Origin: Spiribacter salinus M19-40
GTDB taxonomy: Bacteria > Pseudomonadota > Gammaproteobacteria > Nitrococcales > Nitrococcaceae
Direction: 5' to 3'
Length of the DNA stretch: 64,000 nucleotides
NCBI RefSeq assembly: GCF_000319575.2
Contig: NC_021291.1
Coordinates: 62,001-126,000, forward strand
In this document: one piece after another, positions 1 through 64,000 of the stretch
Layout of the letters: every line of letters starts with the position of its first letter
Numbering within the stretch: the first letter of the stretch is position 1
Program-made: the position numbers and the translations under genes
Notes under the pieces: generated by a model
What the model was told of the DNA's origin: nothing
Database searches by the model: none
What the model saw: only the letters and a program-made list of their open reading frames with translations

Positions 1-165
1 GGCGAGCTCATCGATCCAGGTGAGCGCCTTCTGGATTTCGGTTCGGGTGAACCCGGCTTCGAGCAGATCGGCTTCGATCTGACCGCGATCGGGGTCAATG
101 TCGACAGTGTCCTGAAAGTAGTGCTCGAACAGGTACATCAGGATGTCGAAAACGTTTTCTTTCAT
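1..165 (-). CDS. smg: Smg family protein (DUF494), C-terminus cut by window edge
   Basis: The 55 visible residues start MKENVFDILMYLFEHY and contain the E-x-D-L-x-E-A-G-F-T pattern that follows the start of E. coli Smg. The molecular role of Smg is unknown; it is a small cytoplasmic protein usually encoded directly after dprA. The ATG overlaps the dprA stop codon as ATGA, so it is probably translated by coupling. The gene runs off the left end of the window, so nothing can be said about its C-terminal half. Confidence 0.85.
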   Translation of the reverse strand, partial: MKENVFDILMYLFEHYFQDTVDIDPDRGQIEADLLEAGFTRTEIQKALTWIDELA

Positions 166-1292
166 CCGCCTGTCCGATTGTCAGTTCTCATGTATCGACC
201 ACCGTGGCAGGGCTTTACGAGGCCCTTCAGTTCTAGGCTCAGGAGCATGGAGGAAAGGATATCGGGCGTCAACGCGAGTTGCTCGGCGAGCCAGTCAAAG
301 CGCACCGGATCGTATCCCATGCGCGCCAGAACCGCGTGATAGTCCGCATCGAGGGGGTCTTCTGACGTGTCTGGTGCCGGCTTGGTGGCGGTGGGGTTGA
401 GCGGTCCGGTCAGACCCCGAAGTTCTTCGATCACATCCTCGGCGGTTTCCACCAATCGCGCGCCTTCCCGGATGAGCCGATGGCAGCCGCGAGCCACCGG
501 GTTGTGAATCGACCCCGGGATGGCCATGACCTCACGATTGTGTTCCAGGGCGGTGTGAGCGGTATTCATCGCGCCGCTCTTGGCACTGGCTTCCACAACG
601 AGCACACCGAGCGCCAGGCCGCTGATCAGGCGGTTACGTCGTGGGAACAGGCCGCGTTTGACGGGCGTGCCCGTCGCCATTTCGGTGATCAGCGCGCCGT
701 TATCGACAATCTCCCGGGCCAGCGCCTCGTGCTCACGCGGATAGAGCCGATCCGGGCCGGTGGCCATCACCCCGATCGTTTGCCCGCCCGCTGCCAATGC
801 ACCTTGATGCGCCTCGGCATCAATCCCCAGGGCAAGGCCACTGGTGATCACCAGCCCGGCGGCCGCCAGATGCGCGGAGAAGTCGGCGGCGCTGTGCAGG
901 CCGCCGGGCGTGGCATGACGTGAACCGACGATACCCAACTGAGGTGCGCTCAGGCACGCCAGATCGCCCCGCACAAACAGCACGGGGGGCGGGTCGGGAA
1001 TGGCGCGCAGCGCGTCCGGGTAGCGCGGGTCTGTCTGGGTGAGCAAGTAGCGGTTGTCCTCGGCGTCCAGCCAGCGCAGATCGGCGTCCACGCCTGAGTT
1101 GAGGCGATGCGCATCGCTGGCGGCCTGGACGACTTTGGGAGGTATGCCGTGGTGGCGACGATCGGCCTGGCTTGCCGCCAGAAAGGCGCTGGGCGTTTCG
1201 TAGGCGTCGAGTATCTGGCGATAAACCCCGGGCCCGACGCCCTCCAGTCGCCAGACGGTCAGCCAGTCACGCAAGGCGGCCTCAGTCATCAT
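162..1292 (-). CDS. dprA: DNA-processing protein DprA (Smf), ssDNA/RecA loader
   Basis: DprA binds incoming single-stranded DNA during natural transformation and loads RecA. The protein shows the DprA Rossmann-like core: GIVGSRHAT, then SGLALGIDAEAHQGAL, then a G-x-NPRR-like FPRRNRLISGLA stretch with VVEAS. A helix-rich N-terminal segment precedes it and a winged-helix-like segment follows at the C-terminus. At 376 residues it matches the family length. The start is placed at the tandem ATG ATG (1292/1289), because upstream codons fall inside the preceding gene, whose end it overlaps by 11 bases. Its own stop overlaps the smg start. This order (LysM gene, dprA, smg) is common in gammaproteobacteria. 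Confidence 0.93.
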   Translation of the reverse strand: MMTEAALRDWLTVWRLEGVGPGVYRQILDAYETPSAFLAASQADRRHHGIPPKVVQAASDAHRLNSGVDADLRWLDAEDNRYLLTQTDPRYPDALRAIPDPPPVLFVRGDLACLSAPQLGIVGSRHATPGGLHSAADFSAHLAAAGLVITSGLALGIDAEAHQGALAAGGQTIGVMATGPDRLYPREHEALAREIVDNGALITEMATGTPVKRGLFPRRNRLISGLALGVLVVEASAKSGAMNTAHTALEHNREVMAIPGSIHNPVARGCHRLIREGARLVETAEDVIEELRGLTGPLNPTATKPAPDTSEDPLDADYHAVLARMGYDPVRFDWLAEQLALTPDILSSMLLSLELKGLVKPCHGGRYMRTDNRTGG

Positions 1293-1689
1293 GCGGATGG
1301 TCTGCTCCTGTGTCGGCCACCAGGTAGTCCCCCGGGCGGATCTCCCGGTCGGCGCGTTGGATACGGAGTATGGCCGGGCGCCGGGTTTCAATCACAACGG
1401 CCTCGCCGAGCACCCGGGCCGTTTGGCTGGCGGCGGTGGGATCGGGTCGCAGGACATGATAACGCCGGGCATCCCGACCCTCGAGGCCATCGGCCAGAAA
1501 GGTATCACCGGGGCCCAGCAGCACGCGGTTGTCGGTGCCACCGAGCACGCGCGGCAGTGTCGACTGGCTGGAAAAGTGCACCACCGCGCCAAGCTCGGCG
1601 GCCGGGCTGGGCGGTGTTAGCCAAGCCAGCAGCAGGCACAGCCCGACCGCGCTCAGGGTGGATGGTCGGCGGCGGTCGCGTCGGGTCAT
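1282..1689 (-). CDS. Exported protein related to the C-terminal part of dprA-adjacent LysM proteins
   Basis: This is a 135-residue protein with an Arg-rich N-terminus and a hydrophobic segment (SAVGLCLLLAWL) ending near AAE, read as a Sec signal peptide, so it probably acts in the periplasm. The mature part (PRVLGGTDNRVLLGPGDTF, later REIRPGDYLV) resembles the C-terminal region of the LysM proteins normally encoded here. No LysM domain is present and the protein is much shorter than the usual 300 or more residues. The start at 1689 is chosen for a strong AGGAGGTG ribosome site; a longer reading to 1794 would run across the promoter region of def. Function is unknown. Confidence 0.7.
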   Translation of the reverse strand: MTRRDRRRPSTLSAVGLCLLLAWLTPPSPAAELGAVVHFSSQSTLPRVLGGTDNRVLLGPGDTFLADGLEGRDARRYHVLRPDPTAASQTARVLGEAVVIETRRPAILRIQRADREIRPGDYLVADTGADHPHDD

Positions 1690-1803
1690 GGCACCTCCTG
1701 GGCTTTCATTGACTGACTGGCCGGTGATTACCGGCATTCGGTATAATTCAGGGACGAAAGACGTTAATTGAGGTCGCAAGCCGCGACCCAGCACGGAAGT
1801 ACC
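1690..1803. promoter_or_regulatory. Divergent promoter region of def and the dprA operon
   Basis: These 114 bases separate two divergent operons. A perfect TATAAT lies at 1742-1747 on the plus strand, 57 bases before the def ATG. A TTGACT at 1709-1714 is too far upstream (27-base spacer) to be its -35 element, so the -35 is not resolved. The match to the -10 is seen; promoter activity is inferred. Confidence 0.4.
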
Positions 1804-2337
1804 ATGGCAAAGCGCGACATTCTTCAGTATCCCGACCCGCGGCTACGAACCCCCGCTCGGGCGGTTGAGGTGATCGACGCGCGGATTCACACCTTGATCG
1901 AGGACATGTTCGAGACCATGTACGACGCACCCGGCATTGGCCTGGCGGCGACGCAGATCGATGTGCATGAACAGGTCGTGGTGATGGACCTCAGCGAATC
2001 CGGCGATGAACCCCTGGTTCTGATTAACCCGGAAGTGGTGGAGCGCGACACGCAGTGTGACATCGCCGAGGAGGGGTGTCTGTCGATCGCGGGCTACCTG
2101 GACAACGTCGAGCGACCGGAGCGCGTTACGGTTCGCGCCCTCAATCGCGACGGCGAGGCCTTCGAGCTTGAGGCCGAAGGGCTGCTGGCGCGGTGTATCC
2201 AGCACGAACTCGATCATCTGGAAGGGCGGCTGTTCATCGACCATCTCTCCGATCTGAAACGCAAACGGCTGCGGCGGCGGTTTGAAAAGGCGGCGCGTCA
2301 ACGCGGTGATGGCAGCCTGAAAACGGGCGCGGTCTGA
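1804..2337 (+). CDS. def: Peptide deformylase
   Basis: It removes the N-formyl group from nascent polypeptides and is a cytoplasmic Fe2+/Zn2+ metalloenzyme. All three family motifs are present in order: [15 protein letters not shown] (metal-ligand Cys) and QHELDHLEG (HEXXH-type, with two His ligands and the catalytic Glu/Asp pattern). Length is 177 residues, typical of type 1 enzymes. The ATG at 1804 is preceded by GGAAG, while the upstream in-frame ATG would add an unconserved N-terminus. It heads the run def-fmt-rsmB and lies 20 bases before fmt, its functional partner. Confidence 0.97.
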
Positions 2338-2357
2338 GCCCGCCCGAGGCCGCCTCC

Positions 2358-3299
2358 GTGCTGCGCGTGGCCTTTGCCGGCACGCCCGATTTCGCGGTGC
2401 CGGCGCTGCAGGCGCTGCTTGACGGGCCCCATGACGTGGTGGCGGTCTACACCCAGCCAGACCGCCCGGCAGGCCGAGGGCGACGCCTGCGACCCTCGCC
2501 GGTCAAAGCCTTGGCGCTGGCCCATGACCTGTCGGTCGAACAACCGCAGCGCCTGCGCACGGACGAGGCCGTCGAGCGCCTGCGGACTTATGCCCCGGAT
2601 GTCCTGATCGTGGCGGCCTACGGCCTGATTCTGCCCACGACCATCCTGGACGTGCCGCGGTTGGGCGCACTCAACGTCCATGCCTCGTTGCTGCCCCGCT
2701 GGCGGGGTGCCGCACCCATCCAGCGCGCCATTGAGGCGGGCGACACCGAGTCGGGCGTCTGCCTGATGGAAATGGCGCCGGGGCTGGACACCGGTCCGGT
2801 GGTCGCGCACGCGGCAACGCCACTAAGCGATACCGAAACCGGGGGTAGCCTGCATGATCGTCTTGCCGACCTTGGCGGCGCTCTGCTGGCGGCGAAGCTG
2901 GATGACTGGGCGGCCGGGCGGCTGCCGGCTGTGCCCCAGCCCGAGGCGGGTGTCACCTACGCCGCGAAGCTGACGTCGGACGAGGCCTGGATTGACTGGC
3001 GCGCATCGGCTGAACAGTTGGCGCGCCGAATTCGGGCGTTCAACCCCTGGCCGATCGCACGCTGTGGCTGGGCAGGCGATGCCCTGCGGATCCGGTTCGC
3101 CCGGCCTACCCCGGCGATGACCACGGCCGAGAGCGTCACACCGGGGACGGTGGTGGCGGCTGGCGATGAAGGCCTGGATGTCATGACCGGCGAGGGCTGC
3201 TTGCGCTTGACCGAGGTTCAGGCACCGGGGGGGCGGGCGCAGCCAGTGGCCGATTTTTTGCGGGGGCACGCGATCCATGTCGGCGACACCCTCACCTGA
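2358..3299 (+). CDS. fmt: Methionyl-tRNA formyltransferase
   Basis: It formylates initiator Met-tRNA using 10-formyl-THF. The N-terminal Rossmann-type domain starts [12 protein letters not shown], the formyl-THF site has [15 protein letters not shown] (catalytic Asn/His/Asp context) and [10 protein letters not shown], and a C-terminal OB-like domain follows from about residue 205. At 313 residues it is normal length. Translation starts at a GTG. Its last 23 bases overlap rsmB, so the two are probably coupled. Together with def this covers formylation and deformylation. Confidence 0.97.
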
Positions 3300-4587
3300 T
3301 GCCCGCACGGCCGCGCTGGCCGTTTTAATGGATGTCCTGAAGGCGGGCCGATCGCTTGATCGGGCCATTGAGTCGGGTGAGCAGGCACTGGCTGATCCGC
3401 GTGACCGCGCGCTTTGCCGCGCCCTCGCCTACGGTGTGCTGCGCCATCATCGCCGCCTCGGCGCCTTGCGTGATCACTGTCTGCGCTCACCGTTGCGCAG
3501 CCGGGATCTGGATGTGGCCCTGGTGGTGGAACTGGGGTTGTATCAACTGCTTGCGATGCAAATCCCACCGCATGCCGCGGTCTCGGCAACCGTGGCCGTC
3601 GCGCAGACGCGGGGTAAGCGCTGGGCAGTCAAGCTCATCAACGCGCTGTTGCGACGTTTTCAGCGCGAGCGCGCAGCCTGCCTCGCGGCCGTGGATCAGC
3701 GACCGGCCGTTGAGCATTCGGTACCAGACTGGCTATATACCCGCTTGAGTCAGGACTGGCCGACGGCGCTCGATGCGCTTCTTGTGCAGCAAAACGAGCG
3801 GGCCCCGATGACGCTTCGCGTCAACGGCCGCAAAACCGATCCGGCGACGCTCGCCGAGGCGTTAGCGGGCGAGGGCATCCATAGCGAGCGGCAAGCTGGA
3901 TGCGCGGACGCGCTGGTGCTGGCCGCGCCCGTCGGACTTGAACAACTGCCTGGCTTTGCTGAAGGGGCGGTGTCGGTGCAGGACGCCTCGGCCCAGTTGG
4001 CTGCTGATGTATTGGGTGCCGAGGCCGGCCATCGCGTGCTCGATGCCTGTGCCGCACCGGGTGGCAAGGCAGCCCATGTCCTGGAGCGTGCCGATGTCCG
4101 CCTGGTAGCGCTCGATAATGAACCCGCCCGCCTGGCTCGCGTATCGGAGACGTTGGAACGCCTCGGTCTGGTGGCCGATTGCCAGGTAGGGGATGCGGGC
4201 AACCCCGCGACATGGTGGGACGGCCAGGCCTTTGATCGCATCTTGCTGGATGCGCCTTGCTCCGGCACGGGGGTCATTCGGCGGCACCCGGATATCAAAT
4301 GGCTGCGACGCGAGGCAGACATTGCCGTGTTGCAGGCAGGCCAGCAGCGACTGCTCGAGGCGCTCTGGCCGTCGCTCGCGCCAGGGGGGCGGCTCGTTTA
4401 CGCCACCTGCTCGGTGCTGCGCGCGGAAAATGAGGCCGTCATTGAAGCGTTTATGGCCAGGCAGGATGACGCGCAAGCCACCCCGGTCGCGCTTCCGGTT
4501 GGCCAGTCTGTCGGTTACGGTCACCAGATCCTCACCGGCGAGGCGGGGGTGGATGGCTTTTATTATGCGTGTCTTGAAAAGCACTGA
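3277..4587 (+). CDS. rsmB: 16S rRNA m5C967 methyltransferase RsmB
   Basis: It methylates C967 of 16S rRNA using SAM. The N-terminal third (to about residue 140) is NusB-like; the C-terminal domain has the SAM motif [10 protein letters not shown], the [14 protein letters not shown] motif with its releasing Cys, and [11 protein letters not shown] with the catalytic Cys. Length is 436 residues. It overlaps fmt upstream and the DUF4390 gene downstream, each by 23 bases. This arrangement (fmt-rsmB-DUF4390-ntrYX) is conserved in several gammaproteobacterial groups. Confidence 0.96.
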
Positions 4588-5134
4588 GTGGTGGTGGGCC
4601 GGCGTGGCCATCCTGGTGGCGCTCCTGGTGGGGAACGCTGAGGCCCAGGCATTTGAGGTGGATGACCTGTCCTCGCGGGTTGAGGGCGAGCTGCTGACTG
4701 CCGACGCGCGCATCGACTATGACCTCTCCGAGACAGCCATCGAGGCGTTGGAGAACGGCGTGCCGCTCGTGATACGGCAAAACCTGGTGCTGGAGCGGCC
4801 CCGCTGGTGGTGGCGCAATGTCCAGATCGCAAGCCGGGAGCGCGCCTATCGCCTGCAATATCACGCCATGAGTCGGCGTTATGTGCTGACTTGGCTCGCC
4901 AGTGGTGAGAGCCGCAGTTATCGCAGCCTGGATGCGCTGCTGGCGATCCTGGGCCGCATCGAGGGCTGGCCTGTGGTGCGCTCGGCCCGCCTGGACTCGG
5001 ATCGGGACTACCGCCTGGGTCTGAAGACCGCGCTGGATCTGGACGCACTCCCGCGCCTGCTTCGCACCGTCGCCTACGTGAATAGTGACTGGCAGTTGGC
5101 AAGCCAGACCCACCACACTGAGGTGACCCGGTGA
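4565..5134 (+). CDS. DUF4390 exported protein upstream of the NtrYX-like pair
   Basis: The protein has 189 residues with an N-terminal hydrophobic segment (WWWAGVAILVALLVG) ending NAEAQA, which looks like a cleavable signal peptide, so a periplasmic location is expected. The mature part is rich in charged residues and beta-prone and matches the DUF4390 pattern: early LTADARIDYDLSE, then WWWRN and LRTVAYV-NSDW. Function is not known. The start at 4565 lies inside rsmB and the stop overlaps the next GTG start (GTGA), so it is tightly coupled to the sensor kinase. A link to envelope sensing is inferred from position only. Confidence 0.75.
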   Translation: MRVLKSTEWWWAGVAILVALLVGNAEAQAFEVDDLSSRVEGELLTADARIDYDLSETAIEALENGVPLVIRQNLVLERPRWWWRNVQIASRERAYRLQYHAMSRRYVLTWLASGESRSYRSLDALLAILGRIEGWPVVRSARLDSDRDYRLGLKTALDLDALPRLLRTVAYVNSDWQLASQTHHTEVTR

Positions 5135-7308
5135 GCCAGTTAAAGCGCCAGGGCCTGATCCGCATTGCGCTGAGCGTTTTGCTGATCCTCTCGCTGTATC
5201 TGCTGAGCGCGGCGACGGAGAACTCCGCCCGCTTCGGCCGGCTTTATATCTGGCTGCTGCTGCTCAATGGCGTGGTACTGGTCGCCCTGGTCGGGTTGAT
5301 CATCAACAACATCTGGCGTTTGTTGCGCTCGGTTCGCACCCGCGAGACGGGCAGTCGATTGACCCTAAAGCTCATGGGGCTGTTCGTGGTGCTGGCCGTG
5401 GTGCCCGGGATGATCGTGTACGGCTTTTCCATGCAGTTCCTGCAACGCGGCGTCGATAGCTGGTTCGATGTGCGCATTGAAAACGCACTGGATGACGCCC
5501 TTGAACTGTCCCAGGCGGCGCTGGACCAGCGCATGCGGGACATGCGTCAGCGCCTGGAAGAGGCGGCCGCTGAGCTGTCCGATGTGGATGCGGGCATGGC
5601 CGCGGTCACGCTGGGGGATTTGCGCTCACGCACCGGTGCCTCGGAGCTGGCGCTGTTGGGCGAGAACGGCCGGATTATTGCCGCCAGCAGCGTCGATACA
5701 GGCGATATCCTCCCGCATCGGCCCGAGGACAGTGTGCTGTTACAGCTGCGCCAGGGCCGACCCTACGTGGGGCTGGATCCCATAGAGAACGCCGGACTGC
5801 ACATCCGCGCGCTGGTGCCAGCGCCGGGGCCGGAGGGGCCGAGCAACAGCCGGGTCTTGCAGGGTCTTTTTCCGGTGTCGCCGCGCATCAACGATCTCGC
5901 CGAGGAAGTGGAGACCGCTTTTAGTGAGTATCGCGAGCTGGCCTATCTGCGCGGGCCGCTGAACGACAGTTTCAGTCTGACACTCTCGCTCGTTTTGCTG
6001 CTCTCTTTGCTGTTCGCCGTGTGGTCGGCGTTCTACCTGGCGCGACGGCTGGTGGCGCCGGTTAGCCGGCTGGCTGAGGGTACCCGCGCGATGGCGGCCG
6101 GGCAGTACGGCACCCAGCTGCAGCCTGGCGGCAATGACGAGCTGGGCTCCCTGGTTCGGTCGTTTAACGACATGAGCCGCCGTGTGGCCGAGGTCCGGGA
6201 TGCGGCGCGGCACAGCCAGGCGCTCGTCGAATCACAACGCGCTTATCTGGAGACCGTGCTGGGTCGCTTGTCGTCCGGCGTGCTGGCGCTGGCGCCCGAT
6301 GGCACGCTTCGGACTTATAACGAGGCGGCCAGCGCCATTCTCTCCGTGCCGCTTGCCGAGGGCGTGAACAAGCCGCTCGCCGATCTGGCCGAGCGCTACC
6401 CGGATTTTCGCCCATTTGCCGAGTTGCTGGAGCAGCACCGCCAGGTCAGCACGACGGAATGGCGAGCGGAGCTCAGCCTGGATACAGCAGAGGGGCGGCG
6501 GGCGTTAATGTGCAGTGGCGCCGTGCTACCGGGTGAGGGGGAGAATGGTGGGGATGTGATCGTCTTTGATGATGTGACCGCTCTGATTCAGGCGCAGCGC
6601 GATGCCGCCTGGGGTGAAGTGGCCCGGCGCCTGGCCCACGAAATTCGCAATCCGCTGACGCCGATCCAGCTCTCCGCCGAGCGGTTGCAGCACAAGGTGG
6701 GCACCCGCCTCGACGGAGATGAGGCTGCCCTGCTGGCGCGTTCCACCCAAACCATCATTCATCAGGTCGAGGTCATGAAGGACATGGTCCAGGCGTTCTC
6801 GGAATATGCCCGGCCCCCCACACTGAGTCCGCAGACGGTCGAGCTCAATGCCCTGGTCCAGGATGTCGTAGAGCTGTACCGCGGTGAGGGGGTTGAGCCG
6901 GATCTGCGCCTCGAGCTGGCCGAGGACCTGCCGGTGCTGCAGGCCGATCCGGGGCGACTGCGTCAGCTGTTGAACAATCTGCTTCGGAATGCCCTGGAGG
7001 CTGCCGAGGACGGGCACTGCGCTGTCACGATCGTGACCGCACGGGGTACGGGGCGCTACGAAGACATGGTGGAGCTGGAGATCCAGGATAATGGCCCGGG
7101 CTTTGCCGAGGACATGCTAAGCCAGCTGTTCGAGCCGTATGTCAGCACCAAGCCCCGCGGCTCCGGATTGGGGCTTGCCATCGTCAAGAAGATTGTCGAG
7201 GAGCACAATGGCATGATCAGCGCGCGCAACATGAATGGCGGCGCCCGAATTTCGGTGCGTCTGCCACGGGTGATCGCGAGCGACGAACGAATAGGGGACA
7301 GGCAATGA
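5131..7308 (+). CDS. NtrY-like membrane sensor histidine kinase
   Basis: A 725-residue sensor kinase. Three N-terminal membrane segments (about 10-27, 38-60, 80-103) are followed by an extracytoplasmic sensing region, a fourth segment near 285-306, a HAMP linker, a PAS-like domain (about 365-470), and the kinase core. The phospho-acceptor is His503 in RRLAHEIRNPLTP. The ATPase domain shows NNLLRNALEA, DNGPGF and GSGLGLAIVKKIV. This order matches NtrY-type kinases. It starts at GTG overlapping the DUF4390 stop and overlaps the response regulator by ATGA. The stimulus is unknown; position next to trkAH is conserved in relatives but does not prove K+ control. Confidence 0.9.
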   Translation: MSQLKRQGLIRIALSVLLILSLYLLSAATENSARFGRLYIWLLLLNGVVLVALVGLIINNIWRLLRSVRTRETGSRLTLKLMGLFVVLAVVPGMIVYGFSMQFLQRGVDSWFDVRIENALDDALELSQAALDQRMRDMRQRLEEAAAELSDVDAGMAAVTLGDLRSRTGASELALLGENGRIIAASSVDTGDILPHRPEDSVLLQLRQGRPYVGLDPIENAGLHIRALVPAPGPEGPSNSRVLQGLFPVSPRINDLAEEVETAFSEYRELAYLRGPLNDSFSLTLSLVLLLSLLFAVWSAFYLARRLVAPVSRLAEGTRAMAAGQYGTQLQPGGNDELGSLVRSFNDMSRRVAEVRDAARHSQALVESQRAYLETVLGRLSSGVLALAPDGTLRTYNEAASAILSVPLAEGVNKPLADLAERYPDFRPFAELLEQHRQVSTTEWRAELSLDTAEGRRALMCSGAVLPGEGENGGDVIVFDDVTALIQAQRDAAWGEVARRLAHEIRNPLTPIQLSAERLQHKVGTRLDGDEAALLARSTQTIIHQVEVMKDMVQAFSEYARPPTLSPQTVELNALVQDVVELYRGEGVEPDLRLELAEDLPVLQADPGRLRQLLNNLLRNALEAAEDGHCAVTIVTARGTGRYEDMVELEIQDNGPGFAEDMLSQLFEPYVSTKPRGSGLGLAIVKKIVEEHNGMISARNMNGGARISVRLPRVIASDERIGDRQ

Positions 7309-8615
7309 GCAAGGCCTACGTGCTGGTCGTGGATGACGAGCCGGATATTCGCGATCTGGTTCGGGAGATCCTGGAGGACGAGGGCTATTCCGTGGCAACG
7401 GCGGAAAGTGCCGAAGTCGCGCGCCAGCGATTGCAGGAACACCGGCCTGACCTGGTGCTGCTGGATATCTGGATGCCTGGCGAGGACGGGATCTCCCTGC
7501 TCAAGGAATGGACATCCACCGGCGCCCTGGGTTTTCCCGTGGTGATGATCTCCGGACATGGCACGGTGGAAACCGCCGTTGAGGCGACGCGCCAGGGCGC
7601 CACGGATTTTGTCGAAAAGCCCTTGTCGATGGGCAAGCTGCTGGTCACGGTGGATCAGGCCCTTCAGCCGTCGGCCACAACGTCCGCCGGCCGCCCGGCG
7701 ATGATCGAGCCGGTGGGCCGCAGCCCGCAGATGCGGGCGCTTCGGGAGACGGCGCAGCGGGTCGCCACAAGCGACAGCTGGGTACTCATCAGCGGTGAGT
7801 CGGGCAGTGGACGCAAGTGCCTGGCGCGCTACCTGCATGGGCTGAGTCCCCGAGCCGGTGGCACGTTGGTCGAACTGGGCGCGGGTGCGCTCACCGGCGG
7901 CGCCGGCACCGAGCAGCTGTTTTCGGAGGCTGAGGGCGGCACGCTCATCCTGGACGAGGTCGCCGACCTGGATAGCGAGGCGCAGGCTCGACTGGCCGCC
8001 GCCATCGAGGCCAACAAACAGGATGTGCGCATGATGGCCACCACAGCGCGGGATCTGGAGGGTGAGGTCGCCGCTGGGCGCTGTCGTTCTGATCTCTACT
8101 ACGCGCTGGGTGTTGTGCCCATGCAGGTGCCACCGTTGCGCGAGCATGTCGAGGATGTCCCCGAGCTGGTGGCCTTCTATGTGGATCGTCTCGTCGAGCG
8201 CGACGGCCTGAATTACCGCCATTTCACCGTGGCAGCCCAGAATCGCCTGCGGCATTATCAGTGGCCCGGCAACGTGCGGGAGCTCTGCAACCTGGTGCAG
8301 CGTCTGCTGGTCCTGGGTGAGCAAGTCGAGATCGATGTCAACGAGGTGGAGCAGGCACTCTCGACGCCGAGCTCGACGGGGGGCGCGGCAGAGACCTGGC
8401 CGCCGCCCATTGGTCTCGATTTGCCGCTGCGTGAGGCCCGGGAGCAGTTCGAGCGGGCCTACCTGCAGCAGCAGCTCCAGCGTGCCAATGGCAGCGTGGC
8501 CCGGCTGGCTCGGCTGGCGGGCATGGAGCGGACACACCTCTACCGCAAGTTGCGCGCCCTCGGCATTGATCCCAAGGATGCCAGTGAGACCGCCGCGACA
8601 GGGGAGCGGGGATGA
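7305..8615 (+). CDS. NtrX-like response regulator with degenerate sigma-54 activator domain
   Basis: The order is receiver, AAA+ and Fis-type HTH, 436 residues. The receiver has acidic DDE at 10-12, phospho-acceptor Asp54 (VLLDIWMPG) and Lys105. The AAA+ part has a Walker A variant GESGSGRK (164-171) and Walker B LILDE (214-218). The loop that should read GAFTGA is GALTGGAG (about 193-200), so the sigma-54 contact motif is altered and the segment around it is short. The C-terminus [21 protein letters not shown] is a Fis-like helix-turn-helix. It is coupled to the kinase upstream and to trkA downstream by ATGA overlaps. It may act without sigma-54. Confidence 0.9.
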
Positions 8616-9988
8616 AAATCATCATTTTGGGGGCAGGACAAGTTGGCGGTACCGTTGCCGCTAACCTGACCAGCGAGAACAACGACATCACCGTCGTCGA
8701 CACCGACCCCGGTATTCTGCAGGCCCTGCAGGACCGGATGGATCTGCGCACCATCATCGGCAACGCGACCTACCCGGAAGTGCTGGAGCGCGCGGGCGCG
8801 GATGATGCGGACATGATCATCGCGGTCACCGATTCGGACGAGGCCAACATGGTTGCCTGTCAGGTGGCCTCAACGCTGTTTCATACGCCGACGAAGATCG
8901 CCCGGGTTCGGGCAGTGGAGTACCTCTCCCACCCGCAGATTTTTGCCCCCGATGCCCTGCCGATTGATGTGCTCATCAGCCCGGAGCAGTTGGTAACGCA
9001 GTACGTGCGTCGGCTCATTGAGCACCCGGGGGCGTTGCAGGTGATGGATTTCGCCGATGGCCGGGTCCGGCTGGTGGGCGTGCGCGCCTACTACGGTGGG
9101 CCGTTGGTGGGCCAGGAGTTGCGCACGCTACGCGAGCATGTCCCGGGCGTGCAGACCCGAGTCGCGGCCATTTACCGACGGGGCAGCGCCATCATCCCGG
9201 AGGGCGACACGGTGATCGAGGCGGGTGATGAGGTTTTCTTCGTCGCCGCCCGCAAGAATATTCGCGCGGTGATGAGCGAGCTGCGCCGCCTCGACAAGCC
9301 CGTCAAGCGCATCATGCTCGCCGGCGGCGGCAACATTGGCACGCGCCTGGCGAAGTCGCTCGAAGGCGATTACCAGGTCAAGATCATCGATCACAACGCC
9401 CGGCGCTGCCGCATGATTGCCGATGATCTGAAAAAGACCATCGTGCTGCGCGGGGATGCAGCGGACGAGGATCTGCTGCTCGAGGAAAACATCGAGAACA
9501 CCGATGTTTTCTGCGCCCTCACCAATGACGACGAGGCCAATATCCTCTCGGCGATGCTGGCCAAGCGGCGCGGCGCGCGCACGGTCATGGCCCTCATCAA
9601 TCGCGCTGCCTACGTGGATCTGATCCAGTCGAGCCAGGACATTGATGTGGCCATCTCACCGCAGCAGGCCACCATTGGCAGCCTGCTCGCGCATATTCGG
9701 CGCGGTGATGTCGCCACGGTCCACAGCCTGCGCCGCGGCGCCGCCGAGGCCATCGAGGCGGTCGCCCATGGCGATGCGGGCAGCTCCGAGGTGGTTGGCA
9801 AGCGCATCGATCAAATCCGCCTGCCGCGGGGGACAACCATCGGTGCCATCGTTCGGGGCGAAGAGGTGGTCATGGCCCACCACGACACCGTGATTGAGCC
9901 GGAGGATCACGTCATTCTGTTCCTGGTCGATAAATCCCGTCTGTCCGATGTCGAGAAACTCTTCTCGGTCGGCGTGACCTTTCTGTAG
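8612..9988 (+). CDS. trkA: Trk potassium uptake regulatory subunit TrkA
   Basis: TrkA is the cytoplasmic NAD(H)/nucleotide-binding ring that gates the TrkH K+ channel. It has two Rossmann RCK-N halves, [10 protein letters not shown] at residue 7 and [11 protein letters not shown] near 235, each followed by an RCK-C domain (the second ends in ...HVILFLVDK). Length is 458 residues, equal to E. coli TrkA. It starts on the A of the ntrX-like stop (ATGA) and trkH follows 9 bases after its stop. Confidence 0.96.
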
Positions 9989-9997
9989 GACTCACCG

Positions 9998-11455
9998 ATG
10001 CATCCTGATGCCGTCCAGCGGGTTCTCGGCGTTCTGCTGATGGTCTTCAGCCTCACCATGCTGCCACCTGGTCTGCTGTCCGTGGCGGCCGCAGACGGCG
10101 CGGCCACGGCGTTTTTCATGACCTTCGCCGCCCTCCTCTCGCTGGGGGCCCTGCTGTGGCTGCCCGTGCGGCAGTCCCGCCGGGAATTGCGCACACGCGA
10201 TGGCTTTTTCGTGGTGGCGATGTTCTGGGTGGTGCTGAGCGCGGCTGGCGCCTTGCCGTTGATCCTGCAGAAGGTGGCGCCTTTCTCCCTGGTGGACGCC
10301 TTGTTCGAGAGCGTCTCGGGCCTGACCACCACGGGCGCCACGGCCGTTATCGGCATCGATCAGTTACCGATCTCCCTGCGCTATTACCGCCAGCAGCTGC
10401 AGTGGCTCGGGGGCATGGGCATCATCGTGCTGGCGGTCGCCATCCTGCCCATGCTGGGCATTGGTGGGATGCAGCTTTATCGCGCGGAACTGCCTGGCCC
10501 GGTGAAGGACGGCAAGCTCACACCACGGATCGCCGAGACCGCGAAGGCGCTCTGGTACATCTACCTGGGCCTGACCGTGGTCTGTGCCGTGGCCTACTGG
10601 CTGGCCGGGATGAGCGTTTTCGATGCGATTGGTCATGCGTTCACCACCATCGCCACGGGCGGTTTTTCCACGCATGACGCCAGCATAGGCTATTTCGACA
10701 GTGCCCTGATCGAGATGATCGCGGTGGTCTTCATGCTGATGTCCGCGCTCAACTATTCCCTGCACTTCATGGCGTGGCGACGGATGAGTACCGAGCCCTG
10801 GCGCCACGATCCCGAGCTGGTCACGTTCCTGAGTGCGGTCGCCGTGGTCTGTGTGCTCGCCATGGGCGGGTTGTTCATCTACCAGGCCGCGCATGATCTG
10901 CCCCTGGATGAGACCTGGCATCACGCCATCTTCCAGGTGGTGTCGTTTGCCACCACCACGGGCTACACAACCGCCTCGTACTATGTCTGGCCGGCCTTCC
11001 TGCCGGTGTTGCTGCTGTTTATCGCCGTGGTGGGCGGTTGTGCCAATTCCACCTCGGGCGGGCTCAAGGTCGTCCGGATCCTGCTGCTCTGGCGCCAGGG
11101 CGGTCGTGAGGTGATGCGCCTGATCCACCCCCAGGCCCAGATCCCCATCAAGATCGGTAATCGCCCGGTGAACGAGCGGGTAATTGATGCCGTGTGGGGG
11201 TTTTTCGCCGCCTATGTCGTGCTTTTCGTCATTCTGATGCTCTCGCTCCTCGCCATGGGGCTGGATCAGGTCACGGCCTTCTCGGCGGTGGCCTCGGGGC
11301 TGGCCAATCTGGGCCCGGCGCTGGGGGATGTGGCGGCGAATTTCGCGAGTGTCGGGGATGGGCCGAAGCTGGTGATGTGTGTCGCGATGATCCTCGGGCG
11401 GCTCGAGCTCTTTACCCTGTTGGTGTTGTTCACGCCCGCGTTCTGGCGGCGCTAA
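9998..11455 (+). CDS. trkH: Trk potassium transporter membrane subunit TrkH
   Basis: Ion-conducting subunit of the Trk system, 485 residues, with four KcsA-like pore repeats. Pore-loop signatures are SGLTTTGATA, ATGGFSTHDAS, TTTGYTTAS and ASGLANLGPALG, each at a re-entrant segment between hydrophobic helices. The GGMGIIVLAVAILP stretch is typical of the family. It is encoded directly after trkA. K+ uptake is central to osmotic balance, which fits a halophilic host. Confidence 0.96.
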   Translation: MHPDAVQRVLGVLLMVFSLTMLPPGLLSVAAADGAATAFFMTFAALLSLGALLWLPVRQSRRELRTRDGFFVVAMFWVVLSAAGALPLILQKVAPFSLVDALFESVSGLTTTGATAVIGIDQLPISLRYYRQQLQWLGGMGIIVLAVAILPMLGIGGMQLYRAELPGPVKDGKLTPRIAETAKALWYIYLGLTVVCAVAYWLAGMSVFDAIGHAFTTIATGGFSTHDASIGYFDSALIEMIAVVFMLMSALNYSLHFMAWRRMSTEPWRHDPELVTFLSAVAVVCVLAMGGLFIYQAAHDLPLDETWHHAIFQVVSFATTTGYTTASYYVWPAFLPVLLLFIAVVGGCANSTSGGLKVVRILLLWRQGGREVMRLIHPQAQIPIKIGNRPVNERVIDAVWGFFAAYVVLFVILMLSLLAMGLDQVTAFSAVASGLANLGPALGDVAANFASVGDGPKLVMCVAMILGRLELFTLLVLFTPAFWRR

Positions 11456-11480
11456 GCACCTGGTTGCTAGGCTGTCTGCC

Positions 11481-11792
11481 ATGGATATTAATGCCCTGCA
11501 AAAAATGATCGATAACGGCCGTGACAGCGCCATGGTGCGGCTTACCCTGGGCGAAGCGCTGGCCCGCGAGGGTGATGCGGACGGGGCCATGGTGCATTTG
11601 CGTCAAGCCATTGCCCTGGATGCGGACTACTCCGCGGCGTGGCGTGCCCTTGGGCGCCTGCAGCTCAAGGCTGGCGATGAGCGGGCGGCGGCGGAAACGT
11701 TGCGCGAGGGTCTGGCCGCCGCCCGACGCCAGGGCGACATGCAGATCGTTCGCGAGCTTGAGGTGCGGCTCAAGCGCCTGGATGGCGCATGA
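11481..11792 (+). CDS. Small tetratricopeptide-repeat protein
   Basis: A 103-residue cytoplasmic protein. Two TPR-like units are visible: one around ALAREGDADGAMVHLRQAIALD, the next AWRALGRLQLKAGDERAAAETLREGL. It has no signal peptide or membrane segment. TPR proteins mediate protein contacts; no partner can be named. Its stop overlaps the dtd ATG (ATGA). It starts 25 bases after trkH. Confidence 0.75.
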   Translation: MDINALQKMIDNGRDSAMVRLTLGEALAREGDADGAMVHLRQAIALDADYSAAWRALGRLQLKAGDERAAAETLREGLAAARRQGDMQIVRELEVRLKRLDGA

Positions 11793-12250
11793 TCGGATTG
11801 CTCCAGCGGGTTTCGAGTGCGCAGGTCAGCGTCGAGGGCAAGGTGGTCGGGGCGATTGAATCCGGCCTGCTCGTGCTGGTGGGCGTGCAGCCCCACGACG
11901 ATGAGCGCACCAGCCAGCGACTGCTGGAGCGATTGCTGGGCTACCGCGTCTTCCCCGACGCCGACGGGCGCATGAATGGCAGCCTGGCTGAGACCGGGGG
12001 CGGGCTTTTGCTGGTCCCTCAGTTCACGCTGGCCGCCGACACCCGCAAGGGCAGTCGGCCAGGCTTCTCCACCGCGGCACCGCCGGCGGTGGCTGAGGCC
12101 CGCTTTGCCGCGCTCTGTGAACAGGCTCGCCAATGCCACACGCCGGTGGCCACCGGGCCGTTCGGGTCCGATATGCAGGTGCAGCTTTGCAACGACGGCC
12201 CGGTGACCTTCTGGCTCGAGGTGCCTGGCCAGCCCCGATCAACGGGGTAG
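11789..12250 (+). CDS. dtd: D-aminoacyl-tRNA deacylase
   Basis: It hydrolyses D-amino acids from mischarged tRNA. The protein begins MIGLLQRVSSAQVSVEG and carries VPQFTLAAD (the SQFTL-type motif) and NDGPVTFWLE, the Gly-Pro motif that makes the chiral pocket. At 153 residues it is normal length. It is translationally coupled to the upstream TPR gene; 44 bases separate it from hisB. Confidence 0.95.
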   Translation: MIGLLQRVSSAQVSVEGKVVGAIESGLLVLVGVQPHDDERTSQRLLERLLGYRVFPDADGRMNGSLAETGGGLLLVPQFTLAADTRKGSRPGFSTAAPPAVAEARFAALCEQARQCHTPVATGPFGSDMQVQLCNDGPVTFWLEVPGQPRSTG

Positions 12251-12294
12251 CATGCTATCCTCCATAGCGTTGAAACGCGGGGTGGACCCTGGCC

Positions 12295-12888
12295 ATGAAA
12301 GAACGCAGCGCAACGATTGAGCGCAATACCCTCGAGACCCGGATTCGGCTCACGCTGGATCTGGATGGCAGCGGCGCGGGCACCCGCGAGACCGGTGTCG
12401 GGTTTTTCGACCACATGCTCGATCAGCTCGCCCGCCACGGCTTGCTGGATCTGTCGATTGCCGCCGAGGGCGATTTGCACATCGATGCCCACCACACGGT
12501 CGAGGATGTCGGGATCGCGCTCGGTCAGGCGTTTGCCAAGGCCATCGGCGACAAACGGGGGCTGGTGCGCTACGGGCACGCCTTCTGCCCGCTGGACGAA
12601 GCCCTGGCGCGGGTGGTGGTTGATCTGTCGGGCCGGCCGGGGCTGTATGGCGAGATGGCCTTCCCCACGGCCCAGATCGGCGAGTTCGATACCGAGCTGG
12701 TGCGTGAGTTCTGGCAGGGGTTTGTGAACCACGCGGGTGTCACGCTGCATATGGATGCGCTGGCGGGAGACAACGCCCACCACATCGCCGAGACGCTGTT
12801 CAAAGCGGCGGGCCGTGCCTTGCGCATGGCCTGTACCCGCGACGAGCGGCTGGGCGACGAATTGCCGTCCACAAAGGGCGCGCTCTGA
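12295..12888 (+). CDS. hisB: Imidazoleglycerol-phosphate dehydratase
   Basis: Step 6 of histidine synthesis. It is monofunctional, 197 residues, lacking the histidinol-phosphatase domain fused to HisB in enterics. Metal-binding His motifs are visible: [23 protein letters not shown] and the C-terminal [18 protein letters not shown]. The 44-base gap before it holds GCTAT-CCTCC-ATAGC (12254-12268), a small inverted repeat of unknown meaning. It starts the run hisB-H-A-F-I-E; hisG, hisD and hisC are not in the window. Confidence 0.97.
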
Positions 12889-12914
12889 CTCGACACAAGC
12901 CATAGGCTGACAGC

Positions 12915-13553
12915 ATGCGCATCGCGGTCATCGATTATGGAATGGGCAATCTGCGCTCGGTGGCCCGGGCGCTGGAGCACGTCGGCGCGCGCGAGGTGGC
13001 AGTCACGGATGACCCCGCGGTCATTGCGGCGGCCGAGCGGGTGGTCTTCCCGGGCCAGGGCGCGGTGCGCGACTGCATGAGTGCGCTGCATCAGCATGAG
13101 CTGGTCGAGGTGCTCCATCAGGTCGCGGCCGATCGCCCGTTCCTTGGCATCTGCATGGGCATGCAAGCACTCATGACGCGCAGCGAGGAAAATGAGGGCG
13201 TTGAGGCGCTGGACATCTTCCCGGGCACTGTGCGGCACTTTGGCGACCGGGCTAGCGCGCCAGCACGCCTCAAGGTGCCGCACATGGGCTGGAACCGTCT
13301 GTACCAGCTCACCACGCACCCCTTGTGGGCCGGGATCGAACAGGACGAACGCTTTTATTTCGTTCACAGTTATTACGTCGAGCCGGCGTCGCCCGACATC
13401 GTTCAGGGCGAAAGTGACTATGGCGGGCGGTTTGCCGCCGCCATCGGCGCCGGCAACCTTTTTGCCACGCAGTTTCACCCCGAAAAGAGCCAGCAGCCGG
13501 GTCTGCGGCTGCTCACCAATTTCCTGTCCTGGGATGGAGAACCATGCAGCTGA
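12915..13553 (+). CDS. hisH: Imidazole glycerol phosphate synthase, glutaminase subunit
   Basis: HisH releases ammonia from glutamine and passes it to HisF. The class I amidotransferase triad is present: nucleophilic Cys in [10 protein letters not shown], and His/Glu in FHPEKSQQ near the C-terminus. The N-terminus is [13 protein letters not shown]. Length is 212 residues. The last 10 bases overlap hisA. Confidence 0.97.
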
Positions 13554-14284
13554 TTCCCGCCATCGATCTGAAGAATGGCAAGTGCGTCCGCCTGCGACAG
13601 GGCCGGATGGATGATGAAACCATCTTCTCGGATGACCCGCTGGCGGTTGCTGGACGCTGGGTCGAGGCAGGATCGCGCCGGCTGCATCTGGTGGACCTGG
13701 ATGGCGCCGTTGCCGGTGTGCCGATCAACGCCGACATCGTTGGCCGGATCGCCGAGACGCACCCGGGGGTCGATATTCAAGTGGGCGGGGGTATCCGCAG
13801 TTTCGAGGTCATTCAGACCTATTTGGACGTGGGTGTGGATTACGTGATCATTGGCACGCAGGCCGTGCGCGAGCCCAATTTTGTGGACGATGCGTGTCTG
13901 GAGTTTCCCGGCCATATTGTCGTGGGGCTGGATGCCCGCGAGGGCCTGGTGGCCACCGATGGCTGGGCGGAGACCTCGACTGAGCAAGCCAGTGCGCTTG
14001 CCCAGCGCTTCGAGGATGCCGGGGTCGAATCCATTGTATTCACCGACATCGGCCGCGACGGCATGATGAGCGGCGTCAATGTGGCGGCCACCGCCGACCT
14101 GGCCCGGGCCATCGGTATACCGGTCATCGCCTCGGGTGGCGTCTCCACCCTGGATGACGTGCGCGCCCTCTGCGCCGTGGCAGGCGACGGCATCAGCGGC
14201 GCGATCGTTGGTCGGGCACTGTACGAGGGCAGCCTGGATCTGGCCGAGGCCCAGACCCTCGCTGATACCCTGGTGAAGGCCTGA
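13544..14284 (+). CDS. hisA: ProFAR isomerase HisA
   Basis: A TIM-barrel isomerase of histidine synthesis, 246 residues. The first catalytic Asp is in [14 protein letters not shown] and the second in [12 protein letters not shown]; phosphate-binding loops are GGGIRS and ASGGVST. Overlaps hisH; 2 bases precede hisF. Confidence 0.97.
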
Positions 14285-14286
14285 CC

Positions 14287-15057
14287 ATGGGGCTGGCCTC
14301 GCGCATCATTCCCTGCCTGGATATTGACGGCGGCCGAGTGGTCAAGGGCGTTCAGTTTGTCGATATTCGCGACGCCGGTGACCCGGTGGAGATCGCCCGA
14401 CGCTACGACCGCGCCGGTGCGGACGAGTTGACGTTCCTGGATATCACCGCCAGCCATGAGCAGCGCGAGACGTTGGTGCACACCGTCGAGGCCGTTGCGG
14501 CCGAGGTCTTTATTCCCCTGACCGTGGGCGGCGGAATCCGTGCAGTCGCTGATGTCCGGCGCATGCTGAATGCCGGCGCCGATAAGGTGGCGATTAATAC
14601 CGCAGCGATCCATGACCCGGATCTGGTGCGTGCGGCCTCTGAGCGTTTCGGTGCTCAGTGCATCGTCGTCGCCATTGATGCCAAGCGCAGCGGCGGCAGC
14701 GACACCGAACCCCGCTGGGAGGTGTTCACACATGGCGGGCGCAAACCAACCGGTATCGATGCCGTTGATTGGGCGCAGCAGATGGCTGCGGCCGGCGCCG
14801 GCGAGCTGCTGGTGACCAGCATGGATCGTGACGGCACCCGAATCGGCTTTGATAATGCCCTGAACCAGGCGATTTCCGAGCGCGCTGGCGTGCCGCTGAT
14901 CGCCTCGGGCGGTGTGGGCAACCTGCAGCATCTCGCCGATGGCGTGCTCAAGGGAAAGGCCGATGCCGTGCTGGCCGCCAGCATTTTTCATTTCGGTGAG
15001 TACACCATCGCTGAGGCCAAAGCCTTTATGGCCGAGGCCGGGATCGAGGTGCGCTGA
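14287..15057 (+). CDS. hisF: Imidazole glycerol phosphate synthase, cyclase subunit
   Basis: HisF makes IGP and AICAR and partners HisH. Catalytic Asp residues are seen in [14 protein letters not shown] and [12 protein letters not shown]; phosphate loops are VGGGIRAV and ASGGVGN. It has 256 residues, typical. Its TGA shares a base with the hisI ATG (TGATG). Confidence 0.97.
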
Positions 15058-15449
15058 TGGATCGCCTGGACGCCATACAGTGGAATGCCGACGGCCTGGT
15101 GCCGGTGATCGCGCAGGATGCCAGCGACGGTCGGGTATTAATGATGGCCTGGATGAATCGCGAGGCACTGGAGGCCACCCTTGCCCGTGGCGAGGCGGTA
15201 TACTGGTCACGCTCACGTCAGGCGCTCTGGCATAAAGGTGAGACGTCGGGACAGGTCCAGGTGGTGCGCCAACTCGCCCTGGATTGTGATGGCGATACGC
15301 TGCTCCTCGCGGTCGATCAACGGGGTGTCGCTTGCCACACAGGCCGACGCAGCTGCTTTTATCGGGTGCTGGATGGTGATGAGTGGAAAGACGCGGAGCC
15401 GGTGGTGACTGATCCGCAAACGCTGTACGGAAGCACGCATCATGACTGA
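15057..15449 (+). CDS. hisI: Phosphoribosyl-AMP cyclohydrolase
   Basis: Step 3 of histidine synthesis. The family motifs [36 protein letters not shown] and the Zn-binding CHTGRRSCF are all present in 130 residues. It is a separate gene from hisE, unlike the fused enteric HisIE, and overlaps hisE by 8 bases. Confidence 0.96.
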
Positions 15450-15780
15450 CGGCACTCTCACTCGCCTCGCTGAAGTACTGGACGCCCGCAAGGCGGCGGA
15501 TCCACAGGACTCCTACGTCGCCGGCCTGCACGCCGCGGGCCTGGACCGGATCCTGCGCAAGCTCGGTGAGGAGTGCACCGAGACGGTGGTGGCGGCCAAG
15601 AACGGCGCATCGCAGGATATCGTTTATGAAACCGCGGATCTGTGGTTCCATAGCCTCGTGATGCTGTCCCACTGTGGACTCGGTCCAGCAGAAGTGCTGG
15701 GCGAACTGGAACGACGCTTCGGGCTGTCAGGCCTGGAGGAAAAAGCGGCCCGCTCCGGCAAGGATGAGGGCGGCCAATAA
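15442..15780 (+). CDS. hisE: Phosphoribosyl-ATP pyrophosphatase
   Basis: Step 2 of histidine synthesis. It is an all-alpha MazG-like enzyme with the signature [14 protein letters not shown] and [13 protein letters not shown], 112 residues. It ends the his run, and tatA starts 23 bases later, so his and tat genes may share a transcript as in other gammaproteobacteria. Confidence 0.95.
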
Positions 15781-15803
15781 TGTTTTCTTGGAGGTAATGA
15801 GAC

Positions 15804-16073
15804 ATGGGTCCTGGTGGAATTAGTCCGTGGTCGCTGCTGCTGATCCTGGTTATCGTGTTGCTGTTGTTCGGCACGAAGAAGCTGCGCAACGTCGGCACCG
15901 ATCTCGGCGGTGCGCTCAAGGGGTTTAAAAGCGCCATGAGTGATGGCGAGAAGCAGGCCAAAGAGGCCAAAGATAGCCTGGAGCAGGAAGACGGCGAGTC
16001 TTCTACGCAGAATCAGCACCGCGAGTCAGTGGACGAAAAGGACACGGCGGACAAGAAGAGCGACGGCTCCTGA
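15804..16073 (+). CDS. tatA: Sec-independent translocase subunit TatA
   Basis: It forms the size-fitting pore of the twin-arginine export system. Residues 7-22 are a single membrane helix ([16 protein letters not shown]), followed by the [10 protein letters not shown] hinge and an amphipathic helix ([12 protein letters not shown]), then an acidic, disordered tail. Length is 89 residues. A GGAGG ribosome site lies upstream. First gene of tatABC. Confidence 0.95.
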
Positions 16074-16094
16074 TCTCGGTCGGAGCGGTACTGC

Positions 16095-16424
16095 ATGTTC
16101 GACGTCAGTTTCTGGGAGCTGCTGATCATCGGCGCCATTGCGTTGGTGGTGGTTGGCCCGGAGCGGTTACCCCGCTTGATGCGCACGCTCGGCCTCTGGG
16201 TCGGCCGGGCCCGCGCGTCGTTTCAGTCTGTTCGCGACGAGGTTGAGCGGGAGGTCAATGCCGAGGGCCTGCGCGAGACGCGTGCCGCATTGAACCGCCA
16301 GGCGAAAGAGACGGAGCAGCAGATCAACGAAGCCGTTGATGTTGACGCCAAAACCCAGAAGTCGAGCACTGAAAAGGCCGCCGATGGGGACGCCCCGGCC
16401 AGTGACCAGGAGAATCGCCCGTGA
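16095..16424 (+). CDS. tatB: Sec-independent translocase subunit TatB
   Basis: TatB forms the substrate receptor with TatC. It has an N-terminal membrane helix MFDVSFWELLIIGAIALVVVG, then PERLPRLMRTLG (the conserved Gly-Pro-E-R-L-P hinge of TatB) and a long charged amphipathic helix. Length is 109 residues. Its TGA overlaps the tatC GTG start. Confidence 0.95.
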   Translation: MFDVSFWELLIIGAIALVVVGPERLPRLMRTLGLWVGRARASFQSVRDEVEREVNAEGLRETRAALNRQAKETEQQINEAVDVDAKTQKSSTEKAADGDAPASDQENRP

Positions 16425-17206
16425 GCGATCAGGCCGCTGACGAGGGCCCTCAGGACGAAGACCGCCCACTCCTGACGCACCTGCTGGAGCTGCGCAATCG
16501 GCTGATGCGCGCGGCCGGTGTCGTGCTGGTGTTGTTCCTGGTGCTGTATCCATTTCGGGAAGCGCTCTACTCGGCGCTGGCAGGGCCGCTTATGGCCGTG
16601 CTCCCCGAAGGCACTTCCATGATCGCCACCCAGGTGGCGACGCCATTCCTGATTCCGCTCAAGGTCTCCCTGGTCGGGGCGTTTTTTGCCAGTATCCCGT
16701 ATCTGCTCTATCAGTTCTGGGCCTTTGTGGCGCCGGGACTGTATCGCCATGAAAAGCAGCTGATCTGGCCGCTACTGATTTCGAGCATTTTGCTGTTCTA
16801 CCTGGGAATGGCGTTCGCCTACTTTGTGGTCTTCCCGTTGATCTTTCAGTTCTTCGCGGCGGCGACGCCCGAGGGCGTGTCGATGATGACCGATATCGGC
16901 GAATACCTGTCGTTTGTCATGACGCTGTTCTTCGCGTTTGGGGCTTCCTTTGAAGTCCCAATTGCCACGATTCTGCTGGTCCGCTCGGGGGCCACGACGC
17001 GCGAAGCGCTGGCGGCCAAGCGGCCTTACGTCATCGTGGCCGCGTTTACCATCGGCATGGTGCTGACGCCGCCGGATGTGATCTCTCAGGTGCTACTGGC
17101 GGTGCCGGTGTGGCTGCTGTTCGAGCTGGGGATCTTCTTCTCGCGCTGGTTCAAGGCGCCGGAGCCCGAGACCGATGCGTCAGACGAGTCCAACTCCGAC
17201 AGCTAA
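16421..17206 (+). CDS. tatC: Sec-independent translocase subunit TatC
   Basis: A six-helix inner-membrane protein that binds the RR signal peptide. It shows the conserved LLTHLLELRNRL near the N-terminus, the FIPLK-type periplasmic region, GLYRHEK and the late ALAAKRPYVIVAAFTIGMVLTPPDVISQ motif. Length is 261 residues. Starts at GTG inside the tatB stop. Last gene of this transcription run. Confidence 0.97.
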   Translation: MSDQAADEGPQDEDRPLLTHLLELRNRLMRAAGVVLVLFLVLYPFREALYSALAGPLMAVLPEGTSMIATQVATPFLIPLKVSLVGAFFASIPYLLYQFWAFVAPGLYRHEKQLIWPLLISSILLFYLGMAFAYFVVFPLIFQFFAAATPEGVSMMTDIGEYLSFVMTLFFAFGASFEVPIATILLVRSGATTREALAAKRPYVIVAAFTIGMVLTPPDVISQVLLAVPVWLLFELGIFFSRWFKAPEPETDASDESNSDS

Positions 17207-17407
17207 TCCGGTGTTTTTCCGAGTGAGCGGCGGGTATTTACTGACCTAGAGGTCAGAAAAAGGCCGGGTCGAGGTCGGTGAGGTCCTGTCGGCACGGGGA
17301 AAAACGCCTGTAACCCGCGTCTTGGTTGCGTCTGCAGTCGGTGCGGCGTATCGTGTTCGGAAACTCGTTTAACGAGGCCTTCCCGCCAGCACGCCAGGTG
17401 ATCAACT
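17207..17407. promoter_or_regulatory. Intergenic region before sucA with an inverted repeat
   Basis: These 201 bases separate tatC from the suc operon and should hold the suc promoter. At 17241-17256 lies CTGACCT-AG-AGGTCAG, a 7-2-7 inverted repeat that is too tight for an RNA hairpin and looks more like a protein-binding site. Further GAGGTC copies follow within 40 bases. No convincing -35/-10 pair or terminator for tatC was found by eye. Confidence 0.4.
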
Positions 17408-20245
17408 ATGAGTGGTGCGTTCGAGCAGTCCCTCAGTCACTCCTACCTCAATGGCTCCAATGCGAATTTCATTGAGGCGCTCTACGAGCAGTATCTTGCC
17501 GATCCGGATGCCGTCGATGCCCACTGGCGGGATTACTTCCGTGATCTCGAATCCATGGATCCGTCGCGGGTTCGCGATGTGCCCCATGGGCCGATTCGTG
17601 AGGCCTTCGAACAGCTCGGGCGCAGTAGCACGCGCGGCCGCGCGGTGCTTGCCGGTGAGGGCATGGATGCGATGGCGGCCCAGAAGCAGGCGGCCGTCCT
17701 GCGGCTGATCAATGCCTACCGCGTGCGCGGGCATCAGCATGCGGACACCGACCCGCTCGACTTGCGCGAACGCCCGACCGTTTCCGATCTGGATCCGGCA
17801 TTCCATGGCCTGACCGACGCCGATCTTGAGACGCCATTTAACACGGGTTCCTTGTTTGCGCCGGATCGCCTGACGCTGCGGGAGATTCTGGAGCAGGTGC
17901 GTGCGGTGTATGCCGGCAAGGTCGGCTCCGAGTACATGCACATCACTGATACCGCACAGAAGCGCTGGATTCAGGAGCGCCTCGAGAAATCGAAAGTGAC
18001 CGCACAGCTCAGCGAGGCCGAGAAGGTTTCCCTGCTCAAGCGCCTCACCGCGGCGGAGGGCATCGAAAAATACCTCAACAGCAAATACGTCGGTCAGAAG
18101 CGCTTCTCGCTCGAAGGCGGTGAGGCCACCATTCCGGTCCTCGATGAAATCGTCCAGCGGGGCGGGTCACAGGGTGTCAAGGAATTGGTGCTCGGCATGG
18201 CTCACCGCGGTCGGCTGAACGTCTTGATTAACGTGATGGGCAAATCCCCGGCAGAGCTCTTTGCGGAATTCGATGGTGAGCATGCGCCCGAGCACGCGAA
18301 CGCCGGTGATGTGAAATACCACATGGGCTACTCGTCGGATATTCAGACCGAGGGCGGTCCCCTGCATCTGGCACTCGCCTTCAACCCGTCGCATCTGGAG
18401 ATTGTGAATCCGGTGGTCGAGGGTTCCGCCCGGGCGCGGATGTACCGTCATGACGACACGGTCGGCGAGACCGTACTGCCTGTGCTGATCCACGGTGACG
18501 CGGCCATGGCCGGTCAGGGTGTGGTGATGGAGACCTTTCAGCTCTCCCAGGCCCGCGGCTTTTACACCGGCGGCACCGTGCATCTGGTCATCAACAACCA
18601 GATCGGCTTTACCACCTCCAACCCGCTGGATACCCGCTCGACGTTCTACTGCACGGAAGTCGCCAAGATGGTGCAGGCGCCGATCTTCCACGTGAACGGC
18701 GATGACCCGGAGGCGGTGCTGTTTGTCACGCAGCTCGCCATGGATTACCGCCGCGAATTCCACTCGGATGTGGTGATCGATCTGGTTTGCTATCGCCGCC
18801 ATGGCCATAACGAGGCGGACGAGCCCTCGGCCACGCAGCCGATGATGTACAAAAAGATCAAGGCGCGGCCGTCCGTGCGCAAGCTCTACGCCGATCAGCT
18901 GGCCGAGGAAGGCGTTCTCGAGAGCGAGCAGAGCAAAGCCCTTGAGCGCGAATACCGGGATGCCCTCGACGCCGAACAAGTGGTGGCCCCCGGTGCGCTT
19001 GAGGACCAGGAGACGGACTACGCCGTTGACTGGTCACCCTACTTCGACGCGACCTGGGATATGCCGGTGGATACCTCGCTATCCGTGGATCGCATTCGCC
19101 ATCTTCAAGAGCAGCTCCAGCGCCTGCCGGAAGGGTTCGATCTGAACCCGCGGGTCGCCACGGTGATGGAGAGCCGGCGCAAGATGGCCGCGGGCGCCCT
19201 GGACATGGACTGGGGGTTTGCCGAGACCATCGCCTACGCGAGTCTGCTCGAGGAAGGCCATCGGGTTCGCCTGACCGGCCAGGACTCGGGGCGGGGTACC
19301 TTTTTCCACCGCAACTCCGTTCTTCATAACGCGGCAGACGGCTCCACACACACCCCGCTCAAGACCATTCCCGAGCAACCCGACGACTTTGTCGTGATCG
19401 ACTCGCTCCTCTCCGAGGAAGCTGTGTTGGGCTTCGAATACGGGTATGCCACGGCCGACCCGGAGACCATGGTGATCTGGGAGGCTCAGTTCGGTGATTT
19501 TGCCAACGGCGCCCAGGTGCTCATTGATCAGTTTATTGCCTCTGGCGAGACCAAGTGGGGCCGGTTGTGCGGGCTCACGTTGTATCTGCCCCATGGCTAT
19601 GAGGGGCAGGGTCCGGAGCATTCCTCAGCGCGCATCGAGCGCTTCCTGCAGCTGTGTGCCGAGCAGAATATTCAGGTCTGCGTGCCCTCGACGCCCGCGC
19701 AGTTCTTCCACATGATTCGCCGGCAGATGCTGCGGGCCTGGCGTAAGCCGCTCGTGGTGATGACGCCCAAGAGTCTGTTGCGGCACAAGCTCTCCACCTC
19801 GGTGCTGGATGACCTCTCCAACGGCTATTTCCATAACGTGATCGATGACACCGAAGGGGTGAAGGCGAGTGCCGTGCGCCGGGTGGTGGTGTGCAGCGGC
19901 AAGGTTTACTACGACCTGCTCGAGGAGCGCCGCCGTCAGGGCCGCGGTGACGTGGCGCTAATTCGGGTGGAGCAGCTGTATCCCTTCCCCGAGGCGGAGC
20001 TCTCCGCGCTGCTCAAGCGTCGCTACAAGACCGCGCGCGAGGTCGTCTGGTGCCAGGAAGAGCCCAAGAATCAGGGCGCGTGGTATCAGAGTTACCACCA
20101 TCTCACCCAATGCATTACGCGTGAGCAGAAGCTCACCTATGCGGGCCGGGAGGCCTCTGCTTCACCGGCCGTGGGATATGGCAAAGTCCATCACGAGCAG
20201 CAGCGTCGCCTGGTGGCGGACGCGCTCGGCAAGGTTCACGGATAA
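17408..20245 (+). CDS. sucA: 2-oxoglutarate dehydrogenase E1 component
   Basis: TPP-dependent decarboxylase of the 2-oxoglutarate dehydrogenase complex. Length is 945 residues with the OdhA N-terminal tail ([19 protein letters not shown]), [12 protein letters not shown]-binding [12 protein letters not shown]...NNQIGFTT, and [14 protein letters not shown]. The C-terminal transketolase-like domain carries GFEYGYA and [21 protein letters not shown]. It is followed at 20 bases by sucB and then lpdA, so all three complex subunits come from one operon. Confidence 0.98.
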
Positions 20246-20265
20246 CAACCAAGAGTGAGGAGTCG

Positions 20266-21576
20266 ATGAGCACCGAAGTCAAGGTCCCCGCGCTGCCGGA
20301 ATCGGTCAGCGAGGCAACGGTTGTCACCTGGCACAAGCAGGCGGGCGAGTCGGTGGAGCGCGACGAGAATCTCGTCGACCTCGAGACCGATAAGGTCGTG
20401 CTGGAAGTCCCCGCCCCCGAAGACGGCGTGCTCGGGGAGATCCTGAAAGCCGAGGGCGAGACGGTCACGGCCGGTGAAGTGGTAGCGATGCTGACCGAAG
20501 GCGGCGGCGCCGCCAGTAGCGGTGCCAGCGCGCCTGCTGCCGCCGCCGAGTCGGCGCCGGCCTCTCCGCCAGCTGAGGCCGCGGCGCCGGCTGCGGATGC
20601 TGCGCCAGCGCCAGCCAGTGGCGAGTTGCCGCCGCTCAGTCCGGCGGTCCGCCATCTCGTGGATGAACATGGCCTTGACGCCCGGCAGATCCCGGCGACG
20701 GGTCGTAACGGCCGGATCCTCAAAGAGGACGTGCTGCGGTTCATGGAGCAGGGTGGCAGCGCTGCATCAACCGCGCCGGCCCCCGCCGCGCCCGCGCCAG
20801 CGTCTGCACCGGCCGGCGCGTCAGCGGCGCCACCGTCCGGCGCTCAAGCGCCGGCGGCTTCGGCCCCCGCGGGCGATCGCGAGGAACGACGGGTCCCCAT
20901 GACCCGTCTGCGCCAGCGAATTGCTGAGCGCCTGGTCGAGGCTCAGCAGACCGCGGCCATGCTCACCACCTTCAATGAAGTGGACATGCAGCCGGTGATG
21001 GATCTGCGCGCGCGTCACAAGGATCAGTTCCAGAAAACCCACGACACGAAGCTGGGCTTCATGTCGTTTTTCGTAAAAGCGGCCGTTGAGGCCCTTAAGC
21101 GCTTCCCGTCAGTGAATGCCTCCATCGACGGAACCGACATCCTCTACCACGGCTACTACGACATCGGCATTGCCGTTTCCACAGAACGCGGGTTGATGGT
21201 GCCGGTGCTGCGGGATGCGGATCAGCGGTCTTTCGCGGAAATCGAGGCCGCCATCGCCGATTTCGGTCAGCGGGCCCAGGCCGGCAAGATTGAGATCGAT
21301 GAGCTCACCGGCGGCACGTTCACCATCACCAATGGCGGGATCTTCGGCTCGCTGGTCTCCACGCCCATACTCAATCCGCCGCAGAGCGGGATTCTGGGGA
21401 TGCACAAGATCCAGGAACGCCCTGTTGCCGAGAACGGTCAGGTGGTCATCAAGCCACTGATGTATCTCGCGCACTCCTACGATCATCGGATTATCGATGG
21501 CAAGGAAGCCGTGCAGTTTCTGGTGACCATCAAGGACATGCTCGAAGACCCGGCACGCCTGCTGCTCGAGGTCTGA
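20266..21576 (+). CDS. sucB: Dihydrolipoamide succinyltransferase E2
   Basis: E2 core of the 2-oxoglutarate dehydrogenase complex, 436 residues. Domains in order are an N-terminal lipoyl domain (lipoylated Lys in [13 protein letters not shown]), an Ala/Pro-rich linker, the peripheral subunit-binding domain ([15 protein letters not shown]...[13 protein letters not shown]), a second Ala/Pro linker, and the catalytic domain ending [13 protein letters not shown] (HxxxDG). A single lipoyl domain and the [14 protein letters not shown] start of the catalytic part are typical of SucB. Confidence 0.97.
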
Positions 21577-21598
21577 GCCAACGAATTCAGGAGTCATC

Positions 21599-23020
21599 AT
21601 GACGGATACCTACGACGTCATTGTTATCGGGGCCGGTCCGGCCGGCTATGTCGGCGCCATTCGATGTGCCCAGCTCGGCATGAGCGTGGCCGTGATCGAC
21701 GAGTACAAGCAAAAGGATGGCGCGCCCGCCCTGGGCGGCACCTGCTTGAACGTGGGGTGTATCCCCTCCAAGGCCTTGCTGGACTCCTCGGAGCATTTCC
21801 ATCGCGTGCACTCGGAGCTCGCCGGCCACGGGATCAAGGTGGAAGGCGCCAGTCTCGACGTCCCGCAGATGATCAAGCGCAAGGACAAGGTCGTCTCCGA
21901 TCTGACCGGGGGCATCAAGCAGCTGTTCAAGGCGAACAACATCGAGTGGCTCCAGGGCCACGGCAAGCTACTGGCCGACCGCGAAGTGGAGTTCACGCCC
22001 CACAAGGGCAAGGCGCGCAAGCTGTCAGCGGGCAACGTCATGCTGGCGACCGGCTCGCGCCCCATCGAGATTGGTGCGGCCCCGCTGGATGGTGATCGCA
22101 TCGTCGATTCGGCCGGCGCCCAGGACTTTCGCGAGGTACCCAAGCGCCTGGCCGTGATTGGCGCAGGCGTCATTGGCCTGGAGATGGGCAGTGTCTGGAA
22201 CCGGTTGGGATCCAAAGTGGTGCTGCTCGAGGCCCAGGATACGTTCCTGTCGCCGGTCGATCAGCAGGTTGCCCGCGAGTCACGCAAGCTCTTCGAGAAG
22301 CAGGGCCTGGAGATCAAGCTCGGCTGTCGGGTGACCGAGGCCCGCAAAGGCAAGACCATCAGCGTTCATTACGAAGACGAGGACGGCAAGCAGACTCTGC
22401 AGGTCGACAAGGTCATCGTCTCGGTGGGGCGCCGTCCCCATACCGATGGGCTGGCCTCGGAAGATGCCAATCTGCTCACCGACGAGCGCGGCTTCGTGCA
22501 TGTGGATGATTACTGCGAGACCAACATCCCGGGCGTGTACGCCGTTGGCGACGTGGTCCGCGGGCCGATGCTGGCGCACAAGGGCTCCGAGGAAGGCGTC
22601 ATGGTCGCCGAGCGGATCGCGGGCCATGCCGGTCACGTGAATTACGAGACCATTCCGTGGGTCATCTACACCGACCCGGAGATCGCCTGGGTCGGTCGCA
22701 CCGAAGGCCAGCTGAAGGCGGCGGGCATTCCCCATCGCAGCGGCACATTCAGCTTTGCGGCGACCGGTCGGGCGCAGGCTATCGATCGCAAGGACGGCAT
22801 CGTGAAGGTGCTCGCCCACGCCGAGACCGATCGTATTCTGGGGGTCCATATGGTGGGGCCACAGGCCAGTGAGCTCATTGCCGAGGCCACTCTGGCCATG
22901 GAGTACGAGGCGAGCGCTGAAGATCTGGCGCGCACCATTCACGCCCATCCGACGCTCTCGGAAGCGGTCCATGAGGCGGCGCTGGCCGTCGGCAAACGGG
23001 CGATCCACAAGGCAAACTGA
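21599..23020 (+). CDS. lpdA: Dihydrolipoamide dehydrogenase E3
   Basis: FAD-dependent reoxidation of lipoamide, shared by 2-oxoacid dehydrogenases. Seen: FAD motif GAGPAGYVGAI, redox-active disulfide GGTCLNVGCIPSKALL, NAD motif GAGVIGLEMGSVW, and the C-terminal HAHPTLSEAVHEAA with the catalytic His-Glu. It has 473 residues. It may also serve the AceE-like E1 encoded at 40.8 kb, which has no E2/E3 beside it. Confidence 0.97.
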   Translation: MTDTYDVIVIGAGPAGYVGAIRCAQLGMSVAVIDEYKQKDGAPALGGTCLNVGCIPSKALLDSSEHFHRVHSELAGHGIKVEGASLDVPQMIKRKDKVVSDLTGGIKQLFKANNIEWLQGHGKLLADREVEFTPHKGKARKLSAGNVMLATGSRPIEIGAAPLDGDRIVDSAGAQDFREVPKRLAVIGAGVIGLEMGSVWNRLGSKVVLLEAQDTFLSPVDQQVARESRKLFEKQGLEIKLGCRVTEARKGKTISVHYEDEDGKQTLQVDKVIVSVGRRPHTDGLASEDANLLTDERGFVHVDDYCETNIPGVYAVGDVVRGPMLAHKGSEEGVMVAERIAGHAGHVNYETIPWVIYTDPEIAWVGRTEGQLKAAGIPHRSGTFSFAATGRAQAIDRKDGIVKVLAHAETDRILGVHMVGPQASELIAEATLAMEYEASAEDLARTIHAHPTLSEAVHEAALAVGKRAIHKAN

Positions 23021-23052
23021 CGGCGAACCGGTTCCGCCAAGGAGGAGGAGTA

Positions 23053-24171
23053 ATGGCTGAGAATACCGCAGGACTGCGGGGAATCACCGCGGGCGAGACC
23101 GCCCTGTGCACGGTCGGGCAGGCGGGTACCGGTTTGACCTACCGGGGCTACGACATCCACGACCTGGCCGAGAAGGCGGCGTTCGAGGAAGTCGCCTATT
23201 TGCTCTTGTACGGGCATCTGCCGACCGCGAAAGAGCTGTCAGCCTACCGCGAGCGTCTGAAAGGGTTGCGGGCGTTGCCCAAGGCGCTGTGTGAGGTGCT
23301 CGAGCGCATCCCCGCAGACGCCCACCCGATGGATGTCATGCGCACGGGCTGCTCCATGCTCGGCAACCTCGAGACAGAGGCCGATTTCAGTGAACAGGAC
23401 TGGCACATCGACCGCATGCTCGCCGCCTTCCCCGGCATCATCACGTACTGGTATCGCTTCAGCCATGACGGCGTTCGGATCGACACCGACAGTGACGAGG
23501 ACAGCACCGGCGGGCATTTCCTGCACCTGTTGCACGGCAAGACGCCGGATCCGATGCATGTGAAAGTGATGCAGGCCTCGCTCATTCTCTATGCCGAGCA
23601 CGAGTTCAACGCCTCCACGTTCACCGCGCGCACCTGTGCCTCGACCCTGTCGGATGTGCACTCCTGCATTACCGGCGCCATTGGCACGCTGCGCGGCCCG
23701 CTCCATGGCGGCGCCAATGAGGCCGCCATGGCCATGATCGAGGACTGGCAGAGCCCGGACGAGGCTGAGCGCGAGCTGCTCGGCATGCTCGAGCGCAAGG
23801 AAAAAGTCATGGGTTTTGGCCACGCGATTTACCGCAAGGCTGACCCCCGTAACGCGATCATCAAGGCCTGGTCGCGCGAGCTCGCTGAGCAGGTCGGTGA
23901 CACCCGGCTCTACCCCGTCTCCGAACGGGTCGAGGCCGTGATGGAGCGCGAGAAGGGGCTTTTCTGCAACGCCGATTTCTTCCACGCCAGCGCCTATCAT
24001 TTCATGGGCATTCCAACCCCGCTTTTCACGCCGATTTTCGTGATCTCCCGGCTCACCGGCTGGGCCGCGCACGTCAAAGAGCAGCGGGCGAATAACCGCA
24101 TCATCCGCCCGAGCGCGGACTACACCGGGCCTGAGTTGCAGGCCTGGGTACCGATTGAAGAGCGAGGTTAA
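23053..24171 (+). CDS. prpC: 2-methylcitrate synthase (type II citrate synthase family)
   Basis: It condenses propionyl-CoA with oxaloacetate. The 372-residue size, the N-terminus GLRGITAGETALCTVG-x-GTGLTYRGYDI, GPLHGGANEAAM, MGFGHAIYRKADPRN, and the C-terminal SAYHFMGIPTPLFTPIF with EQRANNRIIRPSADY are typical of PrpC rather than of the longer hexameric GltA. A strong GGAGGAGG site precedes the ATG. It follows lpdA by 32 bases and precedes prpD by 6, so it appears to sit in the suc operon. Family enzymes have some citrate synthase activity, so a TCA role is possible. Confidence 0.9.
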   Translation: MAENTAGLRGITAGETALCTVGQAGTGLTYRGYDIHDLAEKAAFEEVAYLLLYGHLPTAKELSAYRERLKGLRALPKALCEVLERIPADAHPMDVMRTGCSMLGNLETEADFSEQDWHIDRMLAAFPGIITYWYRFSHDGVRIDTDSDEDSTGGHFLHLLHGKTPDPMHVKVMQASLILYAEHEFNASTFTARTCASTLSDVHSCITGAIGTLRGPLHGGANEAAMAMIEDWQSPDEAERELLGMLERKEKVMGFGHAIYRKADPRNAIIKAWSRELAEQVGDTRLYPVSERVEAVMEREKGLFCNADFFHASAYHFMGIPTPLFTPIFVISRLTGWAAHVKEQRANNRIIRPSADYTGPELQAWVPIEERG

Positions 24172-24177
24172 GACACG

Positions 24178-25626
24178 ATGAGTGATGTGAAAGTGCGCAG
24201 CGCAGAGCGCCCCGATCCCGATCAACTGCTTGAGGCGCTGGCCGATTATGTGACGGCGACGCCGATTCGCTCGGACGAGGCCTATAGCACCGCTCGATAC
24301 TGCCTGATGGACACTCTGGCCTGTGGCTTGCTGGCGCTGGAGTACCCCGCCTGCACCAAGCTGCTCGGCCCGGTCGTGCCCGGGGCCGACATGACCGGTG
24401 GCGCTCGGGTGCCCGGTACCCCGTATCAGCTCGACCCCGTTCAGGCGGCGTTCAATATCGGCGCCATGGTCCGCTGGCTCGATTTCAACGACACGTGGCT
24501 GGCCGCTGAGTGGGGCCACCCCTCCGATAATCTGGGCGCCATTCTCGCGCTCGCCGACTACCTCGCGCGGCGGGCAATTGCCGAAGGCCGTGAGCCGCCG
24601 GTCATGCGGGATGTGCTCACCGCGATGATCCGCGCCCACGAGATCCAGGGCGTGATCGCACTGGAGAACAGCTTTAACCGCGTCGGCCTGGATCACGTGT
24701 TGCTGGTGCGGCTCGCTTCCGCCTGTGTCAGCACCCACCTGCTCGGCGGCAGCCGGGAAGACGTCATGACGGTCGCCAGTCATGCGCTGCTCGATGGGGG
24801 TGCACTGCGAGCCTACCGCCATGCCCCGCAAGCTGGCCCGCGCAAGAGCTGGGCGGCCGGGGATGCCTCGGCACGCGGTCTCCGCCTGGCACTGATGACC
24901 CGGACGGGCGAGCTGGGCTATCCGGCAGCCCTGTCGGCGCCGACCTGGGGCTTCCAGGACGTGCTGTTCAAGGGCGAGACCGTCAACCTGGCCCAGCCAC
25001 TCGGCAGCTATGTAATGGAGAATATCCTGTTCAAGATCAGCTTCCCCGCCGAGTTCCATGCGCAAACCGCGGCCGAGGCCGCCATGACGCTGCATCCGCA
25101 GGTCGCCGAGCGGATCGACGATATCGATCGCATCGTCATCGAGACCCAGGAGGCCGGCGTGCGCATCATCGACAAGACCGGAGCGCTCAATAACCCGGCC
25201 GACCGGGATCACTGTATCCAGTACATGGTCGCCGTGCCGCTGATCTTTGGTCGTCTGACCGCCGCCGATTACGAAGACGCGGTGGCCGCGGATCCGCGCA
25301 TCGACGCCCTGCGCGAGCGCATGGAAGTGGTCGAGAACCCGACCTTCTCCAAGGAATACCTTGATCCGGATAAGCGCGCCATTGGTAACGCCGTGCAAGT
25401 TTTCTTCAAGGACGGCAGCTCGACGGACCGGATTGCGGTGGATTACCCCATCGGTCACCGCCGCCGCCGTGAAGAGGGGCTGCCGGAGCTGGTGAAGAAG
25501 TTCGAGGCGGCGCTGGCCACGCGCTTCGCGCCCCGCCAGGCCAGCCGAATCGAGGCCGCCTGCGGCGATCAGAACCGCCTGGAAGCCATGCCGGTGAACG
25601 AGTTCATGGACCTCTGGACGCAGTGA
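24178..25626 (+). CDS. prpD: 2-methylcitrate dehydratase PrpD
   Basis: Dehydrates 2-methylcitrate in the methylcitrate cycle. The 482-residue MmgE/PrpD-fold protein shows [36 protein letters not shown], and the C-terminal [24 protein letters not shown] typical of PrpD. It follows prpC directly. Its TGA stop is the first arm of a perfect 8-bp inverted repeat that runs up to the djlA start. Confidence 0.93.
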
Positions 25627-25643
25627 CGGCATTCTTGCCGTCA
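25624..25643 (+). repeat. Perfect inverted repeat bridging prpD stop and djlA start
   Basis: TGACGGCA-TTCT-TGCCGTCA forms an 8-bp stem with a 4-base loop. The first three bases are the prpD stop and the last base is the A of the djlA ATG. No T-tract follows, so it is not a normal terminator. No Shine-Dalgarno is visible for djlA. Base pairing here could limit or couple djlA translation; this is inference. Confidence 0.6.
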
Positions 25644-26437
25644 TGAGATTCTGGATCGGCAAACTCCTCGGCACCCTGTTCGGCAGCTTCGCAGGGGGCT
25701 GGGTCGGCGCCATCGTTGGCTTCATCATCGGTAACTGGTTTGATCGCGCCCTGTCCCGTGGGCAGGTGCGCGGTTTTGCCGGGGCCGGCAGTGCCGCTCA
25801 CCGGCAAATGGTGCATGCGGCGTTCTTCCGTAGCGTCTTTGTGGTCATGGGCCACGTCTGCAAGGCCGATGGCCGGGTTACCGAGGCCGAAATTCGTGTG
25901 GCCAAGCAGGTCATGCAGCGCATGGACCTCAACGCCACGCAGCGTGAAGAGGCCATCAGCTACTTCAAGGCGGGTCGGGATGGCGACGCCGATCTGGACC
26001 AGACGCTACAGGAGTTCCGGCGTTACTGCCGCGGTCATGTGCAGCTGGTTCGGATGTTCCTCGAGATCCAGATTCAGGCGGCGCTGGCCGATGGCCGCTT
26101 TGATGAGGCCGAGCGGGCCGTACTCCGGCGGATTGCCCTGGGCCTCGGCCTATCCGAGGAGGATTACGCCCGTCTCGAGACCATGATGGGCGGGCAAGCC
26201 GCCAATCAGAAGGGCGGCGAATCCGAACTGGCCGCTGCCTATGACACACTCGGCGTCAATGCGAACGCCACCGATGCCGAGGTCAAGCGGGCCTGGCGCC
26301 GGCTGATGAGTGAGCATCATCCCGACAAATTGGTGGCCAAGGGGCTGCCCGAGGAGATGATGCGCATTGCCAAGGAGCGCGCGCAGGAGATTCAGTCGGC
26401 CTACGACAGCATCAAGCAGGCGCGGGGGATGCGCTGA
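25643..26437 (+). CDS. djlA: DjlA-type membrane-anchored DnaJ co-chaperone
   Basis: A 264-residue protein. An N-terminal Gly-rich membrane segment (LLGTLFGSFAGGWVGAIVGFIIG) is followed by a TerB-like helical domain (about 50-175, MGHVCKADGRVTEAEI) and a C-terminal J-domain with the HPD motif (SEHHPDKL) that stimulates DnaK. This matches DjlA, which in E. coli links to envelope stress via DnaK. It starts immediately after prpD through a hairpin. Confidence 0.93.
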   Translation: MRFWIGKLLGTLFGSFAGGWVGAIVGFIIGNWFDRALSRGQVRGFAGAGSAAHRQMVHAAFFRSVFVVMGHVCKADGRVTEAEIRVAKQVMQRMDLNATQREEAISYFKAGRDGDADLDQTLQEFRRYCRGHVQLVRMFLEIQIQAALADGRFDEAERAVLRRIALGLGLSEEDYARLETMMGGQAANQKGGESELAAAYDTLGVNANATDAEVKRAWRRLMSEHHPDKLVAKGLPEEMMRIAKERAQEIQSAYDSIKQARGMR

Positions 26438-26466
26438 ACTCGATGTCGAGGCCACGGTCCTAACGA

Positions 26467-27024
26467 ATGATGGTCACCGTTAAGAACACGGCTCGGCGTT
26501 GGGGCAGTGGCGCCCAGCTTCTGCACTGGTTGATGGCCCTCGGCATTCTGGCCTCGATGGGGCTCGGGTGGGTGATGGTGTATCTGCCAAGCAGTGCCCT
26601 TAAATTTGAGTTGTATGCCCTGCACAAGAGTCTCGGCATCACGCTGCTGGGCCTGGTGTTTCTGCGCCTGGCCTGGCGATGGGTGAATGTCACCCCGCCC
26701 CTGCCCGATCACTTGCCGCGCCATGAGCGCGTCCTCGCCAAGGGCACGCATCGGTTACTGTACGCACTCATGCTGCTGATGCCGCTGTCGGGCTATGTCA
26801 TTAATTCGGCGGCGAACTTTCCGCTGAATGTCTTTGGGCTCGTGCAGATTCCCAACCTCACACCGGAGAGCGCAACGCTGCAGGCCATTGCCAGTAATCT
26901 GCATCTGGGGGTGTTCTGGGGGTTTGTCGTGCTGTTGATTCTGCACATCGGCGGGGCACTTCGGCATCACTTTGTGCTTCGGGACAATACGCTGCGGCGC
27001 ATGTTGCCCGGGGCTCGGCGATAA
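26467..27024 (+). CDS. Cytochrome b561 family membrane protein
   Basis: A 185-residue integral membrane protein with four hydrophobic helices. Potential haem-ligand His residues lie in QLLHWLMALGIL (helix 1), ALHKSLGITLLGL (helix 2) and LHLGVFWGFVVLLILHIGGALRHHF (helix 4). The family shuttles electrons between quinol and periplasmic acceptors. It is encoded 17 bases before a YceI protein, a very common pairing (as in E. coli yceJ-yceI). Confidence 0.92.
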   Translation: MMVTVKNTARRWGSGAQLLHWLMALGILASMGLGWVMVYLPSSALKFELYALHKSLGITLLGLVFLRLAWRWVNVTPPLPDHLPRHERVLAKGTHRLLYALMLLMPLSGYVINSAANFPLNVFGLVQIPNLTPESATLQAIASNLHLGVFWGFVVLLILHIGGALRHHFVLRDNTLRRMLPGARR

Positions 27025-27041
27025 CGCACAAGGAGTTTCCC

Positions 27042-27602
27042 ATGCGGCTGACCGCCTCGTTTGGACTGATGACCCTGCTCGCGACCGCGCCCGCGTTGGG
27101 GGCCGATGCCTGGTCGATCGATCATGATCAGAGCGATCTGACCTTCGAGGCCACGCAGCAGGGCGGGTCATTTGAGGGCTATTTCGGCAGCTTCAGTGCC
27201 GATATGCGCTTTGCGGCGGATGATCTGGACAACAGCGCCTTCGACGTGACCGTGGATGTCACCAGCATCGACACCGGCAGCCGCCAGCGTGACCGTGAGC
27301 TGCCAAAGTCAGACTGGTTTGCGTTCGACGCCTTCCCCAAGGCGACATTCAAGACGAGCGAGATCCGCGAGACCGCCGAGGGGTATGAAGCCGTGGGCGA
27401 GCTGCGCATTCGGGAGTCCGCTCACGAGATCACCCTGCCGTTTACCTGGGACACCGAGGGCGACACGGCCGAGATGGTCGGCGCGGTGACCATTGACCGG
27501 ACGCGCTATGGCGTCGGTCAGGGCGACTGGACCGATCCCGACGCCGTGGGTCATGGCGTGACGGTGCAAGTGGATCTCACGCTCAGCCGCGTGGCGGACT
27601 GA
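27042..27602 (+). CDS. YceI family periplasmic lipid-binding-type protein
   Basis: It has 186 residues with a signal peptide (SFGLMTLLATAPALGAD) and a lipocalin-like YceI domain: WSIDHDQSDLTFEATQQGG, DVTSIDTGSRQRDRELPKSDWFA, FPKATFKT and the C-terminal DRTRYGVGQGDWTDP. YceI proteins bind isoprenoid quinone-like lipids in the periplasm; pairing with cytochrome b561 suggests quinone-linked redox work. It converges with the DUF4139-like gene with only 4 bases between the stops. Confidence 0.92.
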   Translation: MRLTASFGLMTLLATAPALGADAWSIDHDQSDLTFEATQQGGSFEGYFGSFSADMRFAADDLDNSAFDVTVDVTSIDTGSRQRDRELPKSDWFAFDAFPKATFKTSEIRETAEGYEAVGELRIRESAHEITLPFTWDTEGDTAEMVGAVTIDRTRYGVGQGDWTDPDAVGHGVTVQVDLTLSRVAD

Positions 27603-27606
27603 CGCG

Positions 27607-28776
27607 CTAGCGCAGCCGAACGCGGTAGCCCACCTCCCGCTGCTCGCCGCCATCCAGCTCGATTGTTCGCTGCAGGCCGGTGGGCACGCGCTGCCAGTCG
27701 TCCTCACCCTCTACGATCGCCCAGGCACCGTCGATGCGCTCATCCAGATGAACGGTTTGCGGGCGATCGGTGGTATTGCTCAGGCCCAAACGCCAGGCGA
27801 TTTCCGTGCCCTCAGCGCCCCGATTGCGATAATCCGCCTGCAGTCGCTCAATGCGCACGGCGCTGCTAACGCCGGCAGTCAGGGTGGCCTCGCCGTCAGC
27901 GGCTGTGGCCTGAAAGCGTCCGCGGCCGAGCGGGGTCTGGCCGCCTTGTTCATTGGTGAAGACCCGAACCGAAGCGCCGTCGACCGGCGCATCGAATCCG
28001 GCAATCGTCCAGTGGCGGGCCACGGTTGCCACATCTGGAGCTGCGATGGGTTGATCGCCTTGGGCCCGGGCGATCAGCGTGGGCGTGACCTCCACGGCCA
28101 TCGGCTCGTCGGCGAGGTGCTGCAGTGCGCTGCCCGGTTCCAGGCCGTCGATGGGGCCAAGCGCGACAGCCTCGCCCCGGGCATTCACTGCGGTGAGATC
28201 AGCGGCTGGGACCGGTTCACGGCGGTCGTTGTGCACGGTGACGATTCGGGTCAGCTCGCCTGCCTCCGCCTCGGTGGCTCCATCGAGGCGCAGCCGATAG
28301 TGGATCGCCGCCGAGAGACCGGGCGTCGCATAACTCAGCCTCAGTCGGCGGCTGCCGCCTTCTTCGATGAATACCTCGCCTCGCCAGTGGGGCGCGTCAG
28401 CTTGTGCTGGCTGGACCCGGCGAAGCCGTGTGAGCTCTGGCAGCGTATCGGTTGACCAGTCGAGGGAGTCGGGGTGCAGGTCGGCCGGCAGATCCTGGAA
28501 AGCCACCTGATTCCGGCCCGATAGCAGGGCGAGATCGCGCTGATCCATCCACATCGCAGCGCCGTCCGCTGGGAGTTGGATGGTCAGCCCTGTGCGATCC
28601 TCGGCCGTGCTGAGTAACCGGTCACTGCCGGCCTGCAGCGGCGCACTCTCGAATTCCTCAGCACTACCATCCGCCGGGGCCGAGCGGGTGCGATCTGGGT
28701 CATCGGATTGCGCCAGCACCGGACCGGCGCTCATTAGCGCACCCGCCAATCCAACGCCTGTAAGCCAGTGTCGCAT
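27607..28776 (-). CDS. Exported DUF4139-like protein
   Basis: A 389-residue protein with a signal peptide (GVGLAGALMSAGPVLAQ). The mature part is beta-rich. An early LPADGAAMWMDQRDLALLSGRNQVAFQDLP stretch, a mid-region with RLRLSYATPGLSAAIHYRL, and a C-terminal IAWRLGLSNTTDRPQTVHL...IDGAWAIVEG resemble the DUF4139 family of secreted proteins. Function is unknown. Family assignment is by pattern only and is moderate. A palindrome GCGCTAGCGC (27604-27613) covers its stop codon. It is last in the minus-strand run. Confidence 0.6.
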   Translation of the reverse strand: MRHWLTGVGLAGALMSAGPVLAQSDDPDRTRSAPADGSAEEFESAPLQAGSDRLLSTAEDRTGLTIQLPADGAAMWMDQRDLALLSGRNQVAFQDLPADLHPDSLDWSTDTLPELTRLRRVQPAQADAPHWRGEVFIEEGGSRRLRLSYATPGLSAAIHYRLRLDGATEAEAGELTRIVTVHNDRREPVPAADLTAVNARGEAVALGPIDGLEPGSALQHLADEPMAVEVTPTLIARAQGDQPIAAPDVATVARHWTIAGFDAPVDGASVRVFTNEQGGQTPLGRGRFQATAADGEATLTAGVSSAVRIERLQADYRNRGAEGTEIAWRLGLSNTTDRPQTVHLDERIDGAWAIVEGEDDWQRVPTGLQRTIELDGGEQREVGYRVRLR

Positions 28777-28800
28777 CGCCCTTTCCTCTTATCGTTGACG

Positions 28801-29526
28801 TTAGACCAGCCCGGCAATCCAGGCGATCAGCGGGACCAGCAAGGCCGTCAAGGCCGCGTTCAAGCCCATGCCGAGTCCAGCGTAGGCGCCGGCTCGCTCG
28901 CTGTGCTGGAATGCGCGGGCCGTGGCAATCCCATGTGCGGCCACGCCAATGGCAAAGCCCTTAATATCGGCATCGCGCTCGCCAAGCAGGCGCAGCAGTG
29001 GCACACCGGCAATGGCCCCCGTGATGCCGGTCAGAATAACGAACACGGCCGCCAATGACGGCTCGCCGCCAACCTGTTCGGCGACGCCCATGGCAATCGG
29101 TGTCGTCGCCGATTTAGGCAGGAGCGAGAGCAGTGTGCTGGTCTCCAGTCCTAGCAGGGATCCAATGACCAGCGTGCTGACAATGGCCGTGGCTGAGCCA
29201 GCGACCAGCGCGATCGCAAGCGGCAACCACTGGCGGGCCAGGCGCTGGGCCTGGGCATGCAGCGGCACCGCGAGCAGCACAGTGGCTGGCCCGAGCAGGA
29301 AATGAACGAACTGGGCGCCATCGAAGTACACCCCGTAGTCGGTCTCCGTCACGAGCAGCGTGGCCACGATCAGCAGCACTGCGACCAGCACGGGGTTGAG
29401 CAGCGGAAACTCGCCACTGGCCAGAAACACGCGATGAGCCGTGGCATAAGCCGCGACGGTCAGTGTGAGCCACAGCAGCGGCTGCTCAGCCAGATAAACC
29501 CAGGTTTCGAAGAGTTGCTCACCCAT
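28801..29526 (-). CDS. lrgB: LrgB/CidB family membrane protein
   Basis: About 241 residues with many hydrophobic segments. LrgB hallmarks are visible: LLSLLPKSATTPIAMGVAEQVGG, then VFVILTGITGAIAG and FAIGVAAHGIATARAFQ. The start at 29526 is supported by GAGG 9 bases upstream; longer starts to 29544 exist. It overlaps lrgA by 8 bases. LrgAB-type pairs have been described both as murein-hydrolase/lysis modulators and as glycolate or pyruvate transporters; the sequence does not decide between these. Confidence 0.9.
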   Translation of the reverse strand: MGEQLFETWVYLAEQPLLWLTLTVAAYATAHRVFLASGEFPLLNPVLVAVLLIVATLLVTETDYGVYFDGAQFVHFLLGPATVLLAVPLHAQAQRLARQWLPLAIALVAGSATAIVSTLVIGSLLGLETSTLLSLLPKSATTPIAMGVAEQVGGEPSLAAVFVILTGITGAIAGVPLLRLLGERDADIKGFAIGVAAHGIATARAFQHSERAGAYAGLGMGLNAALTALLVPLIAWIAGLV

Positions 29527-29875
29527 TGTCGGGCGCCTCATCACGTCGTTGCAGCAGGCGCAGTGTCACGCCAGTGACCACGATGGCCAGCAGAACGCTG
29601 GTGATTAACGTCAGGGTAATGGGTAGCCAGGCCTCCGCGAGCAGGCCGATGTAGCTGATCACGCCCACGCCGGCCGGCACGAAGAGCAGTGAGAGATGCC
29701 GCAGCAGGCCATGCGCCAGGTTCGCGAGCTCGGCGGGCGGCTCGCCGCGCACGCTCAGCCCAATGAACAGCAACACCATGCCGATGACGGGGCCGGGCAC
29801 GGGTAGCCCGAGCCAACGGGCGATGAGCTCACCGGCGAGCTGCAGGATCAGCACCAGCGTAATGAAGCCAATCAT
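29519..29875 (-). CDS. lrgA: LrgA/CidA family membrane protein
   Basis: 118 residues and four hydrophobic helices, with the family motif LQLAGELIARWLGLPVPGPVIGMVLLF and FVPAGVGVISYIGLL. It is the partner of LrgB and is coupled to it by overlap. It starts 2 bases after the J-domain gene ends. Confidence 0.9.
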   Translation of the reverse strand: MIGFITLVLILQLAGELIARWLGLPVPGPVIGMVLLFIGLSVRGEPPAELANLAHGLLRHLSLLFVPAGVGVISYIGLLAEAWLPITLTLITSVLLAIVVTGVTLRLLQRRDEAPDNG

Positions 29876-29877
29876 GG

Positions 29878-30372
29878 TCAGGGCTCCCCGAGCAATCGAT
29901 CCCGGGCCTCATTGAGGCGGGCGGCCAGATAATCTGTTCCGCCCCGATCCGGGTGGAGTTTCTGGATGAGTCGGCGGTGCGCGGCCATTACCTCGTCACG
30001 GGCGGCGTCGGTGGTTACACCGAGCATCTCTGCCGCCTCCTCGCGGGTCATCGCGCCGTTGCGGTTGGCCTGGGGTGGCGCCTCCTGGCTGCCTTTGGCG
30101 GTTCCCGCTGCCGCACTGCCAAGGCCCAGCAGGCGCTTGATCCAGGGGAGGAAGCGCAGTAGTGAGGCCAGTCGCCATAGCATGGGTAGCGCAGCGCCAA
30201 TCGCCGCAAAAATCCAGTTCAACCGCCCGGTCGCGGCCAGTGCAATACCGACCAGGGCAACGCTTGCCAGCATGATCATCGGTGCCCGCGCGCGCAGCCA
30301 GGCCCGCAGTCGCGGTGAGAGCATGAACGCGAGAAAGCCGACCAGAACGATGAAACTGATCAGGCGAATCAT
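29878..30372 (-). CDS. Membrane-anchored J-domain protein
   Basis: The 164-residue protein has an N-terminal membrane segment (LISFIVLVGFLAFMLS), a second hydrophobic stretch (PMIMLASVALVGIALAATG), a linker, and a C-terminal partial J-domain with LHPDRGGTDYLAARLNEARDRLL. This arrangement, short J-domain at the C-terminus after membrane helices, resembles Tim14/DnaJ-like membrane proteins. The HPD tripeptide should allow DnaK stimulation. It overlaps the upstream small gene by ATGA. Confidence 0.85.
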   Translation of the reverse strand: MIRLISFIVLVGFLAFMLSPRLRAWLRARAPMIMLASVALVGIALAATGRLNWIFAAIGAALPMLWRLASLLRFLPWIKRLLGLGSAAAGTAKGSQEAPPQANRNGAMTREEAAEMLGVTTDAARDEVMAAHRRLIQKLHPDRGGTDYLAARLNEARDRLLGEP

Positions 30373-30551
30373 GACGACGGGGTGCGGGTCTGGCGGATCG
30401 CCTCGCAGCGGGCTTCCCAGCGCGCTAGGCGCTGCTCGTAGAGATCGAACACGCAGGGGTCACAGCCGCTGCCGCAACACTCATCCAAATCAGGCTCCCG
30501 CGGTGGCGGCGGCAATTTGGGCGCTTTGTGGGCGTTGGTCTCCGACATCAC
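30369..30551 (-). CDS. Small oxidoreductase-like domain protein (Cys-rich)
   Basis: A 60-residue protein. It is Pro-rich at the start (KLPPPPREPDLDE) and then has CCGSGCDPCVFDLYEQRLARWE, the signature of the small oxidoreductase-like domain family in which Cys residues may bind metal or form disulfides. Function is unproven. An alternative ATG lies one codon in (30548). It is coupled to the J-domain gene. Confidence 0.75.
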   Translation of the reverse strand: MMSETNAHKAPKLPPPPREPDLDECCGSGCDPCVFDLYEQRLARWEARCEAIRQTRTPSS

Positions 30552-30554
30552 GGT

Positions 30555-31604
30555 TTATCCTGTCACGAACGCGTGGGCATGACGAAGCAGGACGACGACA
30601 ACCGCGGCGATTGGCAGCGCGAGCAAGACCCCGACAAAACCGAACAGCTGGCCCCCCGCCAGCACGGCAAAGATCACCGCAACCGGGTGCAGCCCAATGC
30701 GATCGCCCACAAACAATGGGGTGAAGGCGACCGACTCCAGGGCCTGCCCCGCGCCGAAGACCACCCATACCAGCAGCAGCGGGATCAGCCAGTCGCTGTA
30801 CTGCACGATTACCGCGGCCGTCGCCGCCGCGATCCCCACAATAAAACCCAGATACGGCACGATGGCGGCTAGCCCGGAGAGCAGCCCGATCAGGATGCCG
30901 AGTTGCAGGCCAACGAGCCACAGGCCAAACGCGTAGAACAGCCCCAGGCTGATCATGACCAGCAGTTGGCCGCGCACGAACGCGCCAACCACCTCATCAC
31001 ATTCGGCGGCCAGCTGTGCCGTGGTGGCCCGCCAGCTGGGGGGCACGGTCCGCAGGAGCGCGGCGAGCACCCGGTCCCAGTCGCGCAGCAAATAAAACGC
31101 CACCACCGGTGTCAGGGCCAGGGTGGCAATGGCGCCAGCGACGGCCATGCCGGAGCGACTGATCCGCCCGACCACCTCGGCCGCCACATTGCCGGTGGAC
31201 TGCCAATGCTCGGAGATGGCGTTGCGCAGCGCCGCCAGGTCGACCGTGCCGAAATCAATGCCAAAGGTCTGCTCAAGCCAGGGTAAGCCGGTCTCTTGGG
31301 CCCAGGTCAGCATCCCGGGGAGCTGCGACTGCAGGGTATCGATCTGGCGGCCGACCAGCGGGATCAGCATGAGCACACCAGCGGCCAGCACACTGAATAG
31401 CAGCAAGAACACGATGCTGGTGGCGATCATGCGATTCAGGCCCAACCGCTGCAGGCGGCGTGCCAGAGGGTCGCCCAGGTACGCGAGCAGTGCGCCGGCA
31501 ATAAACGGCGTCAGGATGGGCTGCAGCCAGTAGATCAACAGGCCCGTGAACACTACCAGCGCGAGGCCCAGGCCGGCGCGGTAAATCCGCAATGCATCAT
31601 TCAT
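30555..31604 (-). CDS. AI-2E/PerM family transporter
   Basis: An integral membrane protein of about 349 residues with some eight hydrophobic segments. The N-terminal LIYWLQPILTPFIAGALLAYLGDPLARRLQRLG and the C-terminal VGDRIGLHPVAVIFAVLAGGQLFGFVGVLLALPIAAV are typical of the family. Members export diverse small molecules or ions (for example Na+ in some halophiles); the substrate here is unknown. The start at 31604 is chosen because the longer N-terminus (to 31655) is Pro-rich and not family-like. It heads the minus run down to 27.6 kb. Confidence 0.85.
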   Translation of the reverse strand: MNDALRIYRAGLGLALVVFTGLLIYWLQPILTPFIAGALLAYLGDPLARRLQRLGLNRMIATSIVFLLLFSVLAAGVLMLIPLVGRQIDTLQSQLPGMLTWAQETGLPWLEQTFGIDFGTVDLAALRNAISEHWQSTGNVAAEVVGRISRSGMAVAGAIATLALTPVVAFYLLRDWDRVLAALLRTVPPSWRATTAQLAAECDEVVGAFVRGQLLVMISLGLFYAFGLWLVGLQLGILIGLLSGLAAIVPYLGFIVGIAAATAAVIVQYSDWLIPLLLVWVVFGAGQALESVAFTPLFVGDRIGLHPVAVIFAVLAGGQLFGFVGVLLALPIAAVVVVLLRHAHAFVTG

Positions 31605-31704
31605 GGGGCGAGGATAGCCCACACCGCGGTTCAGCGCAGCCGGGGGATCCATCATTTGGTCATTCGCGCTAAGGTACAGTGACTACGCGAATCAATAGAG
31701 GGGA

Positions 31705-32775
31705 ATGAGCGTGCGCAATCCCAATCGCGTCTTCATCTGGATTCTGGGGTTTTTGGTGGCCGTGGCGGCCGTCGCAGGGCTGTTGTTTGCGCCTCTGCAA
31801 GAGGCCTTTATCGCCAACCCGGTGTTCAACGGGCTGATCCTGGGTGTGCTGCTGGTGGGCCTGGTCATCAACTGCCGCCAGGTGCTGGTGCTCAAACCCG
31901 AGGTGGACTGGGTGGAGCGTTTCCGGCATGCCGGCGACGGTGATGCACCGGCCCTGCCCCGCAGCCGTTTGCTCGGCTCGATGGCGCGGATGCTGACCGG
32001 ACGCAGCGGTGATCGATTCAGTCTCTCGGCGATGTCATTGCGCACGGTACTGGACGGGATCCGCTCACGGCTGGATGAGTCCCGTGATTTGTCGCACTAC
32101 CTGATCGGGCTGCTGGTGTTCCTGGGGCTACTCGGGACGTTCTGGGGCCTGCTGGATACCCTGCGTGCCGTGGGCGCGGTCATTGGTAACCTCACGGTCA
32201 GCGGCTCGGATGCCGGGCAAATCTTCACTGAGCTACGGGACGGCTTGCAGGCGCCGCTGACCGGCATGGGCACGGCCTTCAGCTCGTCGCTGTTCGGTCT
32301 GGCCGGCGCCTTGGTCCTGGGGTTTGTGGATTTGCAGGCCTCGCACGCCCAGAACGGGTTCTATAACGATCTCGAGGAATGGCTGTCCGGACAGACGCGT
32401 CTGTCCAGCGGCTCACTGGGCGGCGAGGGGGAAGGCTCCGTACCGGCCTACATCCAGGCATTGCTCGAGAACACGGCCGATAGCCTCGATAAGCTCCAGC
32501 GCATCATGGCCCAGGGCGACGACGAGCGACGGCATACCGACGCCCGCCTGATCGAGCTCACCGAGGAGATCTCGCGCCTGGCGCGGACCAATGAGGCGAC
32601 CGGCGCCGTGGACAGCGAGCAGACCGAGCACCTGCGCTCGATGGCGAGCGGCCTGCAAGGGCTGCGCCAGGATCTGCTGGCCGATCGTGAGCGCCTGGTC
32701 GGCGAGCTCCGCGATGAGGTCCGCCTGCTGACCCGCACCGTCTCGCACCTGCGCGACGGCGACGACGGGCACTGA
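31705..32775 (+). CDS. MotA/TolQ/ExbB-type proton-channel protein
   Basis: A 356-residue protein. Predicted membrane segments are at about 10-29, 38-58, 131-150 and 188-210; the last two form the channel pair with GLLGTFWGLLDTL and PLTGMGTAFSSSLFGLAGALVLGF, the Gly/Ala/Ser-rich motif of MotA/TolQ/ExbB. A cytoplasmic segment (about 65-128) separates the pairs and a coiled-coil tail (about 245-345) follows. A GAGGGG sits only 2 bases before the ATG but 8 before an in-frame GTG at 31711, so GTG may be the true start. It is paired with the OmpA-like gene 8 bases downstream. There are no flagellar or Tol genes nearby. Confidence 0.85.
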   Translation: MSVRNPNRVFIWILGFLVAVAAVAGLLFAPLQEAFIANPVFNGLILGVLLVGLVINCRQVLVLKPEVDWVERFRHAGDGDAPALPRSRLLGSMARMLTGRSGDRFSLSAMSLRTVLDGIRSRLDESRDLSHYLIGLLVFLGLLGTFWGLLDTLRAVGAVIGNLTVSGSDAGQIFTELRDGLQAPLTGMGTAFSSSLFGLAGALVLGFVDLQASHAQNGFYNDLEEWLSGQTRLSSGSLGGEGEGSVPAYIQALLENTADSLDKLQRIMAQGDDERRHTDARLIELTEEISRLARTNEATGAVDSEQTEHLRSMASGLQGLRQDLLADRERLVGELRDEVRLLTRTVSHLRDGDDGH

Positions 32776-32783
32776 GCCAGCGC

Positions 32784-34082
32784 ATGCTGGGCAGCAACCG
32801 CCGGGGTCGGTCAGCGGTCAACATTTGGCCGGGTTTTGTGGATGCGCTGGCAACCATCCTGCTGGCATTTGTTTTCGTGCTCATGCTCTTTGTGGTCGCG
32901 CAGGTTTACCTGAGCAGTCAGTTGTCCGATCGCAATCAGGCACTCGAGGCCCTGCAGGCCGAGCTCTCGGACATGGCCGAGGCCTTGTCCATGGAGCGCA
33001 GCGAGCGCGAGCGCCTCGAAGAAGAGGTCTCCAGTGTCTACGCCGAGCTGCACGCCACCCTGTCGCAGCGTGATGAGGCTCAGGAGGCCCTCGCGGCGAC
33101 CCGCGAAGAACTGGAGGCCGCGCGAGAAGAGATCGCCATCGGTGAAGACACGCTGGAAGCGCGCCTGGTTGAGATCGCCTCGCTGCAGCAAGACATTAAT
33201 GCCCTGCGCGAGGTCCGTGACGAGCTGGAAGCGGAAGTCGGCCAGCTCGCCGCCTCGCTGGAGGAAACGCAGGCCGAGCTCGGGGCGGCGCGAGACCGCA
33301 GCCGCGAGCTCGAGGCCGAACTGGCGGATGCCGAAGAGCGCACTCAGCTCGCCCAGGCCGAAATCGAATCCCAGTCGCTGCGTATCCGGGATCTGGTCGC
33401 TGAGATCGCGGAGCGCCAGGATGCCCTCGAGGCCGAGCAGTCACTGACAGCGGATGCCGAGGCGCGGGTGGAGGCGCTGCGCCGGCAGATCCGCGAGTTG
33501 CGCAATCAGATCAGCACGCTGGCCGAGGCCTTGCGAGTCGAGGAAGACACGGTCGCCGAGCAGCAGACCCGAATCGATACCCTGGTGGAGCGTTTGAACG
33601 TCGCCCTGGCTGAGGAAGTCCAGGAGCTCTCCAGTTATCGCTCGGAATTCTTCGGCCGGCTGCGGGAGGTGCTGGACGATGTGGAGGCCATCGAGATTGT
33701 CGGCGATCGCTTTCGTTTTCAGTCGGAGCTCTTTTTTGAGACGGCCTCCGCGGATCTGGGCCCGGAAGGGGAGGAACGACTGGGACAGGTGGCCGCCAGC
33801 CTGCGACAAGTCGCGGATCGCATCCCGGCGGACATCGACTGGGTGCTCCAGGTGGAGGGGCATACCGATCGCCGGCCGATTCGAACGCCCGAGTTCCCGT
33901 CCAACTGGGAGCTTTCTACTGCCCGGGCACAGGCGATTGTGTATTACCTGATCGATGAGGGTATTCCGGCGCGGCGCCTGGCCGCCGTGGGTTATGGCGA
34001 GTACCAGCCCGTGGCCGAGGGTGAGGATGCGGAAGACCTGGCCCGCAACCGCCGTATCGAGCTGCGGCTGAGTAATCGCTGA
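32784..34082 (+). CDS. OmpA-domain protein with N-terminal MotB-like helix and long coiled coil
   Basis: It has 432 residues. A single membrane helix (about 18-42) contains Asp20 at the position where MotB-type proteins carry the proton-binding Asp. Residues about 45-290 are an almost unbroken heptad-rich coiled coil with Glu/Ala/Leu/Arg. Residues about 300-430 form an OmpA-like peptidoglycan-binding domain (VEGHTDRRPI, SNWELSTARAQAIVYYL, VGYGEYQP, RNRRIEL). Together with the MotA-like partner this is the architecture of an ion-driven 5:2 motor reaching the cell wall. The physiological job is unknown. Confidence 0.88.
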   Translation: MLGSNRRGRSAVNIWPGFVDALATILLAFVFVLMLFVVAQVYLSSQLSDRNQALEALQAELSDMAEALSMERSERERLEEEVSSVYAELHATLSQRDEAQEALAATREELEAAREEIAIGEDTLEARLVEIASLQQDINALREVRDELEAEVGQLAASLEETQAELGAARDRSRELEAELADAEERTQLAQAEIESQSLRIRDLVAEIAERQDALEAEQSLTADAEARVEALRRQIRELRNQISTLAEALRVEEDTVAEQQTRIDTLVERLNVALAEEVQELSSYRSEFFGRLREVLDDVEAIEIVGDRFRFQSELFFETASADLGPEGEERLGQVAASLRQVADRIPADIDWVLQVEGHTDRRPIRTPEFPSNWELSTARAQAIVYYLIDEGIPARRLAAVGYGEYQPVAEGEDAEDLARNRRIELRLSNR

Positions 34083-34093
34083 CAAAGCCTCGC

Positions 34094-35035
34094 CTAGATG
34101 GCGTTGACGTCATCGGCGAAGAAGTCGGGTCGCATCATTTCCAGAAATCGCCGTGCCTGGGGTGAGAGAAAGCGCCCGCGGCGGGACATCGCCCCGTAGG
34201 TGCGCTTGGGAAAGACCTCTGGTAACGAGCGCACGACGATGCCGGGGTAGTGCTCCGCCAGTGAGACATTGCTCACGATGGCAATACCAAAGCCCAGCCC
34301 CACATAGCGTTTGACCGCCTCCCAACTGCCCACTTCAAGCCGAATGCGGTAAGGCACGGCATGCTGCTGGAACACCAGGCTAATCAGCCGCCAGGTGGTC
34401 ATGTTCTGCGGCGGGATAATGAAATCCTGCCCCGCCAAATCACGCAGGTTAATCACATCCCGGCGGGCGAGCGGGTGGTCAGGCGGTGTAATCAGCGAAA
34501 GCCCATAGGAATAGATCGCCCGATAGCGCAGCTCATCGGGCATATCGAGAATGGCGCCGACTGCAAAATCCACCCGATCCTCGCGCAGCGCGTCCATCAA
34601 ATCCCCGACGGAGAGGTGATGCAGGCGCACCCGGACATTGGGGTGTTCGGCCATGAATTGCTCAAGCGTGGCAGGCAGAAGATAGAGCGTGGACGACTCT
34701 CCCGCGCCAATATCGAGCCGGCCACTGTCGAGCGGGCGGCTGTCTTCACTGAATCGGCCGGCGAGCCCATCAATAGCCTCCACGAGCTGATGCGCCTCGG
34801 CATACAGCTGTTCACCCTCGGGCGTTAGCCGGATCCGGGGGCCGCGGCGCTCGAACAACGTCACACTCAATTCCCGCTCGAGCGCCTGAATTTGCAAGGA
34901 TACCGAGGGCTGCGTGAGGCCGAGGCGCTCGGCCGCCCGGGAGATGCTCCCGGCCTCGGCGGTAAAGCAGAATGCGCGTAGCTGGCGCAGTCGGTCGTGG
35001 CGGTAGGCGGCATTGGGCTCAAGCGCGGTTGGCAT
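34094..35035 (-). CDS. LysR-type regulator divergent from isocitrate lyase
   Basis: A 313-residue LTTR. The winged HTH is at about 15-75 (RAFCFTAEAGSISRAAERLGLTQPSVSLQIQALE) and the periplasmic-binding-like effector domain follows from about 100. It is transcribed away from aceA with 123 bases between the start codons, the usual layout for an LTTR controlling the neighbour. The effector is not evident. The region between them has several inverted repeats of the LTTR type. Confidence 0.9.
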   Translation of the reverse strand: MPTALEPNAAYRHDRLRQLRAFCFTAEAGSISRAAERLGLTQPSVSLQIQALERELSVTLFERRGPRIRLTPEGEQLYAEAHQLVEAIDGLAGRFSEDSRPLDSGRLDIGAGESSTLYLLPATLEQFMAEHPNVRVRLHHLSVGDLMDALREDRVDFAVGAILDMPDELRYRAIYSYGLSLITPPDHPLARRDVINLRDLAGQDFIIPPQNMTTWRLISLVFQQHAVPYRIRLEVGSWEAVKRYVGLGFGIAIVSNVSLAEHYPGIVVRSLPEVFPKRTYGAMSRRGRFLSPQARRFLEMMRPDFFADDVNAI

Positions 35036-35049
35036 GAGGCAGCTCCATT

Positions 35050-35096
35050 ATTGTTAAAAACAATGCAATGTATTGTTTACATTACCTTGTGTAATG
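35050..35096. promoter_or_regulatory. Operator cluster between lysR gene and aceA
   Basis: Overlapping inverted repeats fill 47 bases. ATTGTT-AAA-AACAAT is at 35050-35064, AACAAT-N7-ATTGTT at 35059-35077, AATGT-N7-ACATT at 35067-35083, and CATTAC-N5-GTAATG at 35080-35096. The AT-rich block stands out in a GC-rich chromosome. LTTR sites typically have T-N11-A dyads, so these are good candidates for the LysR regulator and perhaps a second factor. Binding is inferred. Confidence 0.6.
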
Positions 35097-35158
35097 CTGC
35101 AACGCCACATACCTTGAAGCGAACCGACCCCGGATAACGGCCTGAGGAGGCAAGCGTG

Positions 35159-36445
35159 ATGAGTACATTAAAAACGGCAGCGGAACTCGAAAAAGACTGG
35201 GCCAGCAACCCGCGCTGGGCTGATGTCACCCGCCCGTATCCTGCGTCTGAAGTCGTGCGCCTGCGCGGCACGGTGCCGGTGGAGCACAGTCTGGCCAAAA
35301 CGGGCGCGGAAAAGCTCTGGCGTTATCTCAATGACGGCGAGATGGACTACGTCAACGCGCTGGGTGCGCTGACTGGTAACCAGGCCATGCAGCAGGTGAA
35401 GGCCGGGTTGCATGCGATCTATCTCTCGGGCTGGCAGGTGGCGGCGGACGCCAACCTCGGCTCCACCATGTATCCCGATCAGTCCCTGTACCCGGCCGAC
35501 TCCGTGCCGGCCGTGGTGGAGCGGATCAATAATGCCCTGCTGCGCGCTGACGAGATCCACCATGCCGAGGGCGATGACAGCATCGACTGGATGCAGCCGA
35601 TCGTTGCCGATGCCGAAGCCGGCTTCGGGGGTGTGCTGAACGCCTTTGAGCTCATGAAGGGCATGATTCGGGCGGGCGCGTCCGGCGTGCATTTCGAGGA
35701 TCAGCTCGCGTCGGTGAAAAAATGCGGCCATATGGGCGGCAAGGTGCTGGTGCCGACGCAGGAGGCGGTACAGAAGCTGGCGGCGGCCCGCCTCGCGGCC
35801 GACACCATGGACACGCCGACGCTGCTCGTTGCCCGTACCGACGCGCTGGCCGCTGACCTCATTACCTCGGATATTGATGCCTACGACGCGCCTTACATCA
35901 CGGGCGAGCGCACGGTCGAGGGCTTCTACCGTACCCACGCGGGTGAAGAGCAGGCCATCAGCCGCGGCCTTGCCTATGCGCCGTTTGCGGATCTCATCTG
36001 GTGTGAGACGGGTACGCCGGATCTGGCCTTTGCCAAGCGCTTTGCCGAGGCCATTAAAAAGGATCACCCCAACACGATGCTCGCTTACAACTGCTCACCG
36101 TCGTTTAACTGGCGGGGCAAGCTCGACGAGAAGACCATCGCGAGCTTCCAGAACGAGCTGGGGGCCATGGGCTACAAGTTCCAGTTCATTACCCTCGCCG
36201 GCTTCCACAGCCTCAACTACTCCATGTTCGAGCTGGCGCGGGGCTACAAGAGCCGGCAGATGGCGGCCTACTCCGAGCTGCAGCAAGCCGAGTTCGCCTC
36301 CGAGAAAGATGGCTACACGGCGACCCGCCATCAGCGCGAGGTGGGCGCCGGGTACTTCGATCAGGTTACGCAGACGATTCAGGGCGGGGTTTCCTCGGTG
36401 ACGGCCATGACCGGCTCCACCGAAGAGGATCAGTTCAAGTCCTGA
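35159..36445 (+). CDS. aceA: Isocitrate lyase
   Basis: It splits isocitrate to glyoxylate and succinate, the first step of the glyoxylate shunt. Length is 428 residues. Key features are ADAEAGFGG, the active-site [16 protein letters not shown] with catalytic Cys189, and [11 protein letters not shown] 35159 is preferred over the adjoining GTG 35156 because AGGAGG (35145-35150) is then 8 bases away. No malate synthase is present in the window. A strong terminator follows. Confidence 0.97.
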
Positions 36446-36456
36446 GCAAGTTTTTT

Positions 36457-36482
36457 GGGGGCAGGGATGCCCCCATTTTTTT
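36457..36482 (+). terminator. Rho-independent terminator of aceA
   Basis: GGGGGCA-GGGA-TGCCCCC gives a 7-bp GC-rich stem with a 4-base loop, followed by a run of seven T residues. It lies 11 bases after the aceA stop and ends 14 bases before the convergent gene. Confidence 0.9.
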
Positions 36483-36496
36483 ACCTGACCCGTCGA

Positions 36497-37357
36497 TTAG
36501 ACGCCGTATTTTTTGTCGAGCGCGGTGTACTCGGCGGTCCCGATTACTTCCTCGCGACCCTTGAAGCTGACCATGCGCTCCTGCATGGCCGCACTGTGGC
36601 CATCGCGGCGGATGACCTCCAGGGCGTCCTGCATGCCTTTGATGGCCGCGCGCTGGGTGTCGCTGGGGATGATGATGACACTGTAGCCAAGTTCACCCAG
36701 GCGATCGGCGGGCATGAGCGGGGTCTTGCCGCCATGGAACATGTTGATCAGCTTGGGCTGGGGCAGGTCTTTGGCGATCTGCTCGATCTGCTCCTCGGAG
36801 GTGGGCGCCTCCACAAAGATCGCATCGGCGCCGGCGTCCATATAGGCATGCGCCCGCTCCAGGGTGGGGCCATAGCCCTCCACGGCCAGACCATCGGTCC
36901 GCGCAATGAGCACCATATCAGGGTCATGGAGCGCATCTTTCACCGCCCGGATCTTCTGGGTCATCTCCTTTTGCGGGACGATGGATTTGTCATCGTAGTG
37001 GCCGCATTTTTTCGGGAAGACCTGGTCTTCCAGGTGGAAACCCGCGACGCCCACCCGCTCAAAGGCCCGGGCGGTTTTCTGCGCGTTCAGGGCATTGCCA
37101 TGGCCGGTGTCCGCATCGGCAATCAGCGGGATCTGGGTGACCTCCACCATCGTCTCAAGGCGTTTGACGATCTCATCCAGGCTCATCAGCCCCAGATCGG
37201 GGATGCCGTTGCCGCGGGCAATGCCGCCGCCAGTGGCATACACCGCCGCAAACCCGGCCTGCTCTACCAGTCGAGCTGATAGCCCGTCATAGGCGCCGGG
37301 GGCGACCACGGGCGGGTGATTGAGAATAAGTTGGCGAAGCTGGCGGGCAGGCGTCAT
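36497..37357 (-). CDS. Isocitrate lyase/PEP mutase family enzyme, probable 2-methylisocitrate lyase
   Basis: A 286-residue TIM-barrel protein. It has the Mg2+ motif IADADTGHGN and the lyase active-site loop PKKCGHYDDKSIV with Cys118, which separates lyases from the PEP mutases and oxaloacetate hydrolases of the same fold. The N-terminus (PPVVAPGAYDGLSARL) and the C-terminus differ somewhat from E. coli PrpB, so another 2-substituted malate lyase role is possible. With prpC and prpD at 23-25.6 kb it would complete the methylcitrate cycle. A GGAGGAG site precedes the ATG. It converges on aceA. Confidence 0.8.
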   Translation of the reverse strand: MTPARQLRQLILNHPPVVAPGAYDGLSARLVEQAGFAAVYATGGGIARGNGIPDLGLMSLDEIVKRLETMVEVTQIPLIADADTGHGNALNAQKTARAFERVGVAGFHLEDQVFPKKCGHYDDKSIVPQKEMTQKIRAVKDALHDPDMVLIARTDGLAVEGYGPTLERAHAYMDAGADAIFVEAPTSEEQIEQIAKDLPQPKLINMFHGGKTPLMPADRLGELGYSVIIIPSDTQRAAIKGMQDALEVIRRDGHSAAMQERMVSFKGREEVIGTAEYTALDKKYGV

Positions 37358-37432
37358 GGCCGGTCTCCTCCGATCCTTGGTTTGTTATTCAGACCGGATT
37401 GTGCCGCAACTCAGTCGGCGGTGCATCTGCCC

Positions 37433-38146
37433 CTAAATCGAGCGCTGATTGACCCGGGCAGAGACCTCTTCGGCTGATTCGATGCGCTCGGAGTAGCGGT
37501 CGACCAGATAGTCCCGGCAGCCGCGGGTCAGGCGGGTGAACTTCACGAGCTCTTCCATGACATCGACGATGCGGTTGTAGTACGGCGAGGGCTTCATGCG
37601 CCCATCGTCCTCGAACTCGAGATAGGCCTTGGGTACTGAGGACTGGTTGGGGATCGTGATCAGCCGCATCCAGCGGCCGAGGATGCGCAGTTGGTTGACG
37701 GCGTTAAAGCTCTGCGAACCGCCGTTGACTTGCATCACCGCCAGCGTCTTGCCCTGGGTGGGGCGAACCCCGCCCATGTTGAGCGGGATCCAGTCGATTT
37801 GCGCTTTCATGATGCCGGTCATCGCCCCATGGCGCTCAGGGCTCGACCAGACGAACCCATCCGCCCACGTCGCCAGTTCCCGCAGCTCCTGGACCTTGGG
37901 ATGGTCGGCCTCAGCGTCGTCCGGCAGCGGCAAGCCGCTGGGGTCAAAGACCTGGGTGTCCACGCTCAGGCGCCGAAGAATGCGCGCGCCTTCAAGGGCC
38001 ATCAGCTTGCTGTACGAGCGCTCGCGCAGTGATCCATACAACAGCAAGATGCGGATCGGTGCCTCGCCGGCTGGCGTAAGGAGCGTCGGGTCGTCGACCG
38101 GCTTAAAGGCGGCCTCGACCAGGTTGGGTGTGGTCTCATCACTCAT
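37433..38146 (-). CDS. arsH: Arsenical resistance protein ArsH, NADPH-dependent FMN reductase
   Basis: 237 residues. The flavodoxin-like fold has the FMN phosphate motif [10 protein letters not shown] and the ArsH-specific [19 protein letters not shown] and [13 protein letters not shown] segments. ArsH oxidises trivalent organoarsenicals and reduces flavin or quinone. Last gene of the ars operon; its ATG overlaps the acr3 stop (ATGA). Confidence 0.96.
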
Positions 38147-39240
38147 GTCCCGCTCTTTTGTAGCACCGCCGTGGCACGCTCGTACCAGCCCCTTGAAGTG
38201 TTCACCAGCTTAACGAGGGCCAGCATGACGGGCACCTCCACCAGCACGCCCACCACCGTGGCGAGCGCGGCCCCGGAGTTCAACCCGAACAGGCTGATGG
38301 CAACGGCGACCGCTAGCTCAAAGAAGTTGGACGTCCCGATGAGCGCCGCGGGTGCGCCAATGCTGATGGGCACGCTCCAACCCCGAGCCCACAAATACGC
38401 CAGCCCGAAGATCCCGACGCTCTGAATGATCAGCGGAATCGCAATCAACACGATGACCAGCGGCTGATTGAGGATGCGCTCGCCCTGGAAGGCAAACAGC
38501 AGCAACACCGTGACCACCAGGCCGATAACCGTGATCGGCTTGATGCGCCCGGTAAATTCATCGACCGCGGTCTGTCCGCCTTTGCCGAACAAATGCTGCC
38601 GGGTGAGCGCGCCCACGATCAGGGGAACCACCACGTACAGGCCCACCGATAGCAACAGCGTCTGCCACGGCACGATCACCTCGGCCACGCCGAGCAGCAG
38701 GGCGACCAGTGGGGCGAAGGCGAAGATCATAATCAGGTCATTAATCGCGACCTGGACGAGGGTGTAGGTGGCGTCTCCCTCGGTAAGCTGGCTCCAGACA
38801 AACACCATCGCCGTACACGGCGCGGCGCCCAGCAGGATCATCCCGGCGATATAGGCCTTGGCGTCATCGGGGGGCACCAGGCCGGCGAAAAAACCCTCGA
38901 AGAACAGCAGAGCCAGCCCCGCCATGGTGAACGGCTTGATCAGCCAGTTGATCACCAGGGTAATGGTCAGGCCCTTGGGCCGGTCGCCCGCATGGCGCAG
39001 TGAACTGAAGTCCACATTGATCATCATCGGGTAGACCATCGCCCAAATGAGCACGGCCACGACCAGGTTGACGTTGGCGATCTCCAGACCGCTCAGCCAC
39101 TCAAAGGCGGAGGGGAAAAACTTACCCAGGGCGATCCCCGCGACGATGGCGAGCGCCACCCAGACACTGAGATAACGCTCGAACCGACCCATGACCTCGC
39201 CGGTTGCACGCCGGGCGGTTACATCACACTGTGCACTCAT
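38143..39240 (-). CDS. acr3: Arsenite efflux permease, ACR3 family
   Basis: A 365-residue inner-membrane transporter with about ten hydrophobic helices. ACR3 hallmarks are seen: [31 protein letters not shown] with the functional Cys, and [20 protein letters not shown]. Arsenite is exported by proton-motive force. The start at 39240 is chosen because it forms TAATG with the arsR stop. Confidence 0.96.
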
Positions 39241-39617
39241 TACTGACACTCACTTCGGTTTTTCGCGATGGCGCGGGTGACGCGCCGCTCGTCGTCGGTG
39301 TAGGGCGGTTTGTCGGCTAATGACTGACAGATGGCATCGACGGTGGTGCGCAGCCAGTCGGGTCGATCATGCCGCAGCTGATAGTGGATCCATTGCCCGC
39401 TGCGGCGCGTTTCCACGAGACCGCTGTCGCGTAGCGTGGCCAGATGGCGGGACATCTTGGGCTGACTCACTCCCAGGGTCTCGGTAAGCTCGCAGACGCA
39501 CAGCTCACCACGGCGGTTGAGCAACACCACCGCCCGCAGGCGTGTCTCATCGCCGAGCAGCCGAAACAGCTCCGTGGCGCTCAACGCTTGAGCAGCATCG
39601 GTGTGATGCGCTTCCAT
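39240..39617 (-). CDS. arsR: ArsR family arsenite-responsive repressor
   Basis: 125 residues with a winged HTH. The sequence [34 protein letters not shown] contains the CxC metalloid-sensing pair at the start of the DNA-binding helix, as in E. coli ArsR, so it should lose DNA binding when As(III) or Sb(III) binds. The ATG at 39617 overlaps the arsC stop; a GTG one codon upstream is less likely. It lies inside its own operon. Confidence 0.95.
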
Positions 39618-40120
39618 CACTCTTCCTCAGGCTGGGTTTTGCCGATGGACTCGAGCTTGTCCTGGAGCTTGAGCCGATCCAGCGAGGCGATGGGCAGATT
39701 GGTGAACAGCCCAATGCGGCTGCGCAGGGCAATAAACGCATCGCGGAAGGCCCGCTCGCGGACCTCATCCGAGCCCTCAACCGCTGCGGGATCGGGCATA
39801 CCCCAGTGGGCCGTCATGGGCTGACCCGGCCAGATCGGGCAGGGTTCGGCGGCCGCCTGGTCGCACACGGTAAACACGAAATCCATTTTCGGGGCATCTG
39901 GGCCGCTGAAGACATCCCAGTTTTTGCTGTGCAGTCCCTCCGTGGGGAGTCGCATCTGCTCGAGGAGCTTGATCGCCAGCGGATTCACCTGCCCGGCCGG
40001 GAAGCTGCCCGCGCTGTAGCCGGTGAACTGGCCCCGGCCCGTGTGGTTGATGAGCGCCTCGGCCAGGATGCTCCGTGCCGAGTTGCCGGTGCAGAGAAAC
40101 AAAACGTTGTAGTGGGACAT
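39617..40120 (-). CDS. arsC: Arsenate reductase, low-molecular-weight phosphatase type
   Basis: 167 residues. The P-loop LFLCTGNSARSILAEAL sits at the N-terminus with the catalytic Cys, and FVFTVCDQAAAEPCP supplies further Cys residues for the thiol relay. This is the arsenate reductase family related to LMW tyrosine phosphatases, with a C-terminal extension beyond the usual 135-140 residues (RAFRDAFIALRSRIGLF...). It is first in the arsC-arsR-acr3-arsH operon; GGAAGAAG precedes the ATG. Confidence 0.94.
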   Translation of the reverse strand: MSHYNVLFLCTGNSARSILAEALINHTGRGQFTGYSAGSFPAGQVNPLAIKLLEQMRLPTEGLHSKNWDVFSGPDAPKMDFVFTVCDQAAAEPCPIWPGQPMTAHWGMPDPAAVEGSDEVRERAFRDAFIALRSRIGLFTNLPIASLDRLKLQDKLESIGKTQPEEE

Positions 40121-40194
40121 ACCGCTTCTTCCTGGCTATGGAAGCGTCAGTATATCTGCCAAAACGAATATATGGAATGACAGATGTATGGCAG
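40121..40194 (-). promoter_or_regulatory. ars operon promoter and probable ArsR operator region
   Basis: An AT-rich 74-base gap upstream of arsC. TATACT at 40149-40154 (minus strand) is a candidate -10; no good -35 is seen. The block between 40149 and 40175 contains repeated ATAT motifs that could be the ArsR site. Both are weak visual assignments. Confidence 0.35.
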
Positions 40195-40674
40195 TCAGGT
40201 GGTGCGGACAACCGGCAGTCGCGAGTGTGACTTCACCACCTTAAGTGCCAAGCTCGACTGAATGTTGGCCACACCCTCAATCTTTGCCAGCTGATCCACG
40301 ATCAGGCGCTCGAGGGCCTGTGCATCAGCGACCAGCACGCGCAGCAGATAATCGGACTGGCCGGTCATGAGGTAGCACTCCATGACCTCGGGCAGGGCGC
40401 GCGCGGCCCCCTCAAAGTTCTCAAGCGCGTTGCGAACCTGTCGATCCAGACTGACGTGAATGAACACGTTCACATTCAGCCCGAGCTTCTCGGGGGCGAT
40501 TTCTGCGGTGTACCGATCAATGATGCCTGAGGCCTCCAGCGCCCGGACGCGGGCCAGGCATGGCGACGGTGTCAGATTGACCCGCTCCGCCAGCTCCACA
40601 TTGGTCAGTCGTGCGTTGTCTTGCAGCGCCTCAAGAATCCGCAGATCAGTGCGGTCAAGGTGTTGTTTCGACAT
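40195..40674 (-). CDS. Lrp/AsnC family regulator (MdeR-like position)
   Basis: 159 residues. The N-terminal HTH is LDRTDLRILEALQDNARLTNVELAERVNLTPSPCLARVRALE and the C-terminal RAM effector domain includes VMECYLMTGQSDYLLRVLV. ATG 40674 is chosen over an upstream TTG. It is divergent from an AceE-like E1 gene with 107 bases between the starts, the layout of mdeR and mdeB in Pseudomonas putida methionine catabolism. The amino acid sensed is not known. Confidence 0.92.
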   Translation of the reverse strand: MSKQHLDRTDLRILEALQDNARLTNVELAERVNLTPSPCLARVRALEASGIIDRYTAEIAPEKLGLNVNVFIHVSLDRQVRNALENFEGAARALPEVMECYLMTGQSDYLLRVLVADAQALERLIVDQLAKIEGVANIQSSLALKVVKSHSRLPVVRTT

Positions 40675-40781
40675 ATAGTGCCTCAATTACCTATTTATCC
40701 GGAACAATAGCGTACTTTGGCATCAGTCTGCCGGCTAAAAATATTGCCATCTGCCGTCTGGCCTCCCGTAGTCTTTCAACC

Positions 40782-43325
40782 ATGACTACCGAACACATCC
40801 TTTCCGACGCCGATCCCGACGAGACCCACGACTGGCTGGCAGCCCTCAATTCGGCCCTTGCGACCGGGGGCGCCGCGCGGAGCCAGTTCCTCATCCGCCA
40901 GCTGGTGGATGCCGCCCGGGCGGCAGGCGTGGAGCTGGATTTGCCGCTGTCGACGCCGTATCGCAACACGATCCGCCCCGAGGACGAGCCGACCTTCCCC
41001 GGTGATGTCACACTGGAGGGGCGGCTTTCGGCGATCATCCGCTGGAATGCACTCGCGATGGTGGTCCGAGCCAATCGGGCGGATGCGAGCCTTGGTGGGC
41101 ATATCGCAAGCTATGCCTCGGCCGCTGATCTCTTTGAAGTGGGCTTTAATCATTTTTTCCGCGCCCAGGTGGATGACGGCCCAGGAGACCTCGTGTTCCT
41201 GCAGCCGCACTCCGCACCCGGCGTCTATGCCCGGGCCTACCTCGAGGGCCGGCTGGATGAGTCGCAGATCGCCCACTACCGGCGCGAGGTCGACGGCCAG
41301 GGCCTGTCCTCGTATCCGCATCCCTGGCTGATGCCCGACTTCTGGCAGTTCCCAACGGGCTCCATGGGCCTGGGCCCGCTCCAGGCGGTTTATCAGGCGC
41401 GCTTCATGCGCTATCTCGAGGCGCGCGGGATGATCGCGCCGAGCAACCGGCGGGTGTGGGGGATTTTCGGCGACGGTGAGATGGACGAGCCGGAGAGCAT
41501 TGGTGCCCTCGGGCTAGCCGCCCGTGAGGGCCTCGATAACCTCGTGTTCGTCATCAACTGCAATCTTCAGCGTCTGGACGGCCCGGTCCGGGGTAACGGC
41601 CAGATCATCCAGGAGCTCGAGGGGCTCTACCGCGGGGCTGGGTGGAACGTTATCAAGGTGCTGTGGGGGTCGGATTGGGATGATCTGTTTGCCCGTGACA
41701 CCGAGGGGGTGCTCGCGGAATACCTCCAGAAGACCCTCGATGGCGACTTCCAGACCCTTGCGGCGACGGACGGGCAGTTCAATCGGGAGCATTTCTTCTC
41801 GCGCGATCCCCGCCTGCAAGCGCTGGTGGCGCACCTGACCGATGAGCAGATCGACCGACTCCGCCGGGGCGGTCACGACATCGTGAAGATCAGTGCGGCC
41901 TACCAGCAGGCGATGCAGGCCAATGGCCGGCCCACGGTTATCCTCGCCAAGACGAAAAAGGGCTACGGCATGGGCCATTGGGGCCAGGGCACCATGACCA
42001 GTCATCAGCAGAAAAAGCTGGATGAGGAGGCTTTGCTCGCCTTCCGTGACCGCTTCCAGCTGCCGCTGGATGACGAGGCCGTGACCGACCTGTCGTTCTA
42101 CCGGCCGCCGGCGGACAGCCCGGAGATGCAATACCTGCATCAGCATCGCGAGGCGCTGGGCGGCTACCTGCCCCGACGCCAGCAAACGGCGGACGTCATC
42201 CCGGTGCCCGCGCTGGATCGCTATGCCGGTTTCGCGATGGAAGAGACCAGTCGGCCCATTTCCACCACCATGGCCTGGGCCCGGATGCTGAGCGGCCTGC
42301 TGCGGGACAAGACCCTCGGCCCGCGCATCGTGCCGATCGTGGCGGATGAGGCGCGCACCTTCGGCATCGCCAATCTCTTCCGTCAGATCGGGATTTACTC
42401 GCCCCAGGGGCAGCGCTACCAGCCCCAGGACGCCGACTCCATGCTGGTCTACCGCGAGCATGAGCAGGGTCAGCTCCTCGAAGAGGGGATCTCGGAGGCG
42501 GGGGCGCTGGCCTCATGGGTTGCCGCTGGCACCGCCTACAGCACCCATGGCACGGCCATGCTGCCGATGTATATCTACTACTCCATGTTCGGCTTCCAGC
42601 GGGTTGGCGATCTGATGTGGGCCGCTGCTGAGCAGCGCAGCCGTGGGTTCTTGCTGGGGGCGACCGCGGGCCGCACCACGCTGAACGGCGAGGGCTTGCA
42701 GCATCAGGACGGCAGCAGCCATGTGTTGATGGCCACCATCCCGAACTGCCGCTGCTGGGATCCCGCGTTCGCCTTCGAGCTGGCGGCCATCATGGATCAG
42801 GGCATGCGCGAGATGCTCGAGGACCAGCAGGATGTCTTCTACTACATCACGGTCATGAACGAGGCCTATACCCAGCCCGCCTGGCCTGATCATGTCAGCC
42901 AGGCCGATATCCTCTCCGGGCTTTACTGCTATCGGCCGACGTCTAACCTGGATCGTGCCCCGGATGTCCGTTTGGTGGGCTCCGGTGCCATCCTGAATGA
43001 GGTCATTGCCGCCGCGGATCAGCTCGCCGCCGAGGGCGTTACTGCTGAGGTGTGGAGCGCCACGAGCTACAGCGAGCTGGAGCGAACTGGCGCCGCGCAT
43101 GTCAGCGCCTGTCTGGACGGCGACGCGCCGGTGATCATGGCCAGTGATTATGTGAAGGCCTGGCCCGCCCGGATCGCGCCCTTTATCCATGCCCCGGTCA
43201 CGTTGCTCGGCACGGACGACTTTGGCCGCTCTGATCAGCGCGAGGCCCTGCGCCGCTACTTTGGCGTTGATCGGGATACAATCGCGCAGTCCGCCATCGA
43301 GGCACTGAAGACCTCGAGCGCCTAG
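40782..43325 (+). CDS. AceE-like 2-oxoacid dehydrogenase E1 (pyruvate or 2-oxobutyrate)
   Basis: A homodimeric-type E1 of 847 residues, slightly shorter than E. coli AceE (887). The TPP site is GDGEMDEPESIGAL...NLVFVINCNLQRLDGPVRGN. Other AceE features are GYGMGHWGQGTMTSHQQKKL and YYSMFGFQRVGDL, and GEGLQHQDGSSH with catalytic His. It has no E2 or E3 gene beside it. Divergence from an Lrp gene favours a specialised role such as MdeB-type 2-oxobutyrate oxidation, but pyruvate remains possible. No Shine-Dalgarno is visible before the ATG (tagtctttcaacc). A longer upstream reading would overlap the Lrp gene and is rejected. Confidence 0.88.
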   Translation: MTTEHILSDADPDETHDWLAALNSALATGGAARSQFLIRQLVDAARAAGVELDLPLSTPYRNTIRPEDEPTFPGDVTLEGRLSAIIRWNALAMVVRANRADASLGGHIASYASAADLFEVGFNHFFRAQVDDGPGDLVFLQPHSAPGVYARAYLEGRLDESQIAHYRREVDGQGLSSYPHPWLMPDFWQFPTGSMGLGPLQAVYQARFMRYLEARGMIAPSNRRVWGIFGDGEMDEPESIGALGLAAREGLDNLVFVINCNLQRLDGPVRGNGQIIQELEGLYRGAGWNVIKVLWGSDWDDLFARDTEGVLAEYLQKTLDGDFQTLAATDGQFNREHFFSRDPRLQALVAHLTDEQIDRLRRGGHDIVKISAAYQQAMQANGRPTVILAKTKKGYGMGHWGQGTMTSHQQKKLDEEALLAFRDRFQLPLDDEAVTDLSFYRPPADSPEMQYLHQHREALGGYLPRRQQTADVIPVPALDRYAGFAMEETSRPISTTMAWARMLSGLLRDKTLGPRIVPIVADEARTFGIANLFRQIGIYSPQGQRYQPQDADSMLVYREHEQGQLLEEGISEAGALASWVAAGTAYSTHGTAMLPMYIYYSMFGFQRVGDLMWAAAEQRSRGFLLGATAGRTTLNGEGLQHQDGSSHVLMATIPNCRCWDPAFAFELAAIMDQGMREMLEDQQDVFYYITVMNEAYTQPAWPDHVSQADILSGLYCYRPTSNLDRAPDVRLVGSGAILNEVIAAADQLAAEGVTAEVWSATSYSELERTGAAHVSACLDGDAPVIMASDYVKAWPARIAPFIHAPVTLLGTDDFGRSDQREALRRYFGVDRDTIAQSAIEALKTSSA

Positions 43326-43349
43326 ACCCCCAAACGAGGAGAGCCACCC

Positions 43350-44660
43350 ATGAATCTCAATCGACTGCTGCGCGAGCGCCTGGACGCCGGCCGCCCCGTC
43401 AGGGCCGGCCTGATCGGGGCGGGCAAGTTCGGCTCCATGTTCCTGAGTCAGGTCCCGACCACGCTCGGCCTCGAGGTCAGCGCCATCGCCGATCTCGATC
43501 CAGACCGGGCGCGCGCTGCCTGCCGGGCCGTGCATTGGAGCGAGTCGCAGATCGACGCGGTCGCCTTTGTCGCGGATGGCGCCGAGCTGTGTGCCCGCGA
43601 TGATGTGGACGTTGTCATCGAGGCGACGGGCCACCCGGCCGCAGGCATTCGTCATGCCCTCGCCGCCATTGAGGCCGGCCGGCATATCGTGATGGTGAAT
43701 GTGGAAGCCGACGTGCTGGCCGGCCCCCTGCTGGCCGAGCGGGCCCGGGCGCAGGGCGTGGTCTACTCCATGGCCTATGGCGATCAGCCCGCCCTGACCT
43801 CAGAGCTCGTGGACTGGGCTCGGGCCACCGGGTTCGAGGTAGTGGCTGCCGGCAAGGGCACCAAGTACCTGCCCGCCTACCATCAGGTCACCCCGGATGA
43901 CGTGTGGTCGCATTACGGGCTGACGGCGGCTGAGGCGGCGGCCGCCGGCATGAACCCGCAGATGTTCAATAGTTTCCTGGACGGCACGAAGTCGGCAATC
44001 GAGATGGCGGCCATCGCCAATGCCTGTGAACTGGCCGTCCCCGCGGATGGGCTCGCTTTCCCGCCCTGTGGTGTGGATGACCTCGCCCATGTGCTGCGCC
44101 CGCAGTCTGTCGGCGGCTGCCTGCCCCAAGCCGGCATGGTGGAAGTCGTCAGCAGCCTCGAGCGCGATGGCCGGCCCGTTTACCGGGATCTGCGCTGGGG
44201 TGTCTACGTGGTCCTGAAGGCCCCCAACGACTATGCCGCCGCCTGCTTTCGGCAGTACGGGCTGCCCACGGACAGCACGGGTCAGTACGCCGCCATGCAC
44301 AAGCCGTTTCATCTGATTGGCCTGGAGCTGGGCATCAGCGTGCTCTCGGCCGCTCTACGAGGTGAGCCGACGGGCCAGACCCGCGGATGGATAGGTGACG
44401 TCGCCGCGGTGGCGAAGCGTCCGCTGCGGGCTGGGGAAACCCTCGATGGCGAGGGCGGTTATACCGTCTGGGGCAAACTGCTGAGCGCCGCGCAGAGTGC
44501 GAAGCAACAAGCCCTGCCCATTGGCCTGGCCCACGGCATCACGCTCACGCGGGATGTCCCCGCGGGTGCGGTGCTGACCAGTAACGACGTGGCGCTGGGC
44601 GATCAGCCGGCTGTAGCCATTCGCCAGGAAATGGTCAGCCGGTATCAGCCATCGCCTTGA
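43350..44660 (+). CDS. Homoserine-dehydrogenase-like oxidoreductase with C-terminal SAF domain
   Basis: A 436-residue protein. The N-terminal NAD(P) Rossmann motif is LIGAGKFGSMF (about 21-31); IEATGHPAAGIRHAL and MVNVEADVLAGPLLA follow, as in homoserine-dehydrogenase-like proteins. The C-terminal region from about 350 (RPLRAGETLDGEGGYTVWG... VPAGAVLTSNDVAL) is a SAF domain. This combination matches the COG4091 family, whose substrate is mostly unassigned. It follows the AceE-like E1 by 24 bases and is probably in the same transcript, so the substrate may be linked to C4 2-oxoacid or amino-acid breakdown. Confidence 0.82.
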   Translation: MNLNRLLRERLDAGRPVRAGLIGAGKFGSMFLSQVPTTLGLEVSAIADLDPDRARAACRAVHWSESQIDAVAFVADGAELCARDDVDVVIEATGHPAAGIRHALAAIEAGRHIVMVNVEADVLAGPLLAERARAQGVVYSMAYGDQPALTSELVDWARATGFEVVAAGKGTKYLPAYHQVTPDDVWSHYGLTAAEAAAAGMNPQMFNSFLDGTKSAIEMAAIANACELAVPADGLAFPPCGVDDLAHVLRPQSVGGCLPQAGMVEVVSSLERDGRPVYRDLRWGVYVVLKAPNDYAAACFRQYGLPTDSTGQYAAMHKPFHLIGLELGISVLSAALRGEPTGQTRGWIGDVAAVAKRPLRAGETLDGEGGYTVWGKLLSAAQSAKQQALPIGLAHGITLTRDVPAGAVLTSNDVALGDQPAVAIRQEMVSRYQPSP

Positions 44661-44666
44661 GCGGGT

Positions 44667-45302
44667 CTACGGGGACTGCGTGGTAAACCAGCGCGGCAGG
44701 CGCAGCGACCAGAAAATGACGACCGCCCGCAGAGAAAAGGCAATCACGGTGCCGGCGAGGAGGCCTTCCGGCCCGTGCTCGGGCGAGAACTGCAGCGTCA
44801 GCAGCATGACGAGGCAGCCGATAACCACGGGCATGGCATACACCTCATCGCTCATCAGCAGGGTTTTCCGTCCGGCGAGCACATCCCGGATCAGCCCGCC
44901 GCCGATGGCGGTAATCACGCCCATCATCAACGGCCCGATCGGCCAGGCAAACCCCAGCTCATAGGCCTTATAGGCGCCGCCGATCCCAAACATCGCTGCG
45001 CCCAGGCCATCAATGTAGACCATCAGCGAGAACATCACGGGTCGGGCAAAGAACGACATGGCGACGAAGGTCAGAATGCTGGCCAGCACGGCAAAGCGGA
45101 TATACGCCAGGTCGAGCGACCAGAAGATCGGAACATCCAGGATCAGATCCCGCACCGTCCCGCCGCCGACCGCGGCGATGACCCCCAGCATGATGGCCGA
45201 GAAGAAGTCGACGCGGCGCTCGGCCACCGCCAGGACGCCCGTGACGGCGAAGGCGATTGTCGCCGCCATCGCCAGAAGGACATTGGTGTCGTTGAGGTTC
45301 AC
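44667..45302 (-). CDS. UPF0126 / TRIC-type cation channel family membrane protein
   Basis: About 211 residues and seven hydrophobic helices in two repeats, each carrying a Gly-rich motif: GVIAAVGGGTVRDLIL and GVITAIGGGLIRDVL. Bacterial TRIC homologues are trimeric K+-permeable channels. The start is uncertain: GTG 45302 gives the usual length, while a GTG at 45389 would add 29 mostly polar residues and has an AAGGT in front, inside an inverted repeat. It is the only gene in its transcript. Confidence 0.85.
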   Translation of the reverse strand: MNLNDTNVLLAMAATIAFAVTGVLAVAERRVDFFSAIMLGVIAAVGGGTVRDLILDVPIFWSLDLAYIRFAVLASILTFVAMSFFARPVMFSLMVYIDGLGAAMFGIGGAYKAYELGFAWPIGPLMMGVITAIGGGLIRDVLAGRKTLLMSDEVYAMPVVIGCLVMLLTLQFSPEHGPEGLLAGTVIAFSLRAVVIFWSLRLPRWFTTQSP

Positions 45303-45390
45303 TGGACGCGAGCGAACAATGAGGGGGTAGGTCGAGTGGGGTTGTTCACGGCGAGCCTCACGCTGCGGGAGAGCCGTATTGCGCTCCACT

Positions 45391-45406
45391 TACCTTGCCT
45401 AAGGTA
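45391..45406. repeat. Inverted repeat upstream of the TRIC-type gene
   Basis: TACCTT-GCCT-AAGGTA is a 6-4-6 inverted repeat. On the minus strand the AAGGTA arm lies directly before the alternative GTG start at 45389. It could be an operator or a small hairpin covering a ribosome site. The rest of the gap between 45303 and 45470 shows no gene. Confidence 0.4.
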
Positions 45407-45470
45407 GGCCATTTCCGTGTCTATGGCTGTCTTTAATTGCTCATCCACGACCGAAGTGCTCTATCGATCG

Positions 45471-45509
45471 AAATAAAACCGCCGCTGACATCCAAGCCAG
45501 CGGCGGTTT
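45471..45509 (-). terminator. Rho-independent terminator of the Fur-box porin gene
   Basis: Read on the minus strand, AAACCGCCGCTG pairs with CAGCGGCGGTTT (12 bp) around a 10-base loop, followed by a T-rich TTTTATTT tail. It starts 28 bases after the stop of the porin at 45537-46535. Confidence 0.9.
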
Positions 45510-45536
45510 CTTAGCGACAACGCTGATCGGGCGGTT

Positions 45537-46535
45537 TTAGTACTCGAAGATGAGCCCAGCGACGGCGAGCGAGTCGTTATCGCCTGCATCGCCGAATCCA
45601 TCAAAGTCGCCGTACTCGGCAAAGATGAGCAGGCCTTCGGCCACGTCATAGTTGGCACCCACCGCAACCTGAGAGCCGTCGTTGCCGTTATCGACGGAGA
45701 CGTCCTGGACTGCGCCGTACAGTGATCCCATGCCATAGTCGAAATTCAGCGCCAGGGCGGTAGCATCGGTGTCGTTGCCGTCCTTGTTGCTCTGATTGGC
45801 ATAGCGGGCTGAGGCTTCCAGTGTATCCGTCAGGCCGATGACTGCAGCGACGCCGTACACGCCATCCTCAGACTGGAAGTTGTTGTTGGTTTCGGCATCC
45901 ACCGAACCACGGTCGTCATAGGCGGCCCGCAGAGAGAGGTTGCCCACATCGTATTGGGCTGCGGCGATCAGGCTGAGCTCGGTGCTGGTTTGATTGGTCG
46001 TCGTTGTCTCGTCCGCGATCCGTGTCTGCAGCCTGAAGGAGAAATCTCCCAACTCCGGGCTGTAGTAGGTGACCATGTTGTCCTCGGTCGTGCGGTCGAC
46101 CTGCGCCAGTGTGGCGTTTTCGAACGGATCGACTGAATCAGAGATCAGGTCCTCGAACACGTTGTCGCTGTCGCCTACCTGAACTTCACCGAAATCCCCT
46201 GTGAATCCCAGCACGCTCATGTCGCGGGTCAGGTCGTCATCGTCATCGTCACTGTCGCCAAGCGTGTTGTAAGTGAACTCGGTGGCGATGTAACCAGTAA
46301 TGCCATTACCAAGATCACGCGAGCCACCAAGGATGATTAGCGATCCGTCGTCGGTGAATTCTGTCTCGCTAGCCCCGCTGTTGTCCTCGGTGTCTCTGAA
46401 GTTCAGGACCACTTCACCACCCAATGTAAGAGTCGTGCGATCGTCAACCTCGAAGCTTGCAGCGTGGACGGATGAGAAGGTGCCCCCGAGCGCAAGCGCG
46501 GCGAGCAGCGCTGAAGATCTGTATAGCCCGTTCAT
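45537..46535 (-). CDS. Acidic Gram-negative porin, probably Fur-regulated
   Basis: A 332-residue outer-membrane beta-barrel protein with a signal peptide (SALLAALALGGTFSSVHA). Repeated short alternating strands end in the C-terminal FEY, typical of the last beta strand recognised by BamA. The mature protein is extremely acidic (a run SDDDDDD and many Asp/Glu), which fits a salt-adapted surface. AGGAGA lies 8 bases upstream of ATG 46535. It has its own promoter with a Fur-box-like site and a strong terminator, so it is monocistronic. Confidence 0.88.
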   Translation of the reverse strand: MNGLYRSSALLAALALGGTFSSVHAASFEVDDRTTLTLGGEVVLNFRDTEDNSGASETEFTDDGSLIILGGSRDLGNGITGYIATEFTYNTLGDSDDDDDDLTRDMSVLGFTGDFGEVQVGDSDNVFEDLISDSVDPFENATLAQVDRTTEDNMVTYYSPELGDFSFRLQTRIADETTTTNQTSTELSLIAAAQYDVGNLSLRAAYDDRGSVDAETNNNFQSEDGVYGVAAVIGLTDTLEASARYANQSNKDGNDTDATALALNFDYGMGSLYGAVQDVSVDNGNDGSQVAVGANYDVAEGLLIFAEYGDFDGFGDAGDNDSLAVAGLIFEY

Positions 46536-46583
46536 GATTTTCTCCTGTTGATGAATGACGGTTGCCCATAAAGGCACGCTAAT

Positions 46584-46612
46584 TTTATAGAACTGAGAAT
46601 CATTCGCAACAA
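46584..46612 (-). promoter_or_regulatory. Porin promoter with overlapping Fur-box-like site
   Basis: On the minus strand a -35 TTGTTG (46607-46612) and a -10 TATAAA (46584-46589) are 17 bases apart. TGCGAATGATTCTCA at 46594-46608 matches the 7-1-7 Fur consensus TGATAATNATTATCA at 11 of 14 positions and overlaps the -35/spacer. Repression by Fe2+-Fur is inferred. The rest of the gap 46536-46689 shows no gene. Confidence 0.6.
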
Positions 46613-46689
46613 AAATCGACGCTGAGGTATCGCGCCGGGTGTTGGGCAGGACGAGGGGTATGGGGGGCTGTATTGACGGACTCTGGGGG

Positions 46690-47439
46690 TTAGCCGCGCC
46701 CGAGGTAGGGCATCTTCGTGGCCATGACGGTCATGAACTGCACATTCGCGTCGAGCGGCAGGTTGACGATGTAGCGCACGGCGTCGGCGACATGGCGGAC
46801 ATCCATCACCGGCTCGCGCATCACACTGCCATCCGGCTGCGGAATGCCGGCCTTCATCGGCTCGGTCATCGGGGTCTCGGCATTGCCGATGTCGATCTGG
46901 CTGCAGGCGATGTCATGGGCCCGGCCATCCAGCGTGATGGACTTGGTGAGCCCCGTGATCGCGTGCTTGGAGGTCGTGTACGCCACGGAATTCACCCGCG
47001 GGGCATGGGCGGAGATGGAACCGTTGTTGATGATGCGCCCGCCCTGCGGCTGCTGGTCGCGCATCAGTCGGAAGGCCCCGCGGGCCATCAGGAAGGCGCC
47101 ATCCAGGTTCACGCCCAGCACCCGGCGCCAGTCATCCCAGTCCACGTCACCGATCGGCGTGGAGGCCATGAAGGCCCCGGCGTTATTAAACAGGGCGTCC
47201 AGTCGGCCGTATTCCGCGGCGATCTTTTTATAGAGGGCGTCGACCGCGGCGGGATCCCCCACATCGACCGACACCGGCAATGCCCGGTTCGGGTACGCGC
47301 CGGCGATCGCTTCCAGCGGCTCGAGGCGCCGCGCGGCGAGGACCACGCGATGCCCATCGGCCAGCATCGCCTCGGCCACGCCACGGCCGATGCCCTGACT
47401 CGCGCCGGTCACCAGAATGACCTTGTTTTCGGCTGTCAT
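46690..47439 (-). CDS. Short-chain dehydrogenase/reductase
   Basis: A classical SDR of 249 residues. It shows TGASQGIG (cofactor loop), NNAG, the catalytic Ser (INNGSISA) and YTTSK with catalytic Tyr and Lys. An Arg-Arg (LAARR) after the second strand hints at NADP(H). The substrate is unknown. It is coupled to tenA by an ATGA overlap. Confidence 0.92.
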   Translation of the reverse strand: MTAENKVILVTGASQGIGRGVAEAMLADGHRVVLAARRLEPLEAIAGAYPNRALPVSVDVGDPAAVDALYKKIAAEYGRLDALFNNAGAFMASTPIGDVDWDDWRRVLGVNLDGAFLMARGAFRLMRDQQPQGGRIINNGSISAHAPRVNSVAYTTSKHAITGLTKSITLDGRAHDIACSQIDIGNAETPMTEPMKAGIPQPDGSVMREPVMDVRHVADAVRYIVNLPLDANVQFMTVMATKMPYLGRG

Positions 47440-48113
47440 GAGTAAGCGCTCTCCTCGAAGTTCATGGCCCAGAAGTCCGTCTCAAGGCGGGTCGCCTCGC
47501 GGAATATCTGGGCGATCTGTGCAATGCGGGGCGCTGGGAGCCGCTCCATGCGCGCATTAATCCAGTCCCGCTCACTTTGCGCGGCCGCCTGGAACTCGTC
47601 ACTCTCGTACATGCCGATCCAGGCGTCATAGGGGTTTGCGGCGCCGCGGACGGTGAATGACTGGGCGTTGATCCAGTCGGCGATCTCCGCATAGCCGATG
47701 ACACAGGGAGCGAGGGCGACATGTAGATCCAGCAGATCGCCGCGCTGCCCGGTATCGAGCACGTAGCGCGTGTAGGCCGTGGTGGGGCGCGCCTCTGGCG
47801 TCTGTTCCAGGGCGGCCTCGCTAATCCCCCAGCCCGCGCAATACTCGACGTGCAGGCCAAGCTCCAGATCTAGAATCGCCTTCAGCCCCTCATGGGCCTG
47901 GCGCAGGTCGGCAAGCGTCCGGCTTTTATAGGCGGCTAGCGCGTAGGCACGGGCAAAGTGAATCAGGAAAAGGTAATCCTGCTGAAGGTAGTGCTGAAAG
48001 GCGGCCTTGGGGAGCGAGCCATCGGCCAATTCGCGAAGGAAGCGGTGCTGCGTATACGCCTGCCAGTCGTCATGGCAGCGGTTTTTGAGGAGGCAGAAGT
48101 TCGGGCTATCCAT
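47436..48113 (-). CDS. tenA: TenA family aminopyrimidine aminohydrolase / thiaminase II
   Basis: A 225-residue all-helical protein. The family signature is visible: FQHYLQQDYLFLIHFARAYALA near the N-terminus, and ALAPCVIGYAEIADWI with the nucleophilic Cys. TenA salvages thiamine pyrimidine from degraded thiamine. The start at 48113 is the first residue of conserved sequence; an upstream start to 48140 is less likely. It begins 43 bases after tRNA-Ile2 on the same strand with no terminator in between and no room for a TPP riboswitch. Confidence 0.9.
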   Translation of the reverse strand: MDSPNFCLLKNRCHDDWQAYTQHRFLRELADGSLPKAAFQHYLQQDYLFLIHFARAYALAAYKSRTLADLRQAHEGLKAILDLELGLHVEYCAGWGISEAALEQTPEARPTTAYTRYVLDTGQRGDLLDLHVALAPCVIGYAEIADWINAQSFTVRGAANPYDAWIGMYESDEFQAAAQSERDWINARMERLPAPRIAQIAQIFREATRLETDFWAMNFEESAYS

Positions 48114-48156
48114 CGTTCGAGTATGACAAACGACGGCCAATCAGCCTATCAGTGAA

Positions 48157-48232
48157 TGGTGGGCCCGCCAGGATTCGAACCTGGAACCAAAGGATTATGA
48201 GTCCTCTGCTCTAACCATTGAGCTACGGGCCC
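48157..48232 (-). tRNA. ileX: tRNA-Ile2 with CAT anticodon (lysidine type; tRNA-Met not fully excluded)
   Basis: A 76-base cloverleaf with encoded CCA. The acceptor pairs GGGCCCG with CGGGCCC, the D arm is GCTC/GAGC, the anticodon loop is CTCATAA and the T arm is CCAGG-TTCGAAT-CCTGG. Identity as Ile2 rests on C4-G69 and C5-G68 pairs (TilS determinants), a D-loop lacking the elongator-Met pattern, and proximity to rpoD, as with ileX in E. coli. CAU would be modified to lysidine to read AUA. Confidence 0.85.
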
Positions 48233-48262
48233 GATCAAAGACCTTATCTCCGCAGCCTGAAC

Positions 48263-48268
48263 ACTATA
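48263..48268 (-). promoter_or_regulatory. Candidate -10 element of the tRNA-Ile2 gene
   Basis: TATAGT on the minus strand, 30 bases before the tRNA 5' end, followed by a GC-rich stretch as in stringently controlled promoters. No clear -35. Confidence 0.4.
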
Positions 48269-48304
48269 AGAGATCGTTGCGAAAACGGACATGGATTTAA
48301 GGCG

Positions 48305-48332
48305 AAAAAAAACCCCGCGAGGCGGGGTTTTT
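48305..48332 (-). terminator. Rho-independent terminator of the second porin
   Basis: AACCCCGC-GAG-GCGGGGTT with A/T tracts on both sides; on the minus strand it ends in a run of eight T. It lies 19 bases past the stop of the porin at 48351-49277 and could work in both directions. Confidence 0.92.
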
Positions 48333-48350
48333 CTGGGGGAGGTCAGTTCT

Positions 48351-49277
48351 TTAGAACTGCCAGCGGCTACCGACGTATACGTTGTCGGCAGAGGTGCCGT
48401 CACTATTTTCGCCGTTGGTCATACCGACAAAGACATCCAGGCCGGCCCCCAGGAGAGTGCGAGCTTCGACGCCAGTGGAAGAATCATCATCGCCGTTTGC
48501 GCCGTCGTCACTGCCGTGCATCACGTATAGGGTGGTACTATCGGCAACCGGGATACCGGCTGCAATTGTGTACGGCATGTCTCCGTTGCTTGCCTGATCA
48601 TCGTCGCGGTCCTCTACGCGCGCCGTCAGTGTAGCGACGTCAAGGTCTACCGTTCCAGCAACCGTCAGGCGCTCCGTCCGAACGGTATCGGTATCCGAGT
48701 CGCTATAGACCGCTGCGAGGGTACCAACACCGATGTCTGCGCTGATCGCGAATTGAGTATCTTCAACGCCAGCACCATTCCGAGTATTGACGTAACCACC
48801 AACGGTGACCGGGGATCCCCCAAGGTCGCTCGTTACAGTGAGGCTGTCCACGGTGTTGAAATCCGCTCCACCAATGCCGTCGAAATTACGAGGCTGAAGC
48901 GCAAAGACCTGGGAATCGGCAAACTGATAGTGCAGGTCGTCGGTCCGACCGGCAGTAATGTCAGCGCCAGGGAAGCTGAAAGTAACGAAGCCGTACTCGA
49001 CATACGGATCGCCAGCCGCCCCACCATTTCCGCCATAGTTTGAAAGCCGTGAATAGTAGCTAGCATCAATGCCGCCAAGCAGATCGGTGGCAGAGCCAGA
49101 GGCAGCGATGTGCCAGTTGTTCATGTTCAGACTGTCGTCTGTGTTCTCGTCTGCATCTTCGAAAATCGTCTGGATGCGTCCGGACAGGTTCGGCCCATCG
49201 ACGTGCTCATCAGCGATTGCAGCGGTGCTGCCGATCATTGCGGCTGCGGTGAACAGCGCGATATTCATTTTCTTCAT
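48351..49277 (-). CDS. Acidic outer-membrane porin
   Basis: 308 residues with a signal peptide (NIALFTAAAMIGSTAAIA) and a beta-barrel pattern ending YVGSRWQF, a terminal Phe as expected for outer-membrane proteins. It is Asp-rich and Gly-rich (EDADENTDDS, DDGANGDDDSS). It resembles general diffusion porins but is not obviously a duplicate of the porin at 45.5 kb. AAGGGG lies before the ATG. A long untranslated leader is likely. Confidence 0.85.
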   Translation of the reverse strand: MKKMNIALFTAAAMIGSTAAIADEHVDGPNLSGRIQTIFEDADENTDDSLNMNNWHIAASGSATDLLGGIDASYYSRLSNYGGNGGAAGDPYVEYGFVTFSFPGADITAGRTDDLHYQFADSQVFALQPRNFDGIGGADFNTVDSLTVTSDLGGSPVTVGGYVNTRNGAGVEDTQFAISADIGVGTLAAVYSDSDTDTVRTERLTVAGTVDLDVATLTARVEDRDDDQASNGDMPYTIAAGIPVADSTTLYVMHGSDDGANGDDDSSTGVEARTLLGAGLDVFVGMTNGENSDGTSADNVYVGSRWQF

Positions 49278-49617
49278 TTCTGACCCCTTTATTGTCAGTC
49301 AAAACAACATGTTGTCTTCACTCGGGTTGGGCTGCGTTGCAGCGCCGAGACCCGGTTGAACATCGGCAGAGCTGGTTTTGTGGCGTAAAGCCAACACCTG
49401 TCTCTTTCCCGATACACGGAAGGTATACCGGGTTGTAACCGCGTTGCAACCTTTTTCAACAAAAAAGTTCACATGACGTTTGTGCGCCAAGTTGCTGATT
49501 AATAGTGGCACGTTGAATTTGGGGCAGGGAAAGACATACAGACCAGCCTCAAGGCTGTTGTTGTCTGAGCACAACGCTACGCCCCGGCGGCGTCGCTTCC
49601 GCGGGGCGTTTCGCGTC
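49278..49617. promoter_or_regulatory. Porin leader/promoter region and rpoD 3' region
   Basis: This 340-base gap has no credible gene. On the minus strand TTGCAA (49444-49449) and TATACC (49422-49427), 16 bases apart, are a candidate porin promoter, which would give a leader of about 140 bases. In that leader lies the perfect palindrome ACAACATGTTGT (49304-49315), 27 bases before the ATG. Confidence 0.4.
49579..49609 (-). terminator. GC-rich hairpin after rpoD, possible terminator
   Basis: ACGCCCCG and CGGGGCGT pair across a 15-base centre that can itself pair. It lies 9 bases after the rpoD stop. No T-run follows, so termination is uncertain. Confidence 0.4.
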
Positions 49618-51480
<1,863 letters not shown>

Positions 51481-51560
51481 ATGCTACCGATGCTGTAGGT
51501 GATCCGGTGGGAGCCGCGTAGTACACGCCAACCGTGAACTATAACCGTCACTCCGCTTTA

Positions 51561-53306
51561 TCACAACGCTTTGAGCCGAATCCACTCTTCCCATTCCTCG
51601 GGGGTGAGGGTGCCGGCCTGCAGTCGCTCGTTCAGCGATTGCAGCCGCCGGTCGGCATGCAGGTGACGGACTCGGTTCATGGCGTCCGCAAATTCCGAGC
51701 CCAACCCCGATGCCGGCACTAGATGATCCCAGGTGGCGAGCTTCCATAACGCGGCCTCGTGTTCGCTGTCCTGAAATCGCTCAAGCATTGCACTGGTGGT
51801 GATGTGGGGCTCGTGGCGGGCTAATTCAAGCAGTTGCACGAGCAGCGGCAGGCCGGGCAGATCGTCCAGACCCTTGAGGGACTCGATGTCCTCGACCTCG
51901 TTGGCCAGGCTCGGTTGCTCGAGCAGCAGTGCTATAGCTAGTCGTACGGGGGTCCGTCGCACCCCGCTGCCATCGGCAAGGCCAGGCTCCGGGGCGCTGG
52001 GTCGCCGCGTGCGCTCCGGCTTGTGGCGGCCATCCACGACACCCTCCAGATAATCGGTGTCCAGCCGGCCGAGACTGGCGATGCGCTCGAGCAGCATATG
52101 CCGGTAGACATCCGGTGGCAGGCGCTGGAGGAGCGGAATGGCTTTTTCGATAAATCGGGCGCGGCCGTCCATGCTTTGCATATCAACGCCATCACTGAGA
52201 TGGGTGACGAGGTGTTCAGACAGCGAGGTCGCTTGCGTGAGGTGCGCCTCAAAGCCTTCCCGGCCCTCGGTGCGCACGAGGCTGTCCGGGTCTTCGCCAT
52301 CCGGCAGGAACAAAAAGCGCACCTGCCGGCCCTGGCGCATCGCTGGCAGGGCGCTCTCCAGCGCCCGCCAAGCCGCCCGCCGCCCGGCCTCATCGCCATC
52401 GAAGCAGAAAATAATGTCACTGCTCGCGCGAAAGAGCCGCTCGACTTGATGGGTTGAGGTGGCGGTGCCGAGTGTGGCCATTGCCCGCGGAACGCCGTGC
52501 TCTGCCAGCGCAACGACATCCATGTAGCCCTCCACCACCACGATGTCCGGTGGGTGGCGATCGGCAAGGAGGACCTCGTGGAGGCCGTAGAGCTCCTGGC
52601 CTTTTTGGAAGACGGGCGTCTCCGGCGAGTTGAGGTATTTGGGTTCGCCGTCGTCGAGCACCCGCCCACCGAATCCAATGGTGCGCCCGCGCCGGTCGCG
52701 GATGGGAAAGATGATCCGATCCCGGAAGCGATCGTAGGTGCGGTTACCTTCCCGCTCGATGAGCAGGCCGGCCCGTTGCAGGTTGCTGGGATCGCCCAGC
52801 GCTTTGAGCAGGTTATCCCAGCCCGGAGGCGCGAAGCCGATGGCGTAACGTTGAGCGATCTCCCCGCTCACGCCGCGCTGGCGCAGGTACTCGATGGCCC
52901 GCTCGCGCTGGGGGTGTTGGCGCAGCCAACCCTGAAACGTGCGGCTTGCCCGCTCGAGTAGGTCGTAGAGCGCGCCTTGCTCCGGGCGTGGGGCGGCCTG
53001 TCGGGATTCTTCAGGGATTTCCATGCCCGCGAGCGTGGCGAGTTGCTCGACCGCCTCGCGAAACTCGAGCCGATCGTATTCCATGAGAAAGCGAATGGCG
53101 CTGCCATGCGCCCCACAACCAAAGCAGTGGTAGAACTGCTTGTCGGCGGCAACGGTAAACGAGGGGGTCTTTTCGCCATGGAAAGGACACAGGCCGTGGA
53201 AGTTGCTGCCAGAGCGGCGAAGTTGCACGCGCTCGCCCACCACTTCCGCGATGTCCACGCGGGCAAGCAGCTCGTCGATAAAGTGATCAGGAATACGACC
53301 GGCCAT
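51561..53306 (-). CDS. dnaG: DNA primase DnaG
   Basis: Synthesises RNA primers at the replication fork, 581 residues. The CHC2 zinc ribbon is GLCPFHGEKTPSF...HCFGCG, the RNA polymerase core includes RDRRGRTIGFGGR, TOPRIM is IVVVEGYMDVVAL with DGDEAGRRAAWR, and a C-terminal helicase-interacting region follows. It is central in the macromolecular synthesis operon. Confidence 0.98.
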   Translation of the reverse strand: MAGRIPDHFIDELLARVDIAEVVGERVQLRRSGSNFHGLCPFHGEKTPSFTVAADKQFYHCFGCGAHGSAIRFLMEYDRLEFREAVEQLATLAGMEIPEESRQAAPRPEQGALYDLLERASRTFQGWLRQHPQRERAIEYLRQRGVSGEIAQRYAIGFAPPGWDNLLKALGDPSNLQRAGLLIEREGNRTYDRFRDRIIFPIRDRRGRTIGFGGRVLDDGEPKYLNSPETPVFQKGQELYGLHEVLLADRHPPDIVVVEGYMDVVALAEHGVPRAMATLGTATSTHQVERLFRASSDIIFCFDGDEAGRRAAWRALESALPAMRQGRQVRFLFLPDGEDPDSLVRTEGREGFEAHLTQATSLSEHLVTHLSDGVDMQSMDGRARFIEKAIPLLQRLPPDVYRHMLLERIASLGRLDTDYLEGVVDGRHKPERTRRPSAPEPGLADGSGVRRTPVRLAIALLLEQPSLANEVEDIESLKGLDDLPGLPLLVQLLELARHEPHITTSAMLERFQDSEHEAALWKLATWDHLVPASGLGSEFADAMNRVRHLHADRRLQSLNERLQAGTLTPEEWEEWIRLKAL

Positions 53307-53356
53307 GGGCTCATACCTTACGGCAAAGCGCCGGGTGGCAGCAGAGGAATGTGTCG

Positions 53357-53803
53357 CTATTGAAGGTGGGCTTTCACGCGGGCGCTGACATCGCTCATGT
53401 CGGCGCGGCCCTGCACCTGGGGCTTGAGCAGGCCCATGGCCTTGCCCATGTCGCGAATGCCCTCGGCGCCACTGTCGCGGATGGCGGCGGTGACGAGCGC
53501 GTCGATTTCGGCATCGGTCAGGGGCTGGGGCAGGAATTCGCCAATGATGGCGATCTCGGCGTGTTCAGCGGCGGCGAGTTCATCCCGACCGGCAGACTCG
53601 TACTGCTCGACGGATTCGCGCCGCTGTTTGACCATTTTATCGAGGATAACCAGCACATCGGCGTTGTCCAGCTCGCGACGCTCATCAACTTCTTTTTGCT
53701 TGATCGCGGCGCTGATCATGCGCAGTGTGCCGAGGCGGGGTTTATCGCCGGCGCGCATCGCCGCTTTGACCGCATCGGTAATGCGCGTCTTGAGAATGCT
53801 CAC
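53357..53803 (-). CDS. yqeY: YqeY/GatB-like domain protein
   Basis: 148 residues with a helical GatB/YqeY fold: KAAMRAGDKPRLGTLRMISAAIKQKEVDER and ADVLVILDKMVKQRRESVEQYESAGR. It resembles the tRNA-binding tail of GatB; its role is unproven. Conserved between rpsU and dnaG. Confidence 0.95.
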   Translation of the reverse strand: MSILKTRITDAVKAAMRAGDKPRLGTLRMISAAIKQKEVDERRELDNADVLVILDKMVKQRRESVEQYESAGRDELAAAEHAEIAIIGEFLPQPLTDAEIDALVTAAIRDSGAEGIRDMGKAMGLLKPQVQGRADMSDVSARVKAHLQ

Positions 53804-53815
53804 CGGCCGGCCTGC

Positions 53816-54031
53816 TTAGTAGAGGCGCTGGGTGCGCTGGCTCTCGCGCTGGACGCGCTTGGCATGGCGCTTTACCGCGGCCGCCTGCTTGCGCTTGCGC
53901 TCCTGGGTGGGCTTTTCATAATGCTCGCGGCGGCGTACCTCGGAGAGGACACCGGCCTTCTCGCATGACCGCTTGAAGCGGCGGAGGGCCACCTCAAAGG
54001 GCTCGTTTTCGCGAACCTTAACGCTCGGCAT
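53816..54031 (-). CDS. rpsU: 30S ribosomal protein S21
   Basis: 71 basic residues starting [27 protein letters not shown] and ending in an Arg/Lys-rich helix, the normal S21 pattern. S21 sits near the anti-Shine-Dalgarno of 16S rRNA. First gene of the rpsU-yqeY-dnaG-rpoD operon, divergent from tsaD as in E. coli. Confidence 0.98.
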
Positions 54032-54096
54032 AGAGTTCTGACCTTACCGTTGAACTGTAATCGACGTATGATCGGCCTGCGCCAATCGAGCCCGGT

Positions 54097-54125
54097 AGTG
54101 TAAGCCTGGCCACCACCAAATGCAA
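54097..54125 (-). promoter_or_regulatory. Candidate rpsU operon promoter
   Basis: On the minus strand, TTGCAT (54120-54125) and TACACT (54097-54102) with a 17-base spacer, about 66 bases before the rpsU ATG. The match is moderate. Confidence 0.35.
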
Positions 54126-54147
54126 AAGCCCGTGAGCTTGTCATGTC

Positions 54148-55188
54148 ATGACCGTGTTGGGGATCGAGACCTCTTGCGATGAGACCGGCCTTGCGCTTTA
54201 CAGCGCGGCGGACGGGCTGCTGGCGCATCAGCTCCACAGCCAGGTGGACACCCACGCCCTGTACGGCGGTGTCGTGCCTGAGTTGGCCTCGCGCGATCAC
54301 ATTCAGCGCGTCCTGCCCCTGGCCCAGGCCTGCCTTGAAGAGGCCGGCTTGCAGCGCGGTGATCTCACTGGGATCGCCTACACCCGTGGCCCCGGGCTTG
54401 CCGGGGCGTTGTTGGTGGGCGCTTCGGTGGCGCGGAGCCTGGCCTGGGCGATGAACTGCCCCGTGCTGGGTATCCATCATATGGAGGCGCACTTGCTCGC
54501 CCCCATGCTTGAGCCTGATCCGCCGGCGTTCCCGTTTCTGGCCCTGCTGGTCTCTGGCGGTCACACCATGCTGGTCCAGGTGGCGGCGATTGGTCGCTAC
54601 GAGGTGCTGGGTGAGTCGGTGGACGATGCCGCTGGCGAGGCCTTTGATAAGACCGCCAAGCTCCTCGGCCTGCCGTATCCCGGCGGGCCGCAGCTTGAGG
54701 CCCTGGCGCGCCAGGGTGATCCGCAGCGGTTTCGGTTTCCGCGACCGATGACTGATCGCCCCGGCCTTGATTTCAGTTTTAGCGGGCTGAAGACCGCCGT
54801 GGTGAACACCGTGCGCGAGGCCGGCACGGATGCACAAACCCAGGCCGACGTCGCCCGGGGTTTTCAGGATGCGGTGGTTGAAACGATGGCCATTAAGATC
54901 CGCCGGGCGTTAAAGCACACGGGTGCCCGCCATTTGGTGGTGGCCGGTGGCGTTGGCGCCAATCAGGCGCTGCGTGATCGCCTGCGCGATGTGGCCGAGG
55001 CCGAAGGCGCCCAGGTGGCCTATCCGCGGCTGGCGTTTTGTACCGACAACGGCGCCATGATTGCGTATGCGGGGCATTGTCGACTCGCCGCCGGTGAGCA
55101 GGATCGCGATGACGTGGACGTGCGGCCGCGCTGGCCGATGAGTGAGCTGCAAGCTCCGGGGCCTGCTGCCGCGCCGGCCGCGGGTTAA
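54148..55188 (+). CDS. tsaD: tRNA t6A37 threonylcarbamoyltransferase TsaD
   Basis: Adds threonylcarbamoyl to A37 of ANN-decoding tRNAs. The 346-residue ASKHA protein has [10 protein letters not shown], the iron ligand motif [32 protein letters not shown] and [10 protein letters not shown]. Divergent from rpsU. No clear ribosome site is seen. Confidence 0.97.
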
Positions 55189-55192
55189 GGGC

Positions 55193-55783
55193 TTACTTCC
55201 CCTTGCCGATCCGCGGTTCTGTGCCTGCGGCGATGCGGCGGATATTGCCGCGGTGGCGCCAGGCGGTGAGCCCGGCCATGGCCCCCGCGGCGGCAGCGAG
55301 CGCGGGCGAGCCAATAAGGACCAGACAGTAAACCGGGGCAAGCGCGAAGCTGAGCAGCGCGGCCAGCGAGGAGATCCGAGCCAGGGCGGCCACGACGAGC
55401 CACGTCCCCACCACAGCCAGGCCCACCGGCCACGACCAGGCCAGCATCACCCCCAGCCCGGTGGCGATGCCCTTACCGCCACGAAAGCCAAAGAACACGG
55501 GATAAAGATGGCCGAGAAAGGCGGCGAGCCCCACCGCAGCCAGCATCCAGGGGGACACCCCGGTCAGATGGGCGATCAGCACGGGCACCACGCCTTTCAG
55601 GCCATCAGCAATCAGGGTGATGGCGGCGGCTTTGCGACCACCAAGGCGGAGCAGGTTGGTGGCGCCCGGGTTGCCGCTGCCGCCTTGCCGGGGATCGCCG
55701 AGCCCCATCAGGCGAGCGACGACGATGCCGGCGGATACAGAGCCAGCCAGATACCCCAGAACGACCAGCAATATCCCGAACAT
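55193..55783 (-). CDS. plsY: Acyl-phosphate glycerol-3-phosphate acyltransferase PlsY
   Basis: First acylation in phospholipid synthesis, inner membrane. About 196 residues, five hydrophobic helices, with GSGNPGATNLLRLGG, HLYPVFFGFRGGKGIATGLGV and the C-terminal RHRGNIRRIAAGTE motifs. ATG 55783 is chosen as it begins the conserved sequence; the longer reading to 55846 adds a non-membrane Pro/Gly stretch. It converges with tsaD (4 bases) and diverges from folB. Confidence 0.96.
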   Translation of the reverse strand: MFGILLVVLGYLAGSVSAGIVVARLMGLGDPRQGGSGNPGATNLLRLGGRKAAAITLIADGLKGVVPVLIAHLTGVSPWMLAAVGLAAFLGHLYPVFFGFRGGKGIATGLGVMLAWSWPVGLAVVGTWLVVAALARISSLAALLSFALAPVYCLVLIGSPALAAAAGAMAGLTAWRHRGNIRRIAAGTEPRIGKGK

Positions 55784-55863
55784 GCCGGCATTCCACCCCG
55801 TGGCCCGGCCGGGGTCAAGCAGGCCTTGTGCTCCCCGCGGTGACATGGAATGCTCACTCGCCC

Positions 55864-56226
55864 ATGGACACGGTATTCCTGCAAGGCCTCGAGCTGCGCT
55901 CGGTAATTGGCGTACATGCCTGGGAGCGGGCGTTCGCCCAGCGACTGAAACTCGATTTACGCCTGGCTGTGGATACCGGTGCAGCCGCCGCCTCCGATGA
56001 CCTGGCCGACGCGGTGGACTATGCCGCGCTGGCCGAGCAACTCACCCAAACGGCCGCGGCCGCTGACTGCCAACTCATTGAGGCACTGGCTGATCGGCTG
56101 GCCGCGACCGTGCTGAGCCACGCCGCCATTCAGTCGGTTGACCTGACCCTTCATAAGCCCGGCGCCCTGCCGGCGGCAACGGATGTCGGGGTGGCGATCA
56201 CCCGCAGTCAGCAAGAGGCCCCATGA
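55864..56226 (+). CDS. folB: Dihydroneopterin aldolase
   Basis: Folate synthesis, 120 residues. It begins MDTVFLQGLELRSVIGVHAWER, has the catalytic Glu/Lys contexts QLIEALADRLAATVL and LTLHKPGALPAATDVGV. Its TGA overlaps the folK ATG, so successive folate enzymes are coupled. Confidence 0.95.
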   Translation: MDTVFLQGLELRSVIGVHAWERAFAQRLKLDLRLAVDTGAAAASDDLADAVDYAALAEQLTQTAAAADCQLIEALADRLAATVLSHAAIQSVDLTLHKPGALPAATDVGVAITRSQQEAP

Positions 56227-56735
56227 CCCGCGCCTATCTCAGCATTGGCAGTAACATCGAGCCGGAGCGCCATGTGCGCGCCGCTGTCGCCGCCCTGCAT
56301 GCGCGCTATGGCGAGCTTATCCTCTCGCCGGTTTATCAGACGCCCGCGGTCGGGTTTGACGGTGCGGATTTCTACAACCTGGTCATTGGCCTCGATACCG
56401 AGGAGTCCGCTGAGCAACTCGCCGCGGCCTGTCGCGAGATTGAAACCGATCAGGGACGCACCCGCGGTGCGCAGCGCTTTAGCGCGCGGACCCTCGATAT
56501 TGATTTACTCACGCTGGGGAACATCTTGCGTGAGGATGTACCGATTCTGCCGCGTGACGAAATCCAGAAGTACGCGTTCGTGCTCAAGCCACTGGCGGAT
56601 GTGGCCCCGGATGAGCGTCATCCGGTGGATGGACGCCGCTACGCCGATCTTTGGGCGGAGTTCGAGGGCGAGGGGCCGAATGGTGCGGAACTGCCCCCGG
56701 TTGACCTGGACCTGACCGCCGAAGCGACCGGCTGA
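56223..56735 (+). CDS. folK: HPPK, 6-hydroxymethyl-dihydropterin pyrophosphokinase
   Basis: Follows FolB in folate synthesis. 170 residues with YLSIGSNIEPERHVRAA, the FYNLVIGLDT segment, and the Mg-binding RTLDIDLLTLG with PRDEIQKYAFVLKPL. The folB-folK order is also the pathway order. Confidence 0.96.
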   Translation: MTRAYLSIGSNIEPERHVRAAVAALHARYGELILSPVYQTPAVGFDGADFYNLVIGLDTEESAEQLAAACREIETDQGRTRGAQRFSARTLDIDLLTLGNILREDVPILPRDEIQKYAFVLKPLADVAPDERHPVDGRRYADLWAEFEGEGPNGAELPPVDLDLTAEATG

Positions 56736-56736
56736 C

Positions 56737-57927
56737 GTGGCGCGACAGACTCCGCCACCGCCCCCGCAGCCGGATGCTGCCGCGCAAGAACATAGCCGGC
56801 AGCTGCGTGAGCGGATTGATGCGGCCATTGCCATGGCGGGCGGCACCCTCGATTTTGCCGAGTACATGGCACTTGCGCTGTATGCCCCAGGGCTGGGTTA
56901 TTACAGCGCGGGCCAGCAGCGCTTCGGCGCCGAGGGCGACTTCACCACCGCGCCGCTGATGAGCGATCTATTCGCGCGCACCCTCGCCCGCGAGGTCGAG
57001 CGCATTAACGTCGCGTGTGGGGGCGACACGGTACTGGAATTCGGCGCGGGCACGGGGCAGATGGCCGCTGATATCCTGGCCGAGCTCGAGGCACGCCACG
57101 CCTTGCCCGAGCGGTATTTGATTCTGGAAGTGAGCGCTGATTTGCGGGCCCAGCAGGCCGAGACCTTGCAGTCGCGTGTGCCCGCGCTCGCCGATCGGGT
57201 GAGTTGGCTGGATCGGTTGCCGTCGACCCCGATTCGTGGCGTGATCCTGGCCAATGAGGTGATGGATGCCCTGCCGGTGCAGCGCTTTCACCGGGCAGAA
57301 ACCGGGGTTGAAGCCCTGGGCGTGGGTCATGATGAGGCTGGTGCGCTGTGTTGGCGGACCATGCCGGCCGACTCGGCGCTCGCCGAGGCGGTGGCGGCGA
57401 TCGAGTCCGAGATCGGCGATACGCTGCCCTCAGGCTATGCCTCCGAGTGGTGCCCAGGCCTCGCGCCGTGGGTCAATGCGCTCTCGGCGCTGATTGAGGC
57501 GGGCGCGGCGTTGCTGATCGACTATGGCTATCCACGGCGGGAGTATTATCATGCGCAGCGGCAGACCGGCACACTGCTGTGTCACTACCGCCATCGGGCG
57601 CATGATGATCCGTTTTACTGGCCGGGGCTGCAGGACATCACCGCCTCGGTCGATTTCACGCTGGCCGCCCGGGCGGGCCAGCAAGCCGGGCTCGAGGTGT
57701 TGGGGTTTACCACGCAGGGGAACTTCCTGACCGGTGCCGGGCTGCCACAGCTACTGGAAGAAACCGCGGCTGGCGATCCCAATCGGGCCGCCGAGCTCGC
57801 TCAGCAGGCCAAGCCGTTGCTGTTTCCCGATGAAATGGGGGAGCGCTTCAAGGTGCTGGCGCTGGGACGTGCGCTTGACGAACCGCTCGCGGGTTTTTCC
57901 TTTACCGATCATCGGCAAAGGTTGTAA
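56737..57927 (+). CDS. SAM-dependent methyltransferase, MidA/NDUFAF7 family
   Basis: 396 residues starting at GTG one base after folK. It has a Pro-rich start, then FAEYMALALYAPGLGYY, FTTAPLMSDLFARTLA, the SAM motif LEFGAGTGQMA (100-110), and ANEVMDALPVQRF. Eukaryotic relatives methylate an Arg of a complex I subunit (NDUFS2); bacterial substrates are mostly unproven. Complex I genes are not in the window, but an NDUFA9-like gene lies 2.8 kb away. Confidence 0.9.
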   Translation: MARQTPPPPPQPDAAAQEHSRQLRERIDAAIAMAGGTLDFAEYMALALYAPGLGYYSAGQQRFGAEGDFTTAPLMSDLFARTLAREVERINVACGGDTVLEFGAGTGQMAADILAELEARHALPERYLILEVSADLRAQQAETLQSRVPALADRVSWLDRLPSTPIRGVILANEVMDALPVQRFHRAETGVEALGVGHDEAGALCWRTMPADSALAEAVAAIESEIGDTLPSGYASEWCPGLAPWVNALSALIEAGAALLIDYGYPRREYYHAQRQTGTLLCHYRHRAHDDPFYWPGLQDITASVDFTLAARAGQQAGLEVLGFTTQGNFLTGAGLPQLLEETAAGDPNRAAELAQQAKPLLFPDEMGERFKVLALGRALDEPLAGFSFTDHRQRL

Positions 57928-57993
57928 CCCTCAAGACAACCCCGGTTTACTTGCTGGCAACGGCAGCACACGCAGACACAACAAAGGAAGAGC

Positions 57994-58650
57994 ATGGCGA
58001 CCTGGGGGCCGGAAACCTGGTTTTATCGATACCTTGCCGCACCAATCCGCGAGGTGCTGGAAGATGGTGGTGGGGGTGAGCAGCGACTCAAAGCTCGCCG
58101 TTACAATGACTTATGTGTGTTGTTTACCGATATTCGCGGATTTACTGCACTCTCTCAAACGATCGATCCAGATCTGCTCAGTCGCACGGTCGGCATCCAC
58201 GCCCGCTATCAGTCGCAGTCGGTGGAGCGGTTTGGCGGTTATGTCGATAGTTTCTTCGGTGATGGCTTGATGGCCATTTTTGAGGGCGACGGTATGGAGG
58301 CAAGAGCCTGTCAGTGCGCCCTCGAGGTGATGGAGCAGTCTCACCGTCCACCGGAAAGCGCGGATGTCCGGGCGGTTCCGATCGGCATCGGGATCCATTC
58401 CGGGTCGGTGGTCCGCGGGAGCTTCGGGAGCGAGCACTGGCAGACCTACACCACCATTGGCGCGGCAGTGAACATTGCTGCCCGGCTGTGTGATCACGCC
58501 GCCGGCACCGAGATCGTGATCAGCGACACGGTTCGTCAGGCACTGCCGTGGCCAGAACGTGACGGGGCCATTCTTTTTGACCCGGTAACGGGTGAGCCAC
58601 CACGCGATGTGGATCCTGGCCTCCCGCTCTACCGGATTCGGCGAGGCTGA
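57994..58650 (+). CDS. Class III nucleotidyl cyclase, atypical substrate residues
   Basis: 218 residues comprising essentially a single catalytic domain. Metal-binding Asp residues are Asp46 (LFTDIRGFT) and Asp90 (FFGDG). Transition-state residues Asn160 and Arg164 (AAVNIAARL) are present. The two positions that normally choose adenine are changed: Ser86 replaces the usual Lys (VDKFxGD) and Ala157 replaces the usual Asp (IGD). There is no sensor or membrane domain. AAGGAAG precedes the ATG; its stop shares bases with the uppP start (TGATG). Confidence 0.85.
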   Translation: MATWGPETWFYRYLAAPIREVLEDGGGGEQRLKARRYNDLCVLFTDIRGFTALSQTIDPDLLSRTVGIHARYQSQSVERFGGYVDSFFGDGLMAIFEGDGMEARACQCALEVMEQSHRPPESADVRAVPIGIGIHSGSVVRGSFGSEHWQTYTTIGAAVNIAARLCDHAAGTEIVISDTVRQALPWPERDGAILFDPVTGEPPRDVDPGLPLYRIRRG

Positions 58651-59462
58651 TGGACAGCGCCCAGGCATTCTGGCTGGGGCTGATTCAGGGGATCACCGAA
58701 TTCCTGCCGATCTCGAGCTCCGCGCATCTCATTCTGCTTCCTCAGCTGCTCGGCTGGCCTGATCAGGGGCTGGCTTTCGATGTCGCCGTCCATGTCGGGA
58801 CACTGCTGGCGGTGGTGTGGCACTTCCGTCGCCAGCTGCTGCCGCTGGCGAGCCAAACGCTGGCGTCCGCCTCGCGCCGCGAGGCGGTGGGTGAGAGCGG
58901 GCTGGGCTGGGCGTTGATCATTGGCACCATGCCATTGGTGCTGGGGGCGCTGGTCTTGGCGGATGCCGCGGAAACCGTCTTTCGGGGCCCGCAGGTCATC
59001 GCCTGGGCCACCATCGGGTTCGGCCTGCTGCTGTGGCTGGCCGCGCGGCGGGGCAATCGGGGTAAGGATGAGTTCGATATCGGCCCCTGGCAGGCGCTCT
59101 TTATTGGTTCGGCCCAGGTGCTCGCGATCATTCCGGGTACCTCACGCTCGGGGATCACCATGACGGCGGGTTTGTGGCTGGGCCTGGAGGCCACAGCCGC
59201 CGCGCGATTCTCCTTCCTGCTCTCCATTCCCGCGATCGCGTTGGCGGGCATCTGGAAGACCTGGCAGCTCATGAGTACACCGGCACCCGTTGACTGGGGT
59301 GTATTTGCGCTGGGTGTGGTGGTGGCGGGGGCGTCGGCCTACACCTGCATTCGGGTGTTTCTGGCGCTTGTCGCGCGCATCGGCATGACGCCGTTTGTGG
59401 TCTATCGCCTGGCGCTGGGCGTGGCGTTATTGATCGTGTTCGGCCCGGGCCTGGCCGACTGA
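58650..59462 (+). CDS. uppP: Undecaprenyl-diphosphatase UppP (BacA)
   Basis: Recycles the C55 lipid carrier for peptidoglycan. 270 residues, about eight membrane helices, with the two active-site motifs GITEFLPISSSAHLIL and IIPGTSRSGITMTAGLWLG. It is translationally coupled to the cyclase gene upstream and converges with cca (1 base). Confidence 0.96.
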   Translation: MDSAQAFWLGLIQGITEFLPISSSAHLILLPQLLGWPDQGLAFDVAVHVGTLLAVVWHFRRQLLPLASQTLASASRREAVGESGLGWALIIGTMPLVLGALVLADAAETVFRGPQVIAWATIGFGLLLWLAARRGNRGKDEFDIGPWQALFIGSAQVLAIIPGTSRSGITMTAGLWLGLEATAAARFSFLLSIPAIALAGIWKTWQLMSTPAPVDWGVFALGVVVAGASAYTCIRVFLALVARIGMTPFVVYRLALGVALLIVFGPGLAD

Positions 59463-59463
59463 C

Positions 59464-60702
59464 TCAATCCGACGGCTGGAGCCTGGCGAGTTCAGCCAGG
59501 CGGGCTTTTTCAATCGCCTCGCCCACGGCCGGCCCCTTGAGCCCTTGCTCAACAAACGGCCGGGCCTCAATGGCCTGGCAGCGGCGCAGGGCCTCACGCA
59601 AATAATCTGCCTGGGGATAGGGCCGGTGTTCCAGGCCGAGCCGGCCGCGATAGTCGGCCTCGCAGGCGGTTAAAAAGCCATCGACCCGCTCTGGGCGGCG
59701 AAACGCATCCATACCGTTCAGCAGCCCGAGCAGAGTCTCGGGGCGAAGCTCGCGGACGCGATGGCAGTCGAGGTGATAGCGCGTGACGGCGCAGGCCAGA
59801 TCGCGGGTGTCACTGGGTACGCGCAGGCGTTCACACAGGCCCTCCGTTAGCGGTACGCCCCGCGCCTCATGACCCCGATGGCGCGGGAGCTCCTCGGCCG
59901 GCGTGATGCCCTTGCCCAGATCATGAACCAGTACCGAGAAACGGGTCGCCAGATCGGCATCAAGGCCGGCAGCCTGATCGAGGGCCAGCAGAACATGCTC
60001 GCCGCTGTCGATTTCCGGGTGATGCTTGACGGGCTGAGGCACGCCAAACAGGCGATCCACTTCGGGGAACAGGACGGCGAGCGCGCCTGTGTCGCGGAGT
60101 ACCCGAATAAAAGCCGACGGGGTGGGGGCCATCAGCGCCTTGGCCGTCTCCTGCCAGACGCGCTCGGGCACCAGCGCATCCACTTCGCCGGTCGCGACCA
60201 TTTCCTGACACAGCGCGAGGGTGTCCTCGGCAACCCGAAAGCCCAGCGGTGCGAATCGGGCGGCGAAGCGAGCCAGCCGAAGGATGCGCACCGGGTCTTC
60301 ACGAAAGGCCTCGGAGACATGGTGCAGGCGGCGTGCGTGCAGGTCGGCCTGGCCGTTGTAGGGGTCAATGATCTCGCCCTCGGGCGAGCGCGCCATGGCG
60401 TTAATGGTCAGGTCGCGACGGCTGAGGTCGGCCTCGAGGGTGACCTCCGGGTCGGCGTGAAACGTAAAGCCGTGATAGCCCGGGGCGACCTTGCGCTCCG
60501 TGCGTGCCAGGGCGTATTCCTCGCCGGTGTCCGGGTGCAGGAAAACCGGGAACGTGCGACCGACGGGCCGGTAGCCTTCCGCCTGCATCGCCTCGGGTGT
60601 GGCACCAACGACGACCCAGTCGCGCTCGGTCACCGGCAAGCCCAGCAAACGGTCACGAACGGCACCTCCCACTTCATAAATGGTCAGTGGCTGGCCACTC
60701 AC
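59464..60702 (-). CDS. cca: CCA-adding tRNA nucleotidyltransferase with HD domain
   Basis: Repairs tRNA 3' CCA ends. 412 residues with the class II nucleotidyltransferase motif [31 protein letters not shown] and [18 protein letters not shown], followed by an HD phosphohydrolase domain ([20 protein letters not shown]). The HD domain matches the gammaproteobacterial multifunctional form. Confidence 0.97.
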
Positions 60703-61665
60703 TCAGCCATCCCGGCCTGCATCTCGGCGCCACTCGTCATACCGATCGCGGGTATTGGAGCCACTCAGGTAGCTCGGTGCGACGGCCTCCAGAGCGGTGG
60801 GGTGGATGCCCAGATCGTCCAGGCCGTTGTGCTGGCAGACATTGTCGACCTGAGCCGAGAGGTAATTGTCGACGGTGTAGGGCTTGCCCGGGACATGCTG
60901 CATGATCTGGCCTTGCAGCCGCGATAGGCCATCGGGCAGGCCCACAATCAGGCGCCGGCGATCCAGCAGTTCGGCGACATACCGCACCAGCGCCTCGAGG
61001 GTATAGACCGTCGGCCCGCCGAGTTCATAGGTGCGCCCGAAACTCTCCCGGTCTTCCAGGACCTGTTCGAAGGCGGTGGCGACATCCCCCACGTACACCG
61101 GCTGGAAACGGGCTTTCGGTGTGGGCAGCGGCATCGCGGGTGTGATCTTAAGCATGCCGGCGAATGTGTTGAGGAAGTTGTCCTCACGGCCAAACACCAC
61201 GGAGGGCTGGAAGACTGTGACGGCGAAGTGCTCGTTATGGGCGGCCAGCGCCATACGCTCGCCCTCGCCCTTGGTCTGCTGATAGCGACTGGGGCCATCC
61301 GGGTCAGCCCCAAGGGCGCTCATGTGCAGCAGGCGCTTCACGCCTGTGTCGCGACACGCGGCCAGAATCTTCTCGACGAGATGAACATGCACATCTTCGA
61401 AGCGCCGCCCCGACTTTTTGCCTTCGTTGAGAATGGCAACCAGGTTGATCACCGCATCGACGTCTTCCAGATGGTTGTGTAGATCCACCGGGTTGTGGAC
61501 GTCGGCCTCAAACAGATCCAGGTTCGGGATGGGCAGCAGATGGCGATTGCGCTCACGGTGCCGCGTCAGCACCTTGATGCTGATTGAGGTGTTTGCCAGA
61601 CGGTTGGCGATCTCGCGGCCGATAAAGCCCGTGCCGCCGAGGATGCAGACGCGACGAATTCGCAT
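60703..61665 (-). CDS. NDUFA9-like atypical SDR (NAD-dependent epimerase fold)
   Basis: About 320 residues. The N-terminus has VCILGGTGFIGREIANRLA (nucleotide binding), VDAVINLVAIL, LLHMSALGADPDGPSRYQQTKGEGE with Tyr and Lys, then FQPSVVFGREDNFLNTFA, typical of the complex I NDUFA9-like family, which binds NADPH but often lacks catalysis. A stretch LEALVRYVAELLDRRRLIVGLP completes the pattern. It lies just before cca on the same strand. The start could be at 61686 (ATG); 61665 is chosen for a GGAG upstream. Confidence 0.88.
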   Translation of the reverse strand: MRIRRVCILGGTGFIGREIANRLANTSISIKVLTRHRERNRHLLPIPNLDLFEADVHNPVDLHNHLEDVDAVINLVAILNEGKKSGRRFEDVHVHLVEKILAACRDTGVKRLLHMSALGADPDGPSRYQQTKGEGERMALAAHNEHFAVTVFQPSVVFGREDNFLNTFAGMLKITPAMPLPTPKARFQPVYVGDVATAFEQVLEDRESFGRTYELGGPTVYTLEALVRYVAELLDRRRLIVGLPDGLSRLQGQIMQHVPGKPYTVDNYLSAQVDNVCQHNGLDDLGIHPTALEAVAPSYLSGSNTRDRYDEWRRDAGRDG

Positions 61666-61775
61666 GATGTCCGCGCTCCCGTTCATCAATGAATGTTGGC
61701 TCTATTGTAGAGCAAAGCGTGCGCCCATCGTTATGCCATAATCTCGGCCTTCCCAGCTGGCCCTCGGGAGGGCGC

Positions 61776-62564
61776 TTGTTTGATCTGCTGATTTATCTCG
61801 TCGCCGGCGTGGCCGTGGGCCTGGGCTCTGGCCTGTTCGGTATTGGCGGCGGGCTGATCGTGGTGCCCGTGCTGTTGCCGGTGTTTGCGGCTCAGGGGCT
61901 GGGGACGGATGTCGCCATGCACGTTGCGGTGGCAAGTTCGCTGGCGACCATCGTGGTGACAACGGCATCGTCGGCCCGCGCGCATTGGAAGCTGGGGAAT
62001 ATCGTCGGCCGTGCCTTGCCCTGGCTGATTAGCGGGCTCGTTGTCGGCTCATTCGCGGGCGCACAGATTGCGGCAGCCGTACCGGGTCGCGCGCTGCAGA
62101 TCATCTTCGGTGCGTTTGTCATATTACTTGCGGTGCGGATGGCGCTGGTGGGTCAGGTGCCGCCCGGGCGCGTCATGCCCCCTCCGCCAGTGGTCACGGG
62201 CGTGGGTGGAGTGATCGGGACCATCGCCGGCATGGTCGGCATTGGCGGTGGCGCATTGATCGTGCCGTTTCTGGCCTGGACCGGGGTGGAGATGCGTAAA
62301 GCCGTGGGCACCTCGGCGGCCAGCAATGTCTGCGTGGCCATCGCCGGTACGCTTGGCTTTATCGTGGCAGGGGTCGGTGAGGCAGGATTACCTGATTGGA
62401 GCACGGGGTATATCTACTGGCCCGCTGTGGGTGGGATCACGCTCGCGAGCGTTTTTACCGCGCCGCTTGGGGCAAAACTCGCTTCGCGGCTGCCGGCGCA
62501 GGTGCTGCGCCGGGCCTTTGCCGCGTTCCTGGTGGTCGTTGGGCTGAAGATGCTCGTCGGTTGA
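61776..62564 (+). CDS. TSUP (TauE/SafE) family membrane permease
   Basis: About 262 residues with eight hydrophobic segments in two repeats, each with a Gly-rich motif: GLFGIGGGLIVVPVL and GMVGIGGGALIVPFL. The family exports or imports sulfite, sulfoacetate or other small organosulfur/organic anions; substrate unknown. The start is placed at TTG 61776 (GGAGG 4 bases upstream, typical short N-terminus). An ATG at 61689 would precede a CATAAT -10-like site at 61737 and add a polar leader. Confidence 0.85.
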   Translation: MFDLLIYLVAGVAVGLGSGLFGIGGGLIVVPVLLPVFAAQGLGTDVAMHVAVASSLATIVVTTASSARAHWKLGNIVGRALPWLISGLVVGSFAGAQIAAAVPGRALQIIFGAFVILLAVRMALVGQVPPGRVMPPPPVVTGVGGVIGTIAGMVGIGGGALIVPFLAWTGVEMRKAVGTSAASNVCVAIAGTLGFIVAGVGEAGLPDWSTGYIYWPAVGGITLASVFTAPLGAKLASRLPAQVLRRAFAAFLVVVGLKMLVG

Positions 62565-62568
62565 GCGA

Positions 62569-63912
62569 TTAGGTCAGGCCAAGCAGCTTTTCAAGATAGT
62601 GAATATTGGTGCCGCCGGCGCGGAAGCCGTGGTCGGTTAGCAGGCGCTGATGCAGTGGCGTGTTGCTCTGAATCCCCTCGATGACGAGCTCGCTCAGGGC
62701 TGTTCGCATGCGCGCAATGGCACTGTCGCGGTCTTCGCCCCAGGTGATGATCTTGCCGATCATCGAGTCGTAGTGCGGCGGGACGATGTAGCCGGTATAG
62801 ACGTGTGAGTCCACGCGCACACCGGGTCCGCCAGGTGGGTGATACAAGCTGATCTGCCCGGGTGAGGGCATGAAGCGCTCCGGGTCTTCGGCGTTGATCC
62901 GGCACTCAATGGCATGGCCACGGAATTCAATATCCGATTGCGAGAACGACAGGGGCTCGCCGGCGGCCACCCGTATCTGCTCCGCCACCAGATCGCGTCC
63001 GGTCACCATCTCGGTGACGGGGTGTTCGACCTGGATGCGGGTGTTCATTTCGATGAAGTAGAACTCGCCATCCTCGTAGAGAAACTCGAAGGTGCCAGCG
63101 CCCCGGTAGCCGAGCGTCTGACACGCCTTGGCGCAGCGCTCGCCGATCGCGGCCCGCTCTTCCGGTGTAATGCCGGGGGCGGGGCTCTCCTCGATCACCT
63201 TTTGGTGGCGGCGCTGCATGGAGCAGTCGCGCTCACCCAGGTGCACGGCATTGCCGTGCTCGTCAGCCATGACCTGGATTTCGACATGGCGGGGATTGCC
63301 CAGGTACTTCTCCATGTAGACGATGCTGCTGCCAAACGCGTTGGCCGCCTCGGCTCGGGTTACGGAGATTGCGTGCAGCAAGGCGGCCTCACCGTGGACC
63401 ACGCGCATGCCCCGACCACCGCCACCCGCGGCGGCCTTGATGATGACCGGGTAGCCGATGTCGCGGGCGAGCTTGAGGTTGGTGGCCTCGTCATCATCCA
63501 GCGGCCCACCGGAGCCCGGCACGCACGGCACGCCGGCCGCTTTCATTGCATCGATGGCCGAGACCTTGTCGCCCATCAGTCGAATGGTCTCTGCGCGCGG
63601 ACCGATAAAGCGAAAGCCGGATTCCTCGACGCGCTCGGCAAAATCCGCGTTCTCGGAGAGAAAACCGAAGCCGGGGTGGATGGCCATCGTGTCGGTGAGC
63701 TCCGCCGCGCTAATAATCGCCGGGATGTTGAGGTAACTCTCCGCAGATGACGGCCCGCCAATGCAGACGGACTCGTCCGCCAGCCGAACGTGTTTCAGGT
63801 CACGATCGGCTGTGGAGTGGACAGCGACGGTGCTGATCCCGAGGCTGCGGCAGGCGCGCAGAATCCGCAGGGCGATCTCGCCGCGGTTGGCAATGAGGAC
63901 CTTTTCAATCAT
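62569..63912 (-). CDS. accC: Acetyl-CoA carboxylase biotin carboxylase subunit
   Basis: ATP-dependent carboxylation of biotin on AccB. 447 residues with [22 protein letters not shown]-grasp loop [43 protein letters not shown], and the C-terminal lid. It follows accB by 9 bases, as in most proteobacteria. It converges with the TSUP gene (4 bases). Confidence 0.98.
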
Positions 63913-63921
63913 GACGAGGCC

Positions 63922-64000
63922 CTACTCAATGATGAACAGCGGTTGATCAAACTCCACCGGCTGGCCGTTTTCCAGCAGGACGGTGCTGACAACGCCGCTG
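63922..64000 (-). CDS. accB: Biotin carboxyl carrier protein of acetyl-CoA carboxylase, C-terminal fragment
   Basis: The 26 visible residues end ENGQPVEFDQPLFIIE and correspond to the last strands of the biotinyl domain, downstream of the biotinylated Lys. The N-terminal part lies beyond the right window edge. It is upstream of accC in the same operon. Confidence 0.93.
   Translation of the reverse strand, partial: SGVVSTVLLENGQPVEFDQPLFIIE

Follow-up and report, generated by a model that had tools for sequence, protein, structure and literature searches.

The adjacent genes described here, termed A and B, are best explained, in our judgement and with moderate confidence, as encoding a 5:2 ion-driven motor that has a stiff, wall-anchored B shaft, is related to ZorAB, and serves housekeeping in the cell envelope. 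They lie within a window of 64,000 nucleotides (the whole stretch of DNA that was analysed) of a genome that consists of a single contig of 1,739,487 bases. Motors of the 5:2 type, driven by the proton motive force, power swimming, gliding, nutrient uptake, outer-membrane stability, and phage defence. Surveys expect further members to be found (PMC12204202). New in the present analysis are a rule of seven-residue steps in the length of the B coil, and a third gene, C, found in about half of the loci.

The initial annotation had described a channel gene followed, after 8 bp, by a gene for a protein with an Asp20-bearing membrane helix, a long coil, and an OmpA domain. Coordinates, strand, gap, and each of these elements were confirmed; Table 1. 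The start of A is listed as the ATG at 31705. Its relatives begin with MRNP..., which corresponds here to an in-frame GTG at 31711, leaving the first two residues of A uncertain and making the GTG a possible alternative start. Elsewhere in the window, sequence inspection indicated a compact, putative arsenic-resistance set (37433-40120, minus strand), with flavoprotein-like, Acr3-like permease, ArsR-like regulator, and arsenate-reductase-like genes.

Table 1. Features of the A-B locus, with positions in the window, and of comparison loci, with positions in the locus named.
Feature	Position	Strand	Basis
Gene A, MotA/TolQ/ExbB-type channel protein, 356 aa	31705..32775	+	ORF and translation, AF2, VIA
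Tyr132 codon of A, start of membrane helix 3	32098..32100	+	alignment
Thr145 codon of A, helix 3, putative ion-path Thr, GLLGTFWG motif	32137..32139	+	alignment
Ser195 codon of A, helix 4, putative ion-path Ser	32287..32289	+	alignment
Cytoplasmic coiled tail of A	32446..32772	+	AF2 helices 248-352, alignments
A-B intergenic gap, 8 bp	32776..32783	+	
Gene B, PRK09039-family protein, 432 aa	32784..34082	+	NF006543 match
Membrane helix of B, residues 16-40, WPGFVDALAT...	32829..32903	+	Asp20 invariant
Asp20 codon of B	32841..32843	+	invariant column
Coiled coil of B, residues 41-284, 244 residues	32904..33635	+	AF2, hydrophobic period
OmpA-type peptidoglycan-binding domain of B, residues 304-430	33693..34073	+	PF00691, structure match, invariant columns
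Gene C loci	L064-L143, L164-L188; e.g. L117:8861-9964, L167:5834-7075		
S. meliloti locus: thiE, 381-aa Sel1-repeat gene, inositol monophosphatase, A, B	L272 (CP090106.1):11340-15979		

The AF2 model of A (56 alignment rows, mean pLDDT 82) consists of four long membrane helices and a tail, the helices of which (248-299 and 304-352) agree with the earlier observation that the channel protein itself ends in a coiled coil. The segment between helices 2 and 3 comprises only ~33 residues, and thus holds no flagellar torque domain. Structural comparison of the model with VIA-align gave a Z of 12.0 with TolQ (8vlw_A, rmsd 3.9, 194 aligned), followed by 11.6 with ExbB, 10.9 with ZorA, and 9.9 with MotA; helical bundles readily attain such values, yet these four proteins top the list, consistent with the sequence. 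None of the profile models fits A well: Pfam MotA_ExbB scored 18.6 bits (E 0.0016) against the protein, with a curated cut-off of 22.9, and 23.7 bits against the A frame together with its adjoining stretches. Alignments revealed that Thr145 of helix 3 is invariant in A, ZorA, TolQ, and ExbB. Ser195 of helix 4 is invariant in A, and the residue aligned with it is Thr in TolQ, ExbB, and MotA and Ser in ZorA, while Tyr132 is common to A and ZorA only, among the families compared. The tail ends in a conserved RLLTRT motif. It falls ~27 residues short of the tails of near relatives, its length being otherwise nearly constant in the family.

Protein B belongs to a catalogued, uncharacterised family, matching the NCBIfam model NF006543 (PRK09039, “peptidoglycan-binding protein”) with 401.7 bits against a cut-off of 305. 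Asp20 is invariant in both family alignments. The AF2 model of B (mean pLDDT 83) shows a helix from residue 16 to 176, a second helix from 183 to 297, and then the OmpA fold; the membrane helix runs directly into the coil, and no plug was seen in the model. The wall domain matches PF00691 (6.2e-17), superimposes on the wall domains of MotS and MotB with a TM-score of ~0.8, and contains the invariant residues Asp362 and Arg381. The conservation of Asp20, Thr145, and Ser195, together with the fold shared by A, TolQ, ExbB, ZorA, and MotA, supports the rotary layout proposed initially, and we are fairly confident that the two proteins make up an ion-driven unit of 5:2 type.

The conserved WPGFVD and YRSEFFG motifs served as end points for measuring the B coil in 130 homologues, in which it ranges from 125 to 855 residues. 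The coil in this genome, estimated at about 240 residues in the initial annotation, measures 244 between these anchors, and has a hydrophobic period of 3.50, the strength of which was equalled in 0 of 2000 shuffles. Its length is 6 mod 7, a property shared by 104 of the 130 sequences and by 32 of the 52 distinct lengths; the other moduli tried, from 4 to 18, gave no signal. A tree computed with the coil left out supplied 48 independent, branch-disjoint pairs of unequal coil length. The difference was a multiple of seven in 34 of them (binomial p ~1e-18), and 3 or 4 mod 7 in 12 of the remaining 14. Length shifts of 3 or 4 mod 7 are the classical stutter and stammer. The two control segments, the A tail and the proline-rich linker of protein C, did not follow the seven-rule (3 of 30 and 0 of 16 pairs, respectively, differed by a multiple of seven). 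The heptad register is identical at both ends of the coil. The steps of seven, the controls that lack them, and the common end register indicate that selection keeps the coil continuous and in register, and the rod is very probably one uninterrupted, phase-locked coiled coil that extends from the membrane helix to the wall domain. Steps of seven are expected of any continuous coiled coil; they argue for continuity, and not for torque transfer.

An origin of the rule by mutation alone was rejected, as 91 of the 113 B genes without any tandem array still have coil lengths of 6 mod 7. Tandem DNA arrays were observed inside the coil in 13 of the 130 B genes, each with a period divisible by 21 bp, i.e. 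heptad duplication; no array of such a period was found in the B gene studied here. A precedent for the length rule, and for the rule only, is provided by the linkers of PadC phytochrome-cyclases, in which most length differences between natural coiled coils are multiples of seven, the next class being -4 (PMC9587094). The PadC linkers, unlike the B coil, are short, cytoplasmic, and devoted to signalling.

The AF2 model of B contains a break at residues 172-182, which is of low confidence and falls where the alignment is thin; a bend in the rod at this position is possible. A hairpin rod, with residues 41-176 and 183-297 as its legs, is disfavoured, since its loop would tolerate any length and the observed lengths step by seven. 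Coil length also varies by clade, with 153 residues in most Rhizobiales-type loci and 244-258 residues in the kin of Spiribacter. The longest coils (387-855 residues, in B proteins of ~580-1045 aa) occur in a single, probably Rhodobacteraceae-like family spread over many genera (f67, L190-L203). At 0.1485 nm per residue of straight helix, the residue counts correspond to straight rods of ~19-127 nm across the family. The gap between membrane and wall is smaller than ~19 nm, the length of the shortest straight coil. Most B rods therefore cannot stand upright, and must tilt or bend, which makes the earlier suggestion of a long bridge from the inner membrane to the wall doubtful for the family.

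From the folds and the conserved residues, we infer a mechanism in which five A subunits would form a channel ring around a B dimer, and ions would travel along the ring of Thr145 and Ser195 in A, passing Asp20 of B. Having neither a plug nor a floppy linker, the axle made by B would lead from the membrane helix through the stiff, in-register coil to an OmpA domain that grips peptidoglycan. By analogy with MotAB and ZorAB (PMC11890865), the wall would hold B still and leave the ring of A subunits, cytoplasmic tail included, to rotate. A simpler arrangement can be envisaged, in which the rod is a passive tether or sensor that anchors the inner membrane to the wall, with no useful flow of ions. 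Such a role would suit a rod and wall domain that are evidently constrained and elaborated, as well as the apparent lack of a plug to control leakage, but a tether has no need of the ion-path residues that are invariant in both subunits, and we regard this arrangement as improbable.

A-B pairs are frequent among proteobacteria, whether these have flagella or not. Of the 397 Pseudomonadota genomes sampled, 106 contain the B family above cut-off, in line with the initial statement that such pairs exist in proteobacteria, and A is present in 34 of 40 relatives. Loci with A (called by GC3 scoring where GC-rich) were found in named genomes of Azospirillum, Magnetospirillum, Roseomonas, and Tahibacter, and in several beta- and gammaproteobacterial MAGs. 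Each of the 138 loci that contain both genes has B on the strand of A and downstream of it, at a distance of no more than 250 nt in 137 of them. Comparison of the lists of B and fliF matches revealed 12 sampled genomes with B above cut-off and no fliF, in addition to the present genome, in which no fliF candidate was found and separate TolQ- and ExbB-like genes are encoded elsewhere. Homologues are thus not always tied to a known Tol or flagellar system, the circumstance that the initial annotation had named as speaking against its reading.

A maximum-likelihood tree placed A in one clade (SH-aLRT 96), which groups with ZorA types 1 and 3 (SH-aLRT 98) and apart from MotA, TolQ, and ExbB, at a point where long branches meet. 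Kinship between A and ZorA is likely on these sequence grounds. A variant of the flagellar stator, which the resemblance of the membrane helix and wall domain of B to those of MotB and MotS might suggest, is extremely improbable: A does not group with MotA, the short segment between its helices 2 and 3 leaves no room for a torque domain, and fliF is lacking both here and in the 12 further genomes that carry the B family. For this genome, the stator was rejected on account of the missing fliF and torque domain.

The absence of adjacent flagellar, Tol, gliding, or Zorya partner genes, reported initially, holds within the 64-kb window. The pair is flanked by a permease gene on one side and by a LysR regulator gene on the other; tolA, tolB, pal, or tonB do not adjoin it, no TolA/TonB-like transducer was seen, and a PADLOC scan of its ten neighbours returned no Zorya model. 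PADLOC did detect ZorA3 in A (2.6e-13) and ZorB3 in B (1.4e-25). However, A reached only 47 bits with the ZorA3 profile, compared to 455-1089 bits for true ZorA3 proteins; with this low score and no effectors among the ten neighbours, membership of a Zorya system was rejected, and the relationship was retained as one of kinship. Long ZorA type 3 proteins (L237-L246, ~675-1074 aa, 455-1089 bits) were observed in 10 of 219 sampled genomes, which is more than we had expected for a defence system. The PADLOC matches, and the grouping of A with ZorA, could also reflect a Zorya-type motor for phage defence, either orphaned or degenerate, which would sense damage to the wall and work with effectors encoded elsewhere. 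We consider this unlikely given the weak ZorA3 score, the lack of a Zorya model nearby, vertical inheritance through the order, and metabolic neighbourhoods that are unlike defence islands. More probably, A-B is a chromosomal lineage akin to ZorAB that has been inherited vertically and has no defence effectors.

The neighbourhoods of A-B consist of ordinary metabolic genes, and one of them offers a lead to function. In S. meliloti, a Sel1-repeat gene lies upstream of A (Table 1) and fits RgsF (SMc03995), an identity inferred from this agreement; five more loci of Rhizobiales type have a homologue of it upstream of A. RgsF is an essential periplasmic protein with six Sel1-like repeats that is found at the growing pole and the septum (PMC7327166, PMC5929573). 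The neighbourhood in S. meliloti and the five other loci suggests a tie of A-B to polar growth and division. No published phenotype for A or B was found in the main texts of the papers searched. Metabolic neighbourhoods, vertical spread, and the rgsF-like neighbour favour housekeeping work in the envelope over defence, and such a role, most likely in wall growth, division, or envelope upkeep, is the one that we would expect A-B to have.

The initial annotation had also stated that the pair stands alone. This is correct for the present order of bacteria, and no known partners adjoin the pair here. The statement does not hold for Rhodospirillales-type loci, in which an exported protein, C, is encoded directly upstream of A, and the picture that it gave is therefore incomplete for the family. 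Gene C was found in this position in 75 loci (about half), on the same strand and mostly at a distance of 0-240 nt, typically in the order elongation factor P, inositol monophosphatase, C, A, and B. Protein C is composed of a signal peptide, a Pro/Ala-rich linker, and an OmpA-like domain, and is predicted to be exported; its mature N-terminus often carries a motif like VxVDLSVLD, and NCBIfam provides neither an equivalog nor a curated name for it. The OmpA-like domain of C has AYAxG in place of the GHTD of B, and with the HTD aspartate missing, C probably lacks the usual grip on peptidoglycan. A few copies (e.g. in L081, L083, and L090) have a lipobox-like site.

These features of C raise the possibility that A-B is a Tol-like energiser, which would pull or position a partner in the outer membrane or the periplasm; in Rhodospirillales-type bacteria, this partner would be C, sometimes as a lipoprotein. 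The position of C directly upstream of A, its predicted export, the few lipobox-like sites, and an OmpA-like domain that lacks the HTD aspartate of B are all compatible with such a partner. However, C had no match in the present genome at E <= 0.001, and was not found beside A in Ectothiorhodospirales, Rhizobiales-type, or Rhodobacteraceae-type loci, from which it follows that C is not essential to the core mechanism. With no TolA/TonB-like transducer seen, a Tol-like energiser is rather unlikely, though a little less so than a defence motor. A more specific proposal, which we advance only tentatively, is that A-B constitutes a separate class of envelope motor, in which a rigid, phase-locked shaft of ~19 to >100 nm, adjustable in whole-heptad steps, would carry torque or position from the membrane to the wall for wall growth or division, joined in many alphaproteobacteria by a third, exported component. 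The length rule of the B coil makes this mechanical idea testable.

Among known systems, TolQR and ExbBD resemble A-B in the fold of A, which is as close to TolQ and ExbB as to ZorA, and in the conserved Thr/Ser ring, but B carries an OmpA domain and is not of the TolR/ExbD type. MotAB and PomAB share with it the four-helix A subunit, and a B subunit whose single helix bears an Asp and whose wall domain is of the OmpA type; they differ in that A-B has no torque interface and no plug, replaces the flexible linker with a coil, and occurs here in a genome without fliF. No OmpA homology has been reported in the B subunits of generic ion transporters (PMC12505986), and since B carries an OmpA domain, A-B falls outside the FIT/GIT scheme (PMC12505986). 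The model NF006543/PRK09039, of which B is a member, gives no function, and says nothing of A, the length rule, or C. A-B also resembles ZorAB, 5:2 complexes of which were determined by cryo-EM (PMC11890865). A shares the helix-3 Thr, the helix-4 Ser, Tyr132, and a cytoplasmic tail with ZorA, with which it groups, and B, like its counterpart, combines an Asp in the membrane with a wall domain of the OmpA type. In contrast to ZorAB, the A-B pair is widespread and vertically inherited, has no adjacent effectors, and combines an A tail of ~110 residues, compared to several hundred in ZorA, with a phase-locked B coil of 125-855 residues. As A-B stands beside ZorA in the tree, it may show a role that the Zorya motor had before defence.

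Follow-up and report, generated by a model that had tools for sequence, protein, structure and literature searches.

A stand-alone class III nucleotide cyclase of Spiribacter salinus with an altered base pocket

The cyclase gene and its neighbourhood

The window, a 64,000-nucleotide stretch of DNA analysed here as a whole, comes from the genome of Spiribacter salinus M19-40, which is 1.74 Mb long and assembled as a single contig. It contains an open reading frame of 218 codons with an ATG start at 57994 and a TGA stop at 58648-58650 (Table 1). PF00211 is the sole Pfam domain of the encoded protein (residues 33-185, E 9.8e-16), and its score, against a curated cut-off of 21.9 bits, places the protein among class III nucleotide cyclases. 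The N-terminal receiver that defines response-regulator cyclases does not appear in the Pfam scan, in agreement with a preliminary description of this DNA, which had presented the protein as a stand-alone cyclase lacking a recognised sensor domain.

An AlphaFold2 model of the cyclase was built from a 42-row alignment that drew on 41 of the 80 relatives' loci described below, and reached a pTM of 0.89. The best Foldseek entries for the model are the Synechocystis guanylyl cyclase Cya2 (2w01), which occupies the top row, OaPAC and CyaC; Cya2 is also the best match by sequence in phmmer. In VIA-align, Z scores are 24.5 for CaRhGC (6sir), 24.4 for CyaB, 24.1 for CyaC (1wc5), 24.0 for OaPAC (8qfg), 23.9 for Ma1120 and 23.6 for mycobacterial Rv1900c (1ybu, 1ybt), values at which adenylyl and guanylyl cyclases tie. 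The adenylyl cyclases CyaC and OaPAC thus share the fold of the window protein but have a second domain that it lacks; Rv1900c, also of the same fold, carries a hydrolase domain.

The stop codon of the cyclase gene overlaps the start codon of uppP by one base, which is the TGATG fusion that had been reported. The gene block around the cyclase is conserved as a whole in the genus and the family. Apart from uppP, its genes carry labels that we assume rather than derive, namely tsaD-plsY-folB-folK-midA-cyc-uppP-cca-epimerase, the immediate upstream neighbour being presumably midA. The cyclase gene lies directly before uppP in 11 of the 14 Spiribacter genomes and in five of the seven other cyclase-bearing genomes of the family. 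However, in three Spiribacter genomes (G005, G006 and G007) uppP has a different location, and the cyclase has stayed where it was. Since the whole block is conserved, adjacency of the two genes says little about function, and a functional pairing between them is unsupported. The link between a nucleotide signal and cell-wall synthesis that had been suggested from this adjacency finds no support; it looks like a shared neighbourhood only. In another family genome (G022), uppP is on a different contig, and in G019 the gene was not found. The uppP of G006 (G006:C1:1145956-1146774, minus strand) is a distant copy with 38% identity at another locus, which suggests that the native gene was replaced. 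A scan of the window for CRP-type operator sites with up to two mismatches yielded 9 matches, compared with 17.2 expected, and those nearest to the cyclase gene are at 62426 and 46200.

Table 1. Coordinates of the cyclase gene, its key codons, its neighbours and the CRP orthologue (window positions unless a contig is named; outside rows are aligned relatives from beyond Spiribacter)
Feature	Position	Strand	Evidence
Upstream neighbour	56737..57927	+	tblastn match beside the cyclase in 20/20 fetched family loci
Stand-alone class III nucleotide cyclase, 218 aa	57994..58650	+	PF00211, 58.3 bits; AlphaFold pLDDT 92.0 (mean)
Asp46, first metal ligand	58129..58131	+	14/14 genus and 82/82 outside rows
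Ser86, position of the base-reading Lys (place of CaAC K497)	58249..58251	+	Lys in 81/82 outside rows
Asp90, second metal ligand	58261..58263	+	14/14 genus and 82/82 outside rows
Thr151 (place of CaAC 564, R577 minus 13)	58444..58446	+	Asp or Glu in 81/82 outside rows
Thr153, true second base-reading position	58450..58452	+	Thr or Ser in 82/82 outside rows
Ala157, named in the preliminary description	58462..58464	+	A, E, N, P, S, D or Q in 82 outside rows
Asn160 to Arg164 (catalytic Asn and Arg)	58471..58485	+	both invariant, 14/14 genus and 82/82 outside rows
uppP, undecaprenyl-diphosphate phosphatase, 1-base overlap with the cyclase gene	58650..59462	+	NF001393, 346 bits (cut-off 284)
CRP orthologue	G000:C1:360262-361044 (L073 260-1045 including stop)	-	274.2 bits (equivalog cut-off 266)

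Catalytic residues and the base pocket

The cyclase was compared with its relatives in an alignment of 101 rows. Its locus rows, trimmed to at most 330 residues beforehand, are the best 80 of at least 560 confirmed loci. Five of them (L092, L093, L094, L096 and L097) were judged to be copies of G009, G012, G003, G016 and G019, respectively, and were excluded from the counts, giving 14 rows from Spiribacter and 82 from outside the genus; the near-copies L106, L107 and L113 were retained. The two metal-binding aspartates and the catalytic asparagine and arginine that characterise class III are present in every Spiribacter row and every outside row, bearing out the earlier view that the catalytic apparatus is intact. 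Retention of Asn160 sets the protein apart from Rv1900c, in which a histidine stands in place of the catalytic asparagine (PMC4886424, excerpts).

The usual teaching is that class III cyclases select their base by a code of Lys with Asp (or Thr) versus Glu with Cys. In CaAC, the base is read by K497, four residues before the metal-binding D501, and by D566, seven residues before N573 and eleven before R577; adenylyl cyclases generally use Lys plus either Asp or Thr for this task (PMC5967339, excerpts). In Ma1120, K101 and D157 read the base, and position 164 corresponds to the catalytic asparagine (PMC4215837, excerpts). When the spacing of CaAC and Ma1120 is applied to the window cyclase, the base readers fall on Ser86 and Thr153. 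The lysine of canonical adenylyl cyclases is therefore missing from the first position, which within the genus is Asn in 12 members, Ser only in the window's own cyclase and Tyr in one. The second position has one of the residues expected of adenylyl cyclases, Thr being present in 13 of the 14 members (Gly in G006), as it also is at the corresponding place of OaPAC. Thus only one of the two base readers has been exchanged, and the residue at the second is a usual one among adenylyl cyclases. The preliminary description had considered both base-selecting residues to be replaced, by Ser86 and Ala157, and had proposed alignment with characterised cyclases as a check. Position 86 passes this check, while the second residue turns out to be Thr153, four residues before Ala157. 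In the model, Thr153 is within strand 149-155, and Ala157 starts helix 157-168. The spacing to Arg164 and a column that varies among seven residues in the outside rows rule out Ala157 as a base reader.

The pocket is nonetheless unusual, for a reason other than the one first given: the altered positions are 86 and 151. We examined the 29 columns that are at least 90% conserved in the 82 outside rows (the best 80 of at least 560 loci among them), skipping columns in which fewer than 70 of these rows are filled. Only 86 and 151 are replaced in all 14 Spiribacter members, in both cases by neutral residues; 25 of the other 27 columns are kept in at least 11 members, and the remaining two, 166 and 205, in seven. 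The test is post hoc, with position 86 named beforehand in the preliminary description and position 151 found by the test itself. Outside the genus, position 151 is Asp in 75 of 82 rows and Asp or Glu in 81, whereas in the genus it is Thr (9), Ile (2), Ser (2) or Val (1). According to the phmmer alignments, residues 86 and 151 are Lys and Asp in OaPAC and Glu and Lys in Cya2, that is, of opposite charge in either order, and this swap is why we read the two positions as a pair. We infer that they act together, probably in contact, and that they were neutralised together in the genus, where the window cyclase has Ser and Thr. Two outside rows depart from the rule, each with one side changed: G014 has Gly/Asp and L170 has Lys/Ala. 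Thr occupies position 88 in nine of the 14 Spiribacter rows and in none of the 82 outside rows; the window's cyclase has Phe88.

The leading place of Cya2 in both the phmmer and Foldseek searches might be taken to indicate a guanylyl cyclase. However, Cya2 has Glu, Lys and Gly at positions 86, 151 and 153, against Ser, Thr and Thr in the window cyclase; the Glu expected at position 86 of a guanylyl cyclase occurs in none of the 14 members, and the VIA-align scores tie the two activities. A guanylyl cyclase is accordingly very unlikely.

Among the 369 genomes searched with class-wide patterns, in which the window's genome is the sole representative of the genus, Asn or Ser at position 86 was matched once, by the window's own cyclase, and the Lys pattern in 17 genomes; both patterns demand D-x-F-x-G-D-G-x-M and therefore miss many cyclases. 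The sampled cyclases form a natural series at positions 86 and 151, from the Lys/Asp relatives through Gly/Asp, Asn/Thr and Ser/Thr to Tyr/Ile, on which one could gauge what part of the code an enzyme requires.

Descent from receiver-cyclases and selection

Each of the 14 Spiribacter genomes, nine of which are at least 90% complete, has one cyclase match with no stop inside it. Seven of the nine other genomes of the family also have one match each, with 39-47% identity over the match and longer open frames of 369-439 codons. These cyclases, from Nitrococcus mobilis and other genera, lie in the same gene block, have the same catalytic residues and carry Thr or Ser at position 153. A receiver domain (Response_reg, PF00072) was recognised in three of the four relatives scanned, L016, L017 (Nitrococcus mobilis) and L021, all of which have Lys86 and Asp151, whereas the Spiribacter cyclases have neither the receiver nor the charged pair. 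In a quick tree computed without bootstrap and with columns 86 and 151 removed, the 14 Spiribacter cyclases form one group (SH-aLRT 99). Because longer receiver-cyclases occupy the same conserved locus in other genera of the family, the Spiribacter cyclase would be their orthologue, descended from a response regulator whose receiver was lost in the lineage leading to Spiribacter. The pair at 86 and 151 would have been replaced in the same lineage, with the metal site, Thr153 (in 13 of 14 members) and the catalytic Asn and Arg retained through the change. Receiver loss fits the very scarce regulation described for Spiribacter genomes, which have only two two-component systems (PMC3832224, excerpts). 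A search covering part of the literature returned no work on a Spiribacter adenylate cyclase.

In the fourth relative scanned, L022 of G014 (1387-2706, minus strand), position 86 is Gly, and the N-terminal region gave no receiver match. In this lineage, which has a long branch and an unsure placement in the tree, a second joint loss of Lys86 and the receiver may have occurred. By eye, the receiver of L016 (G021, 844-2145, plus strand) seems to carry Ser where the phospho-acceptor Asp would stand, and its cyclase has kept Lys86.

Loss of the receiver could also have relaxed the constraint on the enzyme, leaving a degenerating protein with little remaining activity. The cyclase is the least conserved gene of the block in every Spiribacter locus, with 40-53% identity to the window gene compared with 52-83% for the matched neighbours; besides the replacement of 86 and 151 in all members, positions 166 and 205 are changed in half of them (7/14). 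Four close pairs within the genus gave cyclase dN/dS values of 0.058, 0.211, 0.113 and 0.056. The second of these, from G002 and G010, is the highest of the seven genes compared in that pair and is consistent with decay. However, the values of the other three pairs are within or below the range of the neighbours, the catalytic residues are invariant, no member has a stop inside the match and Asn86 is kept in 12 of 14. We thus regard decay as unlikely. The 14 uninterrupted frames and the dN/dS values of 0.06-0.21 mean that the cyclase is not a chance open reading frame, and the gene is evolving fast, yet under constraint. Fourteen genomes therefore appear to have kept a selected single-copy cyclase in which the lysine and a nearby acidic residue are nevertheless replaced.

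CRP and the probable product

No class I cyclase was found in any of the 23 family genomes; the search of the 14 Spiribacter genomes among them did match its E. coli control. One class III cyclase is present in 21 of the 23, and in the 14 Spiribacter genomes no class I or III cyclase other than the one described here was found. The window's genome encodes five cNMP-binding proteins, among them one Fnr and one CRP orthologue, the latter being the only equivalog match of the five and exceeding the NCBIfam cut-off (Table 1). The CRP-like receptor proposed as a further check is thus present in the same genome. CRP was detected in 13 of the 14 Spiribacter genomes, the miss being G007, which is 74% complete; ten genomes have a CRP above the equivalog cut-off, and the other three of the 13 CRPs lie just under it. 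With no other class I or III cyclase found alongside CRP, the product of this enzyme would reveal what signal CRP receives. CRP by itself does not prove cAMP synthesis in the family, since G015 (94% complete) encodes a CRP orthologue of 337.5 bits and no class I or III cyclase was found in it.

The explanation that we favour, as probable but well short of certain, is that the protein is a minimal, sensor-less class III cyclase, derived from a receiver-cyclase, which most likely converts ATP to cAMP for CRP. Its base preference is uncertain. Loss of the lysine may change the substrate, given that Lys86 is present in 81 of the 82 sampled relatives and that in the K101E mutant of Ma1120 adenylyl cyclase activity at pH 7.5 falls by 92% and guanylyl cyclase activity is gained (PMC4215837, excerpts). 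However, the double mutant K101E/D157T still prefers ATP, with kcat/Km of 3.16 against 0.23 for GTP in the units of the paper (PMC4215837, excerpts), and a pocket without Lys and with Thr can thus make cAMP. In the proposed scheme, the enzyme is probably a homodimer in which Thr153 would read N6 and Asn or Ser at position 86, being uncharged, would donate more weakly to N1. Rv1900c, with Asn at the place of the lysine, is reportedly active. The cAMP produced would feed the CRP orthologue, and in an enzyme with no sensor the output would be set by expression, substrate or a partner. The domain, the conserved residues, the receiver missing in comparison with family members, the failure to find a second class I or III cyclase and the CRP orthologue are observations; ATP as the main substrate, the dimer, the coupling to CRP and the mode of control are all parts that we infer.

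A different reading of the same replacements is a re-tuning of the base pocket to other or broader nucleotides (pyrimidine, inosine or mixed), with CRP following through Asn128. The pyrimidine cyclases EaPycC and BcPycC are likewise class III enzymes with a changed lysine position. Re-tuning would account for 86 and 151 being the only two of the 29 conserved columns replaced in all members, for the retention of Asn86 in 12 of them and for Thr88 (9/14 against 0/82), at a position that we map to Q144 of EaPycC by counting from the metal Asp (residue numbers from PMC11224242, excerpts). On the receptor side, S128 of CRP reads adenine, and PycTIR, with Asn at that place, reads uracil (PMC11224242, excerpts). 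We compared CRPs from 20 of the 23 family genomes, G007, G019 and G020 having yielded no full-length CRP. Position 128 is Asn in eight of 13 Spiribacter members, including that of the window's genome, and Ser in five, compared with Ser in all seven from other genera. E72, R82, S83, R123 and T127 (numbered, as we assume, after the E. coli protein) are kept in all 20 CRPs, 13 from the genus and seven from other genera, and the constancy of T127 in the 13 speaks against a new signal. Moreover, within the genus the choice of Ser or Asn at position 128 shows no correspondence with the residues of the cyclase, and together with the CRP of G015, present without either class of cyclase, this leaves Asn128 as a lead only. 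Positions 86 and 88 are Ser and Phe in the window's own cyclase and Arg and Gln in EaPycC, and the base-reading residues of EaPycC and BcPycC differ from those of the window cyclase (PMC11224242, excerpts). Re-tuning is therefore unlikely, if worth keeping in mind. Its bolder form, in which a chromosomal, non-defence cyclase and CRP would have shifted jointly to a cyclic-nucleotide signal that is new or mixed, for instance a pyrimidine one, is a long shot; if true, a housekeeping CRP pathway would be run by something besides cAMP alone.

PADLOC models of PycC match the cyclase with up to 87 bits, which would suggest the cyclase of a Pycsar anti-phage system. The same PycC model, however, scores higher (97.4 bits) on a receiver-cyclase of the family with Lys, Asp and Thr in the pocket. 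EaPycC and BcPycC work with PycTM or PycTIR effectors, and none of the seven neighbouring proteins (UppP and six others) matches any PADLOC model. The locus is, moreover, common to the genus and the family. Pycsar identity is disfavoured, as the PycC models also match relatives that carry the lysine, and we hold it to be highly improbable.

Two further proteins with a cNMP-binding domain, of 641 and 634 aa, are encoded at L074 756-2681 and L077 838-2742, both on the plus strand. Neither has an NCBIfam match at E 1e-10, and we take them to be cNMP-binding/CBS/nucleotidyltransferase proteins from their appearance.
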